Of a stretch of 64,000 nucleotides of DNA, positions 1 through 64,000 are shown one piece after another. The notes under the pieces are model-generated. The model searched no databases, was not told the DNA's origin, and worked only from the letters and a program-made list of their open reading frames with translations. Both the position numbers and the translations under genes were made by a program. Each line of letters begins with the position of its first letter. Positions within the stretch are counted from its first letter, which is position 1. This DNA is from Ailanthus altissimus (Eukaryota; Streptophyta; Magnoliopsida; Sapindales; Simaroubaceae), in contig CAMPEX010000001.1 of the NCBI GenBank assembly GCA_946807835.1, positions 387,001 through 451,000 of the forward strand, in the 5' to 3' direction.

Positions 1-1481
1 AATATAATATTATATAATACAATATAATAATGAGATATTTTGATTATTTAATAATTAAATAATAAATACGTGAAATGACTATTTTTTCCCTTATGAATAG
101 TTACCAAGTCTACCCCTAGTGGGTCCTATCAAATCCCACATTCAGATAAACTCAACCGAGGGTCCACAATGCTCCATATGTCATTACACAATTAGCAAAT
201 AACAATTATTGACTAATTGTTGTACTTAACCTTTAAATACAGACACGCACGCATTCCCATGGCAATGTTGGATATTGTTAGATTTAAACAATTTAATCCA
301 GAATGCTATCTTAGTGCACAACGAGTATACTCCATATCGCGGGACTCCCTAGGTCCACACTCGATTCGTCAAATGAAACTATTCCATGAGTCCATGAGCA
401 ATGCCCTATGCACACGTCACGGATCTTACAAATCGGCGCATTGAACTATACAAGCTGAGGTTACAACGCATACGTATAGTCCTTCCATCATGATATCCTG
501 TATGTGCGGGGATATAGATTATCATTGTCAAATCCCCTAGTGCTCATTCATGTCTTATCTCCAGACTTGTATCTCACTGAACAATATGTGTAAACTCCTT
601 TGCCATATTGTTTCACCCTTGCGGAACTCTTTCCTAGAATAAATGCTTGTGGCCACAAGATTTTTTCGAGATACAGTCTCGAAGCATCTGGATATCAAAC
701 TTCTATGCGAGCTGACGGATCCTATATCTGTACACATTGGACTTCATAAGCATCAGACCATACCCAGCGACACCCAGCGACCATGAAAGATCTGTGACAT
801 GCGTGGAACCAAAGTATGTTGGATCACTTACAAGCCCACTATGGCACTTAGGTGAAAGGACCACGTATACTACTCAATCAAGATGACCCTCCGTTGACAA
901 CTTACATAGGGTGTCTATCGAAGGCCCTCATGAGTTTGTCCTATATCCAATCCTAATTGTATACCTATATGTCAATATGAGTTCCAAGCGAATAGTCGGC
1001 TAGGAACGACCATCTATTCCCTATAGGTACTATATATGTCAATCTATATATAAAGGTATCCACTGATAGACCCGCATCGGCAGAAATAAATCAGGGACAA
1101 TTATTTGAGAACATACTTGCGCAACTAGCATATTTTGGCACCCGATTATAACTCTTGCAACTATGCAGTTACTAGTATATTCTCAGGTCTGTGTCCCATT
1201 ATAGACAAGACTCAAACTCTTGAATCTGCTGAGTATTATAACTAGCTAACACTTAACTATGCTAACATTTAGCATCTATATCTCTCAGCATGGCTAACTA
1301 TGAGCCCTTATCTAAACACCTTTAGATCTGATCTGAACTTCTTCAGATCGTACAATGTCTGTAATGTTACATTGCATAGTGCCATATAAATGGGTATTAG
1401 CGATTTAATGGGAATGTACACTTGTATATATACATAAGTATATGTACATTCAGGGATGACATGTAAGCACCGACCCTAACA
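1..1481 (-). repeat. Copia element G, 3' LTR (partial at window edge)
   Basis: This is a long terminal repeat of a minus-strand copia element that starts outside the window. It ends in CCCTAACA (TGTTAGGG on the element strand), directly followed by a minus-strand polypurine tract (1483-1498, reading AAAGGGTAGAAG). Its body matches the LTRs at 6106-7470, 15426-17095, 17729-18731, 18732-20275 and 47014-51897, including the blocks of GCTAA...TTAGC and ATCTGAA...TTCAGAT inverted repeats at 1264-1360. No gene is seen in it. Confidence 0.85.
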
Positions 1482-3110
1482 ACTTCTACCCTTTGGGTGC
1501 AAGTTTATCCTACTACACAACTCTTACGTAAGTAGGATAACCCTTAATATTAAAATATTTAAAACTGGGCTTCCTTTCTTTTATTATCTCATATGAAGTG
1601 GAAGGAGCAGCTTTAGATGGAACTCTGTTCAATAAATAAGCAGCTGTGTCTAGAACATAACCCCATAGGTGTTCTAGAAGATCAGTAAAGCTTATCATTG
1701 ATCAGACCATATCTAATAAAGAGCAATTCCTCATCTCTAAAACACCATTATGTTAGGGAGTACCTGGAAGACTATACTGAGTTAGAATTCTATTCTTATT
1801 TATATAATCCAAAAATTCACTGCCCATGTACTCATCACCTCAATCTGATCGAAGGCACTTGACATACATACCAGTTTGTTTCTATACCTCAAGTTAGAAC
1901 TCTTTAAACTTTTCAAAGATTTTTTACTTGTGTTTCATAAAAAACACATACCCGTATTCTGATAAATCATTGATAAAGGTTACAAAATTTCAAAAACCTC
2001 CCATAGTATCGTGATTCATTAGATCGTATACGTTACTATATACTAGTTCTAATACATTAGTGGCCTGGTGTCCAACATCTACAAATAGAGAGTTGGTTAT
2101 CTTCTCTTGAATACAAGACTCATAAACTGAATAAGACTCTATGGTTAGATCAGGTATCCGACCATCCTAAACCAGACGAGTTAAGCAACTCACTCCTATA
2201 TGACCTAATCTCATATGCCACAATTCTATATCATTTAAAGTTTCGGATCTACGTTTATTACTAATTGTACCTTGCACATTCATGACATTTCTAGTTGTAT
2301 CCAATATGTAATACCCATTTATTAATTAACACTCAGCTAATAAAACATCATTTATATCATATAAACATAAGGAACTATTCTTAATATTCATATGATATCC
2401 TTCATTGTCAAGTACAATATGAGACATAATCTGTGTAATGATTTTTAGTACATAATAACAATTATGTAATGTAATAGTTCTATTGCAAAGGAGAAGTGAA
2501 TCAAACTGTCCAACAACTTGAACCTGCAAGAAATCTCTATTTCTTACTCATAACATCACTTTTCTAGTCTCTCTCAGTCCCTGCAACGTATTACAGATGT
2601 AAAAGAAACAGACGGTATCTAATACCCAGTCAGAACTAGCATTAAATGCTATAGAAATTTCTATGATAGTCAAGCATGTACCTAAGGGAGTCTTCTTTGC
2701 AGTGGCAATGTATTTATGGCAACTGCACTTCCAATGCCCATCCTCATGACAGAGGAAACACTTTTCAACTATTGTGCTCTTTTGTTGAGGCTTGGATATT
2801 TGTCGCCTCTAAGGACTTATCTTGGGTAATTGCCTTACCTTCCTGTTCTCTTTGAACTTTTCAGAAGCCATTAGAGTAGAAGATAAAGCATCTTGAACGA
2901 AGAAGGTTACACCCCATTTGTTCATGTCCTCTGGGATGGCGCTATTAGAAACACCTTCCGGTAATATCTAATCAACAACATATCAAGGAGTTTTTAAATC
3001 CAGAACATTTCTGAGATTCATCTTTTGGTCAAGTAATTCTTGGTACCCTTGAGTTGGTCTGCATTAACTATGTGCACCAAAGGGTTTGTAGCAGCCATCA
3101 AACCTTCACA
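1482..3110 (-). pseudogene. Copia G gag-integrase remnant
   Basis: This is a broken copia polyprotein read on the minus strand, so the order runs right to left. The gag tail (about 2790-3110) is followed by a CCHC zinc knuckle at about 2724-2765 (CX2CX4HX4C, beginning CFLC and containing GHW). The pre-integrase region is at 2326-2529 (includes NEGYHMNIKNSS and DVLLAEC). The integrase core remains at about 1520-2080 (pieces such as GYVFFMKHK and NRILTQYSLPGTP) and ends in LNRVPSKAAPSTSYE at 1513-1698. Reverse transcriptase and RNase H are absent, and the integrase runs straight into the LTR, so the pol 3' half is deleted. Stops and frameshifts are frequent. The family assignment rests on domain order and the copia-type integrase motif. 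It is not functional. Confidence 0.8.
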
Positions 3111-4060
3111 GACCAAAATAAAATAGGAGATGTTAGCAGAATTGAAATTAAATTGCTAATTAAATATTTTAGATCATAGATATAATAGTTATACATTTTT
3201 AATCTAAATTGCCACCACTTTATATAATCCTGGTAATCTCTCGAACAGGAAAATGATAGTTTAAACTCTTTAAACTATATAGTGAGAAGTAAATCCCATT
3301 GAAATTTTACTCAAGTCTCACACTTTAGCGATCTTAGCCCTTGTAAACCCAACGGGTAGACAACTCTTGTCAATTACATCTTATTCAACTCTTACAACTG
3401 ATCCTAAATATACCTTATCCGCACACTGTAGCGATATAAGGTAAGTGTATTCCAGATGAATTTGTCAATAATCAAGTATATTTTACCAATACTACCCTTA
3501 AATTGTAGCGATCTTAGGCAATACTTTCGTATATATTTGCTCATCTTATGTTTAACAGGCATAAGTAAAATCACACTGACAAATCCTTCACACTATAGCG
3601 ATTTTGGGACAAGACCAATATAACCCATTTTCACCGTATTGACAAGACAGATCATGTAAAACATTATCTCATAATGTAATACTATTCAATCTAATAAGAG
3701 AAATTTTTGAAACACTGGGTTCCATCTTCAAGTAGGTGACCTCTCAATGATTCATTTATTTTCGTACATACACAACTAACCTCCATCAATAGGGCTCTCA
3801 TTGTGGTTACTAGCAGAGAAATAAAATGATCTCGGTGTATGATGCAAACCAATAACTCTTATCACTGCATCTTATAAACCCTGGTTAATAATACAAACTG
3901 ATAACTCTTATCACTGCATCTCATAAACTAACACATGCATAATTTAATTTTGAAACACTGTTCAAAATTATTGTAGAAAAATACCAATCAAAGTTACTGT
4001 TTGAGTAAACAGTGTCATTCCAGCCTTGGTATACCCATTTTAGCACTTGTAACGCACCAT
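3111..4060 (-). repeat. Copia G 5' leader with repeated TAGCGAT motifs
   Basis: This is untranslated leader between gag and the missing primer binding site of element G. It contains four spaced copies of a motif centred on TAGCGAT (about 3325, 3430, 3506 and 3595), matched by four TAGCAATATTG copies in elements A and C. It also holds the inverted repeat around GTTTAAACTCTTTAAAC near 3260. No coding frame is seen. The expected 5' LTR does not follow; instead an unrelated LTR begins at about 4068. Confidence 0.65.
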
Positions 4061-4067
4061 TCTAGCA

Positions 4068-5434
4068 TGTGAAATAACATTTTATTTGATTAATAAAAGT
4101 TTATTCATACACATGGTTAAGCAAATATTGATAAGCCTATATTTAATAAAGTAGGTGATCTATGTATTAAGTATATGATATTAATACAGATGGTATAAAT
4201 CACAAGTTTTTTCTAAATTAAAGCTAGTTCACAACCATTAATGAAAAGACATTTCATTATGTAAGGTTGTAGTTTTTTGTTTCATATCGTGGATGATTTA
4301 CCTTGATCATTGAAGTAGAGACTTCGAGTAGAAAATCTAGTGTATATATTATATTGAACGGGACTACTATGAATTATGATTTGGTTAACTGAATGTCATA
4401 GATCTTAATTCATAAAAGATTTAATAAACTTGATTGATCTAAATCATGAGCAAATAATGAACTTACATTCATGCATTATATATTTTGAGTTATCACGGGG
4501 TGAAATCCATATAAACGCCAAAAGCTTGATATCTTAGAGATATAATATCATGGGTCGTAGGAACATATATTTGGAAGATGAAATCTAATAAATAATGTAT
4601 ACCTAAGCAGTTTGCAGTACTTGATCATTTGAATTTGTGATCGCAGTTTATTCCATAAGTTATTTATTTGTAAATTTATTTACAAATATAGATAGATTAA
4701 AAATGATCATTAGAGCATTCAGTGATTTATGGGCAAATAAGTAATTAAAGAGGTAAGACATTTTTTTTATGGCCTAGCTTTAATTATGAACATCAATTAA
4801 AGGGTCAATTAAGTGGTTATTATTGGTCTAAAGACGAACCCCAATTTAATTAAAATGAGTTTTAATTAAATGAGATTTTATTTAATAACATGAGTTACTA
4901 GAGTACAGCCCTTGGCTTTTAGTGGAACAGCTTGGGGTTAACTTAGAAGAACTGGTGTATCATAAGATGATTAGGACTGAGCCTTTTAAGTTAAAGCTAG
5001 CAAGCCCATTAGTCTTGCAGTTTCTCTACTAGCTCAAATCCTAATCAAACTCTAATTTTCTAATTTTAATCTAATTCTAAATACTCCAAAGAGATTCCTA
5101 TATTTATAGGAGGTATGGAGTAGTAAGCAAGGACAACAACCATAACCAGAAAAACTCTTTTTTTTTTATTCTTACGTGGAAAAAGAATTTGGTTATTACC
5201 ATTCTATCAGATTTAGGTCTCAGTGATTTTAGAGATTAAGGAGAGATCCACGTGCCCACACGTGTTGAGTTTGAAGATTGAGGATAGTAGAGAAGATTGC
5301 AGCTAGTCAATTCAAGATTTTTCATAGCGAGGAATTGAGGTAATCTTCTATCCCTATACATGTAATTATGAACAAGACGATTTGGCTTCCGCTGCATTTA
5401 TTTTGATAAATAGAAAAAAATTTAATTACTACCA
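4068..5434 (+). repeat. Element H, 5' LTR (plus strand)
   Basis: This is a probable 5' LTR. Its right end TACTACCA is followed by a five-base spacer and a primer binding site, TGGTATCAGAGC, complementary to the 3' end of initiator tRNA-Met. The left boundary (TG near 4068) is placed where the copia G leader similarity stops and is uncertain by a few bases. The U3/R region has TATTTATAGGAGGTATGG near 5100. No partner LTR was found in the window, so the element is truncated. Confidence 0.7.
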
Positions 5435-5439
5435 ATAAC

Positions 5440-5451
5440 TGGTATCAGAGC
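5440..5451 (+). other. Primer binding site, tRNA-iMet type (element H)
   Basis: TGGTATCAGAGC lies five bases after the LTR end. This is the standard initiator-Met primer binding site of plant copia and chromovirus elements. Confidence 0.85.
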
Positions 5452-6105
5452 TACCTTGTTTTATATTACAGGTATAATTTATTTTTTTTATATATGGCAA
5501 TAATTGTTTATTGTGGCACTAATTACATATTTAATCTATATTTGTTGTTTTTATTAATTATGTGATGAATGATTATGCAACCAATAATTCATGGTTAGAT
5601 ATTTGTTTGTATTTTTTTTAATAGTAACAAGAGGGGGTGATGAAACAATATCACAATTTTTCCTATTGATTAGGTTAATTTTTAGTGATTCTTTAAATTT
5701 TTTTGTATACCAATTAATTGGCGTAAGATTTTTATTTGTAATCTAAAGAATATATATTTTTTTATATTAATTTATTGTATTTAATAAAAAAAGGAAAAAC
5801 AAAAAAAATTGGAAAGAGAAAGGGTGGGAGGCGGCCTGTGAAGATGATGGAATTAAGGTTCCATTTGAAAAATATCACATAGGCCACTCTAAGTTTGAAC
5901 TAATTTTGTTTTGACTAGGTTAATTTTCATATATTATAAATTGGTCCTTAAAAATTTGTCAATTATATAAATAGGCCAACAGAATAATTTTTACGCAGCC
6001 CTCTCTAAGTTTTGAACAATTACAGTTTGGTTAACAAATTTTGAGAGATTTAAAAATAGGCTCTATGTTTGATCCAAATTTGTTTTGGACTAATTTTTTG
6101 GATAT
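5452..6105 (+). other. Remnant interior of element H
   Basis: This is AT-rich sequence after the primer binding site with long T runs and no reading frame or domain that I can support. The stretch 5860-6105 repeats phrases about tens of bases apart (for example AAATAGGC near 5970 and 6055), but I cannot assign it to a family. Confidence 0.4.
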
Positions 6106-7470
6106 CTACAAATTCAAAGTATACCCCCTAATGGGTTCCACCATTCCACACACTTTGGTAAACTCAACCAAGGGCCCATAATATGCCACATGTCAATATA
6201 CTATTAATTAACAATAATTGTCAACTTATAAATGTATTTTACACTTAAACACAGATATGTGTGCATCCCGTGGTCATGTTAGATATTACTGGACAAAATA
6301 ATTCAATCTGGTACACTGTCTCGGTGGCACAATGAGTACACTCTATATCGTGGAACTCTTAGGTTTATGCCTGATTTGTTAAAAGGAACTATTTCATAAG
6401 TCCATGATCAATGTCCCACACACACATCACGGATATTATAAATCAGTGCGTTGATTATACAAGATGAGGTCACAACATATATATAGTCATTCCATCATCT
6501 ATATCTTGGATGTGTAGGGACATAAATCATCACCATTAAATTCCCATGTACTCATCCATAACCTATGTCCAGATTTGTATCTCAATAAACAATATATGAA
6601 AACAACTTTACTATATTGTTCAACCTTATGGGAAACTACTTTCCCAGGTTAATACTTATGGTCATAAGATTTTTTGAGATACAATCTCGAAGCATCTAGA
6701 TATACAACTCTTTATGTGAGCTGATGGATCCCATATCTACGCACATCAGACTTCATAAGCATCGAACATACCTAATGACACCTAGTTGTCAGACCATGAA
6801 ATGTCTTTGACATGCATGGAACTAAAGTATTGTAGATCACTCACAAGTCCATTGTGGTGTTCAGGTCAAAAGACTACATATACTACTTAACTCGAGAGGA
6901 CATTCCATTGAGGGCTTACATAAAATATCTATTAGGGTCCTCGTAAGTCTGTTCGATATTCACCCCTAACTGGATACCTAAATGTCTGTATGAGATTCAA
7001 GCTCACGGTCAGTTAAGAATAACCATCTATACCTTATAGGTATAACATATGCTGATTTATACATCGGTGAAAATAGATCAGGAACATAATGTTCGAGAAC
7101 ATATTTATGTAATGATATTTCTTAGCACTCGATTGTAACTCTTTGCAACTATGTCATTACTAGTATACCCTCAGGTCTTTATCCCGTTACAGACAAGGTT
7201 CCAACTCTTAGATATTCGCTGACTCTTATAACCTGCTAACTCTTAGCAGTGCTAACTATTAGCAAGTATAACACTCAACGATGCTAACTCTTAGCGCTGA
7301 TCTAAACTACTTTAGACCAGATCTGAACTCCTTTAGATCTTACAATATCTGTAGCGTAATAAGCATAGTATTATATAATTAAGTAATTAACAATTTAATG
7401 AAAATGTACACTTGTATAAATATTAAGTATTTATACATACAAGGATGTCACATAAACACCAATCCTAACA
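6106..7470 (-). repeat. Copia-type LTR, truncated (F)
   Basis: It is closely related to the LTR at 1-1481 and ends in AATCCTAACA. Its left part (the terminal TGTTGGGG-type end seen in other copies) is missing, so it begins inside the LTR at about 6106. It could be the remaining 5' LTR of copia G, separated from it by element H, but no target duplication confirms this. It contains clear inverted repeats at 7220-7345 (GCTAACTCTTAGC twice, TCTAAACTACTTTAGA). Confidence 0.75.
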
Positions 7471-8050
7471 CTATCTCTCATTGAAGTTTACAAGTCTTCG
7501 ATTGGAGAAAGAATTTTGTGAGGAATCTTTGGACTAACTTTTCCCATGTGGCAATACTCATCGATTATAGTGATTGAAGCCAACCTTTTGCCTTGTCCCT
7601 AAGAGAAAAAGGGAATAAGAGTAGCATAATAATATCATTTGAAGCCCTGTTCATCGTGATGGTGTCAAATATCTCTAAGAATATAGAAAGATGAACATTT
7701 GGGTCCTCACTTGGTAAACCTCCATATTGATAAGGGCTAGTTTCAATTCAAAATTTTTTGCTTGAACCCCTTGACGTCGGGCTTGAAATAGTCCCACAAG
7801 GCCTATGTTTGGTGGTTGTTATTGTCATCTGCCATAGCTTGAGTTATATTTCCCCTTTTCGCTCTTAATCCTCAATAAAGTGCACTCTACTTTTGAATCA
7901 AAAGGAAAAAGCTCCAAGCTACGAGCTCTTCTCATAAATCTTCAAAATACCACAACAATCAAAACTAAATAAAAACAAAAGAAAAATAAATGCCTAAATT
8001 AAAATCAAGTTGCTTATCCACAATATTAGTAATAATTCAAAATTTACAAT
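7471..8050 (-). pseudogene. Gypsy element E, gag fragment
   Basis: The minus strand encodes a retrotransposon gag core. At about 7720-7490 it reads SEDPNVHLSIFLEIFDTI, then FPFSLRDKAKGWLQS, the typical capsid-like gag block of Athila/Tat gypsy elements (compare FPFSLKDKVKSWLYSL in the gypsy at 32680). The element is cut off to the left by the LTR at 6106-7470, so no protease or pol remains. The upstream part to 8050 is leader. Confidence 0.75.
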
Positions 8051-8067
8051 CCCTAGCAACAATGTCA
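8051..8067 (-). other. Primer binding site, tRNA-Asp type (element E)
   Basis: On the minus strand this reads TGACATTGTTGCTAGGG, a decayed match to the TGGCGCCGTTGCCGGGG site used by Athila/Tat gypsy elements. It is spaced about six bases from the LTR end. Confidence 0.6.
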
Positions 8068-8073
8068 AAAACT

Positions 8074-9359
8074 TGTTCGTGAAACTAACACACATGAATT
8101 GTAACTGCAAGTGCACGGGTCGTAAACAAGTAATAAAATGATGAGTGAGTATTGTTCCCACGAGGATTAATGGTCTAAATTAATGTTAATTGTTAAGGTG
8201 TTAACAACCTAACTTTATCTAGGCTAATTTAAACACTAGAGTAGTTAAGAAAAGTAAAATGCTAAAACAAACAATTAAATAACTTAAGGCAATTAGAATT
8301 CTATAGTAAAATGATCCTAAGGTCTTGATTTTACTCTACCTTTCCTATGTTCTTTATAATTAGCGATTAATAACTAATCTTGTGAATTCATTAATCAAGG
8401 GTTTAGAACTAATCTCATTATCTCTCTCGAGCGTTGAATGAGATCTTATACATACACTATTAAGTTGACATCCCTATCTAACTTATTTATCTGTACATGT
8501 ATTATGCTACCCTTAAATGATTACCTTAATTCTATTAACCTCCCAACTCAATAAAATCAAAGGCTATGCTTTTCAATTCCAACATATGAGTTAAATTTTC
8601 CCCAAACACATAACCCATATGTCTAAATCATTTAATCAATTTCTTAATCCAATTAGAAGCATTAAACTCAGAAAAGCATAAATGAAAAACACAAGATATA
8701 GTTATTAATCAACTAAACACATCAAAACATAGTACTTAGTAGAGTTACATCAAGTCTTAGAATATCAAATTTAGCTATCCATAGTTAAATGCACAATTAC
8801 CAATAATCCGAAGATTCACAAGAGTAATCATGTTCAAAATAACATAAATTACAAATATAAACTTTAAATTAAAGTAAATGAGACAAAGAGAGATGGAAAA
8901 ACTAGTTGAAGTTTTTTTCCCCTTCAATCTTCAAGAATCCAAGCTTTAAGAATGTTTTCTCTCACTAAAAAACCCTTGTTTTTCTCTCCAAATTTTGTGC
9001 TTTCTCATTAAGATAAATGGGGCTTTTAATATTCTTTATATAGACTTTAAAAATGGGCTTTAAATTTAGGGCATGAAATTTAAAAAATATGTTAGGTGTT
9101 GGCGGAACTTAGGCACCAAGCTTTCTACTTATTAAGTCCCAATTTAGCACTCAAGGGCTAAATCCTAGGTTTTTTTTTTTGTGTCTAGTTGTGGAGTATT
9201 ATAGAAAAAATACTGTTCAATGGTACTATAAAATATTTGATATTTTTGCCTTATTTTCTTTGAACTTTCATTCCAAATAGTTCTATTAAATTAAAACCTA
9301 TAAATGATAATAATACACATAAAAAGCCACATATTCACATTCATAATGAGCAATTATCA
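8074..9359 (-). repeat. Gypsy element E, 5' LTR
   Basis: The LTR is bounded by TGTTCGTG on the left and ATTATCA on the right (TGATAAT...CGAACA on the element strand), next to a tRNA-Asp-type primer site. The text near its end (TGCAAGTGCACGGGTCG and CCCACGAGGATTAATGG) is typical of plant gypsy LTR ends. The partner LTR is not in the window. Confidence 0.75.
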
Positions 9360-9377
9360 AATTAAGAGGAGTATAAC

Positions 9378-12151
9378 TATAATATCCAATCCCTATTAGT
9401 AGTATTGGCGCCTAGATTTCGGTATAGAACAAATAAGACACCGTAGGGTTACTCGATTTTAACCCTATTAGAAATATTTTCTTTATAGTGACGTGAGAGA
9501 TATTAGACCTAATTTGATAATTTCACACTCGATCGGTGAGCCGGACGACCCTAGAATATTTTTAGAATTTTTCTCTATTGGCTTGGAAAAGAAAATTCTA
9601 ATTTACTACATGAATTTCCATTTAAGGGTTATGTATGGAACAAGCCTTTGTTGAGAAACATAATCCATATATTAGAGAATGGACCAATTAGAAGAAATCT
9701 CATGGATTGCCAAGTTGGAAGTTCTGGTTAGTTCTTTGAACTATTCTAACTAAATAGTTACAAATGAACTAATTACATAATTAGTTTCTAACTAATGGCA
9801 AATTAGAAGTTTTAAGTAAGTTGAAGGGCAAAATGGTCAATTGAGGGAGCACTATATATATGTTAGAAGTGTGTAGAAATTTGAAGAGAAATCAAAACTA
9901 ACACTTAGCCAAAAAAAGAGAGAAATTCGAGCTTCAAAGGGGGGTGCTGCTACAGTGACTATTCAAGTTTTTTTTCAGGATTTTTCATGTGTAATCAAGC
10001 CAAATTAAGGTTACAAACCAATCCCTAAGCTCAATTGAAGTCTCTATTAGTGAAAATTCAAGAAAAAGAGGTAAGAAAAGCATCTTTTATGAGTTTGATA
10101 AGTGAGAATTCAAGAATGTGTTAATTGATGTTCTTATGTGTATTCTTGGCTTAGATTGAGTTGAATTCTAGTATGGAGCTTGAAGGAGTCATCAATTTAA
10201 AGAAATTGGCAAGGTGAGAATTACGGTTTTTGGTGATTTTGTTGTAGAGATTTCAATTGGTTGTAATTAGGGCTTTAGAATGAAATTGGCATGATTTTGT
10301 TGTAATTGGAACAAGAAATTGAGAAAAGGAATGTGTTGGAACCTAGGGTTAAATTCTGCTACTTTAGGGAAGTTAGGAATTGAGTGGTGTTTTGATTGAA
10401 TTGTTGTGTGTAAATGATGCATATTATGAATTGAATGTATATTGTTGATGGAAAAACCCAAAAATGAAGAAAATGAGACATAATTGTCCATGTTGGAAAG
10501 GTGAAGGGCAAGTATGTCCAATCAAATTATAAAGTGTTCAATAATTTTCAGGGCGCCGGATGGTGAGTTAGTTTCGATTATAGCTCCGTAACTAAAATCG
10601 GAAAGTAGTTTACATCCGGGCTTTGTATGCCAATTAGGGCATTTAGTAGTTAAATGAGATTCTAGTGTTCGATTTGGTTTTAAATGTCGTTTATGGCATG
10701 TAGGTGAAGATAACCGAGAGCATTAACGGGAGCAGGAATCGGGAGCAAAATTTAGCGCGGAGCGATTGTGAGTGAAAATCTGCCATTTCTTTTACTTTTC
10801 GGTTATTATGTTTTCGCACAATGACTATGTATGTTTTATGAGCTTCCGATGCATAAACATGATTTATGATCTTGATATATTCATAGACATGCGTTTACAT
10901 GATCGATTTGTGAAACAGTTTTAAAATTTCTGCATTCGTTTTTAAGGCCATTGGTACCCTCAGATTATAGTGGTGATGATTGTATTAGACCTGGCCGACA
11001 TATCCCGTGCACATGGACAGGTCTTGGGGGTGTGTCACTAACTCCGGGAAGTCGGGATGTCGAGTCATGTGAGTCGCTCTATGTGTATGGGATATTGTCT
11101 TGCTATATGCATGCGATGTAGGATTCCGCTGCGTAGCTAGTGAGATGTCTTAAGATGTCACTGTGGGTGCTGCTAGTTGAGGTGCCCCGTGACCTACTCA
11201 CGTATGCGGTGCTACTTGAGTCGCTGCGTGGGTATAGAGCTTTAGGGTTACCATTGGTACAGTTTAGAAAGAAAATGGCCGAGTGAGGATTTCACTAGTT
11301 TTCGATTTACCGATAGCATTTATGCATTTATATGCACACAGCAGTTATTATGTTATACAGATTCTGAATATAGTTTTCCAAAGATGTAGATAAAACCCGC
11401 TCGGCAAGATTTCATTAGCATATGATATTAGAAACCGTTTTACAATTTTACATCCGTTTTAGAAGCATAACTTCTGTATGTACTTTAGAAATTGCTATCT
11501 TTGTATAATATTCTTGTAATTGAATTCTCATTTACACTCACTAAGCTCCTTTAGCTCACCCATTTTATGTTTTGTGATTTTAAACTCCTTTCCCAGGTGC
11601 AGGTCTCGGAACGTAAGCTGCTGATTCTTCTATTGCCGAGTAGTGGGCCGAATCCAAAGATAATTTTTGTACATGTAAATGTGTTAATAGCACTCTTTAC
11701 TTTATGCATAATAGTTGTAGGCATGTATATTTGTAAGTATGTGCTGAATCAAGTAGAAGAGATTTCCAGTTTATGATGATCGTTTTTACTTTTTATGATT
11801 ATGCTTATTTTGTGATTTACACGAAATAATTGAGTTGTGTTAGATTTGATTTGGAAAGGACCGGAGGTCCGAATTGGTAGAATTAAGATGTGTTGGAATT
11901 AGAAGTGAACTTTCTTTGCAGGTTTATATGGATTTTTCGAAAAACAGGGGAAACTCTGTCCGTTTGTGTTTAAAACTAAGATGTCGTTTTCATGTATATT
12001 ACTAGATCTTCTTAGTAGTAACAAGAATTAAAAAGGGGTTCGTCTCGCGAAATTTCTCAACATACCCAGTTAGGTTCGGAGGAACTCCCATCGGGGTGCC
12101 TGGCAGGGCCGTTGGGATCTATAGTAGAGGGTCTCGGGTCGGGTTCTGTCA
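9378..12151 (+). mobile_element. Solo LTR, Tekay/chromovirus-like, with ATAAC target duplication
   Basis: This is a 2,774 bp block flanked by exact five-base direct repeats, ATAAC at 9373-9377 and at 12152-12156. It starts TATAATATCC (plant Tekay LTRs commonly start TGTAATA, so the second base is probably mutated) and ends GGGTTCTGTCA. No primer site, polypurine tract or coding domain lies within it, so it is the product of LTR-LTR recombination. It is noticeably more GC-rich in 10960-11240 than its surroundings. The 69-84 residue reading frames inside it have no support as genes. Confidence 0.85.
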
Positions 12152-12156
12152 ATAAC

Positions 12157-14190
12157 ATCATATATAAAATGCGCTTATCAAATGTAACGTGGCTACCTCT
12201 CTGAAACCCCACCAACGCTTAGAACAATGATATAATTTTAATAATTTTTTTATTTATTCACTATTTGAGTTTGATGAGTATTACATTATGAAAATTAATT
12301 ATAATTACTTATTTGTAGTTAGAGTCAATCACGTTAGTGCAACTAGGCACGTCATTGCAATTTATCTCTCTTGAGAAGAAGATTGATAATCTGTGGGATG
12401 AGGTGATAGTTATAAAAGCAGAGATAATGACCAAGATGTCAGAGCTGATGACTAAGATGTCCATAGACAAAGAAGAGATCTTGTATCAAATGAGACTTAT
12501 GATGCAGTATCGCTAGTCATTCAGCATGTGTGAGGATGCAGGTCAAACGATGGTATGTTATGTATGTTAAGATGATTTTGTACATTAATTACAACTCAGT
12601 ATATTCATTAATGTTGTTTTATTTTAGGGGGAGTAAATGAATGATCAATGGTGTTCAAACATAGATTTCAATGGTTGAGTATTAGCGTCAGTGGTGGTAG
12701 AACATGCAGTATGCAACTGAGAACCCTACAAGAGTATAAAATACATCTGATGCTTTTGTACATGGGATGAGCATATTTAAGAGTCAGTAAAATAAAGCAT
12801 GGGTTAAACACAACTCGTATACAAATCCTATTTTTTAAAAACAAACTAAAGAAAAGAAAGGCAAAATTGCAAGTTAAGGCTTTGTGTGATAACTCAGAGG
12901 TCAACCTAAATCCATAATGACCGATAGACTTAGCTGCACATGGGAAGCTTTATGCTTAGATTGAGGATGGTTAAGGGTGTGTTTCCTTACATAGGCTCGA
13001 TGTTGATGTGAAATGGTTTAAAGAGCTTCTTTGTGACTGGTTTAATGGATTTGTAAGGATATTCTTACATTTTTTTAACATGAATTAGTGGTATCAATAC
13101 TTATACACCTATGTTAGATTTTGCAGCATATTAATGAGTATCTAAAGCTAGTCCGTATATGCAAGTGCAAGTATGTGCATGCGGCTCACAAGAGTGCATA
13201 GTTATAGATGCATATTGTTTTTGTAAGTTTTTCTCCCAATTGTTGTTCATATTATGTTATAAATTTATTAAAATAATTATTTTAATTTAATGTCATATTT
13301 TTTATTTTAGGAGTCCATTAGATATGTGCACCAAGAGAATGTCCATTTATTAGATGGTATTAAATGGGACTCGTCATTGTGGTCCTATTAATGAAAAGCA
13401 AATGAGGATTTACTTGGTGATAAATTATGGGATGAGGCAGATAAGGTCATGGACATAAACTAATATTTTTTTATTTGTTATATAATTAGTTCATAATAAA
13501 GCTACAATTGTCAGTGGGGTATATATTCTAGTGAACTACAAATAAGAGCATTAGATAACGTAAACGTCGATTTACTTTAAAGGAGAATTAAGCTTTACAA
13601 TTCCAGCATTAATGCATATGCTAACAAAGTGATAGAGCTTTTTATCACCCTCTGTGTATTCTCATGCCACATTATCTTTGACATGTAGATTTTATGACTT
13701 TAGGAGAGAAGCAATTAATCATATAACTTCGTTTAAGGTCATACGTTTAAAGGAATATGTGCCTCCATAAAGAGTCTAGAGTGGGGATTGTAGTGTATTC
13801 ACTTGTATGTTAATTAAGTACCTAATATTAGGTTGACCATTTGACTTCAACTTTGAGAATGGTACCCTTTTTGGAGAAACAATAGCCATAGATTTGTGAG
13901 CCCACACCACGAAATGATCTATAAATGTGCAATTATGTTATATTATTGTCTATTGTCCTTATGTTTGGTTGATGTATATATATATTTTATATAATTGTGC
14001 AAAATGTTATATAGATGTGCAATCATGTTATATAGTTGTATATTGTCCTTGTATTCAATGGATGTGTACAAAAATGATGTATAGATATGCAAAATGTATA
14101 AAAGTGTTATTGATGATTTATAAGTTTCGAAATGGCCATAAAATTATAGAAATTCTGCTAATTTGTTTTGTATAAATATAATTAATTAAA
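12157..14190 (+). pseudogene. MULE copy 1, Ulp1-like (C48) protease gene remnant
   Basis: This is a decayed gene of the Ulp1-protease-bearing MULE class. A coiled-coil segment lies at 12360-12520 (LEKKIDNLWDE, then alternating MTKM and KEEILYQM), parallel to 58754-59000 in copy 2. The C-terminal protease part is at about 13740-13910. There a frame reads PPxRVWSGDCSVFTC followed by LIKYLILG, PFDF and AIDL-AHT, matching the usual GDCGVF-type cysteine motif and the PFDF...DLWAH ending of plant Ulp1-like transposon proteins. Stops and frameshifts interrupt it. The N-terminal DUF1985-like part seen in copy 2 is missing, because the solo LTR and element E lie to the left. It converges with the transposase gene at 14427-15425. 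Confidence 0.7.
13927..14110 (+). repeat. Imperfect tandem repeat, about 90 bp period
   Basis: The phrase beginning GTGCAATTATGTTATA at 13927 recurs as GTGCAATCATGTTATA at 14017, with matching downstream text (TATTGTCCTT, then GATGTRTA). A third decayed start is near 14075. It lies just after the Ulp1-like remnant. Confidence 0.6.
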
Positions 14191-14426
14191 TTTAACAATC
14201 AAAACAAAATATATCAAAGTAAACCATTGAAACAAACATACAACTCCGTGGAATAACATAACTCAAAATTTAAAATCATACACTAATTATTAAGTAAAGC
14301 AATAGGGTTCCAACACATCTATCGGTTATGTCCATATTTATTAACAGTGACTACAAACATTCTTTAATGGTTCCTCCTCTTAAGATGGAATCAACTTCAT
14401 CCTATGCCTACTAGCCTACCTGTTAG

Positions 14427-15425
14427 TTAATGTATTATAGGAGGCTGGAAGTTAATATCTCTCAATTCTTCTAGAACTATCGAATTTGATGGATGACCAA
14501 CTAAAAAGACTGACTTGTTATAGGCATAAACTAAGCACTTGAACCTGTAATAAGACAAACAAAGACCCTCGTATTGTAATATTGTATATTTATATACAAA
14601 AATAGCATAGGGGACAAAGTAGTTGCCAAAAGCCAAACTTCCGATAACTGCATGTCTTTGCAATGATGTCCACAACTCCATTTTTACTTCCTTCACAAAA
14701 AAGTGTGAATTATTTACTAGGTGAAGTGTCATTCGACAAGTTTGATCATTGTGCTTACTTTGTGATTTTCCCAAGTCATCAAAAATAGAGTTATACCTTT
14801 TGTTACCTCCTAGCTTTATAAAATCATTGCTGAGTTATCTCTCGTATGCACTCAACTAAATTGGTTGCAAGAAGAGATCTTACATCTTTTGCAATTGTAT
14901 TAATGCCCTCTACGATATTAGTAGTCATAATATCGTATCTTTTGAATAAACCAACTAATCGAGCCCAATTTTCTATACCAACGTCCTCCTTTAAATATGC
15001 AATTGCATTTGGTCTTATCTTTCGCATTTTGTTCATTAGGTATTGAAAGTAAAAGGCGATATGCCTTACTAACAATAAAATAAGCAGTTAAAAATCCCAT
15101 TTTGTTCTTATTTTCCAATGGTATATTGTATTTTGTCACTAAATTCTCCTTTAAGTGATAAATGCAAAATCCATGATAAACATTAGAAAACAAACCTCGA
15201 ATGGCCCTTTCAATACTAGCGTGTTAATTGAATATAAAAACTAGATCCTGTTGGTCACTATTTACTCCTTGTAGTTTGACCATAAATTATGTCCAAGAAA
15301 TACCATTTTTTGAGTCACCAATACCTCATGCCAATGGAAAAATATTATTATTTTCATCTATATATATTACCACAAATATTGTATTGAGATAGGCACCTTT
15401 TAAATGTTTCATCAATTGCAATAAT
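14427..15425 (-). pseudogene. MULE copy 1, transposase C-terminal half
   Basis: This is a minus-strand MuDR/MULE transposase remnant. Reading right to left, the catalytic-core region includes NNNIFPLAWGI and DSKNGISW (about 15390-15290). FSNVYHGFCIYHLKENL (15190-15140) is the conserved C/H-containing helix of MULE transposases. Next comes the region with NIVEGINTIAKDV (14900), and the C-terminal SWIM-like part at 14427-14774. Frameshifts divide it into pieces (14918-15193 and 14824-15075 overlap in different frames). It stops dead at 15425 where copia C begins. The missing N-terminal part resumes at about 54891, 39 kb away. Confidence 0.8.
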
Positions 15426-17095
15426 TGTTGAAGTCGATTATATACGGTGTGTATGTATGTGTATTTGTGTTCATTGTGCAAAATATGTATCATATACTAT
15501 CTATATGCAGCAGAATTATAAAATAAATAAAAAATCAAATAATAACATATATTAATCGCATTAATATATATGTAAGTTTAAGAATTCACCAAATGTAACT
15601 TTTCACAAAAGTTACTAAAGTTTGCCTAGAGTGTTACTGGATCACAGTTCTAGTCACCAACTGGGTGGGCTTGTCAGCTAGAATAGCAGCTCCAAATCCA
15701 GCACTGGTTTAATAACCTAAACCTAAGCTATTTATTTACACTTTATCAACTCTTGATCAATAAAAAAATTTGTTATGCTTTTCATTTGCCAAGCAATAAG
15801 ATTTAGAATAATGATTTCAACTCTTGAAATAAAAAAGCAAAAGAAATAATTTCCTTGTTTATTGCTTCTCAAAGTGGCTGGCCAAACTGAAAGAAAAGCA
15901 AAAGCAATTATTGCTTTTATTTCACATATTTATATATTATTATATTTAACCTAACTATGGTTAACTATTAACCATGGTTAGGTTTAATGGTCAACCATCG
16001 AGCATAAATACAGTACTAATATATATAATTTAACCATGGTTGGGTTTGGTAAACTTGCTCACCAAGTTTACATATATATATATATTTTTAATATTAATAA
16101 TAATTAAATAATCATTAACTCAACTTTGGTAAACAGTTAACCATACTTGAGTTATTTATTGTTTAATATATTATAATATTAAAATATCTTGATTAATTAA
16201 CTCTAAAATAATCATATATGTGAAATTACTAAAATGCACTTACTTGGTTCCCAAGTAAATCCTCTAGTGGGTCCTACTATACCACACACTTGGGTAAACT
16301 TAACCAAAGGCTCACTGTATGCCACGTGTCATAAATTAATTGGTCAACAACAATTGTTAACTAATTAATATACTTAACACTTAAATATTGACACGTGCTG
16401 ATCCTGAGGGTTCTCGAAATAATTATTCAGTTCTGCTAGATTATACTGGATTGAACTATTCTATCTAGTGCGCTGCTCTAGTTTATAATGATTATACTCC
16501 ATATTGAGGAACTCCTTAGATCCATGTCTGATTCATCAAATGGAACTATTTCATAAGTTTGTGAACGATGCCCCACATACATGTCAAGGATATTACGAAT
16601 TAGCGCGTTGGACCATATAAGCTAAAGTCAAAGTGCATAAGTATAGTCATTTTATCATTTATATCTAGGATTCACAGGAACATAGATTAGCACTATTAAA
16701 TCCCTATAAGTGGATCCATGAACCCATCTCAAGATTTATATTTCATCGAACTATATATGCAAACCTCTTTGCTATATTGTTCAACCTTGTGAAAAACTCA
16801 TTTTTCGAGTTAATTGCTTATGGCCATAAGACTTTATGAGTTAAAATCTCAAAGCATCTAGATATACAACTCTTTATGATAGCTGACGGATCCCATATCT
16901 ACACACACCAGACTCCATGAACATCGGACTATACTCAGTGACATGCAGTGGTAAAACCATGAAAGGTCTCTGACGTCTGTAGAACCTAAGTATTGTGAAT
17001 CACTCACAAGCCCACCATGGCACTCAGGTCAAAGAACTACGCATAGTACTCAACTTGAGAGGAGTTTCTTTTAACGACTTACATAAGATGTCTAT
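15426..17095 (-). repeat. Copia C, 3' LTR (truncated)
   Basis: It begins TGTTGAAGTCG and matches the LTR starting TGTTGGAGTCG at 49884. Similarity runs through the TGGGTGGGCTTG and GGTAAACTTGG blocks to about 17095, where the LTR breaks off mid-sequence (after ACATAAGATGTCTAT) and joins pol sequence. About 400 bp of the LTR and the end of RNase H are therefore deleted. Confidence 0.8.
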
Positions 17096-17728
17096 CATCC
17101 AGGTCAAATTGAAAGTCTAAATCCGTGTATCCTCTCACCTGTAAATCACTGTCTCTATAAATGAAAAACTTATCCTTCGTACCTTTAAGGTATTTTAGGA
17201 TATGTTTGATTGCAGTCCAATGGCTATTACCTGGATCAAACTGATACTGCTTGTAATACTTACAGCCATACTAATGTCAGGTCTCGTGCATATCATAGCA
17301 TACATCAAGCTCTCAAGGGCTGATGCATATAGTATGTTAGACATTCTAACTCTTTCATCTTCTGTCTGAGGAGATATTCTCCTTGAAAGATGAACACCAT
17401 GTGTAAAAGGTACGTTAACTGTCTTACAGTTAGTGAAAGTGTACATTTCCAAGAAGCTATTAATGTACGATAACTAGGAGAGTCCTATTAGCTTTCTAGC
17501 TCTATCTCTATAAAGCTTTATACATAATATATCAGAAGTCTCTCCAAAGTTCTTCATAGAGAAGTTCTTACTCAGATAACCTTTCATAGATTGTAACATA
17601 CCAATATTATTCTCAATTATGAATATGCCATCAACATAGAGTATTAAGAAGACCATCATGTTCCTACTTACATTTTATACACACATGCTTCATCTTTATT
17701 TTTGGATTAAAACAGACCCTCTAAATAT
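17096..17728 (-). pseudogene. Copia C reverse transcriptase-RNase H fragment
   Basis: The minus strand encodes the 3' half of a copia reverse transcriptase. FLILYVDGIFII (17650-17615) is the YVDD box, with the second Asp changed to Gly. It is followed by MKNFGETSDILCIKLYRDR, then the connection segment with HGVHLSRRISPQTEDE and SLMYAMICTRPDI (17452-17195). The start of the RNase H domain (GYTDLDFQFD, about 17140) is cut by the LTR junction. Its upstream end stops at 17728 because copia A inserted there. The gag portion of the same element is on the other side at 48226-48745. Confidence 0.85.
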
Positions 17729-18731
17729 TGTTGGGGATCATTTATGTACAGGTGTATGCATGTGCAAGTGTGTTTATTACAAAAATACGTATCTAATACA
17801 TATTTAGCGCAGTGGAATATTTAAAATATACAATAAACACATAATTATATTTTAATCATAATATATAAATGGTAAAATTGAGAAACTACCAGTAACGTTT
17901 TACATGTATTCCTTCGGAGTTCACCTAGAGTCTCACTCGTTGTCAGTTCTAGTTACCAACTTGGTGGGATTGGCAAGCTAGAACAACAACTCCTTTATCC
18001 AACACAGAATTAACCCTTAACCCCAAATGGTCAGTTCTTCCATCTTGCTCTTTGTCTCTCACTAGATGAAGAAAAGAAATGGAAGCAACAATTGCTTCTC
18101 TTCTCAAAGACCAAAGAAATGGAAATACTAAAGGAAAACAACTTTTTTTTTCTCTATTCCTTCTCAATTTCTATTTCTAATTCACACACATATATCTCAA
18201 TTTTCTTTTAAAATAATAATATTATAAAATACTATATTTTAATAGAGATATATTGATTATTGAACAATTAAATAATCATAGTGTGAAATGACCATTTTGC
18301 CCCTCATAAATAATTACCAAGTATACCTCTTAGTGGATCTCACTAAATCCCACACTTGGGTAAACTCAACCAATGGTCCACAATACGCCACGTATCATTT
18401 TACAATTAGTGAATAATAATTATTGACTAATTGTTATATTTTACACTTAAATACAGACACGCACGCATTCTTGTGGTATCATTGGATATTACTGGATTAA
18501 ACAATTTAATCCAGTACTCTGCCCTAATGCACAATGAGTACACTTCATATCACAAGACTCCCTAGGTCCACGCCCAATTTGTCAAATGAAACTATTCCAT
18601 AAGTCCGTAAGCAATGCCCTACGTACATGTCACAAATATTACAAATTAGCGCGTTGAACTATACAAGTTGAGGTTACAACGCATACGTATAGTCCTTCCA
18701 TCAAATATAACTTGGATGTGCGGGGACATAG
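17729..18731 (-). repeat. Copia A, 3' LTR, outer part
   Basis: It starts TGTTGGGGATC and matches the copy at 47014 closely through the block ending in TTAACCCTTAACCC. It is interrupted at 18731 by solo LTR B, whose CATAG target duplication occupies 18727-18731. The LTR continues at 43146 and ends at 43954, giving about 1.8 kb in all. Confidence 0.85.
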
Positions 18732-20275
18732 TGTAGAGAATCGAATGTGTGACATACAAGTGTATACGTAATTTCAAAAATTACTACACGCAGTGGAAAC
18801 ATGTTAACAAATATACCCAATTTAACAAATTTAACCATATATATCATATATATGCTCAAGTATAACTATTATACAACAACTTATATATGATGAACAATTG
18901 TGTACATAAAATTAAAATGTAAAGAACACTTACCTAATGAAGGTAGCTTTACAAAATCTTCAAGTTCTCCAACAATCCAATTGAAGAGCTCATTTTAAAG
19001 TGAATTGTTGAACAATTCTAATCCATAACAGTTTTGTGGAATTATAGAGCTAGAATAGTAGCTTAGTTTTTAGATTTTTTAGCAACGTGTATTCAAACTC
19101 TTTGAATACAATTTTGTTTCTTAAATAGAGATGATAAATATTTTACATATAACTCTTGTATTAATTCTTAGAAACAATTTCCATAGGATAATTATTTTGA
19201 AGAATTCTTGTCTAAAATAATTATCTTTTATCCATTTTCTTTTCATTCATTTTGAGCCATCAATAGGAGAAGAAGAAGAAGAGAGGTTTTTCATGCTTTT
19301 CAACACTTGAAAGAACAAAAACCAATTTTTCACTTACTTCTCCATGCCTTGGCCGAATTCTTCTCCCAAAATTGAATGAACGAATCAATTGTTAGCTAAG
19401 GCTTTGTTTTTGTTATTCAATACTTTTGATAAAACAAAAACAAGTGCTCCAATAATTTAATTCTTAGTCTCCCACTTAAGATTAATTTATAAAGCACTAG
19501 AATAATGGTCACCTAAATAAATCATTACCTAACAAATATAATTATTTTAATCATATTAGGTAAATAAATAGCCAACATCTAGGCCCCTCATTATATTAAA
19601 ATACAATGGTCATAATTAAGATATTATCATATTATCTAATAATATAATAATAATATCTAGTTTAATTATTCAAAATAATTTTGAATAATTATTTTTTACC
19701 TTACTAGTTTTTACTACCAAGGTTAAATAGTAAAACTAAGGTAAAATTAAATCATGGACCAAATTATGCCACTTGTCAACATCGATTAATTAACAACTCT
19801 TGTTAATTAATTCAATGATGTACTTAACAATTAAATCTTGACAAATGCATATCCCGAGGAATCCCGAAATAATTATTCTATTTTGCTGAAATTTACTGGA
19901 TCGAATTATTCAATCCAATCTGCTACCTTAGTGCACAACGAGTACACTTCATATTGTGAGACTCTCTAGGTTCACACTTGATTTGTCATATGGAACTCCT
20001 CCATACGTCCGTGAACGATTCCCCACACATACGTTACGAATATTACAAATCAGTGCGTTAGACTATGCAAGTTAAGGTTATTGCATATTTGTATAATCCC
20101 TCTATCATATATATCTTGGAAGAGCAGAGATATAGATCATCATCGTCATGTCTCCATTTGCTCAACCATCAACCTATCTCCAGATTTATATATCCTTAAA
20201 CAATATCCACAAATACTTTGTGATATTGTTTATCCATTCGGAATATATTTTTTGAGGTTTATGCTTGTGGCCACA
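18732..20275 (-). mobile_element. Copia B solo LTR, left part
   Basis: It begins TGTAGAGAATC directly after CATAG (18727-18731). Its other end, AATCCCAGCA, is at 43140, followed by a second CATAG (43141-43145). The two parts together make a 2.35 kb LTR with TG...CA ends and no internal region, so this is a solo LTR. It is split at 20275 by the 22 kb gypsy insertion. Confidence 0.85.
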
Positions 20276-21828
20276 TGATGAACATATGAAAATAAATATT
20301 TATTAAGAGATTCAGTCACCATTTGATATCACTAATTTTAGCATTTTTGTATTTTTAGCTTGAAATAAAGTGTTCTCATTAAATTGTGATTAATGAATGT
20401 TATTTGTATAAGTTTAGGTAAAATGGATGTAACTCTCAATGTAGAAATTAAAATGAAGAAATTCTTGAACCTGGTGTAACATGACTCAATCTTGCACAAA
20501 CTTGAAGAATAGTTGAAAAGCCAAATCCAACATGTTATAGGCTAAAAATTGAGATACAATAGAATTGGGTTGTAACTTTCGATTAGCTTGCCCCAACTCA
20601 TGTATTTGGATAGTATTTCATAAAATACGTACCCAATTGGTATAATTATTGAAGCTGTAAAATACTGACTCAATTATCAACAACTCTTATGTTAATGATA
20701 AAGTCTAAATCAACCGTTATCATGAACCAAATTGTATTGCAAGTGGGTAAATAGGTTATTGGCTGAAATCTGACATATCTTTCACATTTCCCCCATATCT
20801 CATTGGATACTCATCCAATTGGCATGAACCTGGTGCCTATGGAAAGAAGAGACAAAATTATACAACTTTTATGTTGGCAAAAAAGGCTACATCGATCATT
20901 TATATTATCAAAATGGTACTGCAAGTGGGTGAACGAGTGGTTAGCCTAAATTATTGAAGATTGAAATCACATTTAACATATTTTCATTCATTGCTTATAT
21001 AAGGACACTCTTTGGACATTTTCAACATTAGATAATTCTCTCTTATTGTCTTCTCATTAACATTGATTATAATTTAGGCTAGAGTTCTTAGGAAGACTAA
21101 GAGATAAACTTTTATGTTTAATAAACTTACTTCTATGCTTCGATTCTTTGTCAAGAGCTACAAATATTTATAAGTTTGGTTATGCCTAAACTCTTATCTA
21201 TTTTATTTTCTATAAACCAGAGGTTATAATTCTCATGTGTCATATATTTTCAGTCATACTTTCTTTATGTGATTCTTGTTGAATTATAATTGTTATTGGT
21301 TACGTTGTTTTACATGTTAATCTTTTACTGCAATATTGTCAATCAATATATTGTCAATCTTAGATAACATGTAAAGACAATAATTGTTTGATACTCAAGT
21401 TGATCTTCTATTGCAATATTGTCAAAATGATATATTGTTGATCCTAGATAACTTGTATAAATGAACATGGTTTGTGTTAATATTTGCAAAGAGTTTAGTC
21501 ATATCGAATATATGTATTATTAAATGTGCTATATTTTACATATCTTCCGATTGATTGTTTGGAATGTGAAACTTTTAATTGAGTTATAAACATTGAATCA
21601 AAGTGTAAAGTAGATTTATAAAGAGTAATTGTGATTCTCGAAGCCCTTCTTGCATCATTTTCCTCAATTCATAGACAATTCTATCTCATTCACTTAAACC
21701 AATTAATTAAAATTCTCATTTGCTACTGTTTTAATATTTTACTTCACCAACCTATTTTGCCAAAGCTTTCTCATGGGATTGACACCTCAATCTATACTGC
21801 GAGTCGCATTACATTTTACGCGTAAACA
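20276..21828 (+). repeat. Gypsy 5' LTR
   Basis: It runs from TGATGAACAT to GCGTAAACA, 1,553 bp. It is alignable along its length with 40761-42325, with many substitutions and small indels, so the insertion is much older than the LOG-bearing element. A TATATAAGGACAC box lies near 20996, a likely core promoter. Confidence 0.92.
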
Positions 21829-21833
21829 AAATT

Positions 21834-21850
21834 TGGCACCGTTATCGGGG
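21834..21850 (+). other. Primer binding site, tRNA-Asp type
   Basis: TGGCACCGTTATCGGGG lies five bases after the LTR. It is close to the TGGCGCCGTTGCCGGGG site of Athila/Tat gypsy elements. Confidence 0.8.
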
Positions 21851-22670
21851 AGGCACACTAAGCGAAAGTTGGTTGCGTTTATCAATACTAAAGCAGTAAC
21901 TTTGTACAATTTATTTTCTTTGTAAAATTTATTTCTCTTGTTGTAATTTATTTTATTGTTCATAGTTGGTTCTATCACCTAACTCTGTTTATTTTCTTTA
22001 ATTGTTTTGTTATATTTTATTTTATTTTAATAGCTGGTTCTACCGCTTGACTTAGTTCATTTTCCTTTATTTATTTATTGTACTTTCCACTTTATTTTCT
22101 TTTATTTATTTGTTGTACTTTCCACTTTATTTTCTTTTTATTTATTATTGTACTTTATTATTTTTTAGTTAATTTGTTGTATTTTATTTTATTTTAATGG
22201 CTGGTTCTACTGCCTAACTTAGTTAATTTTATTTTATTTTATTTATTACACTTTATTTATTTATTGTATTTATTTATTTATTGCACTTTATTTTATTTAT
22301 TTATTTATTACACTTTTTTTATTTATTGTACTTTATTTTTATTTTCTTTTATTTATTTATTGCACTTTCTTTTATTTATAGTACTTTATTTTTATTTATT
22401 TATTTATTTATTGCATTTTGTTTCTTTAGTTAATATGTTGTATTTTTATTTTATTTTAATTGCTGGTTCTATCGCCTAACTTTTTATTTATTTATTGTAC
22501 TTTATAGTTTATTATCTTTTGTTCATTTATTGTATTTTATATTTATATTTCATGGTTAGTCTTACCACCTAACTCATTTCTATTTCTTGTGTTTTATTTC
22601 ACTTTTTAATTTTTCTTTGAGAATTTGCTTCATAAAAAAAAGAGTAAAGACAAAAAAAAAATATTTTAGG
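21851..22670 (+). repeat. Gypsy leader with T-rich TTTATTTA repeats
   Basis: This is untranslated leader dominated by TTTATT repeats (22050-22560), with recurring phrases GCTGGTTCTA and TTGCACTTTATT. The pattern GCTGGTTCTACCGC(C/T)TAACT recurs near 21966, 22031, 22200, 22463 and 22556, so the leader is itself an array of imperfect units. The aromatic-rich reading frame at 22264-22479 is a by-product of the T-rich repeat. Confidence 0.65.
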
Positions 22671-22674
22671 ATGT

Positions 22675-22816
22675 ATGCATCGACTTAGAGACAAACGAGG
22701 AAGATTTGTGAGAGAAGTTGAACTAGAAACACCACCACAATTTGTAAGAGAAGAGAATTCACCATCTAATTCATCTTGTAATTCTAAAATAATGAGCCAA
22801 CACGAGGATAACTGTG
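22675..22816 (+). pseudogene. Gypsy gag, N-terminal piece
   Basis: From ATG 22675 the frame reads MHRLRDKRGRFVRE and continues to a DNC segment near 22814, where SINE sequence begins. Gag resumes at about 32436 after the SINE and the 9.4 kb insertion. The piece is basic at the start and has no recognisable domain by itself; assignment rests on position after the leader and on the continuity at 32436. Confidence 0.6.
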
Positions 22817-22997
22817 AGGATACGCACCCAGTTAGTCTGACAAGCCGGGACATACCGGTCCCAGTGGGCCATCACTGGTCCAGGCCTCCCAAGTGGCCTC
22901 CATTCACTCAAAGCATACCCCCAAGGAATCGAACCCGGGTGGGTTATACCACCTCAAAATGCCTAACGAATCCGTCCTTGTACCACTTGAGCTGGCC
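22817..22997 (-). mobile_element. tRNA-derived SINE
   Basis: This is a minus-strand SINE of about 180 bp. Its head GGCCAGCTCAAGTGG lies at 22997-22983 and contains an A box (AGCTCAAGTGG, 22993-22983). The B box GGTTCGATTCC is at 22935-22925, about 50 bp further, the spacing of a pol III internal promoter. Target duplication: ATAACTGTG at 22808-22816 against ATAACTGCG at 32434-32442, now separated by the later LTR element. It interrupts the gypsy gag. A real tRNA gene is unlikely, because the sequence runs on well beyond tRNA length without a cloverleaf 3' half. Confidence 0.8.
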
Positions 22998-23001
22998 ATA
23001 A

Positions 23002-25858
23002 AAGCTGTCACGCCCCAGACCCAAAAGATCCGACACACGACATCACTTACATTCATTCACTGCATGTGCACTCATAAATAATATTACACAAAATTTTCAA
23101 CTTTCATTCAACACAGAAATCCTTAGCAAGTTGCTCATAAGTTCAACACTAAAATCAACCTTAACCTAACATATAAGTATAAACTTCTCTTGACAATATT
23201 TAAACATTCATTTCAATTTCTTTTAGAATTATAGCAATTGAATTATGACTGGGACAATTATTAAACCGGAGATACGCAGAGTTTTCTCAGAGATTAACAC
23301 TCTACTACGTCACCAGTAGCAACTTTGTTACCGGGAGCCCAGAATATATCCATTGCAAATTCTTACTTAAAATCATCCAATAACCACACTTTATAAAACT
23401 TAAACCAAATCCAATCCACACACAATGAAATAATACATAAGTATTTATTCAATAGGGACAAACCAAATATCCTATCCCACGTGTCCCCAAATGAAACACA
23501 CAACAACCTAGCAACTTAGGGAACCCAAGGAACAGCAGAAGCCTTGCCAAATCCGCTAAGCCCACATGCACCTTATTTACCTGAAATCACCATAAACTAT
23601 AATGAGTATAAAACTCAGTAAGCATACTAATTTTTCATATATCAAATACAAATACATATATGTACACAATGCATATGTATGATATGCTGTGATCAATCAA
23701 AATCATAATCTTATCAAATCACATATCATGTAAGCGCTTACACATTCTTTCAAAACACATAATAGGAATACCATTACTCAACTACTACTTAGTAGGACTT
23801 ACATATCACATATCACATAATGAGCCAAATGTCACTCGTAGGTGACATACCGTATGAGAGGAATAGTACAAGTGAGGCCTTTAAATCACACATACATAAC
23901 GCTTATGCCCGAAGGTAAAAGCCAAACCCTCACCCTGATCATCGGTGAGTCCTCTCACATGTACCTATACGCCACCACACGAATGTGATGACTCACACTT
24001 CCTTTAGGTACCAATAGGATCCTCCCTACATACGGAACACATAACATATACCAATCCCGAAGGAAAGGCCACACATAAAGGCTCCACAAATCACATAAAA
24101 TGCCTACTAAGTTAACAGTGAGTTCAAGTACCCTCAAATCACAAAATATTTCTCATGGACATATTACACTTCAAAAGCTTTCTTTGTTAAACGCATCTTA
24201 TTTTGGAAAGCTCACTTTCAAAAAACACATGTATGTCCATGCTCAATGTCAATGCTCACATTCATAAACATATATTCACATTTCATATCAAAATATACTT
24301 TGACATATCATAAACATATTCTTAACCCCATTTACAAAATCATACAAAACAATAATTATGTTTATTGTGATTCCAGTAGTAAGTCTAGTATACTTACCTC
24401 TTAACACTTTCAGCTACAAGGCTTAAATCTCCTTAACCTATCAATGGAGATTAATCCTTTCATAAGCCTCACAATTCACACAAAATACTTTAAATAGCTT
24501 ACAAAATTATACACAATGCATTTATCACATCAAATTGGTCTAAATATTTGGTTTCTCAAAACCTGTCATTCTGACCACTTACACTTAACAAAAATTTCTA
24601 ATACATCAAATGATGTCCAATTACTCCGAAATTAGAATATATCATTCTTGACTCATATATACTTCTTATATATGAATATTATATCAAAATTCCTACACAA
24701 TCCATTCCATACACACCATCGAATCCAAACTACAAACCTGACAGGATCAAGATACTTACTGAACAGTATTCAATCTCCCAATTTTATAAAATCATATACT
24801 AACTCAAAAATTATAAAACTACCACATAATTACTCTTGACACATATCTCAGTCCATGATAAATATTTGGCTTCCAAATAACTGCCAAAAGTATTTTAAAA
24901 CTATTTTATTTCATAACTTTAAAAATCTGTTAATCAAATACTACAATGAGCTGATACACTTTAGAAATTCATAACACTTCAACCACATTGATCCAAATTC
25001 TCAATTCCGAGTATATCATATTAGACATATAAAATTATCATATTCCACAAATTCATAATTTTTAGAGATCATTCAGCAGGTCAAAAATTATTTTCCACTG
25101 TATCATACTGTTTACACAGGAAATTTCCAGAATTCCAGGGTCATTTTGGTAAATTCACTATAAATTCAATTTCCGAGATTTTCAGTCGATTAAAAGTCTC
25201 AGATGATCCTAAACATGTCTAATTTCATATACTCAAAATTCAAAACCAGAATCGAATCACAACAATTTATACAATTCCTAGATCAAGAGGTTATCCAGCA
25301 GAAATTCCATAATTCATCATGATTTATCAAACTATCTTATAGATCATCATCAATTCTCATATGATCTTACGAAATACACAACAAATCCTCAATTATACAT
25401 ATTTTCAGAAATCAAAACTTAAAGGAATTAACTTAATTAATACCAATAAATTGAGAAATACGTATGATATACCTCTTGAAATTCAAATTTCTAATTTCTT
25501 CTTCTTTTTCTTCTTCTTCTCCTCTTTCTCTCTCCTCTATTTCTCTCTTCTCTCTCTTAAAATTGGTAGCTCGACCTAAAAATGGTAAATTAGGGTTTAA
25601 AAGTGTATTTTTATACTAAGAGGCTAATTTTTGATATTTACAAATTTGCCCCCAAAACTTTCAAAGTATAACAATTTGGTCCCTAAAATAAATCTAAAGT
25701 CATACAAATAAACCCAATACTAATCGTATATCCTTAACCTATAAAAATATTACTAATAACAATATATAATTCAAGTATCACCAACATACAAATAAAATAC
25801 GTATATTTATATATATAAATATACATATTCTTACCGGTTATGGATACTGGTTACTACA
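23002..25858 (-). repeat. 3' LTR of the LOG-bearing element
   Basis: It is 2,857 bp, the same length as 29577-32433, and I found no difference in the stretches compared. The short reading frames at 23955-24137, 24648-24839 and 25361-25579 recur unchanged in the other LTR. On the element strand it starts TGTAGTAACC and ends near GGGGCGTGACAG. A CT-rich tract at 25498-25558 becomes a GA-rich tract near the element's start. Confidence 0.92.
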
Positions 25859-25861
25859 ATT

Positions 25862-25880
25862 CTCCCCTCCTTATAAGAAT
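25862..25880 (-). other. Polypurine tract
   Basis: On the minus strand it reads AAGGAGGGGAGA immediately before the LTR start, preceded by GAGGACGAAATTC. This is the usual end of Tekay-type chromovirus interiors and the only clear pol-side remnant left. Confidence 0.85.
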
Positions 25881-26742
25881 TTCGTCCTCGAAATTCATAA
25901 CTTAAGCACATAGATGAGGATACTTAGATCTCATTTCTTCTTCTCATTCTCAATTTTCCTTTTCAACTGTATAGTTTATTCATAAAACATTTACAAAACA
26001 ATCTTCCTTGTATATAGGATTTGCTCATTGTGGTCCAAAATCCTAATAAATACTCATTCATATGTTAGATTATCTCTAAGTTGGCTCATAGCTGAGTATA
26101 CGAGAGGAGTACGAAACATATATCCATAAAATAAACATATGACACACATTATGGACTTATAAAATTATACACACATATTTTTATTCTTTTTTTTTTTCCC
26201 ATTCGTTCAATATTTAATGGGTATCTATACACTTCACCTTTCATTCATTAAAGAATAACATAGATGTAGAATACCCATACTAATCTCTTACATAAAATTC
26301 TTAACTCCTTTAAAAATTTTAATCCCTTCAACATATACTCATACGTCATAATATCATTCACTACCTTGATATCATTAAAAAAAAAATGTAGTATTTCTAC
26401 GCAACTAAGTTGTCATTCAAATCAGAATATTGAAAGCATTATCTTAAACGATCAAAAATCAACTTCAATAAAAAGACCTTTAGTTCAACTGATTCTTAAA
26501 CTATAGATCTTAACATTATATCTCTTACTTTAACTCTTAAAAAAAATAGTCCACCTTATTGGACATCATTTTCTCATTGAGATTGACATGTCTGCTTTTT
26601 CTAATATGCTCGATTTCAAATAGAAAAGATTCTACTAGCACAATTACTGCGATGGCAAATATGATTCTTTTAACTATTCCTTTAACGTCATCCACGTAAA
26701 AGGAAAGGACAAAACGATTATTGATTTTCTTTCATAAAACTC
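25881..26742. other. Interior of the LOG-bearing element, before the first gene
   Basis: This is AT-rich DNA between the polypurine tract and the TATA box of the 386-residue gene. No pol domain or other reading frame is visible on either strand. The last 100 bp (from about 26640) may be promoter for the downstream gene. Confidence 0.5.
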
Positions 26743-26750
26743 TATAAATA
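26743..26750 (+). promoter_or_regulatory. TATA box of the 386-residue gene
   Basis: TATAAATA lies 63 bases before the ATG at 26813, within CTCTATAAATAGCC, a good plant core-promoter context. Confidence 0.65.
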
Positions 26751-26812
26751 GCCTAAACCTCATAATCACTTTTCTAGCAATAAATAAAACCAACCTTCTT
26801 ACCATCTTCATA

Positions 26813-27973
26813 ATGAATCCCATTATCATAACTCCTCCTGTTCCTTTTTCTCCACCACAATTTCCAGACCTAATCAAAACCAGAACACTCCATTCCCGTG
26901 CCAAAGAATTCATCAGACACTACGCCATCTTAGCAGTCCAAGAACACGGCCTCACAGTTCTTGGTGGCCCTTTGTTCAACTTAGAATACCCTTTCTTTCA
27001 CCTGCACTCTTTTTTCCCATTTTCTCAATGGTCCAAACCTGTCCTTTACTTGTTATGGTACCTGTTGGATCTGTATACAATCGCCATGGAATTCCCATTA
27101 CTTATAACCCTCCAAAAATTAGAAAAATGTGATGAAGATCATCCAGCCCTGATTTTTCTCCAATGGTTTTACCCAAAGACATGGTGGATAACTAAATTTC
27201 AATACATGATTGCAAACAACACAAATGCTGCAGTCCCCAGACAACATCTTTGGTCAGTCTTACTTCTCCAACGGAAAGGTATGATTATTTCAGATCACGA
27301 GATTCATTATTACCCCACTGTTAAGGATTACTTCACATTTACCCTTTCACTAAAGGGATCAATTAAGCTCTGGCCTGAAGAAGTAATCCAACAAAAGAGA
27401 GAACTTGAAAGAATTCTTGCTCAGGAAAATCAAATAATTCCTCCGTCTGTTTGGATCTCCCCAGAAGATGCTGCGCCTTGGGAACAGGTTGAAGCTGACT
27501 TTGCAGAAGACCTGAATTTTGCCAATATACTCAAATTCCAACAAAGACAAAAATATCATCTTTCACATCTCAGAAATACAAATTACTCTACCCACCATCA
27601 CCATATCCCAAACATGACTTATTATGCCAGATACAGACAAGCAATGGATAACCTTCACCAATGGCCTCAGCTAGCTGTCCTGACAGAACCTACCCAATCT
27701 CAGCCAGTTGTCCCGACAGAACCTGACCAACGCCAACCCAATCTTGACTTATCCCTCTTTCAAGACTCACAACATTATCTAACCGACACCCAAATCCAAG
27801 AGGAAGCCAGCACATCCCTCATCCAGACCAGCTCACCTGCAGAAGATCAAGATATGGTAGACCCACCTTCCACTCAGCCAGAGCCCTCATTCAATGTATG
27901 GGAACAACAACTCCATAAGTTTCTCTCTCACGGATATGACACAGATGAAAGCGATCAGGGAGACTCATTTTAA
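26813..27973 (+). CDS. Unrecognised 386-residue protein in the LOG-bearing element
   Basis: This is an intact frame with an ATG 63 bases after a TATA box and an AATAAA signal 170 bases after its stop. I do not recognise the family. Residues 20-180 are rich in aromatic and hydrophobic residues, with a hydrophobic stretch at 76-100 and a Trp/Tyr/Phe-rich patch at 116-131 (WFYPKTWW). Residues 187-245 are charged and probably helical. HHHH occurs at 261-264. Residues 285-360 are Pro/Gln/Glu-rich with a short repeat (TEPTQSQP at 291-298, TEPDQRQP at 302-309). The tail is acidic (DTDESDQGD). There is no zinc knuckle, protease or polymerase motif, so it is not an ordinary gag or pol. It is antisense to the retrotransposon and co-oriented with LOG. 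Intactness in such a decayed window argues that it is recent or under constraint. It could be a captured host gene or derive from another mobile or viral element. Confidence 0.75.
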   Translation: MNPIIITPPVPFSPPQFPDLIKTRTLHSRAKEFIRHYAILAVQEHGLTVLGGPLFNLEYPFFHLHSFFPFSQWSKPVLYLLWYLLDLYTIAMEFPLLITLQKLEKCDEDHPALIFLQWFYPKTWWITKFQYMIANNTNAAVPRQHLWSVLLLQRKGMIISDHEIHYYPTVKDYFTFTLSLKGSIKLWPEEVIQQKRELERILAQENQIIPPSVWISPEDAAPWEQVEADFAEDLNFANILKFQQRQKYHLSHLRNTNYSTHHHHIPNMTYYARYRQAMDNLHQWPQLAVLTEPTQSQPVVPTEPDQRQPNLDLSLFQDSQHYLTDTQIQEEASTSLIQTSSPAEDQDMVDPPSTQPEPSFNVWEQQLHKFLSHGYDTDESDQGDSF

Positions 27974-27985
27974 CCTACATTGTTG

Positions 27986-28003
27986 TTTCTGTTTTTCACA
28001 GAA
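27986..28003 (+). other. Stem-loop after the 386-residue gene
   Basis: TTTCTGT and ACAGAAA form a seven-base stem around a four-base loop, 13 bases after the stop codon. Its role is unknown. Confidence 0.5.
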
Positions 28004-28145
28004 ACTAGATCCGTGTTGCTCTATCACATCAAAGAGAGACTGATTACTGCTTTATCTTTATGTCAAGTGTGCTTTATCTTTCTTCATATCTGCTTTTAAT
28101 CTATCGGCCAAAAATTAATGTTAAGACCACAAAATCTTTGTAATT

Positions 28146-28151
28146 AATAAA
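28146..28151 (+). terminator. Polyadenylation signal after the 386-residue gene
   Basis: AATAAA lies in an AT-rich 3' flank 173 bases past the stop. Confidence 0.5.
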
Positions 28152-28413
28152 GTTAATTTGGCCTCATGTCCAAAGTCCAATTGTTAGCTCAAAAAGTCTT
28201 CAAGTCATTGATATATTGTCGACCATTAGTGCCAAAATGGCTAAGTCCCTAAATCCATGAAATAGGCCTTTATTGACTTTTCTTAATTATCTTACCTAAC
28301 TTATCACACTTCCGACACAATTTTTTTTTTGTTTTACCTCACCAGAATCGAGAAAAATATATACTTGAACATACTTACACATATGCTCCACAACTATTAT
28401 CAATTTGTTTCTC
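28152..28413 (+). promoter_or_regulatory. Intergenic region, probable LOG promoter
   Basis: This is 260 bp of AT-rich DNA between the two genes. It includes a T run at 28320-28330. No reading frame or known repeat is seen. Confidence 0.4.
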
Positions 28414-28421
28414 TATAAATA
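28414..28421 (+). promoter_or_regulatory. TATA box of the LOG gene
   Basis: TATAAATA in the context CTCTATAAATAC lies 61 bases before the ATG at 28482. Motif and spacing are almost the same as for the upstream gene. Confidence 0.7.
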
Positions 28422-28481
28422 CATTATTATTGCATCCTTATACAAACTCAAAAATATTCAAGGATTAGGGTGAGCATAACA

Positions 28482-29135
28482 ATGGAGGAAACCTCAGCTC
28501 GTCGATTCACAAAAATTTGTGTCTTTTGTGGATCCAACCCTGGGAATACTGAAGAGTTTACAAAAGTTGCAGAAAATCTTGGTAAGGTATTAGCTGAGCG
28601 AAATATACATTTAGTATATGGAGGAGGTAACCGTGGGTTAATGGGGTCTGTAGCAAAAGCAGCACACAATAATGGTAGTCGCGTTTTGGGTATCATTCCA
28701 AAACCTCTAGCTATTGAAAATATTGTAGGAAAAACAGTTGGGGATGAGTTACAAGTCTCATCTATGCACGAGCGAATGGCTCAAATGCTTAGGCATGCGG
28801 ATGCTTTCATAGCTCTACCAGGAGGTTTCGGGACCTTGGAGGAAATTTTTCAAATTGTCTCATGGGCACAATTACAAATCCACCAAAAACCCATTGGTTT
28901 GTTAAATGTTAATGGTTTTTACGACGGGTTGATATCTTTTCTTGACTATGCAGCGGGAACACAATTCATCCCACTTCTAGCACGACGGATTCTTATTTCA
29001 GCTCCAACTGTTGATCAACTGATTGATCAATTGCAGTCTTTTATTCCTCTGTCTAATCCAACATTGCATCAGTTAGATTGGTCTACTCATGACAGTCAGA
29101 AGAAGCGCAAAATAGACTTAAATCTCACTCCGTAG
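28482..29135 (+). CDS. LOG-like: LOG-type cytokinin riboside 5'-monophosphate phosphoribohydrolase
   Basis: Family role: LOG enzymes release active free-base cytokinin from cytokinin riboside 5'-monophosphate, giving ribose 5-phosphate, in cytosol and nucleus. The 217-residue protein has full family length. It shows KICVFCGS (11-18), the nucleotide-binding loop YGGGNRGLMG (46-55), GIIPK (70-74), MHERM (95-99) with the conserved Arg, and the signature PGGFGTLEE (113-121). The Lys that follows the Arg in many LOGs (RK) is Met here. The C-terminus has KKRK (207-210) and DLNLTP (212-217). I start it at ATG 28482; an in-frame GTG 12 bases upstream is not a likely plant start. Plant LOG genes normally have several introns and this one has none, suggesting a retrocopy or capture of a processed transcript. 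It lies antisense inside a young LTR retrotransposon with its own TATA box and AATAAA. Function is confident; activity and expression are inferred from intactness. Confidence 0.93.
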   Translation: MEETSARRFTKICVFCGSNPGNTEEFTKVAENLGKVLAERNIHLVYGGGNRGLMGSVAKAAHNNGSRVLGIIPKPLAIENIVGKTVGDELQVSSMHERMAQMLRHADAFIALPGGFGTLEEIFQIVSWAQLQIHQKPIGLLNVNGFYDGLISFLDYAAGTQFIPLLARRILISAPTVDQLIDQLQSFIPLSNPTLHQLDWSTHDSQKKRKIDLNLTP

Positions 29136-29189
29136 CCTCTATTGTATTTTTGTTGCTGCTATTGTTGTTGTGTTGTTGTTTTCCTTTTC

Positions 29190-29195
29190 AATAAA
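29190..29195 (+). terminator. Polyadenylation signal after LOG
   Basis: AATAAA lies 55 bases past the LOG stop, after a GTTGTTGTT-rich stretch. Confidence 0.6.
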
Positions 29196-29560
29196 AGTTG
29201 TTTCAATTGATGTCTTCAATACTCTACTTCTCTATATTTTGTCATTGAGAAAATTATCTCAATTTACTCTATCACATGCAAATTATCATTATAAGATATT
29301 CAACATCACTCTTACTAAGCATATTAGTCATAACTTAAAAGAAAATCTAAATGGTAACATTAAGATCCACAAGGTACCATTATCCACAACAACAACAATC
29401 TTAGCAGCTCTTGGATACTGTGTCATCTTCACAAAATCATACAAAATTTAAGGAATATGTCAAACTTTTACACAACAAAGCTACAAATACAATCCTAAGG
29501 ATTTGGCATCTGCTCGGTTCCCTTGACTCGACACTTAAAAGTCTACAGAATCATATCTTA
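29196..29560 (-). other. 5' interior of the LOG-bearing element
   Basis: This lies between the LOG 3' end and the primer site. On the element (minus) strand a frame begins ATGACACAGTATCC near 29428 and encodes about 30 residues with a run of Val. It could be the stub of the original gag start, cut off where the captured cassette begins. No domain is recognisable. Confidence 0.4.
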
Positions 29561-29572
29561 GCTCTGATACCA
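29561..29572 (-). other. Primer binding site, tRNA-iMet type
   Basis: On the minus strand this reads TGGTATCAGAGC next to the right-hand LTR. It fixes the element's orientation as minus. Confidence 0.9.
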
Positions 29573-29576
29573 ATAA

Positions 29577-32433
29577 AAGCTGTCACGCCCCAGACCCAAA
29601 AGATCCGACACACGACATCACTTACATTCATTCACTGCATGTGCACTCATAAATAATATTACACAAAATTTTCAACTTTCATTCAACACAGAAATCCTTA
29701 GCAAGTTGCTCATAAGTTCAACACTAAAATCAACCTTAACCTAACATATAAGTATAAACTTCTCTTGACAATATTTAAACATTCATTTCAATTTCTTTTA
29801 GAATTATAGCAATTGAATTATGACTGGGACAATTATTAAACCGGAGATACGCAGAGTTTTCTCAGAGATTAACACTCTACTACGTCACCAGTAGCAACTT
29901 TGTTACCGGGAGCCCAGAATATATCCATTGCAAATTCTTACTTAAAATCATCCAATAACCACACTTTATAAAACTTAAACCAAATCCAATCCACACACAA
30001 TGAAATAATACATAAGTATTTATTCAATAGGGACAAACCAAATATCCTATCCCACGTGTCCCCAAATGAAACACACAACAACCTAGCAACTTAGGGAACC
30101 CAAGGAACAGCAGAAGCCTTGCCAAATCCGCTAAGCCCACATGCACCTTATTTACCTGAAATCACCATAAACTATAATGAGTATAAAACTCAGTAAGCAT
30201 ACTAATTTTTCATATATCAAATACAAATACATATATGTACACAATGCATATGTATGATATGCTGTGATCAATCAAAATCATAATCTTATCAAATCACATA
30301 TCATGTAAGCGCTTACACATTCTTTCAAAACACATAATAGGAATACCATTACTCAACTACTACTTAGTAGGACTTACATATCACATATCACATAATGAGC
30401 CAAATGTCACTCGTAGGTGACATACCGTATGAGAGGAATAGTACAAGTGAGGCCTTTAAATCACACATACATAACGCTTATGCCCGAAGGTAAAAGCCAA
30501 ACCCTCACCCTGATCATCGGTGAGTCCTCTCACATGTACCTATACGCCACCACACGAATGTGATGACTCACACTTCCTTTAGGTACCAATAGGATCCTCC
30601 CTACATACGGAACACATAACATATACCAATCCCGAAGGAAAGGCCACACATAAAGGCTCCACAAATCACATAAAATGCCTACTAAGTTAACAGTGAGTTC
30701 AAGTACCCTCAAATCACAAAATATTTCTCATGGACATATTACACTTCAAAAGCTTTCTTTGTTAAACGCATCTTATTTTGGAAAGCTCACTTTCAAAAAA
30801 CACATGTATGTCCATGCTCAATGTCAATGCTCACATTCATAAACATATATTCACATTTCATATCAAAATATACTTTGACATATCATAAACATATTCTTAA
30901 CCCCATTTACAAAATCATACAAAACAATAATTATGTTTATTGTGATTCCAGTAGTAAGTCTAGTATACTTACCTCTTAACACTTTCAGCTACAAGGCTTA
31001 AATCTCCTTAACCTATCAATGGAGATTAATCCTTTCATAAGCCTCACAATTCACACAAAATACTTTAAATAGCTTACAAAATTATACACAATGCATTTAT
31101 CACATCAAATTGGTCTAAATATTTGGTTTCTCAAAACCTGTCATTCTGACCACTTACACTTAACAAAAATTTCTAATACATCAAATGATGTCCAATTACT
31201 CCGAAATTAGAATATATCATTCTTGACTCATATATACTTCTTATATATGAATATTATATCAAAATTCCTACACAATCCATTCCATACACACCATCGAATC
31301 CAAACTACAAACCTGACAGGATCAAGATACTTACTGAACAGTATTCAATCTCCCAATTTTATAAAATCATATACTAACTCAAAAATTATAAAACTACCAC
31401 ATAATTACTCTTGACACATATCTCAGTCCATGATAAATATTTGGCTTCCAAATAACTGCCAAAAGTATTTTAAAACTATTTTATTTCATAACTTTAAAAA
31501 TCTGTTAATCAAATACTACAATGAGCTGATACACTTTAGAAATTCATAACACTTCAACCACATTGATCCAAATTCTCAATTCCGAGTATATCATATTAGA
31601 CATATAAAATTATCATATTCCACAAATTCATAATTTTTAGAGATCATTCAGCAGGTCAAAAATTATTTTCCACTGTATCATACTGTTTACACAGGAAATT
31701 TCCAGAATTCCAGGGTCATTTTGGTAAATTCACTATAAATTCAATTTCCGAGATTTTCAGTCGATTAAAAGTCTCAGATGATCCTAAACATGTCTAATTT
31801 CATATACTCAAAATTCAAAACCAGAATCGAATCACAACAATTTATACAATTCCTAGATCAAGAGGTTATCCAGCAGAAATTCCATAATTCATCATGATTT
31901 ATCAAACTATCTTATAGATCATCATCAATTCTCATATGATCTTACGAAATACACAACAAATCCTCAATTATACATATTTTCAGAAATCAAAACTTAAAGG
32001 AATTAACTTAATTAATACCAATAAATTGAGAAATACGTATGATATACCTCTTGAAATTCAAATTTCTAATTTCTTCTTCTTTTTCTTCTTCTTCTCCTCT
32101 TTCTCTCTCCTCTATTTCTCTCTTCTCTCTCTTAAAATTGGTAGCTCGACCTAAAAATGGTAAATTAGGGTTTAAAAGTGTATTTTTATACTAAGAGGCT
32201 AATTTTTGATATTTACAAATTTGCCCCCAAAACTTTCAAAGTATAACAATTTGGTCCCTAAAATAAATCTAAAGTCATACAAATAAACCCAATACTAATC
32301 GTATATCCTTAACCTATAAAAATATTACTAATAACAATATATAATTCAAGTATCACCAACATACAAATAAAATACGTATATTTATATATATAAATATACA
32401 TATTCTTACCGGTTATGGATACTGGTTACTACA
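29577..32433 (-). repeat. 5' LTR of the LOG-bearing element
   Basis: It is 2,857 bp and apparently identical to 23002-25858. On the element strand it is the promoter-bearing LTR and would drive transcription leftward, antisense to both carried genes. Confidence 0.92.
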
Positions 32434-32435
32434 AT

Positions 32436-33660
32436 AACTGCGTTAGAACTCTGAAAGATTACTTACATCCTACTCACACAGCCACACCATCATGCATTAT
32501 ATTTCCACCTAACATACCACATTCGAATTTTAAACCTAGAATGATACAACTTCTGCCCACTTTTCATGGTCTAGATAATGAAAATCCTTATGTACATGTT
32601 AGAGAATTTGAATAGGTAATTGCCACCTTTCATAGCCAACATGAAGCCATAGACACTATTAGGCTTAAATGTTTCCCTTTTTCTTTGAAAGACAAAGTAA
32701 AGAGTTGGTTATACTCTTTAAGACCGAGGTCTATAGGAACTTGGGCAGAAATGACCCAAACATTTTTTAATAAATACTTCCCACACACAAAACTAATGGC
32801 CTGAAAAGATAAATTTCTTCCTTCTCCTAAAAAGACAGTGAAACCTTATATCAAGCTTGGGAAAGGTTTAAAGAGTTGCTAAATCTGTGCCTTCACAATG
32901 GGTATGAAAATTGGTGTTTGGTTAGCTATTTTTATAAGGAATTCACAATTAAAGAGCACCAATTTGTTGAGATGATGTGTAATGGGGAGTTTTTTCACAA
33001 AGATCTTGAGGAGGCCATGGAATTCCTTAATGACTTAGCCGAAAAAGTTTATACATGGACTGGACCTAGTGCTACAGAAAGAAAAAATAGGTCACGACCT
33101 AGTGGCATTTTTCATCTTAGAGAAGAGGATAGCCTTAAAGCCTAGTTAGAGGTCTTAACTAGGGAATTAGAGGCCTTAAAAATCAAAGATAGAAGGGCCA
33201 CCCATACGGTTGCTAGGATTGAGTCACATGATGTATGTTTTTTCTGTAGAGGAGCGGAACACTTAGCTCAAGATTGCCCTACTTATAGTGAGATAAGAGG
33301 GATATATGAGGAATAATGTAATGCCTTAGGGATGTACAAGAATTTTTATTCACCCTACTCTGAAACTTATAATCTTAGCTGGAGAAATCACCCAAACTTT
33401 AGTTGGAAATCTGACCAACAAGCCAACAACCATGGGAAGCAAGAACAGCAAGCACCCAAGTCTTATGATGCACCTCAATATAATGCACGACCAGCAGGAG
33501 TCCTTTAGAGGATACATTACAAGCATTTATGGAGGCACAAAGTAAGACTAATAAAAAATTTGAAACAATTCTTGCATAAGTGGTAGACGAAAACAAAGAA
33601 ATCAAGAGTCAAATCACTAAGTAGACCAATGCCTTAATTGTACAAGAGCGAGGTAAGTTT
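32436..33660 (+). pseudogene. Gypsy gag, main part
   Basis: It resumes after the insertion with CVRTLKDYLHPT and the capsid-like core (LLPTFHGLDNENPYVHVREFE, 32540-32612), then FPFSLKDKVKSWLYSL near 32680. A zinc knuckle CX2CX4HX4C (CFFC, then H and C) sits at 33236-33277. Several in-frame stops (for example TAG at 32613) and frameshifts break it. The core resembles the gag pieces of E (7471-8050) and D (53760-54890). Confidence 0.85.
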
Positions 33661-34480
33661 CCATCTCAACCTCAATCCAATCCAAAAGGATAATTCATGG
33701 CACAAGCTTCTACTTCTGATGAACAAAATCTTAAAGAAGTCAATGCCATTACTACTCAAAGTGGTAAGATTGTGAGTGAGCCTACTTTTGAAACTAACAC
33801 ATCTATGAGTAGTAAAGACCCCCCGCCCGCCCCCTCTCCCTTGAAGAAGAGGCCATAGTGGAAAAAGAGCTCGAAAATAAGTTTTAATCCAATTGCCTTT
33901 TTCTTAAACTCTTCGACCTGTTGAGAAAAATTCAAAAATTCAAGGTGAGATTTTAGAACATTTGAAACAAGTTAAGATTAATCTTCCCTTGTAGCATTTG
34001 ATTAACCAGGTTCCAACTTATGCCAAAGTCATCAAGGATCTATGCACTATCAAAAGAAAACACCATGTAAAGAAAACTACATTTTTGGCAGAACAAGTAA
34101 GTGCAGTGATTGAACAAAAGACGCCACCCAAGTATAAAGACCCAGGATGTCCCACAATCTCCTGCCAAATTGGGACATATGAGTTTGGTAAGCTTTGTTA
34201 GACTTAGGATCAAGTGTAAATTTAATGCATTATTCTATTTACTTACAATTGGGACTTAGTGAGATTAAACCTACATCTGTAGTCCTACAATTAGCTGTCC
34301 GATTAATCAAGAAATGACGAGGAATAGTTGAAGATATTTTGTTGCAAATTGATAAATTTTACTACCTTATTGATTTTCTTGTTTTAGATACGTATTTTGT
34401 AGTTAAACGGGAGTCTAAAATCCCTCTTATTTTGGGGAGACCATTTCATGCCATTGCTTACGCTCTTATTAATTGAAAAA
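33661..34480 (+). pseudogene. Gypsy aspartic protease region
   Basis: This is the linker and protease. The active-site motif appears as LDLGSSVNLM at about 34197-34226 (family form DLGASVN), followed by the flap and the ILGRPF motif near 34430. A CCCGCCCGCCCC run near 33823 shifts frame. Stops, for example near 34318, show decay. Confidence 0.8.
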
Positions 34481-34488
34481 ATGGTCTA

Positions 34489-34839
34489 ATGAAATTATCT
34501 TTTGGGAATATGACTCTTGAGGTGAACATTTTTCATATTGGCAAGCAACCACGAGAAGAAGATGAATGCTATCATTCATATATGATAGACACACTTGTAG
34601 TGAAGGAAACTTATAAAAATCATGGCTCTGATTCTTTAGAAAACCTCTTTGATTTTGATTTTGAAGAATTGTATTATCCTTATGAAACAACTGATGTGTT
34701 TAGTATTTTTGACTCACTGGGTAAAGGGATTCAATTTTGGCAACTACGCTTTGAAGAGTTGCCACAAGAGAGGGAGAAACTAAAACCATCAAACTCAAGG
34801 CACCACAAGTTGAGCTTTCTCTACTGCCCAAAGGTTTGA
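34489..34839 (+). pseudogene. Gypsy protease-RT linker
   Basis: This open stretch of 116 codons begins MKLSFGNMTLEVNIF right after the protease. It is the linker found between protease and reverse transcriptase in Athila/Tat elements. It is acidic in the middle and has no separate function that I can assign. Confidence 0.6.
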
Positions 34840-34980
34840 AACATGCATTCTTGGGACCAGGTGATATCTTTCCTACCATTATTTCTTCTGAACTTAGTGC
34901 TGAACAACAGAAAAATTGTTAAAATTGTTGAAAGAAAATAAGTCTACACTAGGTTAGACCATAACTAATATTAAAAATAT

Positions 34981-35366
34981 TTCTCCATTGATATGCTCCC
35001 ATAAAATTCATTTAGAGGAAGGTACCCAACCCCGTAGGGACCTACAAAGAAGACTTAACCCAATATTGAAAGAAGTAGTGAAGAAAGAGGTTTTGAAACT
35101 ATTAGATGCAGGTATAATCTACCCAATTTTTTATAGTTAACGAGTAAGTCAAACTCAAGTAGTTCCTAAGAAATCTGGGGTTACTGTTGTGAAAAATGAG
35201 AATGGAATACTTGTTCCAACTAAGGTACTAAGTGGTTGGCGAATGTGCATTGATTATAAAAAATTAAACACAGCTATTAGGAAAGACTATTTTCTATTGC
35301 CTTTTATCGACCAAATTTTAGACCGTATAGCTAGACATCTTTTTTATTGCTTTCTTGATGGGTATT
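34981..35366 (+). pseudogene. Gypsy reverse transcriptase, N-terminal part
   Basis: It contains the segment before the palm (HKIHLEEGTQPRRDLQRRL near 35005), then VPKKSG and GWRMCIDYKKLNTAIRKD (35235-35285). It ends at FLDGY, where the solo LTR at 35367 splits the FLDGYSGY motif. Internal stops are present. Confidence 0.85.
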
Positions 35367-36724
35367 TGATAAGGCGTAATTGTATAAACTATTTTATCTT
35401 CCTAACTTGATATTTGTTCAATTTATCTCAATAATTGGGCTATTTATGCGTATTAATGTTGTTTTATAGGTTGAAGCATTATCGGAGCAAAAATACCGGA
35501 AAACGGACGCAAATCGGAGCATTAGAGATAAAAATACGAATGGAGGCACTGTAGCTACAGTACCACTGTAGCACAGTGCAGCGCCGCAGCGCTGGATTTC
35601 AGCGCCGCGGCGCCGATTGCAGAAACTGAGCGCCGCAGCGCCAAATCGCAGCGCCGCGGCGCCGGGACCTGGGCAACAAGTTTTGACAGGTTCCTGAAAA
35701 TCAGGAAACCCAAAAGCAGCCCAAAATGCGCCCTAATTCCGTGCTCTTACCTATTTATTGGCTCAAAACTTACATTTTGAAGAGGATTCCAGCTGGGACA
35801 GCAGCTGGAAACACAAAGAAACACCTAACTTCTAAGTTTGAAGAAATCAAAGAGGAGGGAAGCAAGCTTCAACAACAAAGGCATTTGACAGGGATGTCTT
35901 CTTTGCTTTGATTCTTTACTTGTTGTAAGATGTTTAGTTTACATGTATTGATGGAATTAGCTCCAAGATTGTGTAGTTTAATGATGAGCTAATTTCGTTC
36001 ATCTAGGATTACATCCTTGAACTCATTATGTGATTGATTTTAGTTCTCTCTTTTATGGTATTAATTCAGCTTTTGATATATTCATTGTGCTTGTGCTTAA
36101 TGCTATTTGATTACTTGGCCAGTGGTTAAATTGATCTAGAAATGCTTAAATAAACTTGACAAAGGCATTTAGGTATTTAGTCTTAAGCATATTGATGCAT
36201 GATCATAGTGTAGTACACTTGAGTTTCATATGAGATAGACATATACTCATAAGGCATGTATGGCTCATAAAACTTGTGCTTAATGAATTTTGTTCAATTT
36301 ATTTATCATAGACATATAGATATTTGATTGGATGGAATAGATTCACTTGACCTGCAAAAGAGGCTTGTGATGTGTTGAGTGTTTTGGTCAATATATCAAG
36401 TTGAGAACCAATAAACATCAAAGAGATTCTGCTGAATTTATTTGCATAATGAGGGATAGTTTGTAATCCTAGGATTTCTCATATTGAATATAATTTGTTG
36501 GTAATTTAGTTTATCACTTAGCATAATTAAGTTGTTCTTTTACTTGAGTAGTTTAATCATCATACATTAAATCATTTTCTGGATAATAGTAGAAAGACAC
36601 CATTTCGGTACTTAAACTAGAAAAGATAAATCATTCTCTGTGGGATCGACACTCTACTTATCATATATTACTTGTTGCGACAACGTGCACTTGCGCTAAT
36701 TTGTGTTATAGAAATCACACAACA
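35367..36724 (+). mobile_element. Solo gypsy LTR nested in the RT, GTATT duplication
   Basis: This 1,358 bp block runs from TGATAAGGCG to CACAACA between exact GTATT repeats (35362-35366 and 36725-36729). The last 100 bases (GGGATCGACACTC, then GTGCACTTGCGC) are typical of gypsy LTR ends. It carries a GC-rich array of AGCGCCGCAGCGC-type units at 35575-35670. It contains no gene; the 61-residue frame at 35726-35911 is incidental. Confidence 0.88.
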
Positions 36725-36729
36725 GTATT

Positions 36730-37140
36730 CAGGATATTACTAGATTGAGATAGCTATAGAAGATCAAGAAAAAACCACTTTTACATGCCCTTTTGGTACT
36801 TATGCTTTTCGTAGAATGCCATTTGGATTATGTAATGCATCAGCTACTTTTCAACGCTGTATGCTGAGTATTTTCTCTGATATGATTGAAAAATGCATGG
36901 AAGTTTTATGGATGATTTGACTATATTTGGTAATTTTTTTATTTATGTCTATTTAACTTGAAAGCTATTTTGAGTAGGTGCAAAGAAAAAGGAGGCTAAA
37001 TTGGGAGAAATGTTATTTCATGGTATCTTTAGGAATCGTTTTAGGATACATTGTATCTGAAAGAGGGATAGAGGTTGACAAGGCTAAAATTGAATTAATC
37101 TCTAAATTACCTACACCCAAAATGATAAAAGATGTTTGAG
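36730..37140 (+). pseudogene. Gypsy reverse transcriptase, C-terminal part
   Basis: It continues directly from 35361. TTFTCPFGTYAFRRMPFGLCNA is split over 36775-36845. Then comes the catalytic MDD region near 36905, where a missing base shifts frame. The thumb with FLGHASFYRRF lies near 37140-37175. Confidence 0.85.
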
Positions 37141-37727
37141 CTTTTCTTGGACACGCTAGCTTTTACAGGAGGTTTATACAAATTTTGTTTTGCTATATCT
37201 AGACCATTGTGTAACCTTTTGCTAAAAAATACTAAATTTACATAACACAAGAGTGTGAGGAGGCATTCCGAACACTCATTGCCAAACTCACCACTGCTCT
37301 TATCATGCAATCACCGGACTGGAACCTCTCATTTGAAATTATGTGTGATGCAAGTAATTATGCTGTAGGAGTAGTTCTTGGGCAACGAAGGGAGGGAAAA
37401 CCCTTTGTTGTTTATTATACTAGTAGGACTTTGAATGATGCTCAGATGAATTACACTACTATTGAAAAAGAACTACTAGCTGTTATTTTTGCCTTAGGAA
37501 AATTCCGTTCTTATTTAATTGGTTCACCAATTATTGTTTTTACTGACCATGCGGCCCTTAAGTACCTTCTTTCTAAGAAGAATGTTAAAGCCCATTTAAT
37601 TAGGTGGATTCTTTTTTTGCAAGAATTTGATCTAGCCATCAAAGACAAGAAGGGCGTTGAAAATGTTATTACTAATCATTTATCCCACCTCGAGTTCACT
37701 GACTCCACCAATTTACCACCCATTTGA
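37141..37727 (+). pseudogene. Gypsy RNase H domain
   Basis: The frame from 37305 is open for 140 codons. It shows the first catalytic Asp in [26 protein letters not shown] with the Glu of EKELLAV, and [11 protein letters not shown]. It ends in the NHLSHLE segment that joins integrase. It is the best-preserved piece of this pol. Confidence 0.88.
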
Positions 37728-37829
37728 GATGATTTTTCTGATAAACATCTTTTTACTATAAGCCAAATACCTTGGTATGCACATGTCATAAATTATTTGA
37801 TTTGTGGTGAACTTCCATCTAATTAGAGT

Positions 37830-38800
37830 GCACAAGATAAACGTAAGTTCTTGAAAGTGAAGTTTCTAGTGTCTTAAATTTTTGCTGTAGTACTGCTTGT
37901 GGCGGTCATTTTTTTATAAAGAAGACAGCTGCGAAAATTTTACAGCTTAGTCTTTACTGGCCCACTTTGTTCAAAGACACTAATAATTTTTGTCGTTCCT
38001 ATGAAAGATATCAAAAGTTAGGTACTTTATCTTGAAGACATATGATGTCTCTTAACCCTATTCTTGTTATTGAGATATTTGATTATTGGAGTATCGATTT
38101 TATGGGTCATTTTCCTTTATCTTTTGGCTACCTTTATATCCTTCTAGCTGTTGACTGTGTATCAAAATGGGTGGAGCCAGTTGCTTGTCGTACTAATGAT
38201 AATACAACTGTGGTAAAATTCTTAAAAGAAAATGTGTTATCTAGGTATGGTACGCCATGTATCATTATTAATGACCAAGGAACATTTTTGTAACCGTTCT
38301 TTTAAAGCTTTGATGTGTAGGTATAGTATTCTTCACAAAGTTTCCACTGTATATCATCCACAGATAAATGGACAAGCCGAGCAAATAAAGAGGTTAAACA
38401 GATTTTAGAAAAGATGGTTAACCCAAATCGCAAAGATTGGTCTCTACGCATTTCTGATGCATTATGGGCATATCGCACTGTATATAAAACCATCTTAGGA
38501 ATGTCTCCATACTGGCTTGTCTATGGGAAAACTTTCTATTTACCTGTTGAGTTAGAGCATAAAGCTCATTGAACTGTCAAAGCTCTTAACTTTTATTTGA
38601 GTGTTTCAGGTCTCTAGAGAAAGTTACAATTGTCAGAAATAAAAGAGCTACGAAATGATGCATATGACAACTCCAGGATTTACAAAGCTAAAATGAAAGT
38701 AGCTCATGACAAACAGATCTCAAGGAAACACTTTGAGCCAAATCAACGAGTTTATACCCTGGAACGTTGAGATCTCGATGGACTGGTCTATTTATGGTAA
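37830..38800 (+). pseudogene. Gypsy integrase
   Basis: Zinc-binding region remnants lie at 37895-38035. The catalytic core has [12 protein letters not shown] and NDQGTFL (38075-38290), where the DDE-type Asp residues are visible. Then come decayed pieces including [16 protein letters not shown] (38420-38485) and the region after the core with HFEPNQRVYTLE near 38725. Stops are frequent. Confidence 0.85.
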
Positions 38801-39087
38801 GACACGTTTTTCCTAATAGTGCTGTCAAAATCGAAGACCCCACTAATGAAAAACTTTTCAAAGTGAATGGATAGCGGCTGAAAAGCTATGTGGAAAAGGT
38901 AGACCATTCTATATACCTAGACAAGATTCCTTTTATTCTTGCTTTTATTTTCTTTTATATTTTATTTTATTTTTCGATCAAGTGGCGGATACGGTACTCT
39001 GTGACTATTAAAGTCGGTTTCTCAGTTCCTTAAAAACTGTCCTTCAAACTGTGCATTCATCTCTTTTCTTTTTCACTTTCTTTTAAA

Positions 39088-39550
39088 ATGGATCGCATTC
39101 TTGCCAACTTTAAAAAACATTTTCCTTAATTGCCTCAAAATGCTCTACTTAAGATTTACAAAGCACGGTGTGAAAGACTATGGCTATTAATGTTGAGTAA
39201 TATCCCTACGTACATTCGTTGGTTAATTGAAGTCAAGGTTCGATTATCTGGTGACTCTACAAATGATTTTATTTCTTTTATGCCTGGTCTTAGAAGAAGA
39301 TCTTATGCCAAAAGGAGACGAGCAAAAAGGTTGCAAGTCTGTGATAAATGTGCTCGATAGAATTATAACTAGAGTTATCGTTCTTTATGATTTGTATCTA
39401 GAAATCGAGAAGATAAAATTTAGTTCATTAAGGATGGACTAAGTAAGAAGTCTTTGGATGATATCCTATTAACTCTTGAGATGCATCCCTATGGGCTTGT
39501 GCAACATGAACTTCTTGATTTATGGAATAAATTCAAAAATGAACATTAAC
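39088..39550 (+). pseudogene. Gypsy post-integrase reading frame
   Basis: Downstream of pol an ATG at 39088 opens MDRILANFKKHFP. After a stop a 76-codon frame follows (39130-39360) rich in Lys/Arg (RRRSYAKRRRAKR). An overlapping frame (39227-39442) carries LYDLYLEIEKIKFS. Together they suggest one decayed protein of about 150 residues between integrase and the 3' LTR. Athila elements may have an extra ORF here, but I see no envelope-like membrane segments, so the identity is open. Confidence 0.4.
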
Positions 39551-40760
39551 GGTATAGTTTCGGGAATCTGACTCTAAAAGACCTTGTTTTCCTATTTATT
39601 AAAAAATAGATAATGGGGTTTGACATTTGATTAAAATGACAGAATAAAAAGTTTATTCTTGAAATCTTGATACGTATTCTAAGTCAAATTAGAATGGCAG
39701 AGTAAGGAGTTTTATTTCTAACTTTTGAAATGCATTTTAACTAACTTGTTGTTGTTTTGTTTTGTATTTTATGCATTGTTGTTTATTGCTTGTAGTCTTG
39801 GTAATTCTTGTATAAACGAATTTGCTTTTCTGCCTAGGTATGATTTTGAAATTGTTTAGGTTGAGTCACTGTTTCTATTTAGGTTACTAAAGAATGACTT
39901 CCAAAATATTTTTGAGCACAACGCTAAGCCTTGTGGTAAGATAGATGATTCAATTTATATAGCCAAAAGAATTCTCATGTTTAAGTATATATTTTTCTAA
40001 TTTCACATATCTTTTGTGAGTAAATGGAAAGGTTGAAAAAACAGCTTATGAACCTTCATTGATCTTTTGAATTGGTTAATTTTTATTTAGATTGATATTA
40101 TTTGAATTAAGGAATATGTTGGCTGCATTTGTGTATAATATATTTTGGTGAGAAACTTTTGTAATACTTCCTTGTATACTTAAAAAAAAAAAATTTAAAA
40201 AGAAAAATACCAAAAAAAATAGAAAGAAAACAAAAAGAAGAATCAATTCAGTTTAATAAAATTTTCATTCAATTTTAGAAGAGAAATATTTTGTAAGACA
40301 GTTTTCTCACCAAGCTATATTTGTATTATTCTTACAAGACAATTGAAATCTTAAAGCTGGTGCATGTCAAGAATGATTGATTTCTAAAACGATTAATTTT
40401 CCTATCTTTGGATCAATGTTAGTTTGTATGTCTATCCTTAAAATTGACTTTTTCTGAAGTGCTTAACTGTTTTCCAATTCCATAAGAGAAATCCTAACCT
40501 TTTAAACAGTCATACACTTGTGAGGATATGGAGTTGAGGCTTTTACTTGGAGAAATTCTCAAGGCTATATCTATTGTGATTTGTGGTAAGATGGTTATGG
40601 CTTAGTTCACACACACACAATTTTTGAAAGTTATAATTGAAAAAACTATAATAACAATAGTGATCTTGAACTGACTTTTTATTTGAAATGCTTAGACAGT
40701 TTTGCATATTCTATTTATGCTTGAATTGCTAGAAATTAGCAATAAACTGGTTAGGAGCTA
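39551..40760 (+). other. Gypsy 3' untranslated region
   Basis: This is AT-rich non-coding DNA ending at the 3' LTR. It has an A-rich stretch at 40180-40250. I see no clear polypurine tract just before 40761. Confidence 0.6.
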
Positions 40761-42325
40761 TAATGAACACATGAAAATACATATTTATTAAGAGATTCAG
40801 TCACCATTTAATATCACTAATTTTAGCATTTTTGTATTTTTAGCTTGAAATAAAGTGTTCTCTTTAAATTGTGATTAATGAATGTTATTGGCACCAATTT
40901 AGGTAAAATAAACGTAACTCTCAATATAGAAATTGAAATGAAGAAATTCTTAAACCTGGAGTAACATGACTCAATCTTACATAAACTCAAAGAACAGTTG
41001 AAAAGTCAAATCCAATATGTTATGGGCCAAAAATTGAGATACAATAGAATTGGGTTACAACTTTCGATCAGCTTGACCCAACTCAAGTATTTGGACTGTA
41101 TTTCAAAAAATACGTACCTAATTGGTGTAATTCTTAAAGATATGAAATACTAACTCAATTATCAACAACTCTTATATATATGGTAAAGTCCAAATCAGCC
41201 ATTATCATGGACCAAATTATATTGTAAGTGGGTAAATAGGTTATTGGCTGAAATCTGACATATCTTTCACATTTCCCCCATATCTCATTGTATATTCATC
41301 CAATTTGCATGAGCCTAGTGCCTATAGAAAGAAGATATAAAATGCTACAACTTTTATGTCTACTAAAAAGGCTACATCGGTCATTTACATTATCAAAAAG
41401 GAGCTGTAAGTGGGTGAAAGAGTGATTGGCCTAAATTATTAAAGATTAAAGTAACACTTAACATATTTTCATTCATTGCCTATATAAGGACACTCTTAGG
41501 ACGTTTTCAATATTAGATAATTCTCCCTTATTTTCTTATCATTGACATGCATTGTAACCTAGACTAGAGTTCTTGGCAATGCTAAGAGATAAACTTTTAT
41601 GTTTAATAAACTCACTTCTATGCTTCGATTCTTTGTCAAGAGCTACAAATGTTTGTAAGTTTGGTTATGCCTAAACTCTTATCTATTTTATTTTCTATAA
41701 TTCAGAGGTTATTATTCTCATGTTTCATATATTTTCAGTTATGCTTTCATTATGTGATTCTTGTTGAATTATAATTTTTATTGGTTACATTATTTTACAT
41801 GTTAATCTTTTACTGCAATATTGTCAATCGATATATTGTTGATCTTAGATAACATGTAAAAACAATAATTGTTTGATATTCAATTTGATCTTTTACTGCA
41901 ATATTGTCAAAATAATATATTGTCAATCTTAGATTACTTGTATAAATGAACATGGTTTGTGTTATTGTTTACAAAGAGTTTAGTCCTATCAAATACACGT
42001 GTTATCAAATGTGCTATATTTTACATATCTTTCGATTGATTGTTTGGGATGTGAAACTTTCAATTGAGTTATAAACATTGAATCAAAGTGTAGAGTAGAT
42101 TTATAAAGAATGATTGTGATTCTCAAAGCCTTGCTTGCATCATCATAAGACATTTTCCTCAATTCATAGACAATTCTATCTCATTCACTTAAACCAATTA
42201 ATTAAAATTCTCCTTTGCTACTGCTTTAATATTTTACTTCACCAACCTATTTTTCCAAAGCTTAATCATGGGATTGACACCTCAATCTATACTGCGATAG
42301 TCACATTATATTTTGAGCGTAAACA
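40761..42325 (+). repeat. Gypsy 3' LTR
   Basis: It is 1,565 bp and the partner of 20276-21828. It starts TAATGAACAC (TG mutated to TA) and ends GCGTAAACA, followed by the CCACA duplication at 42326-42330. Confidence 0.92.
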
Positions 42326-42330
42326 CCACA

Positions 42331-43140
42331 AGACTTTCTGAAATATAATCTCGGAACATTATGATATACAACCCACTTATATGAGCTAATGGATCCCATG
42401 TCTACGCATACTGAACTCTATTAGCATCGGACCATACCAACCAACACACAGCGGTCAGAGCATGAAAGGTCTCTGACATATGTAGAACCAAAGTATGGTG
42501 GATCACTCAGAAGGCCACCGTGGTGTTCAGGTCAAAGGATCACAAATACTACTCAACTCGGAATACCTTTTATTGACAGCTTTATGAGATGTCTATTGGA
42601 GGTCTTTGTGAGTCTGTTCAATATCTAGTCCTCACTGAATACCTGTATGTCTATATGAGCTTCCATTAAGCTTATAGTTTGCTAAGTTTAACCATCTGGA
42701 CCATCTAGATATAGACATACACTATTTTATATTAATGGGTTCCACTGATAGACCTGCATCGATAAAATTAGATCAGGAATATCATGTTTGAGAACATACT
42801 TGCATAATGGCATTTCTTAGCACCATCTGCAACTCTTTGCAGCTATGTCATTAGTAATATATTCTCAGGTCATTATCCCATTTCAGACAAGGCTCTAACT
42901 ATTTAAATTTCACTAACTCTTAGTACTTTTAACTATTAGCGTTACTAACTCTTAGCACTAATATAAACTTCTTTAGACTATATCTAAACTCCTTCAGATC
43001 ATAAAATGTCTGAAACGTTACAAGCATCTTACCATTTATTATAAATAATATTAACGGCTTTATTAGAAATGATAATTGTATAAATACTATTATTAAATAT
43101 TTATACATAATGGGATGACATGTAAGCACAAATCCCAGCA
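42331..43140 (-). mobile_element. Copia B solo LTR, right part
   Basis: It continues the LTR broken at 20275 and ends AATCCCAGCA, followed by CATAG (43141-43145). Joined to the left part it matches the other copia LTRs in order. Confidence 0.85.
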
Positions 43141-43145
43141 CATAG

Positions 43146-43954
43146 ATCAACATTGTCAAATCCTTATGTGCTCATCCATAAACCTATCTCAAGAATGGTA
43201 TCTCATTGAACAATATAAACAAACGCTTTGCCATATTGTTTAACCTTGTGGAAACACCTTTCCGGGTTAACTGCTTATGGCCATAAGACTTTCTTGAGAT
43301 ACTATCTTAGAGCATCTAGATATATTACACTCTATGAGAGCTGATGGATCCCATATTTGCACACACCAGACTTCATGAGCATCGGACCATACCCAACGAT
43401 ACCCAGCAGACTACTAAACTCAAGAGGACTTTTTATTGACGAAAATATAGAATGTCTATTGGGGTCCTCATGAGTCTGTTTAGTACTCAGTCCTAACTGA
43501 ATACTCGTATGCCTATACAATATCCAAGATCTTGGCCAGCTAGAAACGACCAACTGTACCCAGTAGATATAGACATACATTAATCTTTATAAATTAATAG
43601 GATCTACTAACAGACCTGCGTTAGTAGAAATAGATCAAGAATAATATATTTGAGAATATGCTTGCATAATGACACGTCCTAGCAACGCATTGCAACTATA
43701 TCATTATAAGCATATTCTGAGGTCTTTGTCCCGTTACAGACAATGTTATAACTCTTGGAATATTTGCTAATTTTTAGCACCGGTCTAAACTCCTTTAGAC
43801 CGTATCTAAACTCCTTCAGATAGTACAGAGTTTATAGCGTATCAGGCATTAAACCATATTATTAAAAGTTAATTAGCGATATAACAAAATGTACTATGTA
43901 TTGATATCAAATATTTATACAAAACTGGGATGGCACGTAGGCACAACCCTAACA
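43146..43954 (-). repeat. Copia A, 3' LTR, inner part
   Basis: It continues from 18731 and ends CAACCCTAACA (TGTTAGGG on the element strand), followed by the polypurine tract AAGGCAAGTGGGAGAT (minus strand, 43956-43971). It contains the perfect inverted repeat GGTCTAAACTCCTTTAGACC at 43782-43801. Confidence 0.88.
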
Positions 43955-43974
43955 ATCTCCCACTTGCCTTAGTG

Positions 43975-44340
43975 TCAATCACAGTGGTATCTAATACCCA
44001 TAGACTCCATGTGTTTTTCAAATACATTTGGAGTTAAGGCTTTGGTTAGTGGGTCTGCTAGATTATTTATAGAATCTATTATACAAATAATTACATCTCC
44101 TCTGGCCAAGATCTCTCTAATGATGTGGTATTTTTGCTCTATATGCTTAGACTTCTGGTGTGCTCTTAGCTCTTTTTCTTGTGCTATAGCCCCATTGTTG
44201 TCGAAAAATAATGGGATAGGATCTGATGAACTTGGAACTATTCCAAGCTTAGCGAAAAACTTGTGAATCCAATCAACTTCCTTTGCAGCTTCAGAAGTTT
44301 CAATGTACTCTGCCTTTATGGTAGAGTCAGCTATGGACAT
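43975..44340 (-). pseudogene. Copia A RNase H C-terminal end
   Basis: The minus strand encodes the last 121 residues of a copia pol: ADSTIKAEYIETSEAAKE with a catalytic Glu, LFFDNNGAIAQ with an Asp, HQKSKHIEQKYH, and the ending ADPLTKAL...MGIRYHCD. It is uninterrupted, but only because the whole integrase, reverse transcriptase and first part of RNase H have been deleted. It abuts gag-protease only 13 bp away. Confidence 0.9.
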
Positions 44341-44352
44341 TTGTTACTAGAA

Positions 44353-45690
44353 CTAGCTTGTACATTCATTTAAAATTTTTGATCTTGCACGTTTGTTACT
44401 ATAACTAGCTTGTACATACATGACATTTCTCACTATATCCAATATATAATACCCATTGAGTAACTGACACTCAGCTAACAAAACATCATGCATATCATAT
44501 AAATACAAAGAACAATTCCGTATATTTACACGATATCCTTCACTATCAAGTACAGAAAGGGATACAATCTGTCTGATGATATTGGGTACATAATAAAAAT
44601 TATACAAAATAAATTTTCTATTACAAATGAGAAGGAAATCAAAATGTCCAATATCTTGGACCTGCAGGAACTCTCCATTTCCCGCTCTTAGCATTACTTC
44701 TCCAGGCTGTAAAATCCTAACTTCCCTCAATCCCTGCAACACATTGCAGATGTGAGAAGAGCACGGGGTATCTAATACCCAGCCAGTACAAGTATCAAAT
44801 GCTAAAGAAATATCAATAATAGTTAAGCACATACCTGAGGGAGTCTCCTTTATAGTGGCAAGGTATCTCGGACAGTTGCGCTTCCAATGCCCATCCTCGT
44901 CGCAAAAGAAACACTTTTCTTTTACTTTCTTTTCCTGAGGCTTGGAAATCTGCTGCCTCTGAGGATCTATCCAAAGTGGCTTCTTTTGTTTCTTCTTCTT
45001 CCCTTTGGACTTCCTAGAAGCCTTTGGGGTAGAAAATGAGGCACCCTGGACCAAGAGGGCTAAGCTCCCTTTATACATGTCCTCATTCACTGTCTTTAAG
45101 AAATTATGAAGCTCAACATATGTTGGGGTCAATCCTTGCATATTGAAGTCCATAACAAACTGTGCAAATGACCCTGACAATGATTGGAAAATTAAACTAT
45201 TCCCCAAGTTATTATTCAGAGAAATGTCCATAACCTCCGATTTCTCGATGTATCTAATCATCTTGAGTACATGGAAACTAACTGAACTGCCCTCGCTCAG
45301 TCTAGCCTAAAAGAGTGCCTTGGCAACTCTATATATCTTAACCTGAGGTCGATCGCCAAAGAGCTCCTTCAAATGCAGCATTATGCTACTAGCACTATCC
45401 ATACGGACACGTTCCCGCTGCAACTCTGTAAACATCGAAGGGAGGATGTACGATTTAACTTTTAAATCGTCATCCAACCATTTTTTATATGTATCCCTTT
45501 CCTCAGGGGAGGCATCATCGAAAACACATCGGGGATTTTCTGATCTATAACATATCCGAGCCTCTGAGAATCCAGCACAAATTTGAGATTCATAAGCTAG
45601 TTTGAATAATTCTTGGTGCCTTTGAGCAGGTGTGCATCGAGTATGCGCACCAAGGGATTTGTAGAGGCTATCAAATTAAATCTTACATAA
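44353..45690 (-). pseudogene. Copia A gag and protease
   Basis: The open part, 44353-45261 (302 codons), shows a basic KSKGKKKKQKK stretch and a zinc knuckle CFFCDEDGHWKRNC. The protease motif is WVLDTPCSSHICN, where family members have DSGAS/TSH, so the Gly is replaced by Pro. It ends with the pre-integrase region (DSEGYRVNIRNCSLYLYD). Gag continues upstream to about 45690 with frameshifts (STNPLVRILDAHLLKG). After the pre-integrase region it runs into stops and then the RNase H tail; integrase and reverse transcriptase are gone. Confidence 0.88.
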
Positions 45691-45699
45691 ACAAAAAAA

Positions 45700-46555
45700 A
45701 AAGGAGACGTTAGCAAAATTTGTTAAATTGCTAATATTACGTTTTAAATCATGGGTATAATAATTATATATTTTTTAATTTAAAACGCCCTTCCACAACT
45801 TTACATAATCTCAATAATCTCTCAAACGAGAAAATGATAGTTTAAACTCTTTTAAACTATACAGCTGGAAGTAGGCCCTATTGAAATTTACTCTAGCCTC
45901 ATGTTATAGTAATATTGGCCTTTATAAACCCAACAAGTAGACAACATTTGTCAATTGCATCTCATGCAACCCTTACTTCTTGCTCCTGAATACATTTTAT
46001 CCTTACGCTATAGCAATATTGGATAAGTGTATTTCAAATTAACTTGTCAATTATCAAATATATATTATTGATACTACCCTCACGCTGTAGCAATATTGAA
46101 CAATACGTTCGCATATATTTTCCTCATCTCATGTTTAAACGATATAGTCCAAGCTTAACCGACTAAGTCTCTCACACTGTAGCAATATTGGAAAAAGGCT
46201 GACGTGGCTCATCTAACACCGTATTGACAAAACGAATCAATATATAATATTATCTCATAATGTAATATACTTTAATCTGATTAAGAGAGATTTTTATATA
46301 TTTTATAAATCCCTATCTCATGAGGAGGTACTTCTCAATTAATTAACATTTCTATATCAACACAATTAAGCCTTACCAGAAAGGTTCCCATTGTGACTCT
46401 TAATATAGAAAAAATGACCCCAGTTTCTAATGTAGATTGATAACTCTTATCATTGTATCTCATAAACCCTACAAATTTAAAATTAATTTTGAAACACTAT
46501 TTAAAATCACTGTAGCACATGAACAGTAAAAAATATTGTTAATTAGCTACTATTC
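45700..46555 (-). repeat. Copia A leader with four TAGCAATATTG motifs
   Basis: This is non-coding leader. Spaced motifs TAG(C/T)AATATTG occur near 45908, 46012, 46087 and 46181. Equivalent motifs occur in elements G and C. The GTTTAAACTCTTTTAAAC inverted repeat lies near 45842. Confidence 0.65.
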
Positions 46556-46910
46556 AAGTGAACAGTACCTATGCTGCAGTGCAGACTACCAGCGCTGGGA
46601 GGTCAAACCCTCAGTGCTGTGGCGCCCAATCAACACAGCTATAGTGCTGGGAGGTCGAACCCCCAGCACCGCAGTGCCCTTACATCAGCGCTGCAGTGCT
46701 GGGAGGTCGAACCTCTAGCACCGCGGCACTAAGGCGTGAATTCTAGAACCTTCTACACCCCAGGGTAGGCTAACCAACGCTCTAGCACTGGGAGAAAAAC
46801 TCCCAGTTCCGAGGCGCCAGGTCCTTAGCGTTGCAGCGCTAGGAAGTCGAACCCCCAGCACCACAGCGCCAGTCCTATGGCGCTATAGCACCCGGTGCAC
46901 CCCTTTTGGC
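46556..46910 (-). repeat. GC-rich hairpin array in copia A leader
   Basis: Five or more units each have a GCTGGG-type arm, a GTCGAAC-type centre and a CCCAGC-type arm (starts near 46590, 46646, 46696, 46785 and 46845). They are joined by AGCGCTGCAGTGC-like palindromic links. The array is strikingly GC-rich against a background of roughly 30 percent GC. Confidence 0.75.
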
Positions 46911-46996
46911 ATACCTATTTCAACACCTGAAACATGCCATTTACACTGGGTTTTTTTGCTCTGTTCACTCAATCAACACCTAAATTTTACAGAACC

Positions 46997-47009
46997 GGTT
47001 CTAATACCA
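46997..47009 (-). other. Primer binding site of copia A
   Basis: On the minus strand this reads TGGTATTAGAACC, a decayed initiator-Met site (TGGTATCAGAGCC), next to the LTR end. Confidence 0.75.
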
Positions 47010-47013
47010 ATTT

Positions 47014-48224
47014 TGTTGGGGATCATTTATGTATGGGTATATGCATGTGCAAGTGTATTTATTGCAAAAATATGTATCTAATATATATTTAACGCAGTGG
47101 AATATTTAAAACATACAATAAACACATAATTATATTTTAATCAAATTAATATATAAATGGTAAAATTGAGAAATTATCAGTACGTGTAACGTTTTACACT
47201 TATTCCTTCAAATTTTGCCTGGAGTCTCACTCGTTATCAGCTCTAGTTACCAACTTGGTAGGTTTGGCAAGCTAGAACAACAGCTCCTTTATCCAACACG
47301 AGATTAACCCTTAACCCACAACACCGTTAAATCGCCATGTGCTCATCCATAAACCTATCTCAAGAATTGTATCGCATTAAACAATATAAGCAAACTCTTT
47401 ACCATATTGTTTAATCCTGTGGAAACACATTTCCGGGTTAATTGCTTATGGTCATAAGACTTTCTTGAGATATTATCTTGGAGCATCTAGATATATCACT
47501 CCCTATGAGAGCTGATGGATCCCATATCTGCATACACCAGACTCCATGAGCATCGAACTATACCCAAAGATACCCAGCGGTCAGACCATGAAAGGTCTCT
47601 GACATGCGTGGAACAAAAGCATGGTGGATCACTCACAAGCCTACCGTGGTGCTCAGGTCAAAGGACTACGTACAATACTTAACTCGAGAGGACTTTCTAT
47701 TGACGGCAATATAGGATGTCTATTGTGATCCTCATGAATCTGTTCAGTACTCAGTTCTAACTGAATACCCGTATACTTATATAATCTCCAAGATCCTGGC
47801 CAGCTAGGAACGACCAACTGTACCTGCAGATATAGACATACACTAATCTATGTAAATTAATAGGATCTACTAACAGACCTGCGTTAGTAGAAATAGATCA
47901 AGAATAATATATTTGAAAACATGCTTGTATAATGACACGTCCTAGCAACCCATTGCAACTCTTGCAACTATATCATTATAAGCATATTTTGAGGTCTTTG
48001 TCCCGTTATAAACAATGTTCCAACTCTTGGAATATTTGTTAATTCTTAGCACCAGTCTAAACTCTTTTAGACTATATCTGAACTCCTTCAGATAGTACAG
48101 AGTCTGTAGCATAACAAGCATTAAACCATATTATTAAAAAGTAATTAGCGATATAACAAAATATACTGTGTATAGATATCAAATATTTATACAAAACTGG
48201 GATGGTTCGTAGACACAACTAGCA
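47014..48224 (-). repeat. Copia A, 5' LTR (internally deleted)
   Basis: It starts TGTTGGGGATC and ends AACTAGCA. It is the partner of 17729-18731 plus 43146-43954, but about 600 bp shorter. The missing piece lies at about 47322, where TTAACCCACAAC jumps to the later part of the LTR. No clear target duplication flanks copia A (AATAT on the left, ATTAC on the right). Confidence 0.85.
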
Positions 48225-48225
48225 A

Positions 48226-48745
48226 TTACCTTATCAAAATGATGATTCCAGTTTTAGGATGCCTGTTATTATTTAGAGAAATGTCTATAGTCTCAAGCCT
48301 CTCAATCAATCTAATCATCTTGAGGACATGAGGACTCATTGAACTACCCTTGACTAGTCTAACTTGAAACAACGCCTTGGCGGCCCTGTAAATCTCAACC
48401 TGGGGTCGATCACCAAAGAGCTCCTTCAAATGGAGCATAATACTATTGGCACTATCCATATTGATAAACTCTCACTATAGTTCAATAGTTATGAAGGCGA
48501 GGATGTCTGATTTAACTTTTAAATCATCATCCAGCCATTTATTATTAGTCTCCTACTCATTTGGGTGTCATTACCAGAAACACCTCTAGGCAATCTCTGA
48601 TCGATAACATATCCAAGATTTTCTGAATCGAGAATAATTCTCAATTTCATAAACTAATTCAAGTAATTTCCTATGCCTTTGAGTAGGTGTGCATCTAGCA
48701 TGCACACCAAAGGGTTGGTCAAGGCCATCAGATCTTCACAAGACA
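48226..48745 (-). pseudogene. Copia C gag fragment
   Basis: This is minus-strand gag starting near 48740 (NPLVCMLDAHLLKG) and running with frameshifts to 48226. The last part (MLHLKELFGDRPQVEIYRAAKALF) matches the UBN2-type gag core, and IDISLNN recurs in copia A. It is cut off at 48226 where copia A inserted. The reverse transcriptase half of C is at 17096-17728. Confidence 0.8.
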
Positions 48746-49870
48746 AAATAAAATAAAAGGTGTTAGCAGAATTATTAAATAATTAATTAAAACATTTTAA
48801 ATCATTGGTATAACAATTATACATTTTTCAATTTAAAACGCCCTCTCACTGCATTACATAATCCCTTTAATCTCTCAAACAGGATCACGATAGTTTAAAC
48901 TCTTTAAACAATATAGTGGAAAGTAGACTCCATTGGCATTTTACTTCAACCTCACGCTATAGCAATATTGGCCTTTGTAAACCTAACAGGTAAACAACAC
49001 TTGTTAATTGCATCTCATGCAACTCTTACCACTGATCCTAAATACACCTTATCTTCACGCTGAAACAATATTGGGTAAGTGTATTCCAGATTAACTTGTC
49101 AATTATCAAATATATGTTACAATACTACCCTCATGCTATAGCAATATTGGGCAATACGTTCGTATATATTTGCCTCATCTAATGTTTAATTCGCATCGAC
49201 CAAGTCCCTCACGATAAAGCAATATTGAAAAAAGGCCAACGTTATCTATCTAACACTGTATTGACAAGAAGGATCATAATAAAATACTATATCAAAATGT
49301 GATATTATTCAATCTAATTAAGAGAGATTTTTCTTAAATCTAGGTCCTCATCTCATGAAGAGATGATTCTCAATTAATCATTTATCTCAGTGCAAATACA
49401 ACTAACCCCCATTAATAGAGCTCTCATTGTGGTTACCAACACAAAAAAATAATTCCGATTTATAATACAGATTTATAACTTTTATCACTGCATCTCATAA
49501 ACTCTCACATGCATATTTAATTATTTAAACAATTAAAAAAATAATTTTTGAATGAACAGTGCTAAAACCACAGTGCTGGGATACCAGCGCTGCAGCGTTT
49601 GGAGTTAGAACCCCTAGTGCCACGGTGATAAGCCCCGGGCGTTGCAGCGCTAGGGCCTAGAAACCCCAGTGCCGCGGCACTCATCATCCAGCGCTGCAAT
49701 GCTGGAACTTAGAAAGCCCTAACGCTGTGGCACCAATTTCTGAACCGCGGTACCCAGTGTAAGCCACATTGGTATACCCATTTCAACACTTGAAATACAC
49801 CAATTTACACTAGGACTTTATCAACAACACTTCCATAAACTCAAATCACACCAAATCAACACAAAACGGG
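48746..49870 (-). repeat. Copia C leader with motif copies and GC-rich hairpins
   Basis: It has the same plan as 45700-46910. Four AATATTG motifs lie near 48961, 49068, 49142 and 49221, then a GC-rich array at 49556-49745 with AGCGCTGCAGCG and GTGCCGCGGCAC palindromes. A decayed Met-type primer site follows (minus strand, about 49868-49880). Confidence 0.7.
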
Positions 49871-49883
49871 CTCTAATACAATT

Positions 49884-51897
49884 TGTTGGAGTCGATTATA
49901 TACGATGTGTATGCATATCTGTTTGTGTTCATTGTGCAAAATACATATCACATACATATCTATATGCAGTGGAATTATAAAACAAACAATAAACATATAT
50001 AATAACATCTATTATTTACATTAATATATATGTAAGTTTGAGAATTCACCAAATGTAACTTTTCACAAAAGTTACTGAAGTCTGCTGGAGTGTTATTGGA
50101 TCACAATTCTAGTCACTAACTGGGTAGGCTTGGTCAGCTAGAACATAAGCTCCAAATCCATCACTGGTTTAATAACTTAAACCTAAGTTATTTATTTACC
50201 TCTGATCAACTCTTAATAATAAAACAAACTTGTTATGCTTTTCAAATGCCAAGCAATATTAAAGAAAAAATTGAATAATGATTTCAACTCTTGAAATCAA
50301 AAAGCAAAAAAATAATTTCCTTGTTTATTGCTTCTTAAAGTGGCCGGCTAAACTTAAAAGAAAAGCACAAGCAATTTTTGCTTTTATCTCACATATTTAT
50401 ATATTATTATATTTAACCTAACCATGGTTAGGTTTAATGCTTGGCCACCAAGCATAAATATAATATATATATATATATATATATAAAACCTAACCATGGT
50501 TGGATTTGGTAAACTTGGTCACCGTGTTTACATATATATATTTTAATATTAATAATAATTAAATAAGTATTGACTCAACTTTTGTTAATACTTAACCAAA
50601 GTTGAGTTATATATATTATTTAATATATTATAATATTAAAATATCTTGGTTATTTAACTCTTAAATAATCATATATGTGAAATTATTAAAATGCCCTTAC
50701 TTAGTTACTAAGTAAACCCCTTAGTGGGCATCACCATACCACACACTAAGGTAAACTCAACCAAAGGCTCACCATGCACCACGTGTCATAAATTAATTGG
50801 TTAACAATAATTGTTAACTAATTAATATACTTAATACTTTTGTATTGACATACGCAGATCCTAAGGGTTCCTAAAATAACTATTTAATTCTGTTGAATTA
50901 TACTGAATTGAATTATTCAATCTAGTGCGATGTCCTAGTGTATAATGAGTGCACTCTATATTGCAAGACTCCTTAGATCCACTCTCGATTCGTCAAATAG
51001 AACTATTCTATAAGTTCGTGAATAAGGTTCCACGCACACTTCACGGATATTACAAATCAGCGTGTTGGACCATACAAGCTGAGGTTAAAGCGTATACGTA
51101 TAGTCATTCTATCATTCATATCCTAGATTTACTAGAAAATAGATCAACACCATCAAATTCCCATAAGCGGATCCATAAACGTATCTCCAGATTTGTATCT
51201 CACCGAACAATATATGCAACCATCTTTTCTATATTGTTCAATCTTGTAGAAAACTCTTTTCCCGGGTTAATTGTGTATAGCCACAATACTTTCTAAGATA
51301 CAATCTCAAAAGCATCTGGATATACAACTCCTCATGAGAGCTTACAAATCCCATATTTACGTACATTGGACTCCATGAGCATCGAACCATACCTAGTGAC
51401 ATACAGCTGTTAGACTATGAAAGGTCTCTGACGTCCGTGGAACCTAAGTGTGGCGGATCACTCACAAGCCCACAGTAGTGATCAGGTTAAAGAACCACAC
51501 ACACTATTTAACACGGTAGGACCTTCTATTAACGGCTAATATAATATATCTATTGGGGTCCTCATGAGTCTGTTTCGTATTCATCCTTAACTGAATACTT
51601 GTATGCCTATACGAGCTCCAAGCTTATGGTCAACTAGGAACAACCATCTATACCCTACATATATAGACATACACTGATCTATGTTAAATAAGATTCACCA
51701 ACAGACCTACATTAGTGAAAATAGATTATGAGCATAGTATCTGAGAATATACTTGCATAATGACAATTTCCTGCACCCGATTGCAACTCTTGCAACTACG
51801 TTATTACTAGTATATCTTCACATTTTTGTCCTATTAGAGACAAGGCTACAACTCTTTGGATTTCGCTAATCTTTATAATCTGCTAACTCTTAGTAGT
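49884..51897 (-). repeat. Copia C, 5' LTR (end truncated)
   Basis: It starts TGTTGGAGTCG and is the partner of 15426-17095. It is cut at 51897, inside the GCTAACTCTTAGTAG block, where gypsy D starts. An AT microsatellite lies at 50463-50487. Confidence 0.85.
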
Positions 51898-53327
51898 TGA
51901 CGAACACTTAAAATTACATATTTAATAAGTGTTTTTCATCATTATTTTGTATTATTAGTATCTTTAACCCCCTAACTTAAGTATGTTTATAATATTGTAC
52001 CTAATTAGCTTTTAACTATTTTGTGGTAGGTTTTGTAAAATAGGCATAACTTTCTACTTAAGAATCAAATCGAAGTGATTCTTAATCCTGTGAAGACCTG
52101 CCTCAATGGGCTAACATATTGTATTTTAAAAAGCAATTGAAATTTGAGCTTTTAGATGGTGAAAATGGCTTAGAACAAAACCGATATGCAGTAAAGGCTC
52201 AATCTGAATAGTCGTCAGTAGTTTGCCCATAACTATAGAAATACATATCTAATATGTATGAGACAACTAAATTTGAAAATATAAGAGACGTATCTATAAC
52301 TTTGATGTTTTGAGTGAAAGCTAATTTGGAACACATAAATTCTAAATTGGACAATTAAGTGGGTGCATTGATAATAATCAACGCATATTAGTTGCCACCC
52401 TTCTTGACTTTTATCATCCAAGTGGTTTCCTCTTCATTTGTCTTGAGTTATCCATATTGTTTTATAAATAGGTAGCCTGTTTATGCGCAAAGAATGTAAT
52501 TAAAGAGCAAGATTTTAGTTCACAACACTTGTCTTTTGTATTATCTATTTGTAGTATTATTTCTTTTGTTTACTATTCTAAAGTCATGTTATCTCTTCTT
52601 CCATCTCTTTTCTTTTCTTTAGTTTTATTATGTCCAAGTAATTTTCTTTTTGCTACGGTAAAAGGGTAAAAATATTGACAAGGTAATAAGATATACTTAA
52701 CTCTTATTCATCAATTTAATATTTCATTCTTAAGTTATGCAATTTTATATACAATGTATTTATTTTGTTTGCAATATTAATACCTTTTCTTGTAAAGTGT
52801 TGTATCTTGACTTATTATAGACAATTTTTATAGTTAGCACAATAAATTCTTAAAATTATTTACAAGATTTGGCATAGATACCCTTGCTTGTAAAGTGGGG
52901 ATCTTGATTTATTGTAGACAAATATAAAGATTGACATAATAAATACTTTAAACCCATTTATAAGATTTACTGTATAATAATTGAAAGAAATAAATACAAG
53001 TTAATATATAAATGGTGATGAACTTTAATTGTTATATCTTCCAATTGGAACCTCATTTGTGTGAGGATTCCAATTGAGTTATAAAAAGAATTGAAAATAT
53101 TCTTTCTTCAAATGCCAAGAGTAGATCCTCCAAACCTTAGCATTCATTTTAATTGGTCATTTGAATTACTATTGCAAACATCTTATATTGCTTTATTTGT
53201 CTTTAGAGTATTTATAGTTTGTAATTTTAATTTCAATTCCCTATGGATCGACCTCATTCTCACTGGGTTATTTATTACTTTGACAATCCTGCACTTGTGA
53301 ATAAACTCTTATATTTTGGATATGTCA
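51898..53327 (+). repeat. Gypsy D, 5' LTR
   Basis: It runs from TGACGAACAC to ATATGTCA, 1,430 bp, followed by a spacer and a tRNA-Asp-type primer site. Near its end are CCCTATGGATCGACCTC and GCACTTGTG, the usual gypsy LTR end. No 3' partner is present. Confidence 0.85.
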
Positions 53328-53333
53328 AGTTTT

Positions 53334-53350
53334 TTGCGCCATTGCCGAGG
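53334..53350 (+). other. Primer binding site, tRNA-Asp type (gypsy D)
   Basis: TTGCGCCATTGCCGAGG is close to TGGCGCCGTTGCCGGGG and lies six bases after the LTR end. Confidence 0.75.
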
Positions 53351-53759
53351 AAGTGAAATTAATATTTTTTTTGTTTATTTGTTTTATTTTCATGAAAAGC
53401 TAAACCTCCTAACTTCCTTTACTTTATTTATTTTTCATTTGTTATTTTCAGGGAAAGCTAAGCCTCATACTCTTTATTTACTAACTTTTTATTATCTAAC
53501 ATTGACTAATCTAATATTTACTAATCTAACTTCTAACTATTTATCTAACTTTTATTTTATTGTTAGCTTTGTCTACTTTATTTGCCTTTATTTAATATTT
53601 TATTTCTTTTTTTCTCTTATTTGTAATATTTATTGTTATTGTATTTTGTTTTATTTCTTTGTATGAGTGGTTGGTTTCGAGATCTTAATTCTCATTATTT
53701 GGTGAAAGGTAATTTCGGAACTTCATTTAATAATTTATTGGATTTTTCTTCATTCTTCA
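53351..53759 (+). other. Gypsy D leader
   Basis: This is T-rich untranslated DNA with repeated CTAACTT phrases, comparable to the leader of the gypsy at 21851. The aromatic-rich frame at 53316-53666 is a composition artefact. Confidence 0.55.
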
Positions 53760-54890
53760 CCAATTAACACCATGACCGATAATCAAATTGAGTAACTATA
53801 GATCCAGGGGACAATCAGTCCCAATATAATGACTATAACCAACCTAGGACATTTAGAGACTATATGAACCCTACACGAATCGGTGCACCATTTTGCTTAG
53901 TTTTTCTTCCAGATGCAACATATTTTAATTTTTAAGCCGGGCATTATCCAACTTTTAGCCACTTTTCATGGCTTAGATGCAAAGAACCCTTACCTACATC
54001 TAAGAAAATTTAAAGAAGTGTGTAATTGTATAATGATCAAAATTGTAGCATGAACACAATTCAACTTAAGCTTTTTTCTTTTTCTTTAAAAGATAAAACT
54101 AAAACATGGCTACAAAACCTTAGGCCAGGATATATTTTTTATAGGATGAGATGCAACAACAATTCCTAAAAAAGTATTTTCCTCCCCATAGAACAAATTC
54201 TTTCAAAATATAAATTACCATTTTTGTCCAAAAATTAGGAGAGACCCTTTACCAATGTTGGGAAAGGTATAAAGAATTATTTAATACCTGTCCTCATCAT
54301 AGCTTTGAAACTTGGAGATTAGTCTCAAATTTCTACAAGGGCTTAACACCCCAGTTAGACAAATGGTAGAAATGATGTGTAATGAAATATTTGCGGATAA
54401 AGACCTAGAAGAGGCAATGAACTATCTAGACTTTCTAACAAAAAATGATCAAAATTGTGACACTACTAGTACCTGTGAGGTACCTAACAAAACTCAAACC
54501 ACTATATTTAGTGGGTATTTATCATCTCAGGGAAGACCATGACCTTTAAACCAAATTAGCATCCCTAGATAGAAAATTCAAAACCTTAGAAATGAAAAAA
54601 AATGGTCAATTAAAATCTATTCAAGAATTATGTGTCACATATGTGAAACCCATCATCACTCTACGAATAATTGCCCAACTTTACCTGCATTTAGAAAATG
54701 TCTCCATGAACAAGCCAATGTTATAAATACATTTAAGCGGTTAAACAATAACCCATATTCACAAAAATACAATCCTGGTTAGAGAAATCACCCGAATTTT
54801 AGTTAAAGAAATGACACTCAAGCACAGACATCACAACCACCTTTTCAATCACACTATAATTTTTAAAACCATCAAAATTATGCACCATAT
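53760..54890 (+). pseudogene. Gypsy D gag
   Basis: Core pieces are LATFHGLDAKNPYLHLRKF (about 53958-54012), SLKDKTKTWLQNL and the stretch at 54312-54542 (VEMMCNEIFADKDLEEAMNYL). A zinc knuckle CHIC...H...C sits at 54633-54674. It is broken by stops and ends at about 54890, where MULE sequence resumes. Protease, pol and the 3' LTR are missing, so D was deleted from its 3' side. Confidence 0.82.
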
Positions 54891-55950
54891 GTCCCACCTC
54901 TTAAGAAAAATCTTGAAAAAACTTTGCATCCTAATTCATCTTTGCTATCATACAACTTTTCTACAAATACATTCCTAATTCTAGTACATGATACCTTATC
55001 CAATATGTTTAAGTTTAATGGTGGTATAGAAAGCATAAACTGAAAAGGTTTTTCTACTTGAACCATATCTTATTTTGCATGCGAATCATATGCATCATGC
55101 AGCTTACAAAGAGAACTATTAGAAATGTAACATGGTCTTCCTTTCGATATGTTATTCAATCCATCAGCTTTTGTTTCATATTCAATATTTTTATTATCAT
55201 CATTATCCCCATCATCAGTACCATTATCATACCAATATGTCTGACTATCTTAGTGTGTGCAAGTTGGGTCTTTGTTGAACCTTAGAGGGGAATAATAATA
55301 ATCATTGTAGTGTTTGATGGAAACATAACTTTTGGTATTGTTTGGGCTATGTTACTCACTTGGTTTCTACCACTTGCAAACATGAAGTGATTAGGACAAG
55401 TTTATTCATTCTTGATGAGTGCCCCTACATTATTTTTATATATGGGAACTCAAACATCCACTGTTACACATAAAGATGTCAAAGTTTTTTTATAGAGACC
55501 CAACTAAAACTCCACATCATCAACATATTCAGTTGTAATCAATCTTAACTTCATCCTTATTGACACTTTATACTGCACTTGATCAACTCCAATTACACGA
55601 CAAACTTTTCTTAATAATGTTTCATATTATATATTATTTAAAACCAAAATACCAATATTTTAGAATCCAATATATCTCTCATCACCGTCAATGGCACTCT
55701 CTCAAGTTCCCCAAAAGCATACAACGATTGAAACATGTACCATGTTACCTATAACAAAAGAAAATTTGTCAAAAATATGATTAGAATGGAAAAAAACCAA
55801 ATTCGGGAAAAACGGGCATAGTGTGGAAAAATAGCTTGCGCGACATGCTAGGCACTTACGTAGCACATCAATAGGTGCTACGCGTGTAGCACCCGTGACC
55901 GTCATACTGACTGCCTCCTAGTTTTTGCATCAGATTTGTTATTTCACTCC
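54891..55950 (-). pseudogene. MULE copy 1, transposase N-terminal region (resumed)
   Basis: It is homologous to 61960-62720 of MULE copy 2, in the same order and orientation. On the minus strand it contains LYDSKDELGC (near 54930; copy 2 has LYNSKDEIYE) and DKVSCTRIRNVFVEK (copy 2 AKVSCTEIRDVFV), followed upstream by an Asn/Gly/Tyr-type low-complexity region. The matching part of 61430-61960 is missing between 15425 and 54891. This supports the view that both flanks belong to one interrupted MULE. Confidence 0.7.
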
Positions 55951-57390
55951 TTTTGCACCAAAGGACACCATTTTGTACCATTTTCGCTCGTTTTTAACCA
56001 ATGTACTCATTTTAAACACTTATATTGTAAAATCTTTTATTTTTTATGATTATTGCATAATATGTCTTTAATTGAAGAACTTATCAAGTATTTGACGTCG
56101 ATTTGTTAAGAATTTTTTGTTCTCTTGATAAGATCTTTGATGAAATATATATATATATATATATTAGCTTCACTGTTTTGAGAGTTCTTTTTTTTTTTTG
56201 AAGTGTATTGCTTAATTTAGAGAAAATATAGTTGAGGGGGCAAAAGTATCTGATTTTATATCTTTTGGCTCTAAAAGATTAAAAGTTTCATGTGTGGCTA
56301 AAAAAGAATACCTATAAAAAAAGGGTATTTTCAAATATTTTCCTAGTTAAATGTTACAAGTTTGGCGCTAATATTATAGAAGAAAAACATTATGTTATAA
56401 GTTGACTAGTTGACCTAAATCTTATAGTATTATTGTAATTTTTACATTAAATAAAAAAGATAAAGATAAAATAAGATGGGAAATTTTTTAATTTGACCCC
56501 ATTTTTATTATTATATTATTTTAACCAAAGTTAAAATTTGCTCACTATTTTAATCAAAGACAACAGTTTTGGCTCGTTTTACCCCTATTAAAAATTTCGA
56601 ATTTCTCTCTTTCACAAGCTTTCACTCTCGATCTCTCTGAAAATTTGTAGATCAGCTTCTGAATCATCATATTTTGAAGATTAGAAGTATAAGAACTAAT
56701 TGTGGAGTTAAAAACATTGAAAATTAGCAAACAATAGTGAGTTTTTATTATCAATATTATTTTGTTGCGTTTATATTATTGTAACAGTTTAAATGTTAAG
56801 ATTTAGTATTAAGAATATAAAAAAGTAGTTGAAAATCGCTGTAAAATGTCAAAACTGGTGAAAAGTGGCTAGAAATGCTTGATTTTTGACGAAAAATGCA
56901 TCCTACCTATGGCGCACTAGCTGGCGTGTGCTACTATGTATTGTGCAGCATACACCGCACATTGCTGCGCAGTGTGGAAAATTTATAATTTTTATATTTT
57001 ATTTTGTTTATTAAATATTAATTTAAATTTTAAAATTTTAAATGTTATTTAATTAATATTTACATGTTAGTTTTTTAATTTCTAAATAAATTTAGTTTAA
57101 TTTTTTAAATTATTTTATGTATTAAATTTTATTTTAGTAATTATTTAAATTTTATTTTTTAATTTAATTTTTTTGAAATTTATGTAATTGTTTAGGATAA
57201 GTAAATAAAAAATTTATTTACATATAAAATAATTTAACATGTAGCTAAATATTTGTTAATAATTTGTGAAATTTTATTTAATTTTCTACTCACATACAAA
57301 TTTTTGTTTTGCTCATATACTAATAATTATTTTTTTAGGAAACAAAATATATCAAAATTATATGTAATTCCAAAAAAATGAGTTCTATTA
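55951..57390. other. AT-rich region between the two MULE copies
   Basis: No coding sequence was found. It probably holds the end of copy 1 and the start or 5' leader of copy 2: CT-rich text at 56595-56640 (TTCTCTCTTTCACAAGC) resembles a plant 5' leader. A short GC-rich patch with GCACTAGCTGGCGTG lies at 56910-56985. Long A/T-only stretches occur at 56990-57330. I could not identify terminal inverted repeats by eye. Confidence 0.4.
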
Positions 57391-60060
57391 AGATCCAATT
57401 AGTACTTACTCTAAGTTGTAGACTATCGACTTGATCAAGAAGAAGTTGACAGAAAGGCAAACATAATTATTTAAAACTACATGTTTTAGCCATTTTCTGG
57501 ATGCATATGATATTTCATTCTCAGGTATATTAGTAATGAGATTTTATTAAGACAAATGTATACTAATAATTTATATGAAGAATTGTAGTTTTATGTAGGC
57601 CAGAGGTGAATTCGATTCTCCAATCTAGAATTTGATTTGATTATGGGTTTGAGAATGAGAGATTATCCATCAGTAAAAGAGTTGAACAAAAAAAAAATTG
57701 GATAATAGATTGTGGGATAGATAATTTAAAGATAGAAGAGAGTTGACCTACAAGGATTTACATACGTGGTTCAACAAAGTTAGTTTTAGCGCTAACAATG
57801 ACACAAATGCTGTGAAAATATGTCTATTTCATTTACTTCATAAATTATTTACACCACGTGATTAGAGTAGATCCATCCAGTATTTTGTGCTTCGCCTTAT
57901 GGAAGATTTTGATATGTTTAATTCCTACCCATAAGACATGATTTTATGGAGTGTGCTTTACAATAACTTAAGCATAACGCCAGTTAAAAAATTAATGAAG
58001 TCAAAAAAGGGCGCGATCAAGAAAAGTAATCATATAACATGTATGTTTTTGGTCATGCATTCGTGGTAAATAATTCTTTCCATTCATTATTGTATCAAAA
58101 TGCAAAATACATATATATATATATATATAGTTTTTTTTTATTGCATTAAAGAAGATAAGAAAATAGTGTTATTTGAGATTGTTATTTTAATTATCTCTTT
58201 GGATCTATGAGGCGATCCTGATATGTGGATCAATATTTTCATATAAGGGGTGTGATCATTTTTCTCACCTTTTAAATTTATCTAGCAGGGTCCCCCTATT
58301 GTACACAAACGATGACAACATTATCTTCAAAAAAGATAAAGATTTTGTATGTTTTTACATAGAATGAAAAATATATATTATGGGAAATTATGTTTCCCAC
58401 TAATGGTTAATAAATCTGAAATTTTTGCGTAGGTTTTGAAAGTATTTAAGAAGTTGGTGCCCCATAAACATGAGAAGAATGAGAACTATTACATGGTAGC
58501 CAAATTGTGCATTTCATCAAAAGAATGGGGAGGGGTTCTCTTACTCAAGCATATTGCAAAGTCGAATATCCAATTCACTCATCCTATGGATGATATGGAT
58601 GTTCAACGTGGCTATCCATTGGAAGCCCAGCCAATGTTTGGACCAACGGTATAATAATTTAATATATTGTTTTTGATTTACTATATAATGTTGATGAGTA
58701 TTACATTGTGAATATTGATTATAATTACTTATGTATAGTTTTAGCCACACACATTGCAGTATAATGTTCTAAAGAAGAAAATTGATGATCTGCGGGACAA
58801 GATGCAAGTTATGAAAACAGAGCTAATGACCAATATGGACAAGAGCAAAACAGAGCTAATGATCAGGATAGACAAGGACAAAGTAGAGCTCTTGCATCAA
58901 ATGAGTCTCATGATGCAGTACCTTAAGTCATCCAGGATGTATGAGGATGTAGATCAGATGATGGTATATTTGTACATGAAGTTGATTTGGTACAAAGTTA
59001 ACAAGTCAATGTATTGATTTGTTTTAGAGTAGAGAATGCATAGCCAATGACGTTTAGACACAAACTCTAGCGGCTGAATATTAACATCAATAGCACCTAG
59101 ATATGCAGCATGCAACTAAAAGCCCCGTAAATGTTTAAATTATACATGATATTGCTATAGAAGGGGTCAGCATGTATAAGCACCAGTACAAGTCTGCTTG
59201 GGTTAAACATACTCCTTATACCAGTACAAGTCTGCATGGTGATTGATTCTTATAAATGAAGCAAACTTAAAGAACTTCAGGCTTGGATAAATAATAATAA
59301 CCTGCAACAGCATATTTTCTTACATCGACTCGATGCTAATGGGGATTGGTTTAAGGAGATCGTGAATCCCACTGTCTTGATGATTTGGTAAGACATTTTA
59401 TTTTATGTGAGTTTTTTAACAGTATCAATACTTATATATATTATGTGAGATTTTGTAGCATACTAATGAGTATCTAAAGGTAGTCTGTACACGACAGGAT
59501 AATTTTTGGCAAATGTACTCATCGTATTGCACAGTTACAAATGCATATATTTTATGTGAGTTTTTTTTTTCCCTAGTTGTTGTTCACATTACATTATAAT
59601 ACTTTTGATTAACTTTGATGAGTTTAATGTTATATATTTACTTTTAGAAGTACATTAGACAAATATTCAAAACGTAGAGCCATTTAGTAGTCGAGATGTA
59701 ATGGAATGCTGTATTATTGTCATATCACAGGGACAAAGGATGATTTTACTAGTGGTAAAGCATGGTGTATTTACTTATATGTTCATTGAGTATCTCATGT
59801 TGGGTCAACCATTTGATTTCTTCCCTGAGGTTAGTGCCTTTTTAGACAAAAGATAGCTATGGATTTGTGGGCCCATGCTCGACAAGATGTATGGACGACA
59901 AAAATATTTTATATATGTGCATTTGTGTAATTTTTATTATTGTGTTTGATGGATATGTGTAGAGATGATGTATAATTGTATAGAAGTGTCTTTTTTTTAT
60001 GTGATTTATAGGTTTTGGGACACCTATAAAATAGGAAAACTTTGTCGAATTTTAGTAGAA
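57391..60060 (+). pseudogene. MULE copy 2, DUF1985/Ulp1-like protease gene
   Basis: This is a decayed gene of the Ulp1-bearing MULE class, with exons separated by AT-rich introns. The DUF1985-like part lies at 57620-57990 (FDLIMGL...MRDYPSVKELN, LHTWFNKVSF, KICLFHLLHKL, MEDFDMFNSYP). A coiled-coil segment lies at 58754-58970 (VLKKKIDDLRDKMQ, repeated KTELM and KDKVELLHQM). The C-terminal protease remnant is near 59745-59880 (ending in IAMDLWAHAR). The C48 catalytic Cys region cannot be read cleanly because of frameshifts. It converges with the transposase at 60680-62420, the same arrangement as copy 1. Confidence 0.72.
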
Positions 60061-60679
60061 TGAATATAAGTCTTGTGTGATTTTAAAACATAAAGGCACT
60101 TATAAAGGCATATAATATGTAAAATAAAAGTTTGAATCTCAAGTACTATACTGTGAACATTTATAAACTCTTATTAAGTAGAAATTCTATTGAAATTTTG
60201 GCAGTCTCCCTTATGTTTTGGACATCCCAAACTATCAACTTACAAATATGAACACTTTTATAAAATCTAACATATGTTTCTATACTTCCACACTTTCTAT
60301 AACTTATTCACATCTCTCAACTGCCAACATCAAATGAAAAATACATCTATAAGTAACAAATTTCTAAGTGCATAAGACAAAGTTAATACATAATGGCATC
60401 AAATGCCAAAAATAGCATAATAGATATTCAAGTTCAAAAGTCTAATACAATAAATTACTATAAGCCCTAATGACAAAATGGTCTATAAATCACATATGGG
60501 AACCCTCAACTCGGGAAATCGATGTAAAATTACGCCTAGGGGTACAAGCTGTTCCTTCTATCTTATATAGGTCTTAAAACAAAGAAAAATAATAGATTTG
60601 GCTAATAATATAGTGAAATTCAAGATTAAATATAAATTTTAGTTTTAAAAACAAACATATACCAATTGTTATGTAAAGC
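60061..60679. other. Spacer between converging MULE genes
   Basis: This is AT-rich DNA between the 3' ends of the Ulp1-like gene and the transposase gene. It contains the likely transposase C-terminal tail on the minus strand but no clean frame. Confidence 0.45.
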
Positions 60680-62420
60680 AATATGGTTTTGACATATCTG
60701 TTGATTATGTCAATATTGTCTATAATGACTACAAACATTCTTTAATGGTTCCTCCCTTTAAGTTGGAATCCACTTTGCCCTACGCCTACATGCCTGCCTG
60801 ACAATACGTTATTGGAGGCTGAATGTCAATATTTCTCAACTTTTAGGATTATCCAATCTGATGGTTGCACAACAAGCTTCTTTATATCTTTTGCAACTGC
60901 ATTAATGCTCTTTGTGATATTAGTAGTCATGATATCGTATCTTCTAAAGCACCTGTTGATCGAGCCCATTTTTTAGTAACAACATCCTCATCTAAATAAT
61001 TAGTTACATCAGGTCTCTTCTTTCACATGCTGTTCATTTTGTGTTGAAATCAGAAAGGCGATATATCTTGGAAACATTAAAATAAGTAGGCAAGTATCCT
61101 TTTTTTTAAAAACTTTTCTATTGGTAACTTGTATTTTTTTTATTAAATTCTCCTTTAAGTGAAAGATGCAAAATCCATAATATTCATTAGGAAACATAAC
61201 CCGAATAACCTTTTCATTTCTATAGTGTCAATCAGATACAAGCTTAAATCTTGATGGTCACAAATTACTCCTCACAGTTTGACCATAAATCACATCCAAG
61301 AAGTATCATTTTTTGAGTCAGAAGTCTCCCATACCAATAGAAATATCTGATTGTTTCTATCTTTACATACTGTAATAAACATTATACCAATATAGACACA
61401 TTTCAAGAATGTTCCATTAACTGCAATCACCAGTTGGATGGATGACTGGAAATCTTTGATGTAGGGTCCTAACACTATAAAGAAATACTTAAAGTGACCA
61501 TCGCTGTCAATTTCCAAGTGAGTAACGTATCTGGGTTCCTCTTATTTCAACACATAGTTGTATGCAGGAAGCAATCTGAACGAATCCTCTATAGCACCTT
61601 TTGTTAATCTTAATGCAAGCTCCTTAGCTCGTTCAGTTGTAGTATATGTTATTTTAGCATCAAAATTTTCACGTATATCTACTTGAATTTCCTTCGGTTT
61701 ATAATTTCTATTAACCGATGCAAACTTATTTTTAATTACTTTACCAATAATACTACTCATAGCTTGCCGATGACTATTCCGTAATCAATCCAAAACACAA
61801 GTGTGATTTTATATCTACTCTCCTTATAATGAAAAACTGTCGCTCTTCTGTTGATACTATACGTAATCTCCATTTACATCTTTCATCATCCCATTTTACC
61901 TTAAAACAATCTTTGGTAGACTTATGAATTTTGAAGCCCGAATTGCCCTTGAGTACTAGTATGCTTATAGCCTCATAAATTTCATCTTTACTGTTATATA
62001 ACTTTCATACAAATACATCTCGAATTTCAGTACACGATACCTTTGCCGATATGTTCAAATCAAACAGTAGTATTAGAGGCATGAACTAAAATGGGTTTTT
62101 TTACTTGAACTCTATCTTCTCTTGCATACATGACATACTCATCATGTTGCCCACAAACCAAAGTTTTAGAATCATAACGTGGTCAGCCTTCTGGTATGTC
62201 ATTTCATCCATCAACTTTTGTTCCATAATAATCATTCTCATAACCATAATTATTTGCATAACCACCATCATTTCTATGATTATTTTCATCATTATTACCA
62301 ACATCGTAACCTGTATCATAACTAACACTATTACTAATATCATAACCAACATCATTACTAACATAATGCTAGCATCAATGCCAATATCATTACCATCATC
62401 TCCATATGTCTGACTATATA
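60680..62420 (-). pseudogene. MULE copy 2, transposase
   Basis: Reading right to left: the N-terminal Asn/Asp/Gly/Tyr-rich low-complexity linker (62420-62190), a DNA-binding region (FKIHKSTKDCFKVKW and CKWRLRI near 61940-61870), and the segment at 61760-61542 (IGKVIKNKFAS, NYKPKEIQVDIRENF, ERAKELALR). The catalytic-core entry is at 61517-61290 (VNGTFLKCVYIG, VCKDRNNQIFLLVWE). FPNEYYGFCIFHLKENL lies at 61197-61147, and the C-terminal part runs to about 60680. Stops and frameshifts make it non-functional. It covers the regions missing from copy 1. Confidence 0.82.
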
Positions 62421-62720
62421 ATATATGTAAGTTGGGTTTTCGTTGAACATTGGAGGAGAATAATGATAATCATTTGGAGGGTTTGGCAAAAATATAATGG
62501 TTGAAATTGTTGGGGATATACTACTTACTTAGTTGCTACTACTTGCGGATATGAATTGATTAGGGTAGACTTATTTCTGTTCAATAGGTGCTTCTGTATT
62601 ATTTTTAAACATGGGAGCTCGAAAATATAGTGTTACACACAGAGGTATCATTTTTTTTGTAAGCTCAACCAAAAAATCACATTGTCATCATTTTCAAGTA
62701 AAATTGGTATCAATTGATAG
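62421..62720 (-). other. Upstream region of MULE copy 2 transposase
   Basis: It is homologous to 55270-55530 in copy 1 (shared phrases GTTGGGTT, GTTGAAC and CTACTTACTT-like text). It is the 5' part or leader of the transposase gene, ending at the LTR that starts near 62721. Confidence 0.5.
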
Positions 62721-63920
62721 TGTGTTAATATGCTAGGGCGCGTGCATATGGTGCGTGTTTATCATTATTTAATTTATGCATCATATACACAATTAGTTCA
62801 ACGGAAGTGAAAATCTCTATTTTCTAGTGCAATAAACACATTTAAATTTTATGTTTCATTACTGTAATGAAATTAAGGATTGAGAATCACCTGTCAAGCT
62901 TTTGAAAATTATCGACCTAGAGTCCACCATAAAGGACACTTACTGGTAATTCTATGATCCAAATAAGGTGGGCTTGGATTGCTAGAATAGTAGCTTCAAT
63001 TTTCTAGCAAAGTGTTTAACTCTTAAAAATAAATAGTGATTAACTCTTAATTATCTTGGTTAACTCTTAACTATTACTTAAACCTTTTAAGCTTGGGATT
63101 ATATTTAAACGCTTTAACCATTTGTTTAACTCTTTAAACATTATGATCAAAGCAATGAAATAGTTTTGTTTATTCAACTCTTGAATTACAAAACATAAGC
63201 TTCAAGCTTGATCATCCATGTCTACCTTTATTGGAGGATAAAGATGATAAATAGTATTTAAACAATTGAAAACACAAAAGCTCTTATCTCATTCTCTCTT
63301 TGTCGATCCCAAAAGCACCAAGTCAAAGAGAAACTCTTTTCTCTCTTCACCAAAATGTGTTTTACTCAAATGAAAGCAACTTTATCATCTATACAAGACA
63401 ATTGTTATTAATCAATTTAGCAAATACTTGGCCCACAATGTATGGCAACAATTACCCTTGCCCATTGCTTTATGTTTTATTTGCTTAATCATATTAACTA
63501 AAATAAAACACAAGCTCTTTTATTTCCATGAGGTGGCCGGATCTTTCTTTGAAAAATAGTAACACATTTCATCTTTTATTAATTTTTTCTTTTCATTGTC
63601 AAAAACACAAGGACCACAAATTATGCAAGCTCATTCCTTACAAAATATAAAATATTATATTATTACTTTGCAACAATTATCACATGTGCCTTGTTGACCT
63701 TTTAATATATAAAAGAAATACAAAACTCTTTTGCACTCTTCTTGATATATAGTTGGCCATTGACACACAAATGAAACAAAATTCATTTTTTAATTAATTT
63801 GTTTAATATCTCTCTTGTTCCAAGTCAATGCCATATGCCCCACTATACATGACATATACTATTAAGCCATTCCTACATGTTTTATGTTATATTAAAGATA
63901 TAATGGCCATTTATTCATTG
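62721..63920 (-). repeat. Copia-type LTR (J)
   Basis: It starts TGTGTTAATATGC and shares the order of blocks with the other copia LTRs (GAGAATCACC, GTCCACC, TTCTATGATCC, GGTGGGCTTGG, GCTAGAATAGTAGCTTC). It is the most divergent member here and joins pol sequence abruptly near 63920. Confidence 0.65.
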
Positions 63921-64000
63921 ATACTCAATTAGTAAAACATTATCATTATCATCTAAATATGAGGAACTATTCTTGATGTGTTTATGATAACCCGCTTTGT
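63921..64000 (-). pseudogene. Copia pre-integrase fragment at window end
   Basis: The minus strand reads KAGYHKHIKNSSSYLDDNDNVLL, split here from the window edge. It matches the pre-integrase regions of copia G (2326-2529) and copia A (44480-44560). It continues beyond the window. Confidence 0.65.

Follow-up and report, generated by a model that had tools for sequence, protein, structure and literature searches.

An abundant gag-pol-less LTR retrotransposon family in Ailanthus altissimus carries an antisense LOG-family gene and an orphan gene

Introduction

Non-autonomous LTR retrotransposon families such as LARD, TR-GAG and BARE-2 spread without a complete gag-pol set, being either non-coding or retaining parts of gag or pol, and LARDs are further defined by LTRs above about 4 kb and a non-coding interior. 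Such non-autonomous elements are usually regarded as bare parasites of autonomous ones. Accessory genes on retrotransposons include members of the LOG family, which usually activate the growth hormone cytokinin; Steinbauerova et al. in 2011 reportedly noted two Athila-like elements with similarity to LOGL4. A LOG/YgdH domain has been described in plant gypsy-type elements of Citrus sinensis, C. clementina and Populus trichocarpa, whose consensuses were built around reverse transcriptase, in a source whose section 12 is silent on pocket residues and on gene exchange between families (PMC9289625). It also describes AlkB-bearing Gypsy elements of Phalaenopsis, 25 kb long and with Gag-Pol, for which enzyme activity was shown in vitro (PMC9289625). 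Antisense additional ORFs are known from maize Grande (gene23, reported to have its own promoter) and Retand (TRP28), where they sit between pol and the 3' LTR (PMC7264820, PMC11963269).

Here we analyse an element in a 64,000-nucleotide stretch of the Ailanthus altissimus genome (the window, to which all positions refer) that shares something with each of these systems. Like LARD, TR-GAG and BARE-2 its family has spread with an incomplete gag-pol set (none in the copies read), but unlike them it has kept two non-retroviral antisense genes, and its LTRs of 2.7–2.9 kb and coding interior set it outside the LARD definition. With the Citrus and Populus elements it shares a LOG-family ORF in a plant LTR retrotransposon (PMC9289625), so that the first-pass annotation of the window, which could name no precedent for a LOG cargo, had overlooked published ones; it differs from them in its antisense LOG, added orphan gene, Met-type primer site, 981 junctions in the genome and want of reverse transcriptase. 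Antisense genes inside an LTR element also recall Grande gene23 and Retand TRP28, but the family has neither pol nor a TRP28 match. As in the Phalaenopsis elements, an accessory enzyme for modified adenine is associated with a retrotransposon lineage, although there the element is larger, encodes Gag-Pol and carries another enzyme, while the activity of the enzyme here is predicted. What is new relative to the published LOG-bearing gypsy-type elements is an abundant, two-gene, antisense family without reverse transcriptase, of which our literature search, mostly of records without full texts, found no report.

Results and discussion

Anatomy of the window element

The window had been proposed to contain an LTR retrotransposon in minus orientation, and its LTR pair, primer site and polypurine tract were all confirmed. 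Repeats at 22998–25860 and 29573–32435 are identical across 2,863 bp, which bears out the two identical LTRs of about 2.86 kb that had been described, but not their start at 23002. Comparison with other copies sets the LTR ends as TGTCACG...TACTACA, with the TG...CA termini of LTR retrotransposons, and rules out starts at both 22998 and 23002; the 3' LTR (in element orientation) thus occupies 23006–25858 and the 5' LTR 29581–32433, both on the minus strand and each of 2,853 bp, identical to the other. The primer-binding site TGGTATCAGAGC, which we take to be of the initiator Met tRNA type, lies at 29561–29572 (minus strand), as annotated, separated from the LTR by an 8-nt spacer that also occurs in other copies (GCTTTTAT in element orientation; 29573–29580, minus strand). 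The polypurine tract AAGGAGGGGAGAAT is likewise present, adjoining the 3' LTR at about 25859–25872 (minus strand) rather than at 25862–25880.

The 3.7-kb interior holds two intact genes on the plus strand, antisense to the element. As had been claimed, each has its own TATA and AATAAA signals, with a CTCTATAAATA box before each ORF (26740, 28411) and AATAAA after it (28146, 29190), and there is no pol. The first gene encodes 386 residues (ORF386; 26813–27973), and its predicted promoter, with TATA at 26740, falls within a stretch on the polypurine-tract side (25859–26812) that is free of long ORFs and is present in all 20 further full copies fetched. The second is a predicted LOG-family phosphoribohydrolase gene with a single open frame (217 aa; 28482–29135, plus strand), preceded by a predicted promoter and 5' leader (28411–28481, plus strand; TATA at 28411) and followed by a 3' region (29136–29263, plus strand; AATAAA at 29190). 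Between the LTRs of the window copy and of the 20 further copies lie just these two antisense genes and short spacers; gag-pol, which an autonomous element would carry, is absent from all of them. The description of an element that has "lost" gag-pol is thus right as to its absence, whereas prior possession, and hence loss as a historical event, had only been inferred there.

A large and recently amplified family

A pattern search allowing up to two mismatches located 981 LTR/primer-site junctions in the genome, against none for a reversed-pattern control. The 20 further full copies share the layout of the window element, leaving no space for gag-pol, and each carries both ORF386 and LOG, the latter between the LTRs rather than outside them. 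LOG was also found at all 19 usable further junction-picked copies, and thus in 40 of the 40 copies examined (21 full, 19 via a junction, one of them half-length). A 5-bp target duplication flanks 16 of the 20 other full copies, the remaining four either standing in tandem or extending past the sequence read. These 20 copies at distinct loci, 16 with target duplications of their own, rule out an assembly duplication, and the constancy of LOG in full and junction-picked copies rules out a one-off secondary insertion, including one into a gag-pol-bearing family: none of the 21 full copies whose interiors were seen, among 981 junctions in the genome, has gag-pol. LTR pairs differ by 0–9 substitutions per approximately 2.7 kb in the 17 copies in which both could be compared, with none in eight, pointing to recent amplification. 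LOG is broken or incomplete in nine of the 19 junction-picked copies and ORF386 is broken in 10 of 20 LOG-picked copies.

As this family has no gag-pol in the copies read, another element likely supplies in trans the proteins that move it. Searches for such a partner by junctions with other spacers, or by way of a second LOG-bearing family (see below), did not find one. Primer-site junctions with GGGGCGTGACA occur at six sites, and the one of these that was read (L049) proved to be an old LTR-leader-LTR fragment of the window family itself. Primer-site junctions with CGTGACA and at most 7 nt of spacer number 839. At two of them, roughly 300 bp of LTR end, the leader and the next 1.2 kb inward were read, and none of this resembled the window element. 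The second family was rejected as partner: the 9.9 kb of it that were read match the window LTR in stretches no longer than about 30 bp, as expected by chance.

The LOG protein and its substrate pocket

The window LOG protein matches Pfam PF03641 (E = 8.5e-40) and exceeds the cut-off of TIGR00730, its AF2 model matches the Arabidopsis LOG-like structure 2a33, and it has the PGGxGTxxE motif and the catalytic Arg/Glu. Its 124 bits against the NCBIfam equivalog NF058542 fall below the cut-off of 300, a result of little weight as that model serves prokaryote annotation. Across the family, Arg98 is found in 39 of 39 copies, Glu121 in 38 and the first Pro of the motif in 36. Alanine at nucleotide-contact residues nearly abolishes activity in the Corynebacterium enzyme, and Met96, His97, Lys100, Glu125 and Trp129 were proposed as prenyl-pocket residues of LOGs (PMC4979012). 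This set is incomplete here: Met, His and Trp are kept, while Lys100 is replaced by Met and Glu125 by Gln in all 39 copies. The two changes go together in a 121-row LOG alignment, where Lys is accompanied by Glu in each of the 12 rows that have it, whereas among the 109 without Lys the second position is Gln or His in 103 and Glu in just one; Arg99 and Glu122 are meanwhile retained in 116 and 117 of the 121 rows. The assignment to cytokinin activation in the first-pass annotation holds for family membership and catalytic residues, but the term "hormone activation" goes further than the sequence does: two of the residues proposed to form the prenyl pocket are replaced, and a different N6-modified AMP could be the substrate. 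Plant LOGs that agree in their critical residues are described as giving different products (PMC11593424), so that residues alone are not decisive, and cytokinin activation is a likely, predicted activity of this protein.

ORF386 has no match in Pfam, NCBIfam or the PDB, its one database match is a 94% near-copy, and its predicted fold (pLDDT 33) is unusable. Neither window protein has a Pfam match to the TRP28 domain. Neither gene could be confirmed in viral contigs, a set from which contigs near this genome may be missing.

A second LOG-bearing family with gag-pol

LOG is not confined to elements of this kind. A second retrotransposon family in the same genome (L050), of the type described from Citrus and Populus (PMC9289625), has gag-pol, including the reverse transcriptase that the window family lacks, in the order pol, extra ORF, LOG; its LOG lies in sense orientation downstream of PR-RT-RH-INT, and pol was found directly upstream of LOG in seven of seven copies inspected. 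The LOG genes of the two families are 82% identical in nucleotides (dS 0.52, dN 0.15, ratio 0.29) and both have replaced Lys100 and Glu125. The window LOG leader resembles that of the second family and its 3' region is partly alignable; with promoter and 3' sequence related in this way, a transfer of the gene from element to element is likely.

Selection on both genes

Variants found in at least three of 39 LOG copies comprise 21 synonymous, nine non-synonymous and no stop changes, against 9.2, 19.8 and 1.1 expected (dN/dS about 0.20), whereas private variants (23/32/4 against 18.7/38.3/2.0) give 0.68. ORF386 behaves similarly, with 30/27/0 against 16.3/37.9/2.8 for variants in at least three of 21 copies (0.39) and 26/59/9 for private ones (0.98). 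The synonymous excess among shared variants (binomial P = 1e-5 for LOG, 1e-4 for ORF386) and the difference between shared and private variants (Fisher P = 0.007 and 0.003) carry optimistic P-values, since shared variants are not independent. Variants in exactly two copies give ratios of 0.80 for LOG (5/8/1), with no sign of purifying selection, and 0.58 for ORF386 (16/22/0). In the second family, which serves as a control, private variants behave neutrally (0.93), and the nine variants seen in at least two of 21 rows are too few to judge selection. Among junction-picked copies, LOG lies at a mean distance of 0.021 from the window sequence and the non-coding stretch on the primer-site side at 0.020; as LOG is overall no more conserved than its non-coding neighbour, it is the type of change that argues for selection. 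With shared variants strongly synonymous and private ones nearer neutral, selection probably maintained both proteins as the family amplified, and LOG, apparently kept working while the element spread, likely benefits it.

Possible roles of the cargo genes

We think it reasonably probable that a gag-pol-less family, likely mobilised in trans, has spread with two complete antisense genes apparently kept by selection. Each gene would be transcribed from its own predicted promoter, independently of the genomic RNA of the element. The LOG protein would release free bases from N6-modified adenosine monophosphates by hydrolysis, the simplest case being cytokinin, in the same cell in which the element is active. 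The local pulse of hormone could push that cell lineage towards division or meristem identity, and new insertions would then pass to more daughter cells and into the germ line. A point against this explanation is that, with a product acting in trans, individual copies of a non-autonomous element come under weak selection.

A rather unlikely alternative is that the two genes were captured once, are of no use to the element and remain intact merely through very recent expansion. Nearly identical LTR pairs fit this, as young copies would be intact regardless, and so do the private variants and the conservation of LOG at the level of the adjacent non-coding stretch, but passive carriage does not account for purifying selection in the widely shared variants of both genes, for a LOG still conserved as an ORF since its split from that of the second family, or for its presence at every junction-picked copy. 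We regard it as possible, if speculative, that LOG is active on a different substrate, its pocket having been retuned in the retroelement clade to another N6-modified AMP or to a signalling nucleotide, so that it is no longer a cytokinin enzyme but serves the element; with similar tentativeness, its role might be clearing modified nucleotides or damping silencing. The joint loss of Lys100 and Glu125 across the 121 rows and in both LOG families of the genome, with Arg99 and Glu122 remaining, speaks for such retuning, yet the modelled fold and catalytic residues are still LOG-like, and plant LOGs with identical critical residues differ in product (PMC11593424).

That the antisense transcripts matter rather than the proteins, convergent transcription yielding double-stranded RNA that regulates the element, seems improbable to us. 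Both genes are indeed antisense to the genomic RNA, and regulation of this sort has been proposed for antisense ORFs (PMC7264820), but a function at the RNA level does not predict a synonymous excess in both ORFs, and LOG of the second family lies in sense orientation. No more credible is a benefit to the host, with the plant using some copies as a dispersed LOG supply. Plants normally have genes of the LOG family, and no internal stop occurs in 149 of the 150 best-scoring LOG places, although these best rows are biased toward intact copies; against this, LOG is not intact in nine of the 19 junction-picked copies, and with hundreds of copies and selection mainly on variants inherited by several, selection at the level of the element fits better.

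More broadly, and as a conjecture to which we give limited credence, the data may reflect a mobile LOG clade with a rebuilt base pocket, carried by eudicot retrotransposons, transferred with its promoter between unrelated families and reprogramming the host cell through its hormone state or modified-nucleotide pool. If so, what the non-autonomous element behind this family of about a thousand gag-pol-less copies brings along would be a means of manipulating the host in place of replication proteins, and the retention, under purifying selection, of two genes directed at the host would point to competition between elements through effects on the host cell. LOG, a small enzyme with solved relatives and clear candidate substrates, offers a direct test of plant retrotransposon accessory genes, and its pocket changes yield a precise biochemical prediction. 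For the annotation of such genomes, many "LOG genes" would in fact be retrotransposon genes.

Insertion site of the window copy

The window copy lacks the canonical 5-bp target duplication. An extra copy of the 8-nt spacer, ATAAAAGC (22998–23005, minus strand), lies outside its left LTR as a non-canonical integration end, and the insertion adjoins a tRNA-like element at 22815–22997 (minus strand), presumably a SINE from its visible A- and B-box-like motifs. A 7-bp duplication, ATAACTG, encloses the whole, its left copy ending at 22814 and its right copy lying beyond the element at 32434–32440.

Structure and insertion site of the window element

The genome that holds the window comprises 939 Mb in 37 contigs, the window being positions 387001-451000 of contig C32. 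The LTR pair, which the first-pass annotation had described as apparently identical over 2.86 kb, indeed compares over 2,863 bp without a difference, and 20 further full copies set the LTR ends at TGTCACG and TACTACA (plus strand), which places the two window LTRs at 23006-25858 and 29581-32433 (minus). Read in the orientation of the element (minus), the LTR runs from TGTAGTAACC to GGGGCGTGACA and is followed by an 8-nt spacer and the primer site TGGTATCAGAGC, which we take to be of the initiator-Met type; the polypurine tract AAGGAGGGGAGAAT lies at the opposite end of the interior. Only two long open reading frames occur in between, a 386-aa frame (26813-27973) and a 217-aa LOG-family frame (28482-29135), both on the plus strand, the remaining ATG frames of at least 60 aa spanning 66-82 aa. 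As annotated, both genes are intact and each has its own signals on the plus strand: CTCTATAAATA boxes at 26740 (386-aa gene) and 28411 (LOG), and AATAAA at 28146 and 29190, respectively. Between the genes, at ~28321-28325, the window copy is without some 75-90 bases that all 20 other full copies (L009-L028) have.

The element interrupts an Athila-type gag and lies beside a tRNA-like SINE; the gag reading frame runs to QHEDNC at ~22815 and picks up as NCVRTLKDY just past 32434. The motif ATAACTG occurs to the left of the SINE (ending at 22814) and again beyond the element (32434-32440), as expected if the element landed at the right-hand duplication of the SINE. Directly before the left LTR (22998-23005), at the outer end of its U5, stands ATAAAAGC, the 8-nt spacer of the primer site; the U5 end would therefore have been joined without trimming, or after a 4-base trim. 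Among copies read outside tandem arrays, the window copy alone has this spacer, and unlike 16 comparable copies it shows no visible 5-bp target duplication. Elsewhere in the window, a gag-pol piece with zinc knuckle and Pol_BBD domains (44353-45306, minus) is presumably copia-type.

Family size, layout and age

The family was counted with a 31-base pattern that covers the LTR end, the spacer and the primer site and tolerates at most two mismatches; this junction occurs 981 times in the genome (497 + 484), and a reversed-pattern control gave 0. Twenty full copies, chosen from the genome's LOG match list, share one layout: LTR, the interior stretch next to the polypurine tract, 386-aa gene, spacer, LOG, the stretch next to the primer site (PBS side), LTR. 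None has space for gag-pol. The annotation had asked whether other copies with the same LTRs also carry LOG and the 386-residue gene; these 20 carry both, with LOG intact in 19 and the 386-aa gene in 10. The second LTR of three copies (L015, L017, L024) is interrupted, internally shortened or off the end of the stretch. Clean 5-bp target duplications flank 16 copies, the other four being tandem or cut by the stretch. Judged by their LTRs, these elements amplified recently, because the 17 comparable pairs differ by only 0-9 substitutions per ~2.7 kb; eight pairs have no substitution, three of them with 1-6 gap columns.

Because the first 20 copies had been picked by LOG identity, a second sample was drawn by the junction pattern alone. 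Twenty of the first 25 listed junctions were fetched, one on the wrong side, leaving 19 usable; among the five not fetched, the genome's match list shows an intact LOG for four. LOG was found at all 19, open at 217 aa in nine, open at 213 aa in one, and broken or incomplete in nine (one of half length).

Some further arrangements were seen. Twelve pairs among the 150 best-listed LOG places share a strand and are spaced by 6.5-6.7 kb (e.g. C25:21409154 and 21415734), as tandem copies with a common LTR would be, and two full copies (L022, L024) have internal junctions of tandem type. Another (L020) adjoins LTR-end sequence of its own family (TGTCACGCCC), with the duplication CGCCC. L049 (C6:3076182-3086100) is an older LTR-leader-LTR remnant of the family, with an LTR ~89-91% identical and a 7-nt spacer variant. 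A search for a mobilising partner gave 839 similar junctions; both of the two sampled had unrelated LTR ends.

The encoded proteins

The 217-aa protein is LOG-like: it matches PF03641 in Pfam (E=8.5e-40), scores above the TIGR00730 cut-off, and has Arabidopsis At2g37210 (2a33) as its closest solved structure (E=1.1e-63), which is also the top PDB match of its AlphaFold2 model (pLDDT 81; 52% identity, rmsd 1.4). Host LOG genes typically have several exons; the window gene is one uninterrupted open frame. For the 386-aa protein, Pfam, NCBIfam and PDB gave no match, and structure prediction gave no usable fold. Word-based searching among 5.8 billion proteins gave a single match, a near-copy at 94% identity from a contig of 1,992 bp (source 'lgn').

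For the LOG enzyme of Corynebacterium, catalysis has been proposed to rest on Arg99 and Glu122, and a prenyl pocket has been proposed that consists of Met96, His97, Lys100, Glu125 and Trp129, residues shared unchanged by Arabidopsis LOG3 and the enzymes of rice and Claviceps (PMC4979012). We aligned 121 LOG rows (relatives of 150-245 aa among the 120 listed, the window, the second-family locus L050 described below, and two from Arabidopsis). Arg99 is present in 116 and Glu122 in 117, Lys100 in just 12. All 12 Lys100 rows have Glu125; of the other 109, Gln or His stands at that position in 103 and Glu in one. In a tree of 120 rows (without L050), the window LOG joins four sequences (P0002, P0029, P0111, P0005) with support of 100/99. 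These five rows belong to a larger group of 108 (support 100/96), and all 12 Lys rows fall outside it. Many named entries of this larger group come from Reevesia, Populus and Paulownia, often several per genome, and we infer that these too are element-borne. All 39 copies compared in the window family have Arg98, Met99 and Gln124, 38 have Glu121, and 36 have the first Pro of PGGxGTxxE; across 21 of the second family, Ile99 and Gln124 are fixed and Arg98 is present in 20. Because of this residue pattern in both families, the element LOG is likely a LOG-fold hydrolase.

Signs of selection on the two genes

Our premise was that variants private to one copy mostly arose after insertion, and that those common to several copies mostly came from transposing ancestors. 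For LOG we used 39 rows: the window, the 20 LOG-picked copies and 18 of the 19 junction-picked ones, the half-length row being dropped. Private variants (synonymous/non-synonymous/stop) number 23/32/4 (neutral expectation 18.7/38.3/2.0; ratio 0.68), and those in at least three rows 21/9/0 (expectation 9.2/19.8/1.1; ratio 0.20). Variants in exactly two rows (5/8/1) give a ratio of 0.80, so the signal stems from the widely shared class; pooling all variants in at least two rows gives 0.31. The junction-picked rows alone yield 15/8/0 in the widely shared class (ratio 0.25). In the 386-aa gene (21 rows) the counts are 26/59/9 for private variants (ratio 0.98), 16/22/0 in two rows (0.58) and 30/27/0 in at least three (0.39). 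For the widely shared classes, binomial tests give p values of 1e-5 (LOG), 7e-4 (LOG, junction-picked) and 1e-4 (386-aa gene), and Fisher p for shared versus private is 0.007 (LOG) and 0.003 (386-aa gene), all of them optimistic values because common ancestry makes shared variants non-independent (L046 and L047, for example, look like duplicates).

Counting against selection, LOG overall is no better conserved than the non-coding PBS side next to it. Mean distances to the window copy are 0.021 for LOG and 0.020 for the PBS side in junction-picked copies, and 0.014 and 0.015 in LOG-picked ones (LTR 0.032, between-gene spacer 0.042). It is from the kind of change that we infer a need for both proteins in the lineages that kept transposing.

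Other LOG-bearing elements

LOG on a retrotransposon is already known. Steinbauerova in 2011 reportedly described two Athila-like elements with similarity to LOGL4. In line with this, a YgdH/LOG domain has been reported in gypsy consensuses of Citrus and poplar, from a screen that began with reverse transcriptase and would therefore have missed a family without it (PMC9289625); antisense ORFs have been reviewed (PMC7264820, PMC11963269). The annotators' statement that they could name no LOG cargo gives way for gypsy elements. For the form seen here, the literature searched gave no precedent: a family that lacks gag-pol, reaches high copy number and bears an antisense LOG plus an orphan gene, each showing signs of purifying selection.

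The same genome holds a second LOG-bearing family. A search with a Reevesia LOG (P0016) found at least 150 places at 62-65% identity to the query, mostly 250-aa frames, with no overlap with the earlier genome LOG list on C1, C2, C4, C11, C25 and C32, as compared by eye. At one of these places, L050 (9.9 kb read), aspartic protease, reverse transcriptase, RNase H and integrase are followed by a 182-aa ORF and then by LOG in sense. In all six further places checked, the RNase H/integrase region lies just upstream of LOG, ~99% as in L050, and 20 further LOG genes from the same search differ from that of L050 by 2-16 bases, four holding a stop. We take this family to be Athila-type, a label that comes from its likeness (70-84% similarity in many pieces) to the element around the window insertion, which has the primer site TGGCACCGTTATCGGGGA at 21834. 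That surrounding element is without LOG, since the flanks of LOG in L050 (4090-4612 and 5949-6406) nearly adjoin in the window (39085-39607 and 39642-40104).

Compared with the window-family LTR, the 9.9 kb of L050 has only chance-level pieces alike. The LOG genes themselves are 82% identical in DNA (dS 0.52, dN 0.15, ratio 0.29). The similarity between them extends from the TATA box (28411) past the AATAAA to 29263, becoming weaker in the 3' part, and because this alignable stretch exceeds what an mRNA would carry, the gene probably moved with its own promoter, as DNA or read-through RNA. Less probably, both families captured the same host gene separately.

Between integrase and LOG, L050:4093-4638 matches Viral_NABP (PF05515), a plant-virus nucleic-acid-binding family, above cut-off (E=1.9e-7), and Carla_C4 below cut-off; a relic of this gene, with stops, lies at ~39.0-39.6 kb of the window. 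That one retrotransposon pairs a virus-like gene with one of hormone type merits separate study.
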